IMG/VR virus record: IMGVR_UViG_3300041926_000003
Span: 1-39,074 of that record
From: a virus
Direction: 5' to 3' (one strand)
DNA length: 39,074 bases
Numbering within the stretch: the first letter of the stretch is position 1; each line of letters starts with the position of its first letter. The position numbers and the translations under genes were made by a program. The notes below the pieces were generated by a model. The model did not search any database. It was not told the DNA's origin and saw nothing but the letters and a program-made list of their open reading frames with translations. Below are positions 1 to 39,074 of the stretch, one piece after another.

Positions 1-342
<342 letters not shown>

Positions 343-346
<4 letters not shown>

Positions 347-615
347 AGGACATCAAGCAAGACGAGCTGGAAGACACCCTCTTCCACTGGATGAAGTCCA
401 TGGCGGAGAGAATGGGATGGGAGCTGAGCAAGCGCGATCCGGGGCGTGTCTGCGGCTGCGGGCTGCCCATGATCAACGGGTGCTGGTGCAGTGGGGGTCA
501 CGTCCGTGATCACGACAACGCGTTCACATTCGTCGCCCCCATCAACCACATGACCGAAGCCGAAATCCGCGCCTCCACCGCGGAGTTGCGGGCAATGCAG
601 GAGGGAGTCCAGTGA
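343..615 (+). CDS. Hypothetical 90-aa protein with a Cys cluster
   Basis: The ATG at 343 is preceded by a strong AAGGAGG at 332-338 and overlaps the previous stop as ATGA, so this start is well supported. The N-terminal half is charged and probably helical. The middle holds CGCGLPMINGCWCSGGH, four Cys and a His that could bind a metal ion. The C-terminal part (EAEIRASTAELRAMQ) looks helical. I recognise no family. It belongs to a chain of small early genes with overlapping stops and starts. The function is unknown. Confidence 0.75.
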
Positions 616-788
616 GGTTCGACCCCGAAGAATTCGACCCCGGTCGCGAGTACGACCGCTACCTCGACATGAAAGCCGAGGACGCCTACTTTGAACGCCT
701 GGACGCGATCTCACCTACAGCGGGCACCTTCGACGGCGAGCTGCTCACCTCGGGTGACAGCGGAGATCCGTACTGGACGAACCTGTGA
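612..788 (+). CDS. Hypothetical acidic 58-aa protein
   Basis: GTG at 612 overlaps the previous TGA as GTGA, with GGAGG-like sequence (gagggag, 601-607) just upstream. The product is small and strongly acidic, starting MRFDPEEFDPGREYDRYL. It contains no recognisable motif. It is supported mainly by translational coupling to both neighbours: its own stop again overlaps the next GTG. Its role is unknown. Confidence 0.6.
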   Translation: MRFDPEEFDPGREYDRYLDMKAEDAYFERLDAISPTAGTFDGELLTSGDSGDPYWTNL

Positions 789-955
789 GGCGCGCACCGT
801 TGACTTGGGTTGTTTCAACCGGCGTGCGCATCGAGTCCTGGGTCAACGAGCCGATCCACGTCATGCACCCCTCACCTACTCGCGGCTTTGAATGCCGGAG
901 CCTGGAAACGGGTGAGGTAGCAGTGATTCTCGTTGGAGAGCCGGTGAAGGCGTGA
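785..955 (+). CDS. Hypothetical 56-aa protein
   Basis: GTG at 785 overlaps the previous stop as GTGA. The product begins MRRAPLTWVVSTGVRIESWV and ends EVAVILVGEPVKA, suggesting a small beta-rich fold. No family is recognised. The evidence is the unbroken coupled gene chain in which it sits; a strand shadow covers the same DNA but lacks comparable start and stop coupling. Confidence 0.55.
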   Translation: MRRAPLTWVVSTGVRIESWVNEPIHVMHPSPTRGFECRSLETGEVAVILVGEPVKA

Positions 956-1089
956 CCCTCCCCAACCTCTCCTACCTCGAATGGCTCGGCGTGGCAACCG
1001 CCTCCTGGCTCGCCCTGTGCGCCATCTTTGTCGTGGGTGCCAACTTGTGGGACCGGCGGAGGGCGAGAAGGACGTGGTGGCGGTCGTGA
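952..1089 (+). CDS. Small single-pass membrane protein, 45 aa
   Basis: GTG at 952 overlaps the previous TGA. The sequence has a short N-terminus and one hydrophobic segment at about residues 10-30 (EWLGVATASWLALCAIFVVGA). A very basic tail follows (WDRRRARRTWWRS), predicting N-out/C-in topology by the positive-inside rule. Small membrane proteins like this are frequent among phage early genes. The function is not known; a role in host membrane interaction is only inference. Confidence 0.55.
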   Translation: MTLPNLSYLEWLGVATASWLALCAIFVVGANLWDRRRARRTWWRS

Positions 1090-1454
1090 GCACGTCCGAG
1101 GAAGTGATTGCGAAGGAGATAGCCGACCTGGAACGTCGGCTGGCGGCGCTGCGGCAGGCATACGAGGCGCTGACAGGCGCTCGAGTCCCTCTAATGCCCG
1201 TTGACCCGGTCGACTTGGCGGTTCCGTTGTCGTTCACGCGACGCCCAGCGCCCCATGACGATAGCTATGACCCAGACAAGCCGTTCTGGTATTGGGCCGT
1301 CTTTAGGGATGACCACGTGCTGGGGTCAACGAGCCTCCGATGCGAAATCGTCACCCAGTGGTTCGACACGGTGGACGAGGCACAGAGCCAGATGCAGCGA
1401 TTCGACCGCGATACCCACCGCATTCACGGCGTATTGAGGTCGGACAATGACTGA
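1086..1454 (+). CDS. Hypothetical 122-aa protein with N-terminal coiled coil
   Basis: GTG at 1086 overlaps the preceding TGA as GTGA; in-frame codons further upstream extend into the previous gene and are unlikely to be used. Residues 3-28 form a heptad-like helix (EEVIAKEIADLERRLAALRQ). After a Pro-rich linker, residues 58-122 form a compact domain rich in Trp, Phe and His (PFWYWAVFRDDHVLG, then EIVTQWFDTVDEAQSQMQRF). No family is recognised. The coiled coil suggests an oligomer. Confidence 0.65.
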   Translation: MSTSEEVIAKEIADLERRLAALRQAYEALTGARVPLMPVDPVDLAVPLSFTRRPAPHDDSYDPDKPFWYWAVFRDDHVLGSTSLRCEIVTQWFDTVDEAQSQMQRFDRDTHRIHGVLRSDND

Positions 1455-1509
1455 CGTGCCCGTTGACCCGGAGAGCGAGGAGAACATGATAGAGCACAGC
1501 CGTGTCTGA
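1447..1509 (+). CDS. Possible 20-aa peptide in the early gene chain
   Basis: ATG at 1447 overlaps the stop of the upstream gene (ATGACTGA) and reads 20 codons (MTDVPVDPESEENMIEHSRV) to TGA at 1507. The stop in turn overlaps the next GTG (GTGTCTGA). The arrangement matches the neighbouring coupled genes, which is the only support. It may be a real micropeptide or simply a spacer that carries ribosomes across. No ribosome binding site stands out. Confidence 0.3.
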   Translation: MTDVPVDPESEENMIEHSRV

Positions 1510-1648
1510 CGATCCCTACAGCGTTCAGCGGGCATCGGAAGCTAAGGAACACCGCAAGAAATGGGATGCCGCAGCCAATCGTCTCGGGCTAGACCCAGCG
1601 GACACTGATAACTGGCCTGCGATAAGGACGGAGTACCGCCGTGTCTGA
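1502..1648 (+). CDS. Hypothetical 48-aa protein
   Basis: GTG at 1502 begins the sequence GTGTCTGAC, which embeds the stop of the previous reading frame. The product (MSDDPYSVQRASEAKEHRKK...) is charged and probably helical, ending DNWPAIRTEYRRV. Its own stop is embedded in a second GTGTCTGAC that begins the next gene. This repeated MSD start occurs three times between 1502 and 1966. No function can be assigned. Confidence 0.5.
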   Translation: MSDDPYSVQRASEAKEHRKKWDAAANRLGLDPADTDNWPAIRTEYRRV

Positions 1649-1973
1649 CACCCCCCACATTCACCCTTCCGAGCGGTCCGACTCTGGGGAGCGGGGGGAG
1701 GGGGCGGTGAGCGAACACGAAGCTGTTTGCGACGCCTGCGCTGAGCGAGGGCTGTGTGAGGACCAGGGTGACGCCAGCGTGTGCCGTAAGTGTCGAGCAT
1801 TCCATGAGCGGGCCGTCCTGGCCGCTGCTGAGGCGCTGTACTTGATCCGTGGCGTCCGGCTGGGTGCCTATCCATTCCCCACCTGGGAGGGGCTGGACGA
1901 CCTAGATCGCGCGATCTTTCGGACGGATGCAGGCGCAGCAATCGATGCGTATTTCGGGTTCCCCGATGTCTGA
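1641..1973 (+). CDS. Small putative zinc-binding protein, 110 aa
   Basis: GTG at 1641 (GTGTCTGAC, overlapping the upstream stop) is chosen by analogy with its neighbours; GTG at 1707 is an alternative after a Ser/Gly/Glu-rich leader. Residues 30-53 contain CDAC, a further Cys and CRKC, a plausible zinc ribbon. A helix AFHERAVLAAAEALYLI and a C-terminal helix containing LDDLDRAIF follow. Small zinc-ribbon proteins are often phage regulators or host-binding factors, but nothing here identifies a target. Confidence 0.6.
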   Translation: MSDTPHIHPSERSDSGERGEGAVSEHEAVCDACAERGLCEDQGDASVCRKCRAFHERAVLAAAEALYLIRGVRLGAYPFPTWEGLDDLDRAIFRTDAGAAIDAYFGFPDV

Positions 1974-2376
1974 CCTATCGCCGCAGGAGGGCCGGGAGGG
2001 GGAAAGCGAGAACTTTCAAACGGACAAGCCAGAAGTGGTTGAATCCACGCCAGTTCATGAGTATTACGAATGGGGAGAGATCGGGTTTGACTTCTACGAA
2101 GGATGGATTGAGGACATCCGTAGTTGCGCCACGGGTCTGCGGGATCGAGTGCTCCGGAAAGCGCAGGAGACCGAGATACCTCGCCAATGTCTTCCGGCCA
2201 ACCGTCTTCTAGAGGCGATTTCATCGCTTCACTACCGAACCAAGTCTGATGCGTTTATTGAAGGGCTTGGCGCCGACGTTGTAATCCCCAACGTTGCCTC
2301 GAAAGGTCCGCTGTCCGTGGGACAGATGTTGTCGTTGCGTGGATGGTTCGACCGCAGAAGGAGTGGTCGTGCTTGA
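1966..2376 (+). CDS. Hypothetical 136-aa protein
   Basis: ATG at 1966 (ATGTCTGAC) overlaps the upstream stop in the same way as the two previous genes, so I prefer it over the in-frame ATG at 1927. The N-terminal 40 residues are polar and acidic. The rest appears alpha-helical (GWIEDIRSCATGLRDRVL, then NRLLEAISSLHY) and the C-terminus is basic. No known domain is recognised. An AAGGAG at 2358-2363 inside its 3' end serves the next gene. Confidence 0.6.
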   Translation: MSDLSPQEGREGESENFQTDKPEVVESTPVHEYYEWGEIGFDFYEGWIEDIRSCATGLRDRVLRKAQETEIPRQCLPANRLLEAISSLHYRTKSDAFIEGLGADVVIPNVASKGPLSVGQMLSLRGWFDRRRSGRA

Positions 2377-2554
2377 AAGCCCCGATATTCACCCGCCCCA
2401 CCTGCCCGACTCAGGGCAGCCGAGCGAGGAGCGGCGTCGGTTCATGAACGAGGGACCCCGATGCGTTGATTGTGGTTGCGCGTGGGCGTGCCACGACCGC
2501 CGAGACGCCTATTGCCGCCTGTGTTACGTCACCTGTAGCGGGGTAGTTGACTGA
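2369..2554 (+). CDS. Cys-rich zinc-ribbon-like protein, 61 aa
   Basis: GTG at 2369 lies 5 nt after AAGGAG (2358-2363) and overlaps the upstream stop, so it is preferred to the in-frame ATG at 2294. The C-terminal half carries CVDC, GCAWACH and CRLC plus a last Cys, giving at least six Cys and a His in 26 residues. That spacing suggests one or two zinc sites. The function is unknown. The stop overlaps the next start as TGATG. Confidence 0.6.
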   Translation: MLESPDIHPPHLPDSGQPSEERRRFMNEGPRCVDCGCAWACHDRRDAYCRLCYVTCSGVVD

Positions 2555-3366
2555 TGCCTGACCCCTTCTCCCCGCAACAGCTAGAGGCCGCAGCGAAGGT
2601 GATCCACGAGCACACGGTCTACCCCTCTGAGGGCGCGTGGTATTGCCGCTGCGACGGGTGGTGGTCGTGGATGCTCAACGAGCATCCGAAGCACGTTGCC
2701 GAGGTCGCTCTCACCGCCGCTGCGGCTCTCGCTGACCCAGTAGACCGACCGGACAGCGAAACGATCGAACAGGCGCAGCAGCTCGTCACCTACCTGACGT
2801 GCCCGTACTACACGCAGACAGGAACCAAGCAATGTGGCTCGGGCTGTCGCGACGAACCAGCGTGCATGACAAGTGGTCCGTGGGCAGACGAAGTGATCGA
2901 GGTGCTGACCAAGGTGGCCGATCTTGGCTCGGCTGACTCAGTAGACGTAGAAGGGGAGGGGCTGCGGTTCAACGACTTGCGCGAGGCAAACGTCACGCGT
3001 TGCCGTCGCTGGCACCCGAACTTCCTGAGCGGTGACGACGAGTGGACAAGTGCGGACTGGTCCAATGCGATGTGCGGCGAGGCAGGCGAGACGGCCAACG
3101 TGGTCAAGAAGCTGCGGCGCGGCGAGACTGGCACGGCTCCCGGTCCTGACGATCCGCCACGTGATGACCTCCTGTGCATGCTGGCGGACGAGCTGGCCGA
3201 CACAGTCACCTACGCCGACCTCCTGGCCGCGTTCTACGACATCGATCTCGGCGCGGCCATAGCGGACAAGTTCAACCGTGTGAGCGAGCGTCAAGGCTTT
3301 CCTGACCGGCTGTGCGCCCCTCCACCCAGCTCGGGGCTACCAAGTGAAACGGCGCACTGGGCGTGA
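2554..3366 (+). CDS. MazG-like pyrophosphohydrolase domain protein with extra N-terminal domain
   Basis: ATG at 2554 overlaps the preceding TGA (TGATG). The 270-residue product has two parts. Residues 1-60 contain a WYCRCDGWWS motif followed by a helix EHPKHVAEVALTAAAAL, a pattern I associate with actinophage proteins of unknown role. Residues 150-255 resemble MazG-like nucleotide pyrophosphohydrolases: GEAGE with E176 and E179, then DELADTVTYAD with E213 and D216, matching the ExxE...ExxD metal-binding pattern, and ending KFNRVSERQGFP. Such enzymes hydrolyse NTPs or (p)ppGpp-related nucleotides; the substrate here is unknown. A Cys-rich stretch links the two parts. Confidence 0.7.
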   Translation: MPDPFSPQQLEAAAKVIHEHTVYPSEGAWYCRCDGWWSWMLNEHPKHVAEVALTAAAALADPVDRPDSETIEQAQQLVTYLTCPYYTQTGTKQCGSGCRDEPACMTSGPWADEVIEVLTKVADLGSADSVDVEGEGLRFNDLREANVTRCRRWHPNFLSGDDEWTSADWSNAMCGEAGETANVVKKLRRGETGTAPGPDDPPRDDLLCMLADELADTVTYADLLAAFYDIDLGAAIADKFNRVSERQGFPDRLCAPPPSSGLPSETAHWA

Positions 3367-3682
3367 GACGCTGACCGAGCGCGAGCTACAGAACGCCGTC
3401 ATCGAATTGGCGCAGCTGCTCAAGTGGCGAGTTGCTCATTTCCGGCCAGCCAGAACGGCGCAGGGTTGGCGAACGGCAGTCGCTGGCGATGGAGTGGGCT
3501 TTCCCGATCTCGTCTTGGTACGTGACCGCCTGATCTTCGTCGAGCTCAAAAGTGCCAAGGGTCGACTCTCACCGGCTCAGCAGTGCTGGCTGGCCGATCT
3601 CGAGCACGACGCCGGCCAAGAGGTCCACATCTGGCGGCCATGCCATTGGTTGGACGGAACGATCGAGCAGATCTTGCGCTAA
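3344..3682 (+). CDS. VRR-NUC family PD-(D/E)XK nuclease
   Basis: GTG at 3344 overlaps the MazG-like gene by 23 nt. The 112-aa protein fits the VRR-NUC fold: an N-terminal helix with TERELQNAVIELAQ, then GFPDLVLVRDRLIFVELKSAKG with D55, E67 and K69 as the catalytic D...ExK set, then SPAQQCWLADLEHDAG and a short end helix. Stand-alone VRR-NUC proteins in phages act as structure-specific or nicking nucleases in replication, recombination or packaging. It is the last gene of the rightward early block and meets the leftward block tail to tail. Confidence 0.85.
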   Translation: MKRRTGRETLTERELQNAVIELAQLLKWRVAHFRPARTAQGWRTAVAGDGVGFPDLVLVRDRLIFVELKSAKGRLSPAQQCWLADLEHDAGQEVHIWRPCHWLDGTIEQILR

Positions 3683-3709
3683 GTGGCCGGAACGCCGTTC
3701 TCAGGCCGC

Positions 3710-3901
3710 CTAGACGACCTCGCGGCCAGTTCGCTTGGCCCACTCGATCACGTCCTCACGCCGCCATATGGGCATGGACGAGATGGTCAGAAACGGGTCG
3801 AGCAGCACGCCGCGCTTTCGCCATTGGGCGATGGTGTTGCGCTGTACGGAAAGCATGTCGGCCACTTCGTCGGGTCCGACCAGCTGCGTCACCAGTACCA
3901 C
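3710..3901 (-). CDS. Excisionase/MerR-like helix-turn-helix DNA-binding protein
   Basis: The GTG start at 3901 (reverse strand) is preceded by GAAGGA with 5 nt spacing. The 63-aa product begins MVLVTQLVGPDEVADML. It then has SVQRNTIAQWRKRGVL, the typical winged-HTH helix pair of excisionase/DNA-binding family proteins, and ends RREDVIEWAKRTGREVV. Proteins of this size act as excisionases, recombination directionality factors or small repressors. No integrase lies in the window, so a regulatory role is at least as likely. It is the last gene of a four-gene leftward operon and overlaps the upstream gene by 13 nt. Confidence 0.75.
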   Translation of the reverse strand: MVLVTQLVGPDEVADMLSVQRNTIAQWRKRGVLLDPFLTISSMPIWRREDVIEWAKRTGREVV

Positions 3902-4101
3902 TGATCCTTCGCGTGACCTGAACCGCGACAGTTAGGGCACGTGTGGGCGTAGCCGTTGCAGTCCCGCTCCCAGCAGCCCTCGGAACTGTTCGTGTCCTCG
4001 CACTCTTCGTAGCCCTCGCCGAGGCAGGTCTGACAGTTCACCTCGTCTTCGCATTCGCTTGGGTCTGCTGGCCAACTCCCGATTTCGTACGGGCTGCTCA
4101 T
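3889..4101 (-). CDS. DnaJ-type zinc-finger protein, 70 aa
   Basis: ATG at 4101 overlaps the upstream gene's stop as ATGA. The protein contains CQTCLGEG and CPNCRGSG, two copies of the CxxCxGxG motif that defines the DnaJ cysteine-rich domain. Between them lie CEDTNSSEGCWERDC, with three further Cys. There is no J domain. Small proteins with isolated CxxCxGxG repeats occur in phages and bind zinc; their targets are mostly unknown. It sits in the leftward operon beside the HTH protein, which suggests a regulatory or protein-binding role. Confidence 0.7.
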   Translation of the reverse strand: MSSPYEIGSWPADPSECEDEVNCQTCLGEGYEECEDTNSSEGCWERDCNGYAHTCPNCRGSGHAKDQWYW

Positions 4102-4394
4102 TGCTCAGCCCTTTCGATTGCGTCTAACTCATCCGAGCTGTAGTTGCGTAAGAGCAGCGGTTTAGGAGGCTTGACCAGGTACTGGCGGTAGTTGAACACC
4201 GTGGCGGCCGGGTCGATGGCTTCGAGAATCTCGTTGACCCATTCCCATCCCTCGGAGGCGAAGTCTGCCGTGCTCAGCAGGGCTTCAACCGTCTGACGAC
4301 TGAGTGTCATGCGTGACAGTCCAGGGTAGCGGAGCAGCTCGGTGCGGATGCGGTCGAGCAGATTCGGCTCGCGGTCCTGCTGAGTGTTGGTCAT
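4098..4394 (-). CDS. Hypothetical 98-aa protein of the leftward operon
   Basis: I start the gene at ATG 4394, which overlaps the upstream stop as ATGA; an in-frame ATG at 4406 also exists. The product (MTNTQQDREPNLLDRIRTEL...) appears mostly helical, with SRQTVEALLSTADFASEGWEWVNEILEAI resembling a phage early protein. The C-terminus is SSDELDAIERAEQ. I do not recognise a family. Both ends are coupled by 4-nt overlaps, so it is co-expressed with the HTH and zinc-finger genes. Confidence 0.6.
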   Translation of the reverse strand: MTNTQQDREPNLLDRIRTELLRYPGLSRMTLSRQTVEALLSTADFASEGWEWVNEILEAIDPAATVFNYRQYLVKPPKPLLLRNYSSDELDAIERAEQ

Positions 4395-4561
4395 AGCGAG
4401 TAACACCCGCCGATCTCACCGCAAAACCCGTCGCAGTCGGTGAAATGGTTCTCGTCGTCGGTGAGCACCTCCCAACTGTTTACGACGGCCACGCGCAAGT
4501 GGCCTGTTCCGTAAGCTGGACGACGGGTCCATCGTTGGGCCTGCTCTTCGAACTCAGTCAT
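4391..4561 (-). CDS. Hypothetical 56-aa protein, first gene of the leftward operon
   Basis: ATG at 4561 has AAGGGG 6 nt upstream on the reverse strand, which decides the start over the TTG at 4579. The product starts MTEFEEQAQRWTRRPAYG, has a beta-like centre (HLRVAVVNSWEVL), and ends with FTDCDGFCGEIGGCYSL, three Cys that may bind metal. No family is recognised. It lies directly downstream of the leftward promoter/operator region. Confidence 0.55.
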   Translation of the reverse strand: MTEFEEQAQRWTRRPAYGTGHLRVAVVNSWEVLTDDENHFTDCDGFCGEIGGCYSL

Positions 4562-4599
4562 TTCGTTCCCCTTGCTCAACGTGATCCGAGTCGACCACT

Positions 4600-4648
4600 G
4601 CTGTCATCAGAACATGACACGGTAGGGGATGTCAAGCAATCATGACAG
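4600..4648 (-). promoter_or_regulatory. Leftward promoter with TGTCA/TGACA operator-like dyads
   Basis: On the reverse strand TTGACA (forward TGTCAA, 4630-4635) is a perfect -35 box; TGTTCT or TCTGAT 15-18 nt downstream could serve as -10. A perfect inverted repeat TGTCAT-N6-ATGACA covers 4602-4619, and a second dyad TGTCA-N8-TGACA covers 4630-4647, overlapping the -35. Two dyads of the same half-site in a promoter are typical of a repressor-controlled leftward phage operon. The binding protein is unknown. Confidence 0.55.
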
Positions 4649-4737
4649 ATGATCCGACTGAACGTGCTGTGCCAAGAGCGCGCGCTCACCTGAACCAGCC
4701 GTCACGTCGCCAGCGCTGCCTGTCGGACTCTGCCAGC

Positions 4738-4756
4738 CGTGGCACGTCCTGCCACG
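4738..4756. repeat. Inverted repeat CGTGGCA-N5-TGCCACG
   Basis: A perfect 7-bp inverted repeat with a 5-nt spacer lies in the noncoding region. It could be an operator or a short hairpin. A second dyad, CGGAGC-N9-GCTCCG, lies at 4810-4830. Confidence 0.6.
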
Positions 4757-4842
4757 TGGTGTAAGTCCAGCACACCGCATGTGTATGGCGTAGACGTTCG
4801 TGATGGTGACGGAGCTGCTCCCTCGCTCCGACGTTTGCATGC

Positions 4843-4856
4843 TGGTGGGCCCACCA
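4843..4856. repeat. 14-bp perfect palindrome TGGTGGGCCCACCA
   Basis: The sequence is self-complementary without a spacer, a form more typical of a protein-binding site than of an RNA hairpin. It lies in the middle of the noncoding control region. Confidence 0.6.
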
Positions 4857-5067
4857 CGGCATCCCAAGCCCCTGACCTGCATCTTTGTCGCCTCAGCAAC
4901 CCCACCAAAGCCCATTTGGCCCTGCACTGAGAGTGGGTATGAGAGTGAAGCGTCATCGACCAGCACTTCTTCATAATTTTTCGGGACTAGGCCTAAGGCA
5001 CTCGCGGGTTGAGACCCAGCTCTACGAGGCGCAGCAATCTTTGATTGCGAGCACCCCAACCGCAGGG

Positions 5068-5096
5068 CGGGAGCGCCTTTGGCGCACTGTCTCCCG
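5068..5096. repeat. Nested hairpin in the noncoding region
   Basis: GCGCC-TTT-GGCGC (5073-5085) forms an inner 5-bp stem, and outer arms CGGGA(G) and (C)TCCCG at 5068-5073 and 5091-5096 can close around it with a short internal bulge. In RNA this would be a stable stem-loop. It has no U-tract after it, so it is not a clear terminator; a structured small RNA or DNA hairpin is possible. Confidence 0.5.
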
Positions 5097-5513
5097 AGGC
5101 GGGCTTCCTTCCGACCCCTCCCTCCACCGAACGTCCCCCGTAGCCGCCGTGAAAATTTTTGAATGAGGGATCACCAGGTTGGGTCGGGGCTTAAACCAGG
5201 GGGTCACGTAGGTGCTGACCGGCCGCGGGGATTCTCCTCGATGGGAGCGGTGCGTCTTACGTGGGGTTCCCCCCCGGGTCTTCCACAGCTTTTCGACAGA
5301 GCGCAACCAGGTGGGCGATTTGTCGCTCGGCCTTGGGTGGGAACTTCGACAGGGGCGGGGAGTTGTACCACTCCCTCTCGATCCGGTCTGCGTGGGTCAC
5401 TTGCCTTCTTTCGCCAGTCTCGGTATTCGTCCGCGATTGTCTGCGCGCGGGGTTGAAAAGTCAAGAGCTATCTGTCAGACTGATGGCGGTCCGCCAGACC
5501 ACGGGTTCAAGCG

Positions 5514-5548
5514 ATGCCCCCGATTTTCCTCCTCGGATGCGGGGGCAT
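5514..5548 (+). terminator. Hairpin before the structural operon, terminator-like
   Basis: ATGCCCCCG (5514-5522) and CGGGGGCAT (5540-5548) form a perfect 9-bp stem with a 17-nt loop, extendable by GCG/CGC across a one-base bulge. A U-tract is lacking, which is common for actinobacterial terminators. It lies 9 nt before the -35 box of the next promoter, so it probably insulates that promoter from upstream transcription. Confidence 0.5.
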
Positions 5549-5557
5549 TCGCATGTA

Positions 5558-5592
5558 TTGACTCCTGTCACCCAACGGGTTACAGTGGCGGC
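5558..5592 (+). promoter_or_regulatory. Leaderless promoter P1 with palindromic operator, start of structural block
   Basis: TTGACT (5558-5563), a 17-nt spacer and TACAGT (5581-5586) form a near-consensus housekeeping promoter, and only 6 nt separate the -10 from the ATG at 5593. Transcription would start at or next to the ATG, giving a leaderless mRNA. The palindrome GTCACCC-AAC-GGGTTAC (5567-5583, one mismatch) overlaps the -10. Near-identical sites precede the genes at 25400 and 37685. Confidence 0.8.
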
Positions 5593-5946
5593 ATGAGCCA
5601 ACAGAGCATCGCTTCGGTAGCACGCCAGGTTCTCGCCCTTGCCGGGATCGTGATGGGAGCACTGACCCAGTCGGTCACCGCGCTGCATCTGCCGGTGGCC
5701 TTCTCGACCATCATCGCCGCGGGTGGCGCACTGCTCCTGGCCGTCGAGCAGTACGTGGCCGACCCCTCGACCGGCAACGCGTCGGCCGTCAACACCGCGG
5801 TGACCACGGCTGTGCCGGTGCTCGGTCATGCCGAAGCCGACGCCGAGGCGTTCATCGCCAAGATCCGGGCCGCCCTCAACACTCCGACCGTGCCGCCGAC
5901 GACCGTCAACACACAGGTCCCGGTTATCGTTCCGCCGGCTGGGTAA
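5593..5946 (+). CDS. Small membrane protein with two hydrophobic segments, holin-like
   Basis: ATG at 5593 is set by the leaderless promoter; no Shine-Dalgarno sequence is present. The 117-aa product has hydrophobic segments at about residues 8-26 (ARQVLALAGIVMGALTQSV) and 32-54 (VAFSTIIAAGGALLLAVEQY). A soluble helix EADAEAFIAKIRAAL and a Pro/Thr/Val-rich tail follow. Two close membrane segments and a short polar N-terminus are compatible with a holin, but it lies far from the lysin gene, at the head of the structural operon. A virion-associated membrane protein is the alternative. Confidence 0.6.
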   Translation: MSQQSIASVARQVLALAGIVMGALTQSVTALHLPVAFSTIIAAGGALLLAVEQYVADPSTGNASAVNTAVTTAVPVLGHAEADAEAFIAKIRAALNTPTVPPTTVNTQVPVIVPPAG

Positions 5947-5955
5947 GGTCATCCC
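5944..5955 (+). promoter_or_regulatory. Possible -10 element TAAGGT placed 6 nt before ATG
   Basis: TAAGGT (5944-5949, including the stop codon of the upstream gene) fits TANNNT and is followed by 6 nt and an ATG. The spacing equals that of the strong leaderless promoters, but no -35 box is seen 17 nt upstream. It may be a weak internal start or chance. Confidence 0.25.
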
Positions 5956-6069
5956 ATGACCCATCGCCGTGGTGCTCATCGTGGTGGGGGTGGTGGTGCA
6001 TTGAGACTGCCCCTCGCCCTCCTCGCCCTGGCTCTTTCGCCGTGGCTGGCCCTGAGCGTGATCCATTGA
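5956..6069 (+). CDS. Small membrane peptide, 37 aa
   Basis: ATG at 5956 begins a short basic, His/Arg/Gly-rich N-terminus (MTHRRGAHRGGGGG), then one hydrophobic segment LRLPLALLALALSPWLALSV to the end. It has no Shine-Dalgarno sequence, and a TANNNT element lies 6 nt upstream. The stop overlaps the TTG of the next small gene. Size and position suggest a lysis- or membrane-associated peptide, but this is only inference. Confidence 0.45.
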   Translation: MTHRRGAHRGGGGGALRLPLALLALALSPWLALSVIH

Positions 6070-6155
6070 TCATCAAAGGCATCGGCTATGTGTGGGCAGC
6101 CGTCGTCACGGTGGCCGTGCTCGTACTGTTGAACAACCCCAATCTCGTCCACTGA
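6066..6155 (+). CDS. Small single-pass membrane peptide, 29 aa
   Basis: TTG at 6066 overlaps the preceding TGA (TTGA). The peptide is essentially one hydrophobic helix (GIGYVWAAVVTVAVLVLL) followed by NNPNLVH. Three membrane-spanning mini-genes now lie in a row from 5593. The TTG start is unusual but is the only one available in this frame. It may be real or a chance hydrophobic frame. Confidence 0.35.
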   Translation: MIIKGIGYVWAAVVTVAVLVLLNNPNLVH

Positions 6156-6165
6156 AAGGACCGCC

Positions 6166-6717
6166 ATGACCGACACCGGAGGCAGCGATGACCTCATCAG
6201 CCAACTACAGCACGTCCTCGACGAGAAGGGCATCGCCGTCGACGTCGCCTCCTTCTTGGCCCCTCAGCCATCCGATGCTGCCCCGACAGAGGATGTCCCC
6301 GTGGAAGCACCTGCTGAGGTTCCTGCTCCGGACCCTACGGTAACGGAGCCATCCGCCTCGTCCACGACGGACCCTGGCTCCTCGGAGCCATCTGCACCCG
6401 CCACGGAATCGACGCCCGACTCTGCGACTGCGCCTACTTCCCCGGTGGTCGCGACTGGAATCGCGGCAGTTGAGGAACTGAAGACCCGCTTCCCGGTCGC
6501 CTCGACCGTCGCGCCGGGCCAGGCCACCATCGACAGCACGGTCACCCAGGGCAACCGGGTCACCACCCAAGGCGCTATCACGCCGAACAACCCGCTCAAG
6601 GTGCTGACGGACCGGGTGGAGGACCACTTCAACGAGCTGTCCAAGGTGGTTTCCGACATCGAGGCAATCTTGGACCGGCTCAAGACCCTGACGAATTCGA
6701 TCGGCGTCGGCCTGTAG
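6166..6717 (+). CDS. Hypothetical Pro/Ser/Thr-rich 183-aa protein
   Basis: ATG at 6166 has GAAAGGA 5 nt upstream. Residues 1-30 are helical. Residues 35-95 are a low-complexity linker of Ala, Pro, Ser, Thr and Glu. The C-terminal third contains VEDHFNELSKVVSDIEAIL and ends in a helix with KTLTNSIGVGL, suggesting a coiled coil. The design (short head, long disordered linker, coiled coil) fits a virion accessory or membrane-adaptor protein. No family is recognised. Confidence 0.65.
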   Translation: MTDTGGSDDLISQLQHVLDEKGIAVDVASFLAPQPSDAAPTEDVPVEAPAEVPAPDPTVTEPSASSTTDPGSSEPSAPATESTPDSATAPTSPVVATGIAAVEELKTRFPVASTVAPGQATIDSTVTQGNRVTTQGAITPNNPLKVLTDRVEDHFNELSKVVSDIEAILDRLKTLTNSIGVGL

Positions 6718-7080
6718 GTGGACTACGCCATCCTGGGCTCTGTCGCCCTGGCGATGGTCGTGATGGTTGGATGGAGCCAGTGGTGCCTGAATTCGACGAC
6801 CAAGACCTTGACGGAGACCTTTTCGCGGGCGCTGACCCAGGCGAACCAGGAGCTTTCGGCGGCCATGGCGACCCTGGTTCTCGGCTACCGGGACTCAGCG
6901 CCTTCGAGCGAAGTGTCGTCGACGATGCCGAACGAGACCGAGCCCTCCGAGAGGGACGTGTTCAATTTGGACGATATGCCGGACAACATCAGAGAGGCGT
7001 ACCTGCGGGAGGCACAGGAGGACGCGATGATGAGTCGGTCGTGGACGCCTTCCTCGACGGAGCAGCCGACTTCGAGCTAG
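6718..7080 (+). CDS. Membrane-anchored hypothetical protein, 120 aa
   Basis: GTG at 6718 directly follows the upstream TAG. The N-terminus is a membrane anchor (MDYAILGSVALAMVVMVGW), followed by an amphipathic helix (TETFSRALTQANQELSAAMATLVLGY) and an acidic Ser/Pro-rich tail with DDMPDNIREAYLREA. Third codon positions are strongly G/C in this frame, which supports it against an overlapping frame that opens at 6771. The function is unknown. Confidence 0.6.
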   Translation: MDYAILGSVALAMVVMVGWSQWCLNSTTKTLTETFSRALTQANQELSAAMATLVLGYRDSAPSSEVSSTMPNETEPSERDVFNLDDMPDNIREAYLREAQEDAMMSRSWTPSSTEQPTSS

Positions 7081-7346
7081 CCGACGACCCGGTCAGTGTC
7101 CTCGAGCGCGAGCAGATAGCGGCGGCCATCGAGACCTCGCAGGACAACGCGCTGCGCCGGGCCATGGTCAACCCCAACGTCGCCACGTTCCTGGCCACAG
7201 TCCCGAACGGCGGCATCAAGACCAACGGGGACAACCACTGGGTGGTCACCCTCGTGGTGGCCTGGGAGGACCGGGGCGAAGTCACCCGCATCATCGACAC
7301 CATCCCCATGAACCTCCTCGTCACGATCGTCAAGCCCGATGACTGA
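7041..7346 (+). CDS. Hypothetical 101-aa protein upstream of the terminase genes
   Basis: I choose GTG at 7041, giving a 40-nt overlap with the upstream gene; the same frame is open back to 6771, but that part is Gly/Pro-rich and looks like a shadow. The product has an acidic helical start (DAFLDGAADFELADD), the helix EREQIAAAIETSQDNALRRAM, and a beta-rich end (HWVVTLVVAWEDRGEVTRII). Its stop overlaps the next ATG by 8 nt. No family is recognised. Confidence 0.55.
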   Translation: MDAFLDGAADFELADDPVSVLEREQIAAAIETSQDNALRRAMVNPNVATFLATVPNGGIKTNGDNHWVVTLVVAWEDRGEVTRIIDTIPMNLLVTIVKPDD

Positions 7347-7803
7347 CCGCACGGCCCTGATGCGCGACCTGGACCCGCTGCACCTGGTCGAGATCACCCG
7401 GCGGCTCATCCGTGTCGGGGTGCCCCCGACCGCCATAGCCAACGCCTTCGACCTCGACCCCGGCCCGATCAAGGCGGTGGCGCGCAACATGCGGCGCGAG
7501 TCCTACGGCACGGCCGAGCTCTCCGAAGCCCACGCCTTCTTGACCTGGCTGGCCTACGAGGAACTGCTCAACCTCATCCAGCACGGCTCACCCGAGATCA
7601 AGCTCAAGGCGGCCATGCAGATACAGTCCAAGGCCATGGCCATCTCGGCGCGCCAGACGCCCGAAGAGGTGATCCAGGCCCGCGCCGACTTCGGCCAGTT
7701 GGTCGAGGCGTTCGAGGTGTCAGAAGAAGAACTCGAACGCGAGGCCGAGGAGTACGAGTCGCAACGGGCCGAGGTGGTGCCGGGCGCTGAAGACGAAGAA
7801 TGA
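7339..7803 (+). CDS. Probable terminase small subunit
   Basis: ATG at 7339 overlaps the preceding stop, and its own stop overlaps the large terminase ATG. The 154-aa protein has an N-terminal helical region with LVEITRRLIRVGVPPTAIANAFDLDPGPIKAVARN, which reads as a helix-turn-helix when taken in two parts (residues about 16-50). A central helical segment and a very acidic C-terminus (SEEELEREAEEYES) follow. Size, HTH start and position directly before TerL indicate the DNA-recognising small terminase subunit. The sequence alone is too divergent to be certain. Confidence 0.65.
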   Translation: MTDRTALMRDLDPLHLVEITRRLIRVGVPPTAIANAFDLDPGPIKAVARNMRRESYGTAELSEAHAFLTWLAYEELLNLIQHGSPEIKLKAAMQIQSKAMAISARQTPEEVIQARADFGQLVEAFEVSEEELEREAEEYESQRAEVVPGAEDEE

Positions 7804-9476
7804 GCCGGCGCAGGCGGCTGAACCTGACCCCTTGGCTCAGGACGCTGACCATCAAGGACAAGGACGCCAAGCTCAGCCAGTTCGACCCCAACTGGGCCCA
7901 GAAGCTCTTCATCAAAGAGGTGGAGCGCCAGCACGCGGCGGGCAAGCCGATCCGCATCATCATCTTGAAGGGTCGCCAAATGGGCCTCTCCACGGTGACC
8001 GAGGGCCTGCTCTTCGTGCTCTGCTTCCTCTTCCCCGGCTTCAACGCCCTGGTGCTGTCCAAGGACCGAGAGGGGTCCGAGACCATCTTCGAGATGGCCA
8101 AGCTCATGTGGGAGACCTGGCGCTTCAAGGCCCTCTTCACGACCACCCGCAAGTCCACGCGGCGTTTGAGCTGGGCCGAGACGCTGTCCAACTTCCGGGT
8201 TGCTACCGCCAAGGGTGAGCACGTCGGCCGGGGGGCGACGATCCAGGGTGTCCACGGCTCGGAGGTCGCGTTCTGGGAGAACGCCGAGGAGCTCATGCCC
8301 CCGCTCAACGAGGCGGTCCCGATGCAGCCCGGCACCATCATCGTCTTGGAGTCGACGGCGAATGGGGTGGGGGGGTTCTTCTACGACACCTGGATGGCGG
8401 CCGAGCGGGGTGAGTCGGACTACGTGCCCATGTTCTTCGCCTGGTGGAAGCACCCCGAGTACCAGGTCAAGCGGCACAACCTGACCGAGCGCACGCTGAA
8501 CAACAAAGAGCGGACGCTGATGGAGCGCTACGGCCTGACCCTCAACCAGCTGGCCTGGCGCAGGCGCAAGATCCGCACCAACAACTGGACCGAGGACAAG
8601 TTCGACGAGGAGTACCCGGTCAGCCCAGACGTGGCGTTCCTCTCGACGGGCCGTAACGTGTTCGACCTCGAAGCGTTGCGCGACTGTTACGTGGCCCCCG
8701 GCGACACGTTGCCCGACGGGCGGAGAATGGGAGTATCGCGCGGTCGGCTTCTTAACCTCAACGGCAAGCTCACCTTCTCCGAGGACCGCACCGGCGAGTT
8801 GTCGGTCTACTTCAAACCCAATCCAAGGCTGAAGATCGAGTACGTGGTGGCCGCCGACCCCGCCCGCTCACTCGACGGGGACCCGTGCTGCATCCAGGTG
8901 CTACGCCGCGACACGCTCGAACAGGTGGCGGTGTGGCATGGCTGGGCGTCTCACAACGACTTCGCGGAGCACATCGCCAACCTGGCCGCCTGGTACAACG
9001 AAGCCCTGGTCAACTGCGAGATGGAGGGCGGGGGGCTGGGCGTGATCGGGGTGCTCCAACACCTGCGCGTGCCGAACCTGTGGAAATGGAGATTGCCGGA
9101 CAGGCCCCTGCACAAGCGGGGCAACGTCTACGGCTGGTCGACCAACTCAAAGTCCAAAGGCTGGGCCATGGGCCAGCTCATGCACTACGTGGGCAAGCGC
9201 TCACTCACCATCCACGACCCGCTGACCTACCACGAGATGCGCGAGTACATCAACATCGACGGCGTCGAGATGGGACCGGCATCGAACGACGGCAACGACG
9301 ACAGTGTCATGGCCCTCATGATTGCTTTGATTACAACAATAACTGAGGATCCGGTCAATTTCGAGCAGATCTACGGCTACGGCCAGAAACCGCCGGGCGG
9401 GGTGGAACCGCCAAGAGACAACTACGACGCGGTAGCGTTGGACGCCATGGCAGGCACCTACGGCGAGCTGGACTGA
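7800..9476 (+). CDS. terL: Terminase large subunit (packaging ATPase/nuclease)
   Basis: The 558-aa protein has the two TerL domains. ATPase: GRQMGLST at residues 58-65 is the Walker A-like motif, HGSEVAFWENAEE around 152-164 is the Walker B with the catalytic acidic pair region, and VLESTANG around 182-189 is the coupling motif. RNase H-like nuclease: AADPA with D353, CEMEGGG around 406-412, and NDGNDDSVMAL with D500/D501. It threads DNA into the procapsid through the portal and cuts it. ATG at 7800 overlaps the small subunit's stop (ATGA). The length is normal for the family. Confidence 0.95.
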   Translation: MSRRRRLNLTPWLRTLTIKDKDAKLSQFDPNWAQKLFIKEVERQHAAGKPIRIIILKGRQMGLSTVTEGLLFVLCFLFPGFNALVLSKDREGSETIFEMAKLMWETWRFKALFTTTRKSTRRLSWAETLSNFRVATAKGEHVGRGATIQGVHGSEVAFWENAEELMPPLNEAVPMQPGTIIVLESTANGVGGFFYDTWMAAERGESDYVPMFFAWWKHPEYQVKRHNLTERTLNNKERTLMERYGLTLNQLAWRRRKIRTNNWTEDKFDEEYPVSPDVAFLSTGRNVFDLEALRDCYVAPGDTLPDGRRMGVSRGRLLNLNGKLTFSEDRTGELSVYFKPNPRLKIEYVVAADPARSLDGDPCCIQVLRRDTLEQVAVWHGWASHNDFAEHIANLAAWYNEALVNCEMEGGGLGVIGVLQHLRVPNLWKWRLPDRPLHKRGNVYGWSTNSKSKGWAMGQLMHYVGKRSLTIHDPLTYHEMREYINIDGVEMGPASNDGNDDSVMALMIALITTITEDPVNFEQIYGYGQKPPGGVEPPRDNYDAVALDAMAGTYGELD

Positions 9477-9477
9477 C

Positions 9478-9816
9478 ATGCCCATCTACCAGTACGTCTG
9501 CCCGGCCCACGGCGAGTTCGATTCGATGACCCGCGCCGACCGCCTCCACCACGATTGCGGCATCGAATCACGAAGGGTGTGGGGCTGGAACAACGCCTCC
9601 GTGTTGCAATCTCATTACAATCCCGCCTTCGGCTGCGAGATCAGTTCGCGCAAGCAGGCCCGCGAGCTGGCCAAGATCGCCAGCGACGACCAATCCAGGC
9701 GCCTCGGGATGACGGTGAACTACGAGCTGACCGATATCCACGACCACGAAGCGGCGGGCATCACGCGCGAGGAGTCAAAGGAGTACGCGGCCCGCACGGC
9801 TGAGGCCACGACGTGA
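9478..9816 (+). CDS. FmdB-like zinc-ribbon protein
   Basis: ATG at 9478 follows the terminase stop by 1 nt. The N-terminus MPIYQYVCPAHGEFDSM is typical of FmdB-type zinc ribbons (YxYxC..HG.F), with a second Cys later (HHDCG) and a third at FGCEIS. The remainder is charged and helical. Such small ribbon proteins are very common next to terminase/portal genes in phages, but their role is unresolved. The stop overlaps the next GTG. Confidence 0.7.
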   Translation: MPIYQYVCPAHGEFDSMTRADRLHHDCGIESRRVWGWNNASVLQSHYNPAFGCEISSRKQARELAKIASDDQSRRLGMTVNYELTDIHDHEAAGITREESKEYAARTAEATT

Positions 9817-9965
9817 GGCTCCATCTCAGGTGGGAGGCACTTTGCCTCGACCGGGACTGTGGCTGGCGAAGTGGTCCCATCTTCTTCAAGCGGCGTGCGG
9901 TTAATGTCGGCCAGCGCCACGAGGACTACCACGACATTGCGATAAACCGGAGCTTCATAAAGTGA
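9813..9965 (+). CDS. Hypothetical 50-aa protein
   Basis: GTG at 9813 overlaps the upstream stop (GTGA), and the TGA overlaps the portal GTG in the same manner. The peptide starts MRLHLRWEALCLDRDCGWRS and ends HEDYHDIAINRSFIK. Two Cys and two His could form a small metal site (C-x5-C...H...H). It is supported by coupling only. Confidence 0.5.
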   Translation: MRLHLRWEALCLDRDCGWRSGPIFFKRRAVNVGQRHEDYHDIAINRSFIK

Positions 9966-11755
9966 CCACCACGCTCCTCCAACTCGACACCGCCCCCCAC
10001 TCCCCCGACCACGAGTTGACCGGGCGGCTCTACGAGCTCTACCAGCAGGCCAAGCGGGCGCGGACCCAGAAGGCCGAGACCTGGCGCAAGAACTACCTGC
10101 TGGCCATGAACCGCTGGGGCCGCAGCCCCGACGACCCGCGCGACAGCGAGATCTACCCCATCCTGCGCCAGCGGGTCGCCTGGATGACGGACCAGGAAAC
10201 GAACTTCAACATCGACCCGGCCTCCGACCCGTTCGACGACTTCAACGACTACCAGACCAAGCTGGCCGAGCAGCTCGAAGCCCTGTTGCACACGAACTAC
10301 AAAGTCTACGGCTGGTACTCCCAGATCGCCATGGCCCTGTGGGACAGCCCCATCTACGGGGCGGGCATCTTGAAAGCCGGGTGGGACTCGGGCCTCGAAG
10401 AAGGGTTGGGGAACATCACCCTCAACCGGGTGGACCCGTGGACCTTCTACCCAGACCCGAATGCGACCTCGTTCCTCGACTGCCAGTACCTCTTCGAGGT
10501 CCACAAGTGGAGCATCGACGAGATCGAGCGCCGTTTCCCGAACGTCCCCATCAGCCTCATCGAAGACGCCGTGCGCGAGGGCGACCGCCAGAAGACCGAC
10601 GCCTCGCCGCAGGACAAGGACTTCCCGCGTTATAACCGCGACGGCATCCCGATCAACTTGGGCCAAGGCCCGGTCAGTGTCGGCTTCCCAGGCCAAGGCA
10701 CCTCCATTCAAAACGTCCTCCAGGCCGGGGTCAACGTCTACGAGTGCTGGCTGCACGAGAACATCTACGAGGAACGCGAGCCGACCGACCCTAACGAGCC
10801 CACCCCCGAGCCCGTGGTCTACGACCAGTGGCGGGTGGTCGTGTTCACCGGCGAGGTCGTGCTCTTGGACGAGACGGCATCGAATCTGTGGGACCTCGAC
10901 CGCCACCCCTACGAACGCTACGTCGACGACGAGATAGGCGAGTTCTGGTCAACTCCCATGGTAGCGCATTTGGCCCCGTTGCAGCTGTTCATCAACCAGC
11001 TCCTCTCGGCCGCCGCCTCCAACGTGCTCCTGATCAGCAACCCGATCTTCATGGACTACGAGAATTCGGGCCTGGCCAGGACGGCGATCGTCAACAAGCC
11101 CGGCCAACGGCTCACCATGAAGAAGCAGATGGGGGACCAGAACCTCAAACCGGACTGGCTCAGCCCGCCGGCCATGACGGCCGACATCCCCAACATGATC
11201 GAGTTCAGCATCCAGCGCATGGAGAACATCGCCGGGCTGTCAGGCGTGTCCAAGGGCCAGCAGCCCTCGGGTCGCCAGGCCCAGCAGACCACCCAGGCCA
11301 TTCAGGAGTCGGGGTTCGTGTCCGTCCGCAATTCGCTCCGCAATCTCGAACAGACGCTCTCGCGCTGCGGCGAGATGCTGGCCCACCTGTTGATCCTCAA
11401 CTACGACATCCCGAGGATCGTGGCCATCGTCGGCACCGAGGGCGAGGACACCGCGCTCCGCTTGGCGGCGAGGCACTTCTACACCCCGACCAAAGAGGGG
11501 GCCGAGCCGATGAAGTTCGCCCTCACCGTCAACGCCGGAAGTTCCAACCCGACCAGTCGCCAGGCCCGCATTGCCGAGGCCGATGCCCTCAAGGCCATGG
11601 ACGCCATCGACAACCAGGCTCTTCTCCAGGCCCACCGCTGGCCCCACTGGCAAGAAGTCGTGGCCCGCATGGCGGCAGCGGCAGCAGCCGAGGCACAGCG
11701 CGAGGCCCAGTCCGGCCAGCAGAAGCGGGGTCCGGGCACCGGGCACGCCCACTGA
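9962..11755 (+). CDS. Portal protein
   Basis: GTG at 9962 is coupled to the preceding gene. The 597-aa protein directly follows the terminase genes and has portal-like composition: a long helical N-terminus (RLYELYQQAKRARTQKAETW), the segment SEIYPILRQRVAWM, a wing-region signature LNRVDPWTFYPDPNATSF, a stem region with PLQLFINQLLSAAASNVLL, and a C-terminal part with NIAGLSGVSKGQQPSGRQAQ followed by long helices. The Ala/Gln-rich C-terminus may form a barrel. Length and layout resemble portals of podovirus-like phages. It forms the dodecameric DNA gate of the capsid. Confidence 0.9.
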   Translation: MTTTLLQLDTAPHSPDHELTGRLYELYQQAKRARTQKAETWRKNYLLAMNRWGRSPDDPRDSEIYPILRQRVAWMTDQETNFNIDPASDPFDDFNDYQTKLAEQLEALLHTNYKVYGWYSQIAMALWDSPIYGAGILKAGWDSGLEEGLGNITLNRVDPWTFYPDPNATSFLDCQYLFEVHKWSIDEIERRFPNVPISLIEDAVREGDRQKTDASPQDKDFPRYNRDGIPINLGQGPVSVGFPGQGTSIQNVLQAGVNVYECWLHENIYEEREPTDPNEPTPEPVVYDQWRVVVFTGEVVLLDETASNLWDLDRHPYERYVDDEIGEFWSTPMVAHLAPLQLFINQLLSAAASNVLLISNPIFMDYENSGLARTAIVNKPGQRLTMKKQMGDQNLKPDWLSPPAMTADIPNMIEFSIQRMENIAGLSGVSKGQQPSGRQAQQTTQAIQESGFVSVRNSLRNLEQTLSRCGEMLAHLLILNYDIPRIVAIVGTEGEDTALRLAARHFYTPTKEGAEPMKFALTVNAGSSNPTSRQARIAEADALKAMDAIDNQALLQAHRWPHWQEVVARMAAAAAAEAQREAQSGQQKRGPGTGHAH

Positions 11756-11757
11756 CG

Positions 11758-11769
11758 TAGGATCGGACC
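11758..11769 (+). promoter_or_regulatory. Possible leaderless -10 element TAGGAT
   Basis: TAGGAT (11758-11763) is followed by 6 nt and the ATG at 11770; there is no Shine-Dalgarno sequence. The same TAGGAT-N6-start arrangement occurs at 16663. No -35 box is visible, so this is a tentative internal promoter. Confidence 0.35.
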
Positions 11770-11958
11770 ATGGCAAAGCGCGGCTACAACCCGGTGTCTA
11801 ACCCCAACCCGCAGGTCGACCCCGGCCGCGAGCCGACCGGCATCGTGAGCCAGGGCCACGACGGCAACATCGTGGGCAGGGTCCACAACATCCGCTACCA
11901 GGACGGCGTCCCCTACGGTGAGGATGCTTTCGGGGATGACGACGGTTGGGACGACTGA
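11770..11958 (+). CDS. Hypothetical 62-aa protein after the portal gene
   Basis: ATG at 11770 has no ribosome binding site but has a TAGGAT box 6 nt upstream. The product begins MAKRGYNPVSNPNPQVDPG, includes a beta-like centre (GNIVGRVHNIRYQDGVPY), and ends in an acidic tail (AFGDDDGWDD). No family is recognised. It sits between portal and scaffold, where small virion accessory genes are common. Confidence 0.6.
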   Translation: MAKRGYNPVSNPNPQVDPGREPTGIVSQGHDGNIVGRVHNIRYQDGVPYGEDAFGDDDGWDD

Positions 11959-12029
11959 GGCGCAAGGCCGGCTCTCGTAACCAGAAGCGCCGCTTCGGGA
12001 TGCGCCGCTCGCTCAAACGCCGGATGTAA
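11955..12029 (+). CDS. Possible very basic 24-aa peptide with CTG start
   Basis: Directly at the stop of the previous gene a frame reads RRKAGSRNQKRRFGMRRSLK then RRM to a TAA at 12027. The only upstream start is CTG at 11955, overlapping the TGA as CTGA; ATG at 11993 would leave 11 residues. Almost half the residues are Arg or Lys. It could be a DNA-condensing or RNA-binding peptide, a frameshift extension of the upstream gene, or chance. Confidence 0.3.
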   Translation: MRRKAGSRNQKRRFGMRRSLKRRM

Positions 12030-12065
12030 GGTTTCGGGACTTCGAGAGAAAGAAGGTCGGTAGAC

Positions 12066-12257
12066 GTGCCACTGACACCGGGATCGTCCAGAGCGACGAT
12101 CAGCTCCAACATTTCGGAGATGGTCAGAGCTGGGCATCCCAGAGCACAGGCGGTCGCGGCCTCACTTTCCAACGCTCGCAAAGCGAAACGGAAGGGGGGT
12201 GATCGTATGGCTCGACGTGGCAAGAGGCACTCCAAGCGCGGACACAAGCGCAAGTGA
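12066..12257 (+). CDS. Small conserved-type phage protein with basic tail
   Basis: GTG at 12066 follows an AGAAGG element about 9 nt upstream. The product begins [20 protein letters not shown] and continues with [21 protein letters not shown]. This closely fits a short motif common in phages and prophages (MPL..GSS..TISSNI.......P..QAVAIAL..AR), function unknown. The last 17 residues (from [12 protein letters not shown]) are a Lys/Arg/His-rich tail. An internal ATG at 12207 has its own G-rich ribosome binding site, so the tail may also be made alone. Confidence 0.65.
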
Positions 12258-12296
12258 GGGCAGGGGACTCCACTCCCCGCACATGATCTGTCGTAG

Positions 12297-12329
12297 CCGG
12301 AGGGGCTAACTCTGGGTGATCCCCTCCGG
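12297..12329 (+). terminator. Strong hairpin between small genes and the 12353 gene
   Basis: CCGGAGGGG (12297-12305) and CCCCTCCGG (12321-12329) pair perfectly over 9 bp with a 15-nt loop. No U-tract follows. A smaller stem GGGGA/TCCCC lies at 12263-12278. The pair may be a partial terminator or processing signal tuning expression of the head genes relative to the portal. Confidence 0.5.
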
Positions 12330-12352
12330 CACGGCACAACGAAAGGAAGAAC

Positions 12353-12520
12353 ATGGCAGGATCGACAGACGGCAACCGGATCAAGAACGGCGCAGTCCTC
12401 CCCTCGGGCGGCGGCAACGTCAAGATCGAGTACCAGGGCTTCACCCGCGGCAGCTACGGTTCCGAGACGATGGAAGATCGCCTCATGGAGTCGCCGCCAA
12501 TGACCGAAGAGCTTCTCTAG
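12353..12520 (+). CDS. Hypothetical 55-aa protein
   Basis: ATG at 12353 has a clear AAAGGAAG element 6 nt upstream, following the hairpin. The product (MAGSTDGNRIKNGAVLPSGG...) has a beta-like centre with NVKIEYQGFTRGSYG and an acidic end (MTEELL). I recognise no family. Its position before the scaffold gene suggests a virion or assembly accessory role. Confidence 0.65.
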   Translation: MAGSTDGNRIKNGAVLPSGGGNVKIEYQGFTRGSYGSETMEDRLMESPPMTEELL

Positions 12521-12523
12521 CTC

Positions 12524-12925
12524 GTGGCAGGCAAGGCCGGGAGCGGCCCCCAATCCCTGGCCGACGCTCTGGGTGACGCCACCCAGGCGATTGCCCGCGC
12601 CCTTTCGACCCCCGAAGCAGCCGACCCCAAGGTCCAGGCTGGTCTGACCAAGCTGTTGCAGATCACCTCGACCATGGCGCGCGGCGGGGGACAAGCTCCA
12701 GGGGGCGGGGCAGCCCCAGGAGCCGGACCCGGAGGGACGCCTCCCGGAGCCGGTCCTCCCGGCGCAGGAGCCGGACCCCCCGGTGGCGGCGCGGCCAACC
12801 CCGCCATGCCGAGCCTGACCGGCGGCCAGTTGCCCCCCACTCCCCCCGGAGCAGGAGCCACATCGAATGTCCCTCAGCCGAGCAGTGACGAACTGCGCCG
12901 GCTCATTGCCCAAGGAAGCGGATGA
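12524..12925 (+). CDS. Gly/Pro/Ala-rich low-complexity protein, 133 aa
   Basis: GTG at 12524 starts 3 nt after the previous stop. Residues 8-50 are helical (LADALGDATQAIARALS, then VQAGLTKLLQITSTMA). Residues 53-110 are almost only Gly, Pro and Ala with GAGPP/PGGG motifs. The end (SSDELRRLIAQGSG) is helical. A helical head plus flexible Pro/Gly linker fits a virion linker or scaffold-associated protein. The stop overlaps the next ATG. Confidence 0.6.
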   Translation: MAGKAGSGPQSLADALGDATQAIARALSTPEAADPKVQAGLTKLLQITSTMARGGGQAPGGGAAPGAGPGGTPPGAGPPGAGAGPPGGGAANPAMPSLTGGQLPPTPPGAGATSNVPQPSSDELRRLIAQGSG

Positions 12926-13248
12926 CCGACACTGCCCCCAAGTACGAAACGGTCGACGATGCTCTGACTGTCGAGGAGAAGTGCCGACGCGCCCATGTCC
13001 ATCTCCATCTCGCGTTGCAGGGCTTCCTGGAGTACGCCCCATCCGAGGTCCTGACAGGCCCGGCTGAACAGTTGCGCCACGCGTTTGACGACTGGAAAGA
13101 GGCGGAGCGGATGCGCCAGGACGCCCTGACCAATGCTGAGCTGGTCATGCTCGGGGTGAACGAACTGGCTAAAAGGCTCAAGCAGACACGGGCCGAACTA
13201 GCGCAGGCACGGGCGGATATAGCGAGGTTCAATGATGACCAGCGCTGA
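12922..13248 (+). CDS. Hypothetical helical 108-aa protein
   Basis: ATG at 12922 overlaps the preceding stop as ATGA. The protein is nearly all helix: HVHLHLALQGFLEYAPSEVL, then EQLRHAFDDWKEAERMRQDA, then a coiled-coil end KQTRAELAQARADIARF. It precedes and overlaps the scaffold gene by 17 nt. A head-assembly role is likely from position only. Confidence 0.6.
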   Translation: MTDTAPKYETVDDALTVEEKCRRAHVHLHLALQGFLEYAPSEVLTGPAEQLRHAFDDWKEAERMRQDALTNAELVMLGVNELAKRLKQTRAELAQARADIARFNDDQR

Positions 13249-14089
13249 GTTCCCGACCGAGATGTCCGAGCTGGACGCCTTCTTGGCCAGCTTGCACGGG
13301 ACCGACGAAGTCCAAACCGAAGAAGAAGAGACCTCCACGGGTGCCACCGAAGAGGGCAGCGAACCTGGCGCTGCGGGCGAAGAGGAAACGGAGGCCACCC
13401 ACACGGCCTCCGTTTCCCCCGCCCCCCCGGGCACCATCGAGTTCAACGGCCGCTTCATCCCGGTCGACGAGGTCGAGCAGCTGCTCGCCTTCTCCGAGCG
13501 CCTGAAAACCGAGCCGGACTTTGCCAACCGGGTCCGCGAGGCGGCGGTGCCCAAAACGACGACCGAGTTGCCGCCGCACGTCGACCCCGAGGACGCCTTC
13601 CAGGTCGCCACCTGGCACGACCTCCAGGCGGCCAAGGCCGAGACAGCCCGGCTCCAAGCCGAGCAGCGCACCGCATCGGAGCGTGACCAGCGGGCCAGAG
13701 TGGTCGACTCGTTCCGCAATGCCGTGTCCACCTTCAAGGCCAAATACCCCGGCCTGACCGACGACCAGGTGCGCCAGATCGCAGACGCGACGGGCCGGGC
13801 CAACATCATCGAAGGGCTGGAGCGCACCGAGGGTAGCCTGACCGCCGCCTTCGACCGGGGCATGGAGATGACCATGTGGGGCACCCCCGAGCTCCGATCC
13901 CTCGCCCAGGTCGCCAACGCGGATAATGTCTCGACCAAGAAGTCGTCCGACCGGAAGTCCAAGCAGTCTGCCCTTTCCGGCTCGGGTGGCTCAGCACCGA
14001 GGACAAAGCCTGCGGCGGGACGACCCAAGAACCGCCAAGAGTTGATGGACGCAATGCTCGCGGACGTGCGGGCATCGGTAACGGACTAA
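13232..14089 (+). CDS. Probable capsid scaffolding protein
   Basis: ATG at 13232 (followed by a second ATG) overlaps the upstream gene. The 285-aa protein has the usual scaffold design. The N-terminus is very acidic, with EEEETSTGATEEG. Residues 65-85 include EFNGRFIPVDEVEQLL, and a central coiled-coil region has DLQAAKAETARLQAEQRTAS. A disordered basic segment near the C-terminus (TKKSSDRKSKQSALSG) and a last helix (RQELMDAMLADVRA) follow. It lies immediately before the capsid gene. It would template procapsid assembly and leave before DNA filling. Confidence 0.8.
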   Translation: MMTSAEFPTEMSELDAFLASLHGTDEVQTEEEETSTGATEEGSEPGAAGEEETEATHTASVSPAPPGTIEFNGRFIPVDEVEQLLAFSERLKTEPDFANRVREAAVPKTTTELPPHVDPEDAFQVATWHDLQAAKAETARLQAEQRTASERDQRARVVDSFRNAVSTFKAKYPGLTDDQVRQIADATGRANIIEGLERTEGSLTAAFDRGMEMTMWGTPELRSLAQVANADNVSTKKSSDRKSKQSALSGSGGSAPRTKPAAGRPKNRQELMDAMLADVRASVTD

Positions 14090-14102
14090 AGAGAGGCAGA
14101 CA

Positions 14103-15071
14103 ATGGCCACGCCGATTTGGGGTACAAACACCCTCACGTCGCTGAGCAATCGGTACATCATGCCGTACATCACCGACGTGGTGTTCGTCAGTTCCCCGTT
14201 GACGTTCCGCTTCAAGGCGCGCAACAAGCTCGTCATCAAGGGCGGTCTGTGGATCGAGATTCCCTTCATGTACGCCAAGCCCAACTCGGGCGGGTGGTAC
14301 TCGGGTCCCGAGATCCTCCAGACCATCCCCTTCGACGTGGTCCAAGACGGCTCGATGCCGTGGGCGCAGCTCTACGACAACGTGACCGTCGACGGGCTGA
14401 CGCTCAACCAGGCCGAGTCCGACGAAAAGGCCATGGACTACCTGACCGCCCAGTTCGAGATGTCCAAGCTCAACTGGCTGGACAACCTGGCCGGCGGCTT
14501 TTGGTCGGACGGCTCCAACTCCAAGTCCATGGTCGGCCTCTTGGCGGCCGTGGACAACGGCACCGTGGCCCCCACCTACGCCGGGCTGACCCGGTCGAGC
14601 AACACCTGGCTCAACTCCCAGGAGGACTCGACCACCACGACCATGTCGCTCAACGCGCTGAACAACCTGTTCGGCTCCGCCACCACCGGCGGACGCGCTC
14701 CGACGCTGATCATCGGGACACGGGCCAACTACATCCGCTACCAGAACCTCAACGTCACCATCCAGCAGTTCCCGACCGCGCCGGGGATGCGGGACCAGCA
14801 GTTCGCCGCCGCGGGCTTCGACCACCTGGTCTTCAACAACGTGCCCTGGCTGGTCGACGACCACATCCCGACGACGGGCACCGAGGGGAACCTGTTCTTC
14901 TTGAACGAGGAATACTTCACCTTCATCGTCGGCCGGGGCGGGAACTTCGTGATCGAGGACTTCGTCAAGCCCCCCAACCAGGACGCCATGACGGCGATAA
15001 TGAAGCTGTACTGCCAGCTCATCTGCAACAACCCCCAACGACAGGCCAAGTTCACGGCCCTCGCGGCGTAA
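14103..15071 (+). CDS. Major capsid protein
   Basis: ATG at 14103 has GAGAGG 7 nt upstream. The 322-aa protein follows the scaffold gene and has features of HK97-fold capsid proteins: an early helix-free segment IPFMYAKPNSGGWYSGPEIL, the helix region ESDEKAMDYLTAQFEMSKLN, an A-domain-like part with GRAPTLIIGTRANYIRY, and late beta strands (LFFLNEEYFTFIVGRG, NFVIEDFVKP). It probably assembles the icosahedral shell as hexamers and pentamers. No N-terminal protease domain is fused, consistent with a separate scaffold. Confidence 0.88.
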   Translation: MATPIWGTNTLTSLSNRYIMPYITDVVFVSSPLTFRFKARNKLVIKGGLWIEIPFMYAKPNSGGWYSGPEILQTIPFDVVQDGSMPWAQLYDNVTVDGLTLNQAESDEKAMDYLTAQFEMSKLNWLDNLAGGFWSDGSNSKSMVGLLAAVDNGTVAPTYAGLTRSSNTWLNSQEDSTTTTMSLNALNNLFGSATTGGRAPTLIIGTRANYIRYQNLNVTIQQFPTAPGMRDQQFAAAGFDHLVFNNVPWLVDDHIPTTGTEGNLFFLNEEYFTFIVGRGGNFVIEDFVKPPNQDAMTAIMKLYCQLICNNPQRQAKFTALAA

Positions 15072-15080
15072 GGAGCCAAG

Positions 15081-15635
15081 ATGCCTGACGCGATAATCAC
15101 AAACCCGAAGTTCGCCAACAACCCCCCAGGTGCCGGGTACTACCCCCAGACCGACGACTTCTGGACGCTCGACCCGAACATCACGCTCGCCACCCTGGTC
15201 GCCCTGGTGCCCACCCACCTGGCCACCAACATCACGACGCCGGCCACCGGCGTCGGGGCGGTGGTCGAACTGCAATCGTGGAACGGCGTTACCTCGGGAG
15301 CCTCGGGGTCTCCGGCATACCCGACCGTGGCCCTCTCTGCCACTACGGCGGACGCGGGCCTCCTGGGCGTCATCACCGGCTCCACGGCGAGCGGCAACGC
15401 GGTCACGGTGACCGGCCAGGTGGTGACCGTGAAGCGCTACGGCATCACCAAGGTCATCGTGGACAACACCTGCACGGTCGGCCACGTCCTGGTCCAGTCG
15501 ACCGGCACCGCCGGGGTGGCGCATGACTCGGGTGGAGTCACCGGCACCGCAGGCCAGAACCTCGGCATCGTGCTCGAAGCGGTCACCGTGTCCTCGGGCC
15601 TCGGCATGACCTACGCCCTGATAAAGCCCACCTGA
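15081..15635 (+). CDS. Probable head decoration protein
   Basis: ATG at 15081 has AAGGAG 6 nt upstream. The 184-aa protein is rich in Thr, Val, Gly and Ala and appears all-beta, with VTVTGQVVTVKRYGITKVIV and VGHVLVQSTGTAGVAHDS. The second half resembles DUF2190/decoration-type proteins that follow capsid genes and bind the outer capsid surface. Size and position agree. The identity is inferred from pattern, not from a strong motif. Confidence 0.6.
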   Translation: MPDAIITNPKFANNPPGAGYYPQTDDFWTLDPNITLATLVALVPTHLATNITTPATGVGAVVELQSWNGVTSGASGSPAYPTVALSATTADAGLLGVITGSTASGNAVTVTGQVVTVKRYGITKVIVDNTCTVGHVLVQSTGTAGVAHDSGGVTGTAGQNLGIVLEAVTVSSGLGMTYALIKPT

Positions 15636-16321
15636 TGGCCGTCTCTGCCCCCAACCGCATCCGGGTCAACGAGGCCCCGCAGGTCTTCAGTGACCCCGAC
15701 ATCGCCTTCAACGACATGACCGAGCAGCTCTGGGTCAACAACAACTCCAAGCGGGTCGTGACCTGGAAGTACGGCAAGCGCGAGTGGTCCCTGGTGCCCA
15801 AATCCAAGCCGCTCGCCATACCGCTCCAGGTCTGCATCAAGTACCTGGGCGACCCGCGGTCCTCGATCGGGGTGACCAATCAGTTCACCATCCCCGGCGA
15901 GCAGCGCCCCGGCGTCGTCCCCGAGCGCTATTCCGAGCTGCGCCGGCTGTCGATCCTCTACGGCGTCTACGAGGGGCTCTTGCCCAAGCTCGCCACGGTG
16001 AAGTTCGGGGACATCCCGCGCGACCGCAACGACCCCACCCGTGACCTGTTCCCCGACGAGGACAAGCACGACACGGTCGTCCCCAAGATCACGGTCACGA
16101 CCCTCGACGGGCGAGAGGTCAAGTTCCCCATCTACGAGCCCGAAGCCAGCCCGTACCGCTACGACACCGAAGTGACCGGCATGACCGACGTGCGGACCGA
16201 GCTCGAGAAGCTACAGCGCCAGCAGGCCATGCTGCTCGACCGGATCGACTCGCTCAAAGAGGCGGCCGACGACGGCGACGTGCCTCCCGCTCTGGAAGAT
16301 TCCGTCCAGCCGCCCCTGTAG
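15635..16321 (+). CDS. Hypothetical virion protein with C-terminal coiled coil, 228 aa
   Basis: ATG at 15635 overlaps the preceding stop (TGATG). The first 100 residues are beta-rich with VTWKYGKREWSLVPKSKPLA. A middle section has PEASPYRYDTEVTG. Residues 180-210 form a coiled coil (VRTELEKLQRQQAMLLDRID). The position after capsid and decoration genes suggests a head-completion or head-tail protein. No family is recognised. Confidence 0.65.
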   Translation: MAVSAPNRIRVNEAPQVFSDPDIAFNDMTEQLWVNNNSKRVVTWKYGKREWSLVPKSKPLAIPLQVCIKYLGDPRSSIGVTNQFTIPGEQRPGVVPERYSELRRLSILYGVYEGLLPKLATVKFGDIPRDRNDPTRDLFPDEDKHDTVVPKITVTTLDGREVKFPIYEPEASPYRYDTEVTGMTDVRTELEKLQRQQAMLLDRIDSLKEAADDGDVPPALEDSVQPPL

Positions 16322-16665
16322 TGGAGGTAGGCAAGTATGGGACTGCCAGTGAGGACGAGCTGCGCGGTGAGCTGTGCCTCCTCGTGGACTTCCTCGCCGC
16401 ACACCACGTTCTACTGGCCGGGGCACTCGCTGACCACCAGCGTGTCTATTGGGCCGCCTACGAAGCCGACGACGGAGCCTCGGTATCGGCGCGTAGCAAA
16501 GCCGCCGAACGGGTGGCCCTGGCGCACTCGGTCAACGTGATCGAGCTGCGGGGCGAGATCAACTCCTACATCACGAGGATCGACCTGCTGCGCTACCTTC
16601 TCGGGGTTCCGGGCCGGACTTCGATGGCGTCGAGCTTCCCACCCGAGAAGGGCCTGTCCGCCTAG
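16321..16665 (+). CDS. Hypothetical helical 114-aa protein
   Basis: GTG at 16321 overlaps the last base of the preceding stop, with GGAGG only inside its own start, so translational coupling is likely. The product is helical: EDELRGELCLLVDFLAAHHV, then SARSKAAERVALAHSVNVIE and NSYITRIDLLRYLL. It resembles small connector-region or chaperone-like proteins in layout only. The TAG stop doubles as the start of a TAGGAT -10-like box. Confidence 0.6.
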   Translation: MEVGKYGTASEDELRGELCLLVDFLAAHHVLLAGALADHQRVYWAAYEADDGASVSARSKAAERVALAHSVNVIELRGEINSYITRIDLLRYLLGVPGRTSMASSFPPEKGLSA

Positions 16666-16674
16666 GATTGCTCC
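16663..16674 (+). promoter_or_regulatory. Possible leaderless -10 element TAGGAT
   Basis: TAGGAT (16663-16668) overlaps the stop codon of the upstream gene and is followed by 6 nt and GTG at 16675. No Shine-Dalgarno sequence or -35 box is visible. It is identical in arrangement to the box at 11758. Confidence 0.35.
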
Positions 16675-18372
16675 GTGTCGAACCAGATCATCAAGGCTGA
16701 CTCTGGCGACAGAGTGCAGCAGTGGCTCCATCTGGACGACTTCTCGCCGGGCATCTGGGACGGCAGCTATATCTCGAGCGCGAACCCCACCATCTCTGCC
16801 CCCCTGGGAGCCGCCGCGCCGGGCCAGACCTTCTGCTGCGCCAGCCTGCCCCAAGGTGGACTCGGACCGTTGCCGGGCATCGACTACATCAATGCCTATG
16901 AGGAGCCGTTCCCCGGCACCACGACGAGCCTTTACGTGGTGGGCTTCGCCCTCAACCCCGGACTGCAAAGCGGGGCCGAGGAGCTCATCATCGTCTTGGA
17001 AGGTGACGACGGCACCAGCCACTACGTCCAAGCCTGGTCGACCGAACCGGCCACGGCGGACATCAACTCCATCTTGAGCACGACGAACCCCTCGACGCCG
17101 GGCTTCTTCGGCGCGCCCTACCCGGCCTGGACCCGCATGAGCACCCAGCCGGTCATCGGTGATCCGGGCTACGTCGTTCCTTCGCCGGTGCTCATCTTCC
17201 CCTCGGCTGTCCTGACCGATGGGCACGGCGACCAGGGCCACCTCTACGCCTACCCGCCGGTCACGGACCCCACCAGCTACAGCGTGCAGGACTTGATCGA
17301 CCCCACCACCTCAGGGGTGACCGGCCAGGTGGTGACCTACAACTCGCGGGTCCAGGTGCTCAGCGGTGTCGGGTACGCCTGGCCCATTCCGGGGGGCATC
17401 TCGACCAACGAGAACATCAACTACACCGACCCCTTCGGCTCCGACGCCTACGGCAACCAGCAGGTGATCCTGGCGGCCGAGCAGCCCTGGGGCTATGGGG
17501 CCTGGGGAAGCGTCTCGGTGGGTGAGTTGATCCTGATCAAGAAGTCCGGCGGGGGAGTGGTGATGAACGGGGACATCTCGGCCCCCAACTCGGTCATCCC
17601 CCTGCCGGGCATCGAGTCGACCGGGGACTTCGTGGGCAAGGCGGACGCCTCCTCGATCGGCCTGGTCTACTGCTCGCAGAACCGGGGGGCGTGGCTGTGG
17701 AACGGCGGCAACACCAGCCAGAAGATCTCGTCGCAGATCCAGGACAACTTCTACGACGCGTCGAGCACGGTCATCCAGTCCAACAACTACGGATTCTGCG
17801 CCTCCCACTGGCAGGACTGGGTGCTCTTCTCCAACAACTGGCTCTTCGACCCCGACACCGGGGCCTGGTGGATTCTCTGGCCGACGACGAACAACGGCAA
17901 TTCCAAGGTGATCGGCTACACCTTCTGGTGGTGGCAGCAGGGCCGTTTGGGTTACCAGGTCTACGCCGCACCCCTCAAGCTCGGGGTCACGGGAGATTTC
18001 TCGACCAACTGGTACGCCCGCTTCAACTCAGAGACCGCCGCGGGTCACTACAGCTGGACCAGCCTGCCCATGCACGTCGTACCGAACGCCACCCGCGTGG
18101 TGGATGTGACCCAAGTCATCGTCCGCTGCTCCTCGCCGGACGGGACAGGCGGAACGGTGACGGCCAACATCGGCGACTGGTCGGCCACGACAGACGGGGT
18201 GATCGGGTCCAATCCGACCACCTTCCGCTTCAACGCCGGTAACGGGTGTCTGGGTCTCTCCGATATCACGCTCAACCTGACTTCTGAGACGGCCACGGAC
18301 GGCTCGGCCCCCATCATCGACTCGGTCGATATCGGTTTTTCGACGCGGGCACGCCAGGGGAGCGACAACTAA
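16675..18372 (+). CDS. Large beta-rich tail protein, possibly tail nozzle/tube
   Basis: GTG at 16675. The 565-aa protein is rich in Gly, Ser, Thr, Trp and Tyr and appears all-beta. It has repeated blade-like segments such as VGELILIKKSGGGVVMNGDI, GLVYCSQNRGAWLWNGGNT and DWVLFSNNWLFDPDTGAWWI. This repeated W-rich strand pattern resembles the beta-propeller of podovirus tail nozzle proteins. The C-terminal 110 residues look like a separate beta-sandwich (VTQVIVRCSSPDGTGGTVTA). The neighbouring adaptor-like gene supports a short-tail role. The assignment rests on pattern and position. Confidence 0.55.
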   Translation: MSNQIIKADSGDRVQQWLHLDDFSPGIWDGSYISSANPTISAPLGAAAPGQTFCCASLPQGGLGPLPGIDYINAYEEPFPGTTTSLYVVGFALNPGLQSGAEELIIVLEGDDGTSHYVQAWSTEPATADINSILSTTNPSTPGFFGAPYPAWTRMSTQPVIGDPGYVVPSPVLIFPSAVLTDGHGDQGHLYAYPPVTDPTSYSVQDLIDPTTSGVTGQVVTYNSRVQVLSGVGYAWPIPGGISTNENINYTDPFGSDAYGNQQVILAAEQPWGYGAWGSVSVGELILIKKSGGGVVMNGDISAPNSVIPLPGIESTGDFVGKADASSIGLVYCSQNRGAWLWNGGNTSQKISSQIQDNFYDASSTVIQSNNYGFCASHWQDWVLFSNNWLFDPDTGAWWILWPTTNNGNSKVIGYTFWWWQQGRLGYQVYAAPLKLGVTGDFSTNWYARFNSETAAGHYSWTSLPMHVVPNATRVVDVTQVIVRCSSPDGTGGTVTANIGDWSATTDGVIGSNPTTFRFNAGNGCLGLSDITLNLTSETATDGSAPIIDSVDIGFSTRARQGSDN

Positions 18373-18870
18373 ATGCCCATCAACCCCATTGCCCCCATCA
18401 AGTACAACCTCTTCGTCCCCAACAAGACGATGGAAAAGGTCGACCAGCCGGGGTACGGGACCGATATGCGGACCATCGAGCAGGGCTTTAACCTTTTTAT
18501 TAACAAGCTCCTGCCCGAATTCAACGCCGTGCTGCTCGAAATCGACGAGATTCTCAACGTCGACATCCCGAAATTCAGCTTCGGCAACGTGGCGGTCGGA
18601 ACCAATCCGCCGGCGGGCGTGCAGCTCACCGACTTCTCGACCACCGAGACCATCGCGACCAACGCCAGTGGGGAAGCATCCATCGACCTCTCGGCTCTGG
18701 GCTTCAGCTACGGCTACAACGCCCTGGTCACCCCCAACTGGCCCGGCCTCATGCCGAGTCTCGACCTCGGGGCTTCGACCCTGGTCACGCTGTGGCTGAA
18801 CTTCCAGGACACCACCGGCGCCTACGGCCCGGACACCTTCAGCGTCACCGTCCTCGTCAAGGGCGCGTAG
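18373..18870 (+). CDS. Hypothetical tail-associated protein, 165 aa
   Basis: ATG at 18373 follows the upstream TAA directly. The first 60 residues are helical (EKVDQPGYGTDMRTIEQGFN, then FINKLLPEFNAVLLEIDEIL). The rest is beta-rich (NVAVGTNPPAGVQLTDFSTT...FSVTVLVKGA). The helix-then-beta layout fits a fibre-adaptor or tail-assembly protein between nozzle and adaptor genes. No family is recognised. Confidence 0.6.
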   Translation: MPINPIAPIKYNLFVPNKTMEKVDQPGYGTDMRTIEQGFNLFINKLLPEFNAVLLEIDEILNVDIPKFSFGNVAVGTNPPAGVQLTDFSTTETIATNASGEASIDLSALGFSYGYNALVTPNWPGLMPSLDLGASTLVTLWLNFQDTTGAYGPDTFSVTVLVKGA

Positions 18871-18871
18871 G

Positions 18872-18883
18872 TATCCTGTAGTC
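18872..18883 (+). promoter_or_regulatory. Possible leaderless -10 element TATCCT
   Basis: TATCCT (18872-18877) fits TANNNT and lies 6 nt before the ATG at 18884. A clear Shine-Dalgarno sequence and a -35 box are both missing. It is the fourth instance in the structural block of a TANNNT-N6-start arrangement. Confidence 0.3.
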
Positions 18884-19609
18884 ATGACGATGAACCTGGG
18901 CACGGCCCGGACCGAAGTGCGCGACCTCATCGACGAGGCCAATGCCCAATTCTGGACCGACGCCCAGCTCAACACCTGGATCAATCAGGGCTGTTGGGAC
19001 ATCGCCCGGCGCGCCCTGTGCCTGCGCCAGACGATGCAGGTGCCGGTGATCGCAGAGACCCAGAACTACCCGGCCCCGGTCGACATGTACCAGCTCTACC
19101 GCATCGAATTCGTCCCCTCGACCGGCAGCTTCATCTACCCCTTGACCTTCATGGGCTACAACGAAGCCGACCAGGCGTGGGGCACCTACCAGTCCTTCCC
19201 GGCCGCCTGGCCCGAGATCGTCGTCTTGTGGAACAACCCCGGCGTCAACGAGGTGCTGGTGAACCCAAGCTTGTCGTCGCCCCTGATGATGCGGCTCTTC
19301 CCGGTCCCCGCTCAGACCGGCGTCCTGAACGTCTTCTACTACCGCAACGTGGTCCAGGCCGTAGCGGACACCGACCAGCTCGACACCCTGCCCGGCTGGG
19401 AAGACCTGGCCGTGGAGTACGCCGTCTACAAGGCCAAGCGCAAGGACAAGGAGCCCGACTGGCAGGACGCCTTCAACTTCTACGAGGCCAAGCTCAACGA
19501 CCTGATCATGGTCTCGGGCAACTTCCACGACCAGGCGGGCACCTTCTCGACCGGTCAGGGCCAGTGGCCGCCCTGGGCCATCGGCAGCTACGGCGGGAGT
19601 GACTGGTAA
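18884..19609 (+). CDS. Head-tail adaptor-like protein
   Basis: ATG at 18884. The 241-aa protein starts with the pattern usual for phage adaptor/connector proteins: ARTEVRDLIDEANAQFWTDA followed by LNTWINQGCWDIARRALCL. A beta-rich region with QNYPAPVDMYQLYRIEFV and late helices (LDTLPGWEDLAVEYAVYKAK, then FNFYEAKLNDLI) follow. Adaptors of this type sit under the portal and join head and short tail. The gene order (after the nozzle-like gene) is slightly unusual. The N-terminal signature makes this one of the clearer calls in the region. Confidence 0.75.
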   Translation: MTMNLGTARTEVRDLIDEANAQFWTDAQLNTWINQGCWDIARRALCLRQTMQVPVIAETQNYPAPVDMYQLYRIEFVPSTGSFIYPLTFMGYNEADQAWGTYQSFPAAWPEIVVLWNNPGVNEVLVNPSLSSPLMMRLFPVPAQTGVLNVFYYRNVVQAVADTDQLDTLPGWEDLAVEYAVYKAKRKDKEPDWQDAFNFYEAKLNDLIMVSGNFHDQAGTFSTGQGQWPPWAIGSYGGSDW

Positions 19610-20514
19610 TGCCCTACCCTGGCAACCCGGCAACGCGCACCGCGGGCAACCAGCCTGCACAGAACCAGGCCAATCCGTCCAGCGAGCTTTCCGAGACCCA
19701 GGGCCTACTCAGCTCCAACAATCCGTCCTATCAGGGCGCAGGTGTCATCGCGGGCGGCCAGTCGGCTGGGATAGCGCAAAGCGGCCTGACGATGGAGCAA
19801 CTCCTGGGCGAGATAGGGCTGACCGGGGCCAGCGCAGGCGAGGCCAACCAGTACGCCGCCCAGCAGCTCGAGGAGGGCCTGACCGGAGCCGGGCTGACGC
19901 AGGGGCAGAACTACCTCCAGGGCCTCGGACTACAGGCCCAGGCCGGGCAGACGGCGGCCCAGCAGGGCTTCACGACGGCCGAGTACAACCTCAACGCCAC
20001 GCAGTACCCCGAACAGCTGGCCGAAGCGGCCCAGTCGAACAAGACGGCCCTCCAGGGCATCTCGACCTCGGGAGCGGCCGCAGGAACGGGCTACACCCAG
20101 GGCCAGGCCAACAACGTCGCCAATCAGAACCTCCAGTACGGCTGGCAGCAACAGGACATCGGGCGCGCCCAGGGCGAAGCGGCCCTCGGACAACAGGCCG
20201 GGCTGTCGGCCACCCAGTACAGCCTCGGTGACATCGCCCGCAGCGAGCAGAATTTGCAACTGACGGCGGCGGCCAACGGCCTCAGCGTCGAGCAGCTCAA
20301 GGCCCAGTTCGCCCAGGGCGTCAACACCACCGGGACCGGAGCAGAATCCGACCTGACCCAGCTCTACACGCAATATCTGGCCCAGCAGGGCAGCGCGGTC
20401 GGTGACATCGCCTCGGCCGGATCGCAGCTGGGCCTGCTCTCCCCCGGCTCGATCCTCTCCACCGGCCAGAACAGCGGCCTGAACCTCTCCTCGCTCTTCG
20501 AAGGGAACCTGTGA
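19609..20514 (+). CDS. Gln/Ala-rich probable internal (ejection) protein, 301 aa
   Basis: ATG at 19609 overlaps the upstream stop (TAATG). The protein is very rich in Gln, Ala, Gly and Asn, with repeated helical units such as QYAAQQLEEGLTGAGLTQGQ and NLQYGWQQQDIGRAQGEAAL. It lacks hydrophobic segments. Gln/Ala-rich proteins directly before a giant internal protein are typical of podovirus ejection protein sets. The function is inferred from composition and position. Confidence 0.6.
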   Translation: MPYPGNPATRTAGNQPAQNQANPSSELSETQGLLSSNNPSYQGAGVIAGGQSAGIAQSGLTMEQLLGEIGLTGASAGEANQYAAQQLEEGLTGAGLTQGQNYLQGLGLQAQAGQTAAQQGFTTAEYNLNATQYPEQLAEAAQSNKTALQGISTSGAAAGTGYTQGQANNVANQNLQYGWQQQDIGRAQGEAALGQQAGLSATQYSLGDIARSEQNLQLTAAANGLSVEQLKAQFAQGVNTTGTGAESDLTQLYTQYLAQQGSAVGDIASAGSQLGLLSPGSILSTGQNSGLNLSSLFEGNL

Positions 20515-21341
20515 TGGCAAAGAAAGACCCCTTCGGATCTGACCCTGGCGTCCTCGGTGACCTGTCGCATCTGGGCCACGATGTGGTCGGTGCCCCGGCG
20601 GGCCTGGCCTACTCGCTGAACGACGTGATGGACGAGGGCGAAAAGGAACTGCTCGGCTCGGGCAAGAAGGCCGACCCGAAGAAGAAGGAAGCCAAACAGC
20701 CCAAGCTCCCGACTCCCGAGAAGGCGACCAAGGACCAGACCCAGTCCCCCTACGAGCAATTGGCGAACGAGCTGGCCAAGCAGTACCTGACCCAGATCAA
20801 CCAGCTCCAGCCGTTGGTCTCGGGCCAGTCGGCCACCGGCCTCGAAGGCGAAGCCGGGCAGGGCAGCCAGACGCAGTTGGCCCAGTTGCTCGCGGGCGCG
20901 GGCGTGTCCCCGGCCCTGGCCAAGGCGACCGAGGCCCCGATCGCAGGCACCGACCCCCTCCAATCCAACGTCAACGCGGCCATGCAGGCCCAGGCAAGCG
21001 CCGAAACCCCGGCCGCCGAGGGCTACGCGGGCGCGGTGAAGGACACCGGAGAGGCCAACACACAGACCTTGACGGCCGCCCCATGGGAACAGATCCTCCA
21101 GGAGCTGGCATCGGAAACCGCCTACCGCGCCGCCAGTGGGACGGGGGCAGCCGCGTTCGGGGGCACGACCGCCAACACACCGGCCTTCCTGCAGCAGTAT
21201 TTCAAGGCCCTGGGCCTCGGATCGGTCCCGGCGGCCGGGACGTCGAGCACCCTGCCCGGCGTCCCCGGAGCGGTCACGAAGGCGGCCAAGGGCGGCAACT
21301 CGTCGAGCGTCCCGAGCGACGGTAACTCGACCACGCCGTAA
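20514..21341 (+). CDS. Probable internal virion protein, 275 aa
   Basis: I start at ATG 20514 (TGATG with the upstream stop); GTG at 20511 in the same frame is equally possible, with AAGGG upstream. The N-terminus has FGSDPGVLGDLSHLGHDVVG, then a Lys-rich segment (GKKADPKKKEAKQPKLPTPE), then Ala/Gln-rich helices (YEQLANELAKQYLTQINQLQ). The end is Ser/Gly/Thr-rich. It lies between two presumed ejection proteins and is probably ejected or internal as well. Confidence 0.6.
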   Translation: MAKKDPFGSDPGVLGDLSHLGHDVVGAPAGLAYSLNDVMDEGEKELLGSGKKADPKKKEAKQPKLPTPEKATKDQTQSPYEQLANELAKQYLTQINQLQPLVSGQSATGLEGEAGQGSQTQLAQLLAGAGVSPALAKATEAPIAGTDPLQSNVNAAMQAQASAETPAAEGYAGAVKDTGEANTQTLTAAPWEQILQELASETAYRAASGTGAAAFGGTTANTPAFLQQYFKALGLGSVPAAGTSSTLPGVPGAVTKAAKGGNSSSVPSDGNSTTP

Positions 21342-24300
21342 TGCCCGCCCAGCAGAGCGCCATACAGGGCTTCACCCAGGCGTGGAACAAGACCGCGGCC
21401 TGGGCGCAGAGCCAGGGCATCAGCTACAAGGACTACTACCCCGTCTACCAGATGGACTCAGCCCGCCTGCTCAGCAACGAAGAGCCGATGTCCAACGCCG
21501 AGCGGACCAGGGCCATTCTCGCCGCATCCGACCCGAACAACGTCAGCCCGGTCCCCGGCGACGCGCCCGACCCGGCCAACATCTGGGGCAACACCATCAC
21601 CGACCTGAAGAATATCTTCACCGGCCTCGCCCCGAACCACTTGGTGGCCAACATCTTCGACTCGGTCAAGAACGCCGTGGTGCATCCGGACACCTGGATC
21701 GCGCCGTTGGAGGAGATCGCCTCGGGCAACTGGAAACAGGGCCTCGAACAAGCGGCGGGGATCACCGGAGGGCAGAACATCTTGTCCTGGCTCCCCGGCG
21801 TCTACGACCTCGGAGAGTACGCCCAGGGTGGGGCGGCTGAAGTCCTCTCTCATCCGGTGGTGTCCCTGCTCGACGCCGCCCCGTTCGCCCCCGCCGGAAG
21901 GATCATCGACGCCGCCGCCGACGCTTCTCGGGTGGCCTCGCTGGCGGACAAGGTCGGGATGACGGCCGACCAGCTGCGTGATGCCTCGTTGCCCGGCATC
22001 GCCAAGTCCTACCTACTCAGCCGCCAGGTCGGGGACATCGGCTTCATCGCGAAGCGGGCTGACTCCCTGGTCGACCTGGCCACCGGCCAACCCCTGACCA
22101 TCTCGCAAGCCCTCGACAAGTGGATCACGGCCAACACGGGCATGGGCAAGACGCTGTCGGCCCTGATGAAGGGCATGCTGAACATCAACGACACCGGCAC
22201 CGACTACGAGCTGGCCCTGATGCGCCCGGCCGAGCTCGCCATGCAGGTGCTCGACCCGGATCAGCAGAAGGAGGTCGACGCCCTGCTGAGCCGGACCGAC
22301 CCGAGGGCCAAGGGCAAGACCTCGCCCGAGATCACCAACGACGACTCCATCGACCCCGCCGTGCGAACCGCGTACACCGAGATGGAGAAGGTCCGAGCCT
22401 GGGTCAGCGACCAGGCCCTCGCATCAGGCAGCGACGTGGCCAAGGCCCGCCCGGACGGCTCGATCGGCATCTACCACACCGCAGGCGAACCCAGCCCGGT
22501 CGTGAAAGCGGCCAACGACCTCCAAGCGGCCCAGGACGCCGTGGTCAAGAAGATGCGACCGGGGATGAAGATCACCGACGACATGCGCAAATGGGACGCC
22601 CAGGCGGCCTCGCTCAACCAGGCCATGGGTCAGACGTGGGCACAGGCCCAGGCCGCGGTGGACAAGATCGACGGCACGCAGCGCTACGAGCCGGTCAAGA
22701 TCACCGAGGGGACCAAGCTCACCAAGCCCCGCTACGTGAAGATCGACATCAAGAAGCAGGCCGAGGAGCTGCTGGGCGTCCACGGTCCGGGAGCGTTGAC
22801 CTCGGGGGATGACGGGATCGTGGGCAAGATCCACGACGCCGTCTACCAGCAGGACTTCGCCGGGGTCAAGGCGCTCTCCGAAGTGGCGCTGCGCCGGCTC
22901 AGCGGCAACGGGGTGAAGTCGATCGACGCCAGCCTGGACCCCTCATTCGTGACGCTGCGCCAGCAGATCGAAGCCCTGCACGAGTACGCCGTCAAGCGGA
23001 TCGAGCGTGACCGCCAGTTCGAGAACCTGGTCATCCGCCCCTACGGCAAGGAAGCGGGATACGGGGATCTGCGTTCCGAGCTCAAGGCGTACTTCAAGGC
23101 CAAGCGGGTCTTTTCCAAGGCCGTCTACGACCACCCGACCGCCGACTGGATCGACGTGGTCAAGGACCAGTACGTGAAGAAGCTGATGGAAGAAGAGGAC
23201 CGCTACGACCGCCTCGGAGATCTGTCTGCGCAGCTCCGCAAGCCCAAGAAGGACGGCGGCTACGGATGGACCGAGGACCACATCAACCGGCTGCGGTCGG
23301 ACCCCCGCAAGCTGGCCGAACTGATCCGCCTGGAGACCGACGCCGCCACGGTGAACGTGCTCGGGGTGGACATCATGGACAAGGTCGACCACGACCGCCT
23401 GATGAACTCGGCCTTGGAGGAGACCGAGAAGCTCCGCGCCAGCGGGTATGAAGTTTCCTACATCCCGCACGTCTCGGACCTCGACATCCGCGACACCGAC
23501 CCCGGTCGCTACGGCATCCACCTGAACCCCAAGGGTGTCGAGCGCAAGTCGAGCCGGGCCTTTGAGCGCAAGCTGGACTTCGTGGCCCAGCGCCACGACG
23601 TGTCCGCCAGCCTGCACCTGGCCGCCAAAGAAGCCCTGCAGCTCGACGGGACGATCGAGTTCGCTCAGCACTTCTTGACCCCGCACATGGTCAGCTACGA
23701 GGACGCCCACGCCACCATCATGCGCGAGTTCCCCGAGGCCATGTCGGGCTTCGCCAGCGACATCGAGTCGGCCAAGAACGTCGAGGAGTCGATCCTGCGC
23801 GACCGCTTCGCCATGGTCAAGTTCGACCCCCAGGCGAAATTCGGCTTCACCCTGCCTAGTTGGGACCCCAAGGGCATGTACATCCCCAAGTCCATTGCCG
23901 ACGCCGTGGACAAGATGCTGGTCAAGGGGCAATTCCCGTTGGACAGCGTCTACAACAAGATCACCAACACCTTCCGCTTCTCCATCCTCGGCCTCTCCCC
24001 GCGCTATACGGCTCACGTCATCTTCGGCGGCACCTTCCTGCTCGCGCTGCGCTCCACTCCGAGAGTCCTCGAAGCCATTCCCGAGGCGTGGAACATCATC
24101 AAAGACCGTGGGGACGTTCCACGTGGAACCTTCGACGGAGCCACCCAGCGTGGCGTGGACCCCGTGGTCTACCGCTCCTTTGCCAACGACACCCGCAACG
24201 TGGCAGCGCGGAGTTACCACACCAAGATGGGGGCCGACGCCACCCGCTGGCTGGCCGAGGAGCACATCGAGACCGTCCAGAAGGTCAAGCTGGCGGCCGC

Positions 24301-25366
24301 CAAGCCCTACCACTGGCTCAAAGCGGTGGGCGACCTCAACTACAAGCTGACGAATACTGCGAGCGCATTCCAGCGGGCCATCGCGTACGTGGACGCGCTG
24401 AACAAGATCAAGCGCAAGGGCAGCTTCACGGACCCGGTGACCGGCGAGGTGTCCGAAGTGACCTCCGAAGCCGCCAAGAACGCCGCCATGCAGCACGCCC
24501 TCAGGGTGATGGGTGACCTCAAGGCCATGACGCCACTCGAGCGCGGGGTGTTCTCCAACGTGATGCCCTTCTACGGCTGGACCAAGCACATCTTGAGCTA
24601 CGTCCTGACCTACCCCTCCGACCACCCCTTCCGCGCCCAATTCCTCTCAACCCTGGCCGAGCAGAACAGCGCCGACGTGGCGAGTGGGCTGCCGACCCGG
24701 CTTCAATTCCTCATGTTCTTGGGCTCACCCGACGCCGAGGGCAACGTGAACGCGGTGGACGTGCGCAGCTTCGACCCGCTGCGTGACGTGGCGAACTACG
24801 CCACCCTGTCGGGCCTGATCTCGTCCTTGAACCCGGTCATCACGGCGCCCCTGGCCGCCATCGACCCCTCCATCATCTTCGGGGGCAACCCGCTGTACCC
24901 CAACGTGACTTACGACCAGTTCTACGGCATCGAAGTGGCCGGCTCCCAAGGCTCCCCGTTGAGCGCTGTCGAGCAGGTGGTCCCCCAGGTCACCGCGCTG
25001 GACGCCGCCCTGAACCTCTCGGGGCAGTACAGGAACCTCGCGGCAACCAATCCCAACGACTTCGCCAAGACCATCTTCGAGGCCCTGGAAATCCCCTTCG
25101 CCCAGGTCCAACACCTGAACCTCAAGCAGATCGCAGCCAAGGACGAGATCGCCCGCTACCACGTTGCCAGCACGGCAGCATCGAACGCCTGGCAGAGTGG
25201 TGACTTCGCCGCCATCTCGGGCCTGAGCAGCGTCCCGGACCCCGAGAACGTGGACTACCAGGTGTCGCCCGGCTACCTCCAGAACCTCTACAACAACCTG
25301 TTGACCGAGTACCCCGGCCAGCCACCGAGCGAAACCGCCGTGCCCCCTCCCCCAGCGCCCTTGTAG
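21341..25366 (+). CDS. Giant internal virion/DNA-ejection protein, 1341 aa
   Basis: ATG at 21341 overlaps the upstream stop (TAATG). It is the largest gene, about a tenth of the window. The N-terminus has QGFTQAWNKTAAWAQSQGI. Residues 90-170 include IFTGLAPNHLVANIFDSVKN. The middle is long, charged and helical (e.g. YDRLGDLSAQLRKPKKDGG). A segment with FRFSILGLSPRYTAHVIFGG then TFLLALRSTPRVLEAI near 880-910 is moderately hydrophobic. FSNVMPFYGWTKHILSYVLT around 1070-1090 matches a motif I know from large internal proteins of actinophages. No lysozyme or transglycosylase motif is evident. Like T7 gp16-type proteins it may form part of an ejected trans-envelope conduit. Confidence 0.65.
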   Translation: MPAQQSAIQGFTQAWNKTAAWAQSQGISYKDYYPVYQMDSARLLSNEEPMSNAERTRAILAASDPNNVSPVPGDAPDPANIWGNTITDLKNIFTGLAPNHLVANIFDSVKNAVVHPDTWIAPLEEIASGNWKQGLEQAAGITGGQNILSWLPGVYDLGEYAQGGAAEVLSHPVVSLLDAAPFAPAGRIIDAAADASRVASLADKVGMTADQLRDASLPGIAKSYLLSRQVGDIGFIAKRADSLVDLATGQPLTISQALDKWITANTGMGKTLSALMKGMLNINDTGTDYELALMRPAELAMQVLDPDQQKEVDALLSRTDPRAKGKTSPEITNDDSIDPAVRTAYTEMEKVRAWVSDQALASGSDVAKARPDGSIGIYHTAGEPSPVVKAANDLQAAQDAVVKKMRPGMKITDDMRKWDAQAASLNQAMGQTWAQAQAAVDKIDGTQRYEPVKITEGTKLTKPRYVKIDIKKQAEELLGVHGPGALTSGDDGIVGKIHDAVYQQDFAGVKALSEVALRRLSGNGVKSIDASLDPSFVTLRQQIEALHEYAVKRIERDRQFENLVIRPYGKEAGYGDLRSELKAYFKAKRVFSKAVYDHPTADWIDVVKDQYVKKLMEEEDRYDRLGDLSAQLRKPKKDGGYGWTEDHINRLRSDPRKLAELIRLETDAATVNVLGVDIMDKVDHDRLMNSALEETEKLRASGYEVSYIPHVSDLDIRDTDPGRYGIHLNPKGVERKSSRAFERKLDFVAQRHDVSASLHLAAKEALQLDGTIEFAQHFLTPHMVSYEDAHATIMREFPEAMSGFASDIESAKNVEESILRDRFAMVKFDPQAKFGFTLPSWDPKGMYIPKSIADAVDKMLVKGQFPLDSVYNKITNTFRFSILGLSPRYTAHVIFGGTFLLALRSTPRVLEAIPEAWNIIKDRGDVPRGTFDGATQRGVDPVVYRSFANDTRNVAARSYHTKMGADATRWLAEEHIETVQKVKLAAAKPYHWLKAVGDLNYKLTNTASAFQRAIAYVDALNKIKRKGSFTDPVTGEVSEVTSEAAKNAAMQHALRVMGDLKAMTPLERGVFSNVMPFYGWTKHILSYVLTYPSDHPFRAQFLSTLAEQNSADVASGLPTRLQFLMFLGSPDAEGNVNAVDVRSFDPLRDVANYATLSGLISSLNPVITAPLAAIDPSIIFGGNPLYPNVTYDQFYGIEVAGSQGSPLSAVEQVVPQVTALDAALNLSGQYRNLAATNPNDFAKTIFEALEIPFAQVQHLNLKQIAAKDEIARYHVASTAASNAWQSGDFAAISGLSSVPDPENVDYQVSPGYLQNLYNNLLTEYPGQPPSETAVPPPPAPL

Positions 25367-25399
25367 ACATCTGTCACCCGCTGGGTTACACTGGGGCGC
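25364..25399 (+). promoter_or_regulatory. Leaderless promoter P2 with palindromic operator
   Basis: TAGACA (25364-25369, overlapping the stop of the ejection gene), a 17-nt spacer and TACACT (25387-25392) form the promoter; 7 nt separate it from ATG 25400. The palindrome GTCACCC-GCT-GGGTTAC (25373-25389) overlaps the -10 box exactly as in P1 and P3. No Shine-Dalgarno sequence is present. Confidence 0.8.
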
Positions 25400-25543
25400 A
25401 TGAAGTCCGTCAAGCGATGCGAGAAGTGCACGCGCAAGCTGGTCGAGCAGAACACGTCGCCCGATGACCCCGACCTGTGCCGTGAGTGCTTCGGCTACCT
25501 CCACCGGCTCGACCACGTCCGTATGCCCTACGCCGACCGATGA
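25400..25543 (+). CDS. Small zinc-ribbon protein, 47 aa
   Basis: ATG at 25400 is fixed by the leaderless promoter. The product has KRCEKCTRKLVEQ and DLCRECFGYLHRL, two CxxC knuckles about 19 residues apart, making a four-Cys zinc ribbon. Its length is that of a minimal ribbon domain. It is first in a three-gene set with a ribbon-helix-helix-like protein. The role is unknown; nucleic acid binding is plausible. Confidence 0.7.
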   Translation: MKSVKRCEKCTRKLVEQNTSPDDPDLCRECFGYLHRLDHVRMPYADR

Positions 25544-25833
25544 GGCCACGGCACACCAGACGCACCGACGCCAGCCTCAACGGACCCTCTATCCAGCGCT
25601 CTCTCCGTCTGCCCGAAGCGCAGGTCAAGCTGGTCCAGCGGGCCATCGACAACGGCATCCCCGAGATTCACACGCTGACCGACGCCGCCACCGACGCCCT
25701 GTGGCTGTGGCTGTACGAGACCAAGGCGCTGGAGATGAACGGGCACACGCCCGAACCGGCACTCGCCGCCCGTCCGAAATTTTCTGACGTGGACCTCGAC
25801 GCCCTCGACGAGGAAGAGGAAGATGGCATTTGA
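25540..25833 (+). CDS. Ribbon-helix-helix-like small DNA-binding protein, 97 aa
   Basis: ATG at 25540 overlaps the previous stop as ATGA. A basic N-terminus (MRPRHTRRTDASLNGP) precedes IQRSLRLPEAQVKLVQRAID and then HTLTDAATDALWLWLYET. This beta-strand/helix/helix layout is that of Arc/MetJ-type ribbon-helix-helix repressors. The C-terminus is acidic (DLDALDEEEEDG). Such proteins bind palindromic operators as dimers, so it is a candidate regulator of the palindromes in promoters P1-P3. The family call is tentative. Confidence 0.5.
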   Translation: MRPRHTRRTDASLNGPSIQRSLRLPEAQVKLVQRAIDNGIPEIHTLTDAATDALWLWLYETKALEMNGHTPEPALAARPKFSDVDLDALDEEEEDGI

Positions 25834-26284
25834 GGTCGAGGAGTCGATCGACATCCTCATCGAATGGGACCGGCCGAAACCAGAAATCCCGCTGAATCTC
25901 AGACAGAGCGAGAAGGTCTGGTACAAGCGCCTCAAGCCGATGATCCGCCACCCCGGTCGGCGGGCGCGGGTGGTGCGCGACATCGAGTCCGGCCTCAAGG
26001 CCAGAATCGTGAAGCAGAACATCGACCGCTCCCTGTGGGGGAACGACTCCTATCAGAACTGGAAACTGGAGACCGCCAAGGAGGACGACGGCACCTGGGG
26101 CCTCTACGCCACCTATCTGGGCCGTTTCTCCGAGGTGGAGCACGCCGCGCGGGTACGAAAGCGTGAGGACAACGGGGCCAGGACCAAGCGCAACATGCGG
26201 CTGGCGAAGCTGAACAAGGCGGAGCGGCTCAGGCGGTCGAGCCTGGCCGCCAGTATCAGACCTCCCATCGTCCACCCCGACTAA
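25823..26284 (+). CDS. Hypothetical basic 153-aa protein
   Basis: ATG at 25823 lies inside the 3' end of the upstream gene (11-nt overlap), with GAGGAAGAGGAA just upstream. The product is basic and helical: SEKVWYKRLKPMIRHPGRRA, then ARIVKQNIDRSLWG, and a Lys/Arg-rich end (RTKRNMRLAKLNKAERLRR). Basic charge and operon position suggest nucleic acid binding or a virion role. No family is recognised. Confidence 0.6.
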   Translation: MAFEVEESIDILIEWDRPKPEIPLNLRQSEKVWYKRLKPMIRHPGRRARVVRDIESGLKARIVKQNIDRSLWGNDSYQNWKLETAKEDDGTWGLYATYLGRFSEVEHAARVRKREDNGARTKRNMRLAKLNKAERLRRSSLAASIRPPIVHPD

Positions 26285-26296
26285 TGTGGCGGCTCT

Positions 26297-26629
26297 ATGG
26301 CCGCAGTCGGTGGAGAAATTACGGTTGGCACCTCAGCCACCTTGATCTTTGAGTTGATCGACGAGCTGACCTGGTACACGCTGAGCAACCCGGCGTTCAA
26401 CGTGCTCAAGGCCAACACGCCCGAGGACCCGGTCCCGCTGCTGATCGTGATCCCGAGCGGCTCGACCGTCTACCTCGGCGGGGCCGGGGTCACGTCCTCA
26501 TCCACCGGAGTCGGCTGCCCCGTGGTCGGCCCCATCATCTTGCCCTACAACGCCGTGGGCTCGGACTCTCTTTACGGCGTGGTCGCTTCCTCGACCGCCA
26601 CGGTGGGCCTGCTAATTCAGAGGCAATAG
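26297..26629 (+). CDS. Small beta-rich structural protein, 110 aa
   Basis: ATG at 26297. The product begins [20 protein letters not shown] and appears all-beta, with [20 protein letters not shown] and [19 protein letters not shown]. Small proteins with this GxxVTVGTxAT opening are often phage head or tail accessory proteins. It is the first gene of the fibre region and ends 2 nt before the first collagen-like gene. No clear ribosome binding site is seen. Confidence 0.6.
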
Positions 26630-26631
26630 TC

Positions 26632-27720
26632 GTGGCCTTCGGCGGCGGCGCAGCGGGGTTCGGAGGCGTCTCGGGCGGTACGGGTGGTGGCGGAGGTGGG
26701 GCTACCGGTCCCACGGGTCCGACCGGTCCTGCGGGAGCAACAGGCGCCACGGGTCCAGCAGGAGCGACGGGGGCAACTGGACCGACCGGAGTCGCGGGCG
26801 CAGTCGGCGCCACCGGCCCCACCGGAGTAGGCACTACGGGAGCGACCGGACCTACGGGCGTCGGGACAACTGGCGCAACTGGCGCCACGGGTCCGACCGG
26901 AGTAGGGACAACTGGCGCCACGGGACCGACTGGTGGCACAGGCGCGGCCGGTGCGGTAGGGGCGACTGGTCCCACGGGCGCTACCGGCCCCGCAGGAGCG
27001 ACGGGTGCGACTGGGCCGACCGGATCGAGTGGGGCCAACCTGGCAGCGCCTGTCATCTTCACGAGCACCGGCACCTGGACACCGTCTACGACGGGTAACG
27101 CCATTTTCAAGGCGCTGGTGGTCGGCGGCGGGGGAGGCGGGAGCGCAGGCAGTTCATCCACCGGTGGCTACGGCGGTGGTGGAGGGGAGGTGCTGATCGA
27201 CTACTACCTCGGCAACGTCACCGGCAGCCAGACGGTCACCATCGGCGCGGGTGGCGCGGCGGCAAACAGTGGCGTGGCCACGTCCATTGGCGCGCTCGTG
27301 GCGGCACAGCCCGGCAGCAGTATCTTCGGCGGAGACGGTGTCCTGAATGGCATCCAAACCGCAGCAGGCGTGGGGGGGGCGGGAGGGACAACCAGCGGGG
27401 CTGGGACCAAGGGCGGCCCAGGAGTGATGCGCTACGGAAGCGGCGGCGGCGGCGGTGGCGGGCCGAGCTCGGCGGCTGGCGGCGGGAGCGGCGGCAACTC
27501 GCAGTTCGACGCGGCGGGCGGTACGGGCGCAGCGCTCGGTGGTGGTGGAGGCGGATCGGGCAAGGTGGCCGGAAACAACGGCTCGGCGGGAGTTGGCGGA
27601 GCTGGGGCGACGGGCACGGCCAACACCGGCTGCGGTGGTGGCGGTGGTGGAGCGGGGACTTCGGGTGGAGCGGGCGGCACGGGCGGCTCGGGGTACGTGA
27701 TCATCTACCAGGTCAGCTGA
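26632..27720 (+). CDS. Collagen-like fibre with Gly-rich adhesin-like C-terminus, 362 aa
   Basis: GTG at 26632. A short Gly-rich head (about 23 residues) precedes a collagen-like stretch at residues 24-136 made of GPT/GAT/GPA triplets. A linker ([18 protein letters not shown]) and then a domain with many poly-Gly runs follow (for example [20 protein letters not shown] and [17 protein letters not shown]). Collagen-like repeats form trimeric stalks in phage fibres. Poly-Gly sandwich domains form the tips of some adhesins such as S16-type gp38. It is probably one of two related receptor-binding fibres. The stop overlaps the next ATG. Confidence 0.8.
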
Positions 27721-29278
27721 TGCCGGTAGGCGGCGGCAGCGGGTGGGGAGCGATAGGCGGTGGAGGGATTGGGCCAACCGGCCCCTCGGGTCCCTCAGGC
27801 GGCCCGACAGGTCCAACGGGAGCAACCGGAGCCACCGGGCCGACCGGCCCAACAGGTGCCACGGGCGCGACGGGGCACACAGGCGGCACCGGCGCGCCGG
27901 GTCAGACCGGGGCGGGTGTCACGGGAGCCACCGGCCCGACCGGCCCTACGGGCGTAGGCGCGACTGGCCCGACAGGTCCGAGTGGCCCCACGGGGGCAAC
28001 CGGCCCCTCGACCCTCAGCGGGGACGTGACGACAGCAGGCACCGTCGCAACGCTTCAGGGCACGGTCAACGTCGAGAACATCATGCGGGCGCAGACGGAC
28101 CAGATGAACCCTCCGTTGTCGTCGAAGGACTGGAACTACCAGAACCAGTTCAATGCGGCGGGCATCTCGGGCCACGGTCCGATCGTCGTCGAGACAGCCA
28201 CGGCGGCCAACGGCTCGATCGCCATCATGTACAACTCGACGGGCGGCGTCGTCGCCATCGAATTCTTCGCCAACTCGGGCGATTCGGTACCCGCCTTCGC
28301 CCTCGCTCCCTCCACCGGATTCGTGGTGAACGTCAGCGCCGGGCCTGGTGGAACCGGACCATTGGACACATTCATGGACCGGGGCGGGCCGGGGGTGTGG
28401 AACTTTTCAGGAGGCAATCTTTCCGGGGTGGCACCCGGTGTGGTCGGCACCGACGTACCCAATATGAGCCAGATGCCCGGCGTCCTCGCCCTCGTCACCC
28501 CTGGCTCAGGCACCGTCACGCCCGCTACCACCGGGGTGTATCAGGTGGTCTGCATCGGCGGTGGCGGATCGGGTGGTGGGGGAGGATCGGCCTCGTCCAA
28601 CACCGTTGCTCAAGGCGGGGGTGGGGGCGGGGGGCAGGGAGAGATCAAGATGACGATCATGGCCCTGGTCGCCAGCACCTCCTACAGCTACACGACCGGA
28701 GCGGGCGGAGCATCGGTGGCCGGCGGCGCGGCGGGCGGGAACGCGGGGACCAACGGCAACAACGGAGGCAACAGCCAGTTCATCGGCCCCTTCACCATTG
28801 CCGCCGCCGGGGGGTCTGGCGGGACGGCGTCTTCGTCGAACACGACGACAGCAGGAGCGGGCGGGCTGTACGCGGGAACCGGTACCTCGATCACTGCGGC
28901 AGCGGCAGGTTCGGGCGGAGTGGGCGGAGTGGGGGGTGGGTTTCTCGCCAATGGCTTCGGGGGCGGCGGCGCGGTCGGCCTCAACGGCGGCGGCGGTGGG
29001 GGGGGAGGTGGTGCGGGGACCACGGGAACCTCTGGACTCGGCGGCAGTGGGGGAACGGGAGGCTCGGTCGCCGTCGCTGGTGGAGGCGCGGGAGGCAATG
29101 CCGGCGGCTCGGCCACGTCGACCGGGACCGCGGGAACAGCAGGGGCGAACGACACCGGAGCAGGAGGTGGAGGCGGAGGTGGTGGGGCGTATGCCTCCAC
29201 TCACGGAGCGGGTGGAGCGGGTGGAGCGGGTGGAGGCGGCAACGTGATCATCATCGGACCTTTGACCGGAGTATCGAT

Positions 29279-29282
<4 letters not shown>
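27720..29282 (+). CDS. Second collagen-like fibre with poly-Gly C-terminal domain, 520 aa
   Basis: ATG at 27720 overlaps the previous TGA's last base. The head is Gly-rich ([20 protein letters not shown]), collagen-like triplets run from about residue 17 to 97, and then [19 protein letters not shown] opens a beta domain. Residues 115-250 include [20 protein letters not shown]. Residues 275-515 are a poly-Gly-rich domain (for example [16 protein letters not shown]) related in style to that of the preceding gene. The two look like diverged paralogues. The last residues [12 protein letters not shown] mirror VIIYQVS of the first. It probably forms a trimeric receptor-binding fibre. Confidence 0.8.
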
Positions 29283-31421
<2,139 letters not shown>

Positions 31422-31422
<1 letters not shown>

Positions 31423-33152
31423 TGCCCACCATCGTCATGGAGGGGGTGATCGACTCGGTCCAGGTGACCGGGCGCATCTTCAACCCTCCCGGCTTCCCGC
31501 TGGCCAACAACACGGACATCCTCGCGACGGGAGCCACGGCGGCCTACACGATGCCGAGCAAGTACCGCTCGACCAAGGACACCGCCATCATCGGGGTGGC
31601 GTTGCTCAGCGGGACCGACATCGTCACCGGGGTGAGCTCGAGCAACGGCCAGAGCGGGGCGTGGAGCTTCCAGACCCGCACCTCGAATGCCACCAACGGC
31701 CTCGACGTGGAGATATGGACCGCTCCGGTCACCGCTACGACGACGGCCGATGTCGTCGACCTGACCTTCACCGCCTCGGTCGAATACAACATCTGGGGCG
31801 ACTCACGGGCCTGCAACTTCGGGAGCTACTGGTCCTTCACCGCGGGGATTTCCATCTCGACCGCGGACGTGACCACCATCGACCTCCCCTCGATCACCGC
31901 TCCCACGACGACGAACCCCTTGGGCTGGTGGGGATTGGCCATCGTCAGCGGTACGGCGTCGGCCTCGACCACCTCGGGCTACAGCTCCATCACATCGACG
32001 GTCTCGGGCAACGTGGAGGTCTACAACAACGTCATCGCCTCCGGCTCCACTCCCGTCGTCACCGCTCCGTCGTCGCCGGGCTTCTACCAGTGCGTGGGCA
32101 TCGTGCTGGAGAACACCACCACCCCCCCACCACCCAATCCTCCGAGCGTGACGGGTGTCTCCCCCGGCTCAGGCATCAACTCGGGCGGGACAACGGTCGT
32201 CATCAACGGCAACAATCTGGCCACGACCAACGCGGTCAAGTTCGGCACCGTGGCAGCCGCCAGCTTCTCGGGTGCCACGTCCACCTCGGTCAACGCCATC
32301 TCCCCGGCCGGGACCGCGGGCAAGACCGTCGATGTGCGGGTCACCACGCCGGTCGGCACCTCGCCCATCGTGACCGGGGACGAGTTCACCTACACGTCCT
32401 CTACCAATCCAAGCGGCCAGTCTCCTCCGGTCGTCGGAACCACCGACCCGGCTACCGGTTGGACGTGGCAGTTCGTTGACGACTTCGTGGTCCCCGGTCC
32501 GAGCGGGGACTGGAGCGGCTTCTACGGCGGCACTGGCTGGACCCCGAATGACAACGGCGGGGGTGGATTCTACGGTCCCTATGGTTCGGTGCCCGGTAAC
32601 TCGCTGATGGTCATGACCTGTAATGAGACGCCCGATTTCGGGGATGGCCCCTACGCCGGGGCTGGGATCAAGACCAACGCCACCTACACGCAGTGTCACA
32701 TCCAGGTGATGATGAGGCGCACCCTCGGGGTTGGGATTACCTGCGTGGCCGGGATCATCAACGCTACCGAAAACGATTTCTATGAGGACGAGAACAACCC
32801 CTCCAGCTCGTTCTGCACCTACAACCAGGCCACCTGGCACTGGAATAACGACAACGACCAGGTCACGGCAATCCAGGAGGGCACCGACGCCACCCAGTGG
32901 AACATCACCGAGACCATCATGACCAACGACCAAATAACGTGGCTGGTCAACGGTGGAACGTGGACGAACCAGGGCGGCAATGCCAACAACCCGCTCGACC
33001 TCACCAGCTTGCCCGATCAGCCGGCCTCGCCACAACCCGGAACTCTGTTCCTCCAGATCGAGAACGGTGACCCTGGCGGCTTCCCCACCGACGACACGAC
33101 ACCGGCCACGGTGACTTTCTACATCGACTGGGTGGCGATCTCAGCGCCATGA
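31422..33152 (+). CDS. TIG-domain protein with GH16-like C-terminal domain, 576 aa
   Basis: ATG at 31422 overlaps the previous stop (TGATG). Residues 1-235 are a beta-rich domain (TDILATGATAAYTMPSKYRS...). Residues 241-325 are an IPT/TIG immunoglobulin-like domain (VTGVSPGSGINSGGTTVVIN). Residues 345-576 resemble a GH16/laminarinase jelly roll. The sequence ENDFYE has E450, D452 and E455 in the ExDxxE catalytic pattern, ITWLVNGGTW fits the following conserved strand, and VTFYIDWVAIS fits the last strand. It may cleave or bind a beta-glucan or other surface polysaccharide. Activity is inferred only. Confidence 0.7.
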
Positions 33153-33211
33153 GAATCCACCTCCCGAGCCTCCCGCACACCGAGACCACCAAGGAGTACT
33201 CCCGCAAGTGA
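33149..33211 (+). pseudogene. Relic N-terminus of a glycosyltransferase gene (20 codons)
   Basis: ATG at 33149 is coupled to the upstream stop (ATGA) and reads [20 protein letters not shown] to TGA 33209. It aligns without gaps to residues 4-21 of the following glycosyltransferase ([18 protein letters not shown]), with 12 of 18 residues identical, but its codons are GC-rich like the rest of the phage. The stop overlaps the GTG of the next gene (GTGA). It looks like the surviving start of an original phage glycosyltransferase, now perhaps serving as a translational leader. Confidence 0.6.
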
Positions 33212-34272
33212 CCCCGTTTCGTTTTCATATCCCTGGATTACCTCATACGCAGACCACAAAGGCTTACTCCTGGGATGCATTTAGCGAAAAGATGCGGAAG
33301 TTCGCTGACCAGATGACCAGCCTTGGCCATGAGGTTTACCTGTACGGAGGCGAGCACAATGAGGCCGCCTGCGTTGAGAACGTCACGGTAATCTCGGAGC
33401 AGGAACAGGAGGACTTCTTTGGGACTAACCGGGTGCCCGTCTTTGGCTCTGAGTTGCCGGAGTGGAAGCTGTTCAACGAGCGCTGCATTGACGCCATTTC
33501 CACACGTTACGCGGCGACGGACTTTCTCTGTCTGACCGGGGGCCTGGCCCACAAACCCATTTCGGATGCCTTTCCTGAAATGACTGCTTGTGAGCAAGGC
33601 GTCGGTTATGAGGGGGTGTTTACCCGATTTCGGATCTTCGAGAGCTATGCCTGGATGCATACCATTTATGGGGCAACAATGGGAGCCGGTGCCGCCGATG
33701 GGAACTTTTACGATGATGTGATCCCAGGGAGCTTTGAGGTAGAGGACTTCCCCATGGGCGCCGGTGAAGGTGGATACCTGCTCTACCTGGGCAGGCTTAC
33801 GGCGCGCAAGGGCTTGCAGGTCGTAGCAGATGTGATCAAGCGAACCGGGCTTGATTTAGTCGTGGCGGGAGTCGGGGACGCCGAGCACCTTCTGCCGGCG
33901 ACGGCGGACTTCAGGGGCACGGTGTTCGCCAAGGAGCGGGCCGAGCTGATGGGACACGCGCGGGCATTGATATGTCCGACGATCTATGTGGAACCTTTCG
34001 GATGTGTCGCGGCGGAAGCTCAAATGTGTGGCACCCCCGTCATAACTGTTCCTTGGGGCGGGTTTACCGAAACGGTCGAAGGGGGCAAGACTGGGTTTCA
34101 CTGTCATACCCTGGCCGACTTCTGCCGCGCTGCTGAGCAGGCCGAGTCCCTTGATCGTTCTTACATCCGTGAGCGTGCCGTAGAGCTGTATTCAACTGAC
34201 ACGGTGAAATACCAGTATGAAGACTATTTCCGGCGTCTGGCCGGCCTTCGGGGCGAAGGATGGTACGCCTGA
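33208..34272 (+). CDS. GT4-type glycosyltransferase, probably acquired
   Basis: GTG at 33208 overlaps the preceding TGA. The 354-aa protein is a GT-B enzyme of the GT4 group. The N-terminal Rossmann half begins [20 protein letters not shown] and includes [15 protein letters not shown]. The C-terminal half has [19 protein letters not shown] and [20 protein letters not shown], containing the E262-x7-E270 motif that contacts the nucleotide-sugar. It would transfer a sugar to phage DNA, virion or host surface glycan. Codon third positions are visibly richer in A/T than in flanking genes, which indicates recent acquisition. Confidence 0.88.
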
Positions 34273-35960
34273 TGCCGCCGATTCCCAAGCCCATCCAGTC
34301 CTTCGGGCTGGGAGAACTGCTCGACGCCATTCTCCAAGCGCTCAACGAGAGCCAGCAGGGCGAGCAGGGACCGACCGGGGCCACGGGTGCAACAGGCCCC
34401 ACCGGTCCGAGCGGCCTGCAGGGGGCGACCGGCCCGCAGGGTGTCACGGGACCATCGGGTGGGCCGACCGGGCCGACCGGACCCTCCGGAGCGACCGGGC
34501 CGACCGGTGTGAGTGGGGCATCGGGTGCGCCCGGTGGGCCTACGGGGGCGACTGGACCCGCTGGTCCGATCGGAGCGACCGGTGCGACCGGGCCTGGTGG
34601 GGATGCGGTGCTCGTCTTCTCGCCGCTCAACTACGGGGCGGTGGGAGACGGCATCCACGACGACTCGAACGCAGTCATCGCCGCCATGGACGCCGCGGCG
34701 GCGGCTGGCGACGGCATCGTGTGGTTCGGCCCGCTGGCGAACGGCCTGCCTGCGAACTACCTGCTCACCGAGGAATTCGTCCTGCCCGTGTCGTCCAACC
34801 CCTCGATCTACCAGCCCTTCACCTCCAACATCTACACCGCCTCGGGGATCACCTGGGCCGGACCGGCCATCTCGGCCAACCCCCGAGGCGACGCGCCGGT
34901 CGGGGCCACCCAGATCACGTACAAGACCACCACCAGCCAGACCATGATCCTCGGCTTCGGTGAGGGCAGCTTCACCATGAAGAACATCACCTGGGTCGAC
35001 AAGTCCCCGAGCAACGTCAACAACGCCGTGGCGTACTTCACCAACACCGTGCCGACCATCGAGGGCAACACCTTCGTCGGCAACAACACCTTCACCAGCT
35101 GCGGGACCGATGTCATCTTCTTGGGGTCGGCAACAGCCACGTCGGCCAACGGCTCGTCCAACGCCATCTTCCAGGGCTACGGGGCCTCGATCACCAACAA
35201 CCGCTGCCAGGGCATCCGCCGGCTGCTCTACGCCTCCACGGCGGCAAACGGCTTGTGGGTGTGGAACAACAACATGTACAACACCTGCGGCACCAACCTG
35301 GCCCTCGACGCCCCCATTGTCCTCATCGGGACCTCGTCATTCCCGATCTCGGGCTGTGTGATCGGGGCCAACACCTTGGAGATGACCGGCGGCAACACCA
35401 GCGGGGGCACCCAGCAGAACGGCTATGCCTACGGCATCTCGTGCTACCGCGCCTCGCGGAACACGTTCGTGGGCAACGGCATCTGGGACGTGGCCGGGTC
35501 CACCAGCTTCGTGGCGGGGCTGTTCTTCGACCTCTACTCCACCGGCAACATCGTCATCGAGGGCGAGCGCGAGCCGGGTTATCTGTGGGCGACCGGCTAC
35601 ACCGAGGGCCAGACCTGTACCCGCGCCCAGGCCCAGGTCCTGGCCAACTCCCCGACCATCATCGGCACTCCCATCGAGGTCGAGAACGGCGGCCAGTTCG
35701 TCCAAGCCTTCTACCAGAGCGTCACGACCAATTCAGGCGGCGATGCCGACCTCGTTTTCCCGGTCGCCTTCTTGAACTCGGTGAGCTCGGTCCAAGCCAC
35801 CATCTACGGCGGCACCGGAGGGGACTCGCGCGTGTGCTGGGTGGGCCAGATATTCGACATGCAGACCTCGGCCTGCGGGGTCTACATCCAAGCCCCGGCC
35901 GGGTCGCCGGCGAACGAGAACGCCACCTTCACCCTCAGCTGCACCGCCTGGGGCACCTAG
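34272..35960 (+). CDS. Collagen-stalked beta-helix tailspike, 562 aa
   Basis: ATG at 34272 overlaps the glycosyltransferase stop (TGATG) and is preferred to the in-frame ATG at 34260. The head [20 protein letters not shown] repeats the anchor of the fibre at 30451. Residues 33-113 are collagen-like triplets. From residue 120, [16 protein letters not shown] is the signature opening of pectate-lyase-3/right-handed beta-helix tailspikes, and repeated Asn-ended coils ([27 protein letters not shown]) continue the helix. A last beta domain ends the protein. It is probably a trimeric polysaccharide-binding or depolymerising spike; catalytic residues cannot be assigned. Confidence 0.85.
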
Positions 35961-35997
35961 TCCACGAATCACCCGATCCGAAGGGATAACCTAAGCC

Positions 35998-36693
35998 ATG
36001 GCCTCAGGGAGCACACCAATCGACACCGCGCTGGGCGAGATCTACTCGCAGTGGGTGGTGAACATGGGCGGCACCGCCCCGACGAGCAAGGGTCTGTCCG
36101 AGGTTCTCAACGCCGTGGGAGCCGCGTTCTTGGGCTTCACACCCCCGAGCCTGGACGGTATCGCCCTGGCTCCGGCCGGCGCTACGGCGCAGAGCCTCCC
36201 CCGCACGATGGTCACCTCGGCCGCCGAAGCCCTGGGTGGAACGGGTGTGCTGGTCATGCAGGCCATCGCTCTCCCCGCCAATACCGTGGTCAACAACCTG
36301 AACTGGGTCATCGGCACCACTGCCGCAGTGACGCCCACCCACCAGTGGGGCGGCCTGTACAACGCCTCACGGGTCCAGCTGGCCACCACGACTGACGGCC
36401 TGACCACCGCCATTACGGCCGGGTTGACGCTGACCAGCCCCATCGCGGCCATTGCCCAGGGGGCGGCCACCAGCTTCACCACGACCTACACCGGCCTGTA
36501 CTACGTGGGCCTGTTGATCACCGCCGGGACCATGCCCACCGTCGAGGGAGCGACCGGCGTGGCGACCGCCTCGACCGTCCCGCCCATCCTCTCGGGCACG
36601 TCCACGGGGTCGCTCACGACGCCGACAGCCTTCCCGACCACGGCCACGGCGCTCACGCCCACGGCCGCGCAGATCTACACCTACACGACGTAG
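35998..36693 (+). CDS. Hypothetical Thr/Ala-rich virion protein, 231 aa
   Basis: ATG at 35998 has GAAGGGA about 10 nt upstream and a TAACCT box 5 nt upstream. The product starts MASGSTPIDTALGEIYSQWV; the rest is beta-rich, with LVMQAIALPANTVVNNLNWV and FTTTYTGLYYVGLLITAG, and ends in Thr/Pro-rich sequence. The LYYVGLLITAG-type pattern is common in carbohydrate-binding C-terminal domains of actinobacterial phage and prophage proteins. It probably belongs to the tail-fibre group. No precise family can be named. Confidence 0.6.
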   Translation: MASGSTPIDTALGEIYSQWVVNMGGTAPTSKGLSEVLNAVGAAFLGFTPPSLDGIALAPAGATAQSLPRTMVTSAAEALGGTGVLVMQAIALPANTVVNNLNWVIGTTAAVTPTHQWGGLYNASRVQLATTTDGLTTAITAGLTLTSPIAAIAQGAATSFTTTYTGLYYVGLLITAGTMPTVEGATGVATASTVPPILSGTSTGSLTTPTAFPTTATALTPTAAQIYTYTT

Positions 36694-37268
36694 TGGTCGC
36701 CGTCGACTACTCCTTCGCCCGGCCCAGCGTCGAGGCGCTGAAGGCGGCCGACGTGGTAGCCGTTGGGCGCTACCTCTCTGGTCCCGGCAAAGCCGTGAGC
36801 GGACCCGAAGTGGCGAGCTATGACCAAGCGGGCATCGTGACCTGGTTCGTGATGGAGAACTCGGCCAACGACGCCAGCTCCGGGCACAACGGGGGTCTTT
36901 TGGCCGCCTCGATGTCCAGCTTCGCCCTGGCCGCTGTCATCGGTTCCGCTGCCGCGGCCGTCCAGCCCCGCTACTTTGCCGTGGACGAAGCGGTCGATCC
37001 CTCTCTCGTGGTCGGCTATTTCGTCGGCATCAGCCGCGTGATCGACCCATCCCTGGTCGGCGTCTACGGCGACGGCGTGATCTGCAACTACCTGGGAGCG
37101 ACCGGGCTGGCCTCGTGGTTCTGGCAGTCGAGCAGCTCGAGCTACCCCGGCAACCAGACCACCATTCCCGCCGCCCACATCCGCCAGGGCCTCGCCGGGC
37201 CACTGCCGGGCACCGACCTCGACACTCTCTTGCAGGGAGATGTGGGCCAGTACCCACGTCCCACGTAG
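36693..37268 (+). CDS. DUF1906-type glycoside hydrolase-like endolysin
   Basis: GTG at 36693 overlaps the last base of the preceding stop. The 191-aa protein fits the DUF1906/Rv2525c-like TIM-barrel family related to GH25: VAVDYSFARPSVEALKAADV at the start, then VGRYLSGPGKAVSGPEVASY. Strand IVTWFVMENSANDASSG, the strand YFAVDEAVDPSLV and a late VYGDGVICNYL follow. Acidic residues at the ends of these strands are candidate catalytic or binding residues. In actinophages such domains act as lysins against peptidoglycan. No separate cell-wall-binding domain is present. Confidence 0.8.
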   Translation: MVAVDYSFARPSVEALKAADVVAVGRYLSGPGKAVSGPEVASYDQAGIVTWFVMENSANDASSGHNGGLLAASMSSFALAAVIGSAAAAVQPRYFAVDEAVDPSLVVGYFVGISRVIDPSLVGVYGDGVICNYLGATGLASWFWQSSSSSYPGNQTTIPAAHIRQGLAGPLPGTDLDTLLQGDVGQYPRPT

Positions 37269-37270
37269 AT

Positions 37271-37651
37271 GTGGGTGTCGACTGGTCGAACGTTTTCTCG
37301 GGTCTAGGATCGGGCATAGTCGTCGGTGGAGCGGGTTGGGCCAAAGCGCGTTCCACCAAGAGGTCCGCCATGAAGCGCAAAGCAGCCGACGACGCGCACG
37401 CCGAGGAACTAGGTATGCGCGACATGCTCACCACTATCTACAACGGACTGGTGACGCGGCCCCCCTCACCGATGGAACCTCATCCACCGCCGGGCTTGTT
37501 CGAGCGTGTCGAGTCCATCGACGACCGGCTCATCACCGTGGAGAGGAACCTGGCCCACCGTGGCTTCGAGGGCCAGATGGACCCCTCCGGCCACGTCTCA
37601 GGCGACATCACCCAGAACGGCGTACCCGAGGTCAAAGCCCGGACCTCCTAG
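37271..37651 (+). CDS. Small membrane protein after the lysin gene, possible holin
   Basis: GTG at 37271 is the first usable start after the lysin stop. The 126-aa product has one moderately hydrophobic segment at residues 7-23 (VFSGLGSGIVVGGAGWA). A basic helix (KARSTKRSAMKRKAADDAHA), a Pro-rich patch, and a helix FERVESIDDRLITVERNLAH follow. Position after the lysin makes a holin or lysis accessory reasonable, but a single Gly-rich segment is weak evidence. Its TAG forms part of the -35 box of promoter P3. Confidence 0.55.
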   Translation: MGVDWSNVFSGLGSGIVVGGAGWAKARSTKRSAMKRKAADDAHAEELGMRDMLTTIYNGLVTRPPSPMEPHPPPGLFERVESIDDRLITVERNLAHRGFEGQMDPSGHVSGDITQNGVPEVKARTS

Positions 37652-37684
37652 ACATTCGGCACCCACTGGGTTACACTGGGTTAC
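37649..37684 (+). promoter_or_regulatory. Leaderless promoter P3 with palindromic operator
   Basis: TAGACA (37649-37654), a 17-nt spacer and TACACT (37672-37677) match P2 in both boxes, with 7 nt to the ATG at 37685. The palindrome GGCACCC-ACT-GGGTTAC covers 37658-37674. The unit GGGTTAC recurs at 37678-37684, directly before the ATG. Confidence 0.8.
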
Positions 37685-37855
37685 ATGCCCACAGACCTGG
37701 AAAAGAAATTGGAGCGGAGCATCCTGCTCATCGCCGCCGACCGGCTGGAGGACCTGCTGCGTGAGGTCTCAGAGTTGCGGGCCAAGGGTCCGGTGTACGA
37801 CTACGGCACGGTCAACGTCATCAAGGCGCTGCGCAAGCTGGAGAAGCTGCTGTGA
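37685..37855 (+). CDS. Helical 56-aa protein preceding the ERF gene
   Basis: ATG at 37685 is fixed by the leaderless promoter. The product is a single helical protein with heptad pattern (LEKKLERSILLIAADRLEDL, then VNVIKALRKLEKLL). The GTG of the ERF gene overlaps its stop (GTGA), so it is co-translated. It could be a recombinase partner or regulator; nothing in the sequence decides. Confidence 0.65.
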   Translation: MPTDLEKKLERSILLIAADRLEDLLREVSELRAKGPVYDYGTVNVIKALRKLEKLL

Positions 37856-38535
37856 GCCGCCAGTCCGACGAGGTCAACCACCTGGCCGCCGCGCTGGTCG
37901 CCTTCCAGACCGAGATGGGCGCAGTGCCCAAGACGAGCACCAACCCGTTCTTCCGGTCGAACTACGCCGACCTCGCTACCTGCGTATTGGCCGCCACTCC
38001 GTTGGCAACCACCCACGGCATCGCGGTGACCCAGCACATCGGCATGGGCTACCTGACCACGCGCCTGTGGCACTCCTCGGGCCAGTGGATCGAAGAGGAC
38101 ATGGACCTCACCCCGGTCAAAGAGCACGACCCCCAGGCCCAGGGATCAGCGGTCACGTACGCGAGAAGGTATGCCTACTGCGCCGCTCTCGGGATCGTGG
38201 CCGACAAGGACGACGACGCCGAAGCCGCCATGAAGCGCCAGAGTCCCGCGAGGCAGGCCGGAACGTCATTCTCAGCCCCCCAGGAGTACGAAGAGGTCAA
38301 CGGTGAGCAGATCCCGGTTGTCGCCCCTATGGAGACCACACGGACCGGCCCCCCGAGCGACCTGGCCACGCCCAAGCAAATTTCGTGGGCCAAGCGCTTG
38401 CTCAACGACATGGGCATCGGTGAAGGTGACGCCCTGGAGACCTGGTGGGCGGTCAACGTCGAGGGAGCCTGGCCGGGGATGCTCAACAACATGACCAAGA
38501 AACAAGCGTCCACCATCATCGAACTGCTCAAATAG
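37852..38535 (+). CDS. erf: ERF family single-strand annealing protein
   Basis: GTG at 37852 overlaps the preceding stop. The 227-aa product is a clear ERF-type annealing recombinase. It has LAAALVAFQTEMGAVPKTST, NPFFRSNYADLATCVLAATP with the conserved K-x-N-P-F-x-S-x-Y-A-D core, GIAVTQHIG, and QGSAVTYARRYAYCAALGIV, the family signature. The last 60 residues (ATPKQISWAKRLLNDMGIGE...) form a small helical domain like those in phage recombination proteins. It anneals single-stranded DNA during phage recombination and replication. No partner 5' exonuclease is seen. Confidence 0.92.
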   Translation: MSRQSDEVNHLAAALVAFQTEMGAVPKTSTNPFFRSNYADLATCVLAATPLATTHGIAVTQHIGMGYLTTRLWHSSGQWIEEDMDLTPVKEHDPQAQGSAVTYARRYAYCAALGIVADKDDDAEAAMKRQSPARQAGTSFSAPQEYEEVNGEQIPVVAPMETTRTGPPSDLATPKQISWAKRLLNDMGIGEGDALETWWAVNVEGAWPGMLNNMTKKQASTIIELLK

Positions 38536-38543
38536 GAGATCCA

Positions 38544-38594
38544 TTGCTGCGCCGCACCGACCTGGAAGTACCCTACGAACGGAGGAGAGCATGA
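38544..38594 (+). CDS. Possible 16-aa peptide with TTG start
   Basis: TTG at 38544 is 5 nt after AGGAG (38534-38538) and reads 16 codons (LLRRTDLEVPYERRRA after the start residue is taken as Met) to a TGA that overlaps the next ATG as ATGA. The ribosome binding site and coupling are suggestive, and the ribosome binding site of the next gene lies inside it. It may be a leader peptide or coincidence. Confidence 0.25.
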   Translation: MLRRTDLEVPYERRRA

Positions 38595-39074
38595 CCGATT
38601 TCACGAAGGTATTTAAGGACACCCCACTGGCCAAAGGCAGACACAGCGCCGGTTCGGGCGAGGCGTGCATCATGGAGAAGGTTTCCATCTTGTGGGCACT
38701 CAACACGGGCCAGGACGTGGCTGACGTGTTCAGTGATCTGCCGCCGTGCACCAACGCGTTCGTGGCGATCAACGCCCAGCGGATCAACGACCTGATGAGC
38801 GGCGGCGAGCGACAGAAGCTCAACGCCATGATCCCGCGCCTGCTGCGGGCACGCCGGACCGATTCCGACCACCGCATCAACACGCAGCTGGCGATCTGGG
38901 CAGCACGCAAGGTGCTGCATCTGGTCGAGCCGAAGCACATGGCCAAGGCCGTTGCAGCGATCGAATCCGCTGAGGCGTGGTTGGAGAATCCATGCGAGGA
39001 GACGCGCACCGCCGCCTACGCCGCCGCCGCCGCCGCCACCTACGCCGACGCCGCCGCCGCCGCCGCCTCCACCT
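38591..39074 (+). CDS. Ala-rich repeat-tail (Imm5-like) protein, N-terminal part
   Basis: ATG at 38591 has GGAGGAG 3-9 nt upstream. The visible 161 residues run off the window end and continue at position 1. The first 110 residues are a globular domain with SGEACIMEKVSILWAL, LPPCTNAFVAINAQRINDLM and LNAMIPRLLRARRTDSDHRI, a layout I know from actinophage proteins of unknown function. Residues 115-140 (IWAARKVLHLVEPKHMAKAV, AIESAEAWLENP) resemble Imm5-like putative immunity proteins. The Ala/Thr/Tyr/Asp repeat tail follows. It directly follows the ERF gene. Confidence 0.75.
   Translation, partial: MTDFTKVFKDTPLAKGRHSAGSGEACIMEKVSILWALNTGQDVADVFSDLPPCTNAFVAINAQRINDLMSGGERQKLNAMIPRLLRARRTDSDHRINTQLAIWAARKVLHLVEPKHMAKAVAAIESAEAWLENPCEETRTAAYAAAAAATYADAAAAAAST
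39010..39074 (+). repeat. GCC-rich tandem repeat, right end
   Basis: The Ala-codon array begins after ACG-CGC-ACC and runs to the window end with the same triplet set as the left end. The stretch TAC-(GCC)6-ACC-TAC-GCC is shared with positions 2-31. Confidence 0.85.

Follow-up and report, generated by a model that had tools for sequence, protein, structure and literature searches.

The window, which means the whole 39,074-base record of an uncultured phage, holds a gene-free stretch (4600-5557) between divergent transcription units, flanked by leftward genes ending near 4580 and by a rightward gene from 5593. Both ends of the record break within one and the same alanine-codon repeat (GCC/TAC, at 1-200 and 39015-39074), a probable assembly break point, and the genome is therefore probably near-complete and circular in assembly. 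We asked what the gene-free stretch does.

One conserved block in the gene-free region

The first-pass annotation of this DNA had drawn attention to dyads, and those at 4602-4619, 4630-4647, 4738-4756, 4810-4830, 4843-4856, 5068-5096 and 5514-5548 were all recovered by a dyad search, together with four further ones at 4676, 5034, 5358 and 5484; both of the A/T tracts that it had listed are present as well. The excess over chance was mild, with 10 dyads having arms of at least 6 against 5.0 ± 2.1 in 200 dinucleotide shuffles (P 0.03). Among the stretches folded, the hairpin at 5514 gave the strongest fold and was alone in being clearly unusual (DNA fold z -3.95), the dyads at 5068 (z -0.92) and 4810 (z -0.45) being ordinary. 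The dyads are thus real, but most of those listed are not among the conserved parts of the region.

Relatives were collected by searches with the large terminase, which gave six, and with capsid, terminase and portal proteins, which gave more. Comparing their DNA for conserved blocks, a check that the annotation had proposed, revealed a single block, 4906-4991, common to the window, G002, G003, G005 and G007 and absent from its list. We then compared the 20 stop-to-stop frames of at least 30 amino acids in 4580-5592 with 19 other records. Only two matches fell below E 1e-3; both were to G005, and they represent the two strands of one conserved stretch. The conserved frame in homologues that the annotation had named as the refuting finding was thus sought and not seen. 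Since no frame is conserved and the spacing between conserved boxes shifts by 1-2 nt among records (24, 26, 25, 24, 24), the element is not coding, and a coding gene in the region was ruled out. A structured RNA at the core was likewise ruled out, as the element does not fold there (z +0.41). The window gave no Rfam match and no tRNA, and the region matched nothing among annotated phages and plasmids.

A multi-part element upstream of the terminase genes

Around this block lies an element of about 4810-4982 whose parts follow a set order: a pyrimidine tract, the sequence CCxTTTGGCCC, a core some 30 nt further on and an A/T tract. In the window, the pyrimidine tract CGGAGCTGCTCCCTCGCTCCG (4810-4830, plus strand) is the local version of GGCTCCCTCCCTCC, the aligned upstream motif of the relatives. 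It is followed on the same strand by the box GCCCATTTGGCCC (4910-4922), invariant in five aligned records, and by the conserved core GTGAAGCGTCATCGACC (4945-4961), which has imperfect dyad symmetry and is the putative zone of terminase cleavage. The tract ATAATTTTT (4973-4981), an A/T run in the relatives too, stands just 3' of the core.

Diverged copies in further family members were sought by a profile search and then by motif searches. These brought the records with the element to 14; it lies ahead of terL and is directed toward it, across diverged terminases. Twelve of the 14 carry TTTGGCCC (the window, G002, G003, G005, G007, G018, G019, G009, G023, G022, G027 and G024), on the coding strand once in 10 of these 12 and twice in the window and G002; G025 and G026 have the form CCAATGGTCCCC. 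The pyrimidine tract, GCTCCCTCxCTCC, stands roughly 60-110 nt upstream in most element-bearing records and is not evident in four of the 14 (G023, G022, G027, G024). At the place of the A/T tract, 13 of the 14 show at least five A/T letters in a row, and A+T peaks at 0.55 after the core. A genome scan for box plus core returned 116 stretches, of which the 80 listed resembled background.

The gene context is fixed in order and variable in distance. Where a record holds both, the element lies about 2.5 kb to about 10 kb from the terminase genes (in G003 across the closure); to the putative small terminase gene it is 2.4 kb in the window and about 10 kb in G003. Genes for tail fibres, glycosyltransferases and methyltransferases may sit in between. 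Glycosyltransferase and collagen-like tail-fibre genes also occur at 33208-34272 of the window and in relatives, before or after the structural genes depending on the relative. The large terminase gene (7800-9476, plus strand) matches phrog_2 at E 1e-30. The adjoining frame (7339-7803, plus strand) is probably the small terminase gene: its product is all helical with an N-terminal HTH and is conserved in relatives; it gave a weak structure model (pLDDT 59), no family match and no useful PDB sequence match. Recombination genes are exchanged while the element stays: ERF occurs in the window, G002, G003 and G007, with VRR-NUC also in the first three, while G009 has a RecT-like protein and YqaJ, G018 a RecT-like protein and G019 methylases. 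Elsewhere in the window, the protein encoded at 2554-3366 has a weak MazG-like match below Pfam's cut-off.

A gene for an HTH_17-type DNA-binding protein with excisionase-like matches lies upstream of the element (3710-3901, minus strand). Leftward homologues occupy the same side in G007, G018, G019, G009 and G023 and lie near contig ends in G012 and G013; none was found upstream of the element in G002, G003 and G005. An intergenic dyad core near such a small gene is what the attP of a temperate phage could look like. However, no tyrosine or serine recombinase was detected in the 14 records, in searches whose positive controls matched; with the integrase missing, attP is contradicted and extremely unlikely.

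Contigs of relatives end inside the element

The packaging site that the first-pass annotation had offered as one option gained support from where the contigs of relatives end. The 35,362-bp contig G012 has at its right end the pyrimidine tract, CCCATTTGGCCC...GTAGAGAAG, closes with ...GTGTAGAGAAG and begins with GTCTTTAAAACG. Contigs of two other samples, identical in sequence to G012 over the part compared, start at the same base. Among the 39 contig starts examined, six begin with GTCTT, namely the three of the G012 type, G439, G440 and G017, and GTCTT[TG]A starts contigs of four lineages at the same bases beside the core. These four lineages have no mutual blastn match in their first ~300 nt, so the shared start does not reflect simple overall similarity.

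Scanning for the pyrimidine tract returned 14 stretches, six of them in records of the family, G432 included. This contig (37,396 bp; terminase 49% identical) also has both ends inside the element: the right end is at AGAGAGG and the left end starts with AGAGAGG, a 7-nt repeat. Counted from the start of TTTGGCCC, the right ends of G012 and G432 fall at 30 and 32 nt, a place equivalent to the core, and the TC[CAG]AC core, conserved elsewhere, is absent beside both ends of both contigs. The gap in G012 is what end repair would leave after removing a 3' overhang, whereas the 7-nt repeat of G432 fits a filled 5' overhang better; polishing enzymes degrade 3' overhangs and fill 5' overhangs (PMC6029569, section 13). 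A contig spanning the G012 junction was looked for and none was found.

Other records assemble across the core. While G012 and G432 are linear with both ends at the element, G003, G018 and G019 close as circles over it, with overlaps of 111, 127 and 99 nt, and each of the window, G007 and G009 has its ends in a shared repeat elsewhere, leaving the core internal. Such assemblies would be compatible with intracellular concatemers, which are no proof of a terminus. Support for genome ends at the element comes from relatives (both ends in G012 and G432, the left end in G017, G439 and G440), as ends of contigs rather than of reads. Transferred from these five to the window by spacing and alignment, the predicted termini of the virion genome lie within 4944-4975, the right one at about 4944-4950 and the left one at about 4965-4975.

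A probable cos-like packaging terminus

Taken together, these data suggest that the region combines control functions with a packaging junction that separates leftward regulatory from rightward late genes in a tailed phage with no integrase detected, and that its central element is probably a cos-like packaging terminus. The ends of the contigs would then be virion ends made by the terminase, and for the window phage a terminus, by homology with its relatives, is the best reading. The terminase would most likely recognise the multi-part sequence and cleave concatemers at about 4944-4975, within the core or next to it. The left end of the virion genome would lie immediately right of the core, followed by the terminase and structural genes; past the closure, the remaining genes would lead up to the core from its left side, where the right end would lie. 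The element behaves like a cos site and is best read as such, short of being filed as a proven one.

The cos site of lambda is a multi-part site with a cleavage core. Like the cos sites of lambda and HK97, which span less than 200 bp upstream of the terminase genes, the element has several parts, and genome ends would fall in a core with imperfect dyad symmetry. It differs from them in the 2.4-10 kb and the variable genes that separate it from the terminase genes, in a TerL nearest to headful enzymes, and in that cleavage and overhang are putative here. We know of no sequence similarity between the element and either cos site. The kind of site is already known; the element itself is new to the literature searched, in which we found no description of it. 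For HK97, cos is presented in PMC10359639 as terminase signal and cleavage site.

Several observations speak against a cos-like terminus: the affiliation of TerL with a headful type, the records that assemble across the core, the G432 repeat, which fits a filled 5' overhang better than a lost 3' one, and the 2.4-10 kb between the element and the putative small terminase gene. TerL matches 262 phage records, all at less than 60% identity and mostly Vibrio phages, with 933W-like Stx phages among the best 30 of the 262; its best PDB profile match is T4 gp17. Terminases of the 933W type are described as headful in PMC6029569 and PMC7317114; the former also lists, among genomes standardised by peaks or valleys in coverage, four whose best hits were of the 933W type.

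The element could accordingly be a pac site, where the first cut is fixed and later cuts follow by headful, as the kinship of TerL to 933W-type enzymes and the records closing as circles would allow. Under that scheme only the first end is fixed and later ones vary, yet the right end is fixed as well as the left in G012 and G432, at equivalent places. Moreover, PMC6029569 places pac sites commonly within or close to the small terminase gene, a usual rather than strictly defining property, and the element is 2.4-10 kb away from that gene. The preferred-start pac of Mecenats66 (PMC9503643) likewise pairs a fixed packaging start with a TerL having headful relatives, and differs from our case in the right end, which is also fixed in G012 and G432. 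We consider a pac site quite improbable.

For an uncultured family that has no close isolate, a cos-like terminus would fix where the genome starts, supply a terminase target that can be tested and allow the genomes to be oriented. There is also a testable conflict between a 933W-like large terminase and contigs that end like unit-length cos genomes. More generally, contig ends common to several lineages can indicate virion termini without reads.

DnaA-box-like motifs around the core

DnaA-dependent origins, such as oriC and plasmid origins, have an A/T-rich stretch and DnaA boxes. Here, A+T peaks directly after the core, as an unwinding stretch would, and two DnaA-box-like 9-mers, TCTTCCACA and TTTTCGACA, each with one mismatch, lie at 5279-5298 (plus strand). 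We weighed whether the element is a replication origin, with host DnaA or a protein of the phage opening it at these DnaA-like boxes beside the A/T tract. We counted 9-mers within one mismatch of TT[AGT]TCCACA from -350 to +450 of the core in the 14 records, and found 13 against 2.5 expected, spread over 10 of the 14; about 2 and 1 of 1000 letter permutations reached 13 such 9-mers or 10 records, respectively. As the motif had first been noticed in G001, G002 and G003, the count was repeated leaving out G002, G003 and overlaps with the core (G001 was never in the set), and still gave 8 against 2.2 expected (P 0.002).

Stand-alone proteins matching the DnaA box-binding domain (DnaA_C, PF08299) were found in four of 21 records, G002, G007 and the G021/G023 strain pair, this pair alone passing Pfam's cut-off. 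They are small and lack the ATPase part (G023 6246-6440, L256; G002 1128-1307, L257; G007 7514-7645, L258), and in these three records their genes belong to the early region, on the upstream side of the element. No initiator was recognised among the window genes scanned, which would fit dependence on the host, and a primase-like protein appeared in G002 only (1 of 21 records).

Against an origin, the 9-mers, although enriched, are few per record, single or paired and variably placed, and neither the window nor most of the 21 records searched has a DnaA_C protein. The GC-skew test that the first-pass annotation had suggested turned out negative, with no switch at the element in seven near-complete records; the origin that it had proposed keeps some support from the DnaA-like boxes and the A/T tract. 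Contig breaks at the element would have to be put down to replication intermediates or nicks, which we regard as unlikely, and an origin gives no reason to expect full-length contigs with both ends in the core; an origin in place of a terminus is, on balance, also unlikely. Because the core reads ATCCAC in most records, the DnaA-like boxes could instead be terminase-binding repeats. A dual role, as packaging terminus and origin, with a DnaA-box code that controls origin firing beside the cut site, is a tentative and rather doubtful proposal, and the same holds for the reading of that code by host DnaA or by the stand-alone proteins of G002, G007 and G023. If true, it would tie replication to packaging at one locus.

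Regulatory signals on either side of the element

The remainder of the region would be regulatory: a leftward promoter and its two operators on one side, and on the other a leaderless late promoter preceded by a short, terminated leader. The operator-like dyads TGTCATCAGAACATGACA (4602-4619) and TGTCAAGCAATCATGACA (4630-4647) are the sole TGTCA-N8-TGACA matches in the window and both are exact; two or more matches with at most one mismatch arose in 19 of 100 shuffles. Read leftward, the first half of the 4630 dyad is TTGACA, by eye a candidate -35 box of the leftward unit, and the pair more likely belongs to this candidate leftward promoter, overlapping it.

With divergent promoters, an operator pair, a leader and a hairpin all in place, the region might be purely regulatory, with no part in packaging or origin function. 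But the block with the highest conservation is several hundred nt away from the promoters, does not fold (z +0.41) and coincides with the contig ends of relatives, which leaves a solely regulatory role very unlikely.

Beyond the element, the stretch 5450-5593 consists of a leader hairpin followed by a leaderless late promoter. The late leader starts with GTCAAGAGC (5454-5468, plus strand), before which relatives have TANNNT. In seven of 20 records TANNNTGTCAA occurs once, always downstream of the element; the window matches its GTCAA half only and is without TANNNT. A terminator-like hairpin with a 9-bp stem follows (5514-5548, plus strand, the strongest fold noted above), and comparable hairpins exist in relatives. 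Next comes the predicted rightward promoter TTGACT-17-TACAGT (5558-5592, plus strand), whose -10 box is 6 nt before the ATG at 5593; from this spacing, 5593 is a candidate leaderless start. The records with TANNNTGTCAA continue into a hairpin leader, several with a promoter whose -10 box is about 6 nt before the start codon.

TANNNT and the leaderless promoters are the only pointers to a host, and would suggest an actinobacterium. A search with the capsid protein through 396 genomes belonging to the same phylum as a Mycolicibacterium genome yielded one weak match of 22% identity (G419 contig 167, 3244-4047; L254).

The small RNA that the first-pass annotation had considered for the region at large is plausible in one place, as a small terminated RNA or leader at 5460-5548. 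The hairpin leader with its late promoter may represent a small RNA or a late leader subject to attenuation; the alignments diverged too far to give a usable covariation signal. The arrangement is seen at 5454-5593 of the window, 3480-3620 of G002 and 1223-1400 of G022, and G002 and G022 share 23 identical bases, GGGTTCCATTTGTCGCGCCGATG, before the -10 box despite strongly different terminases.
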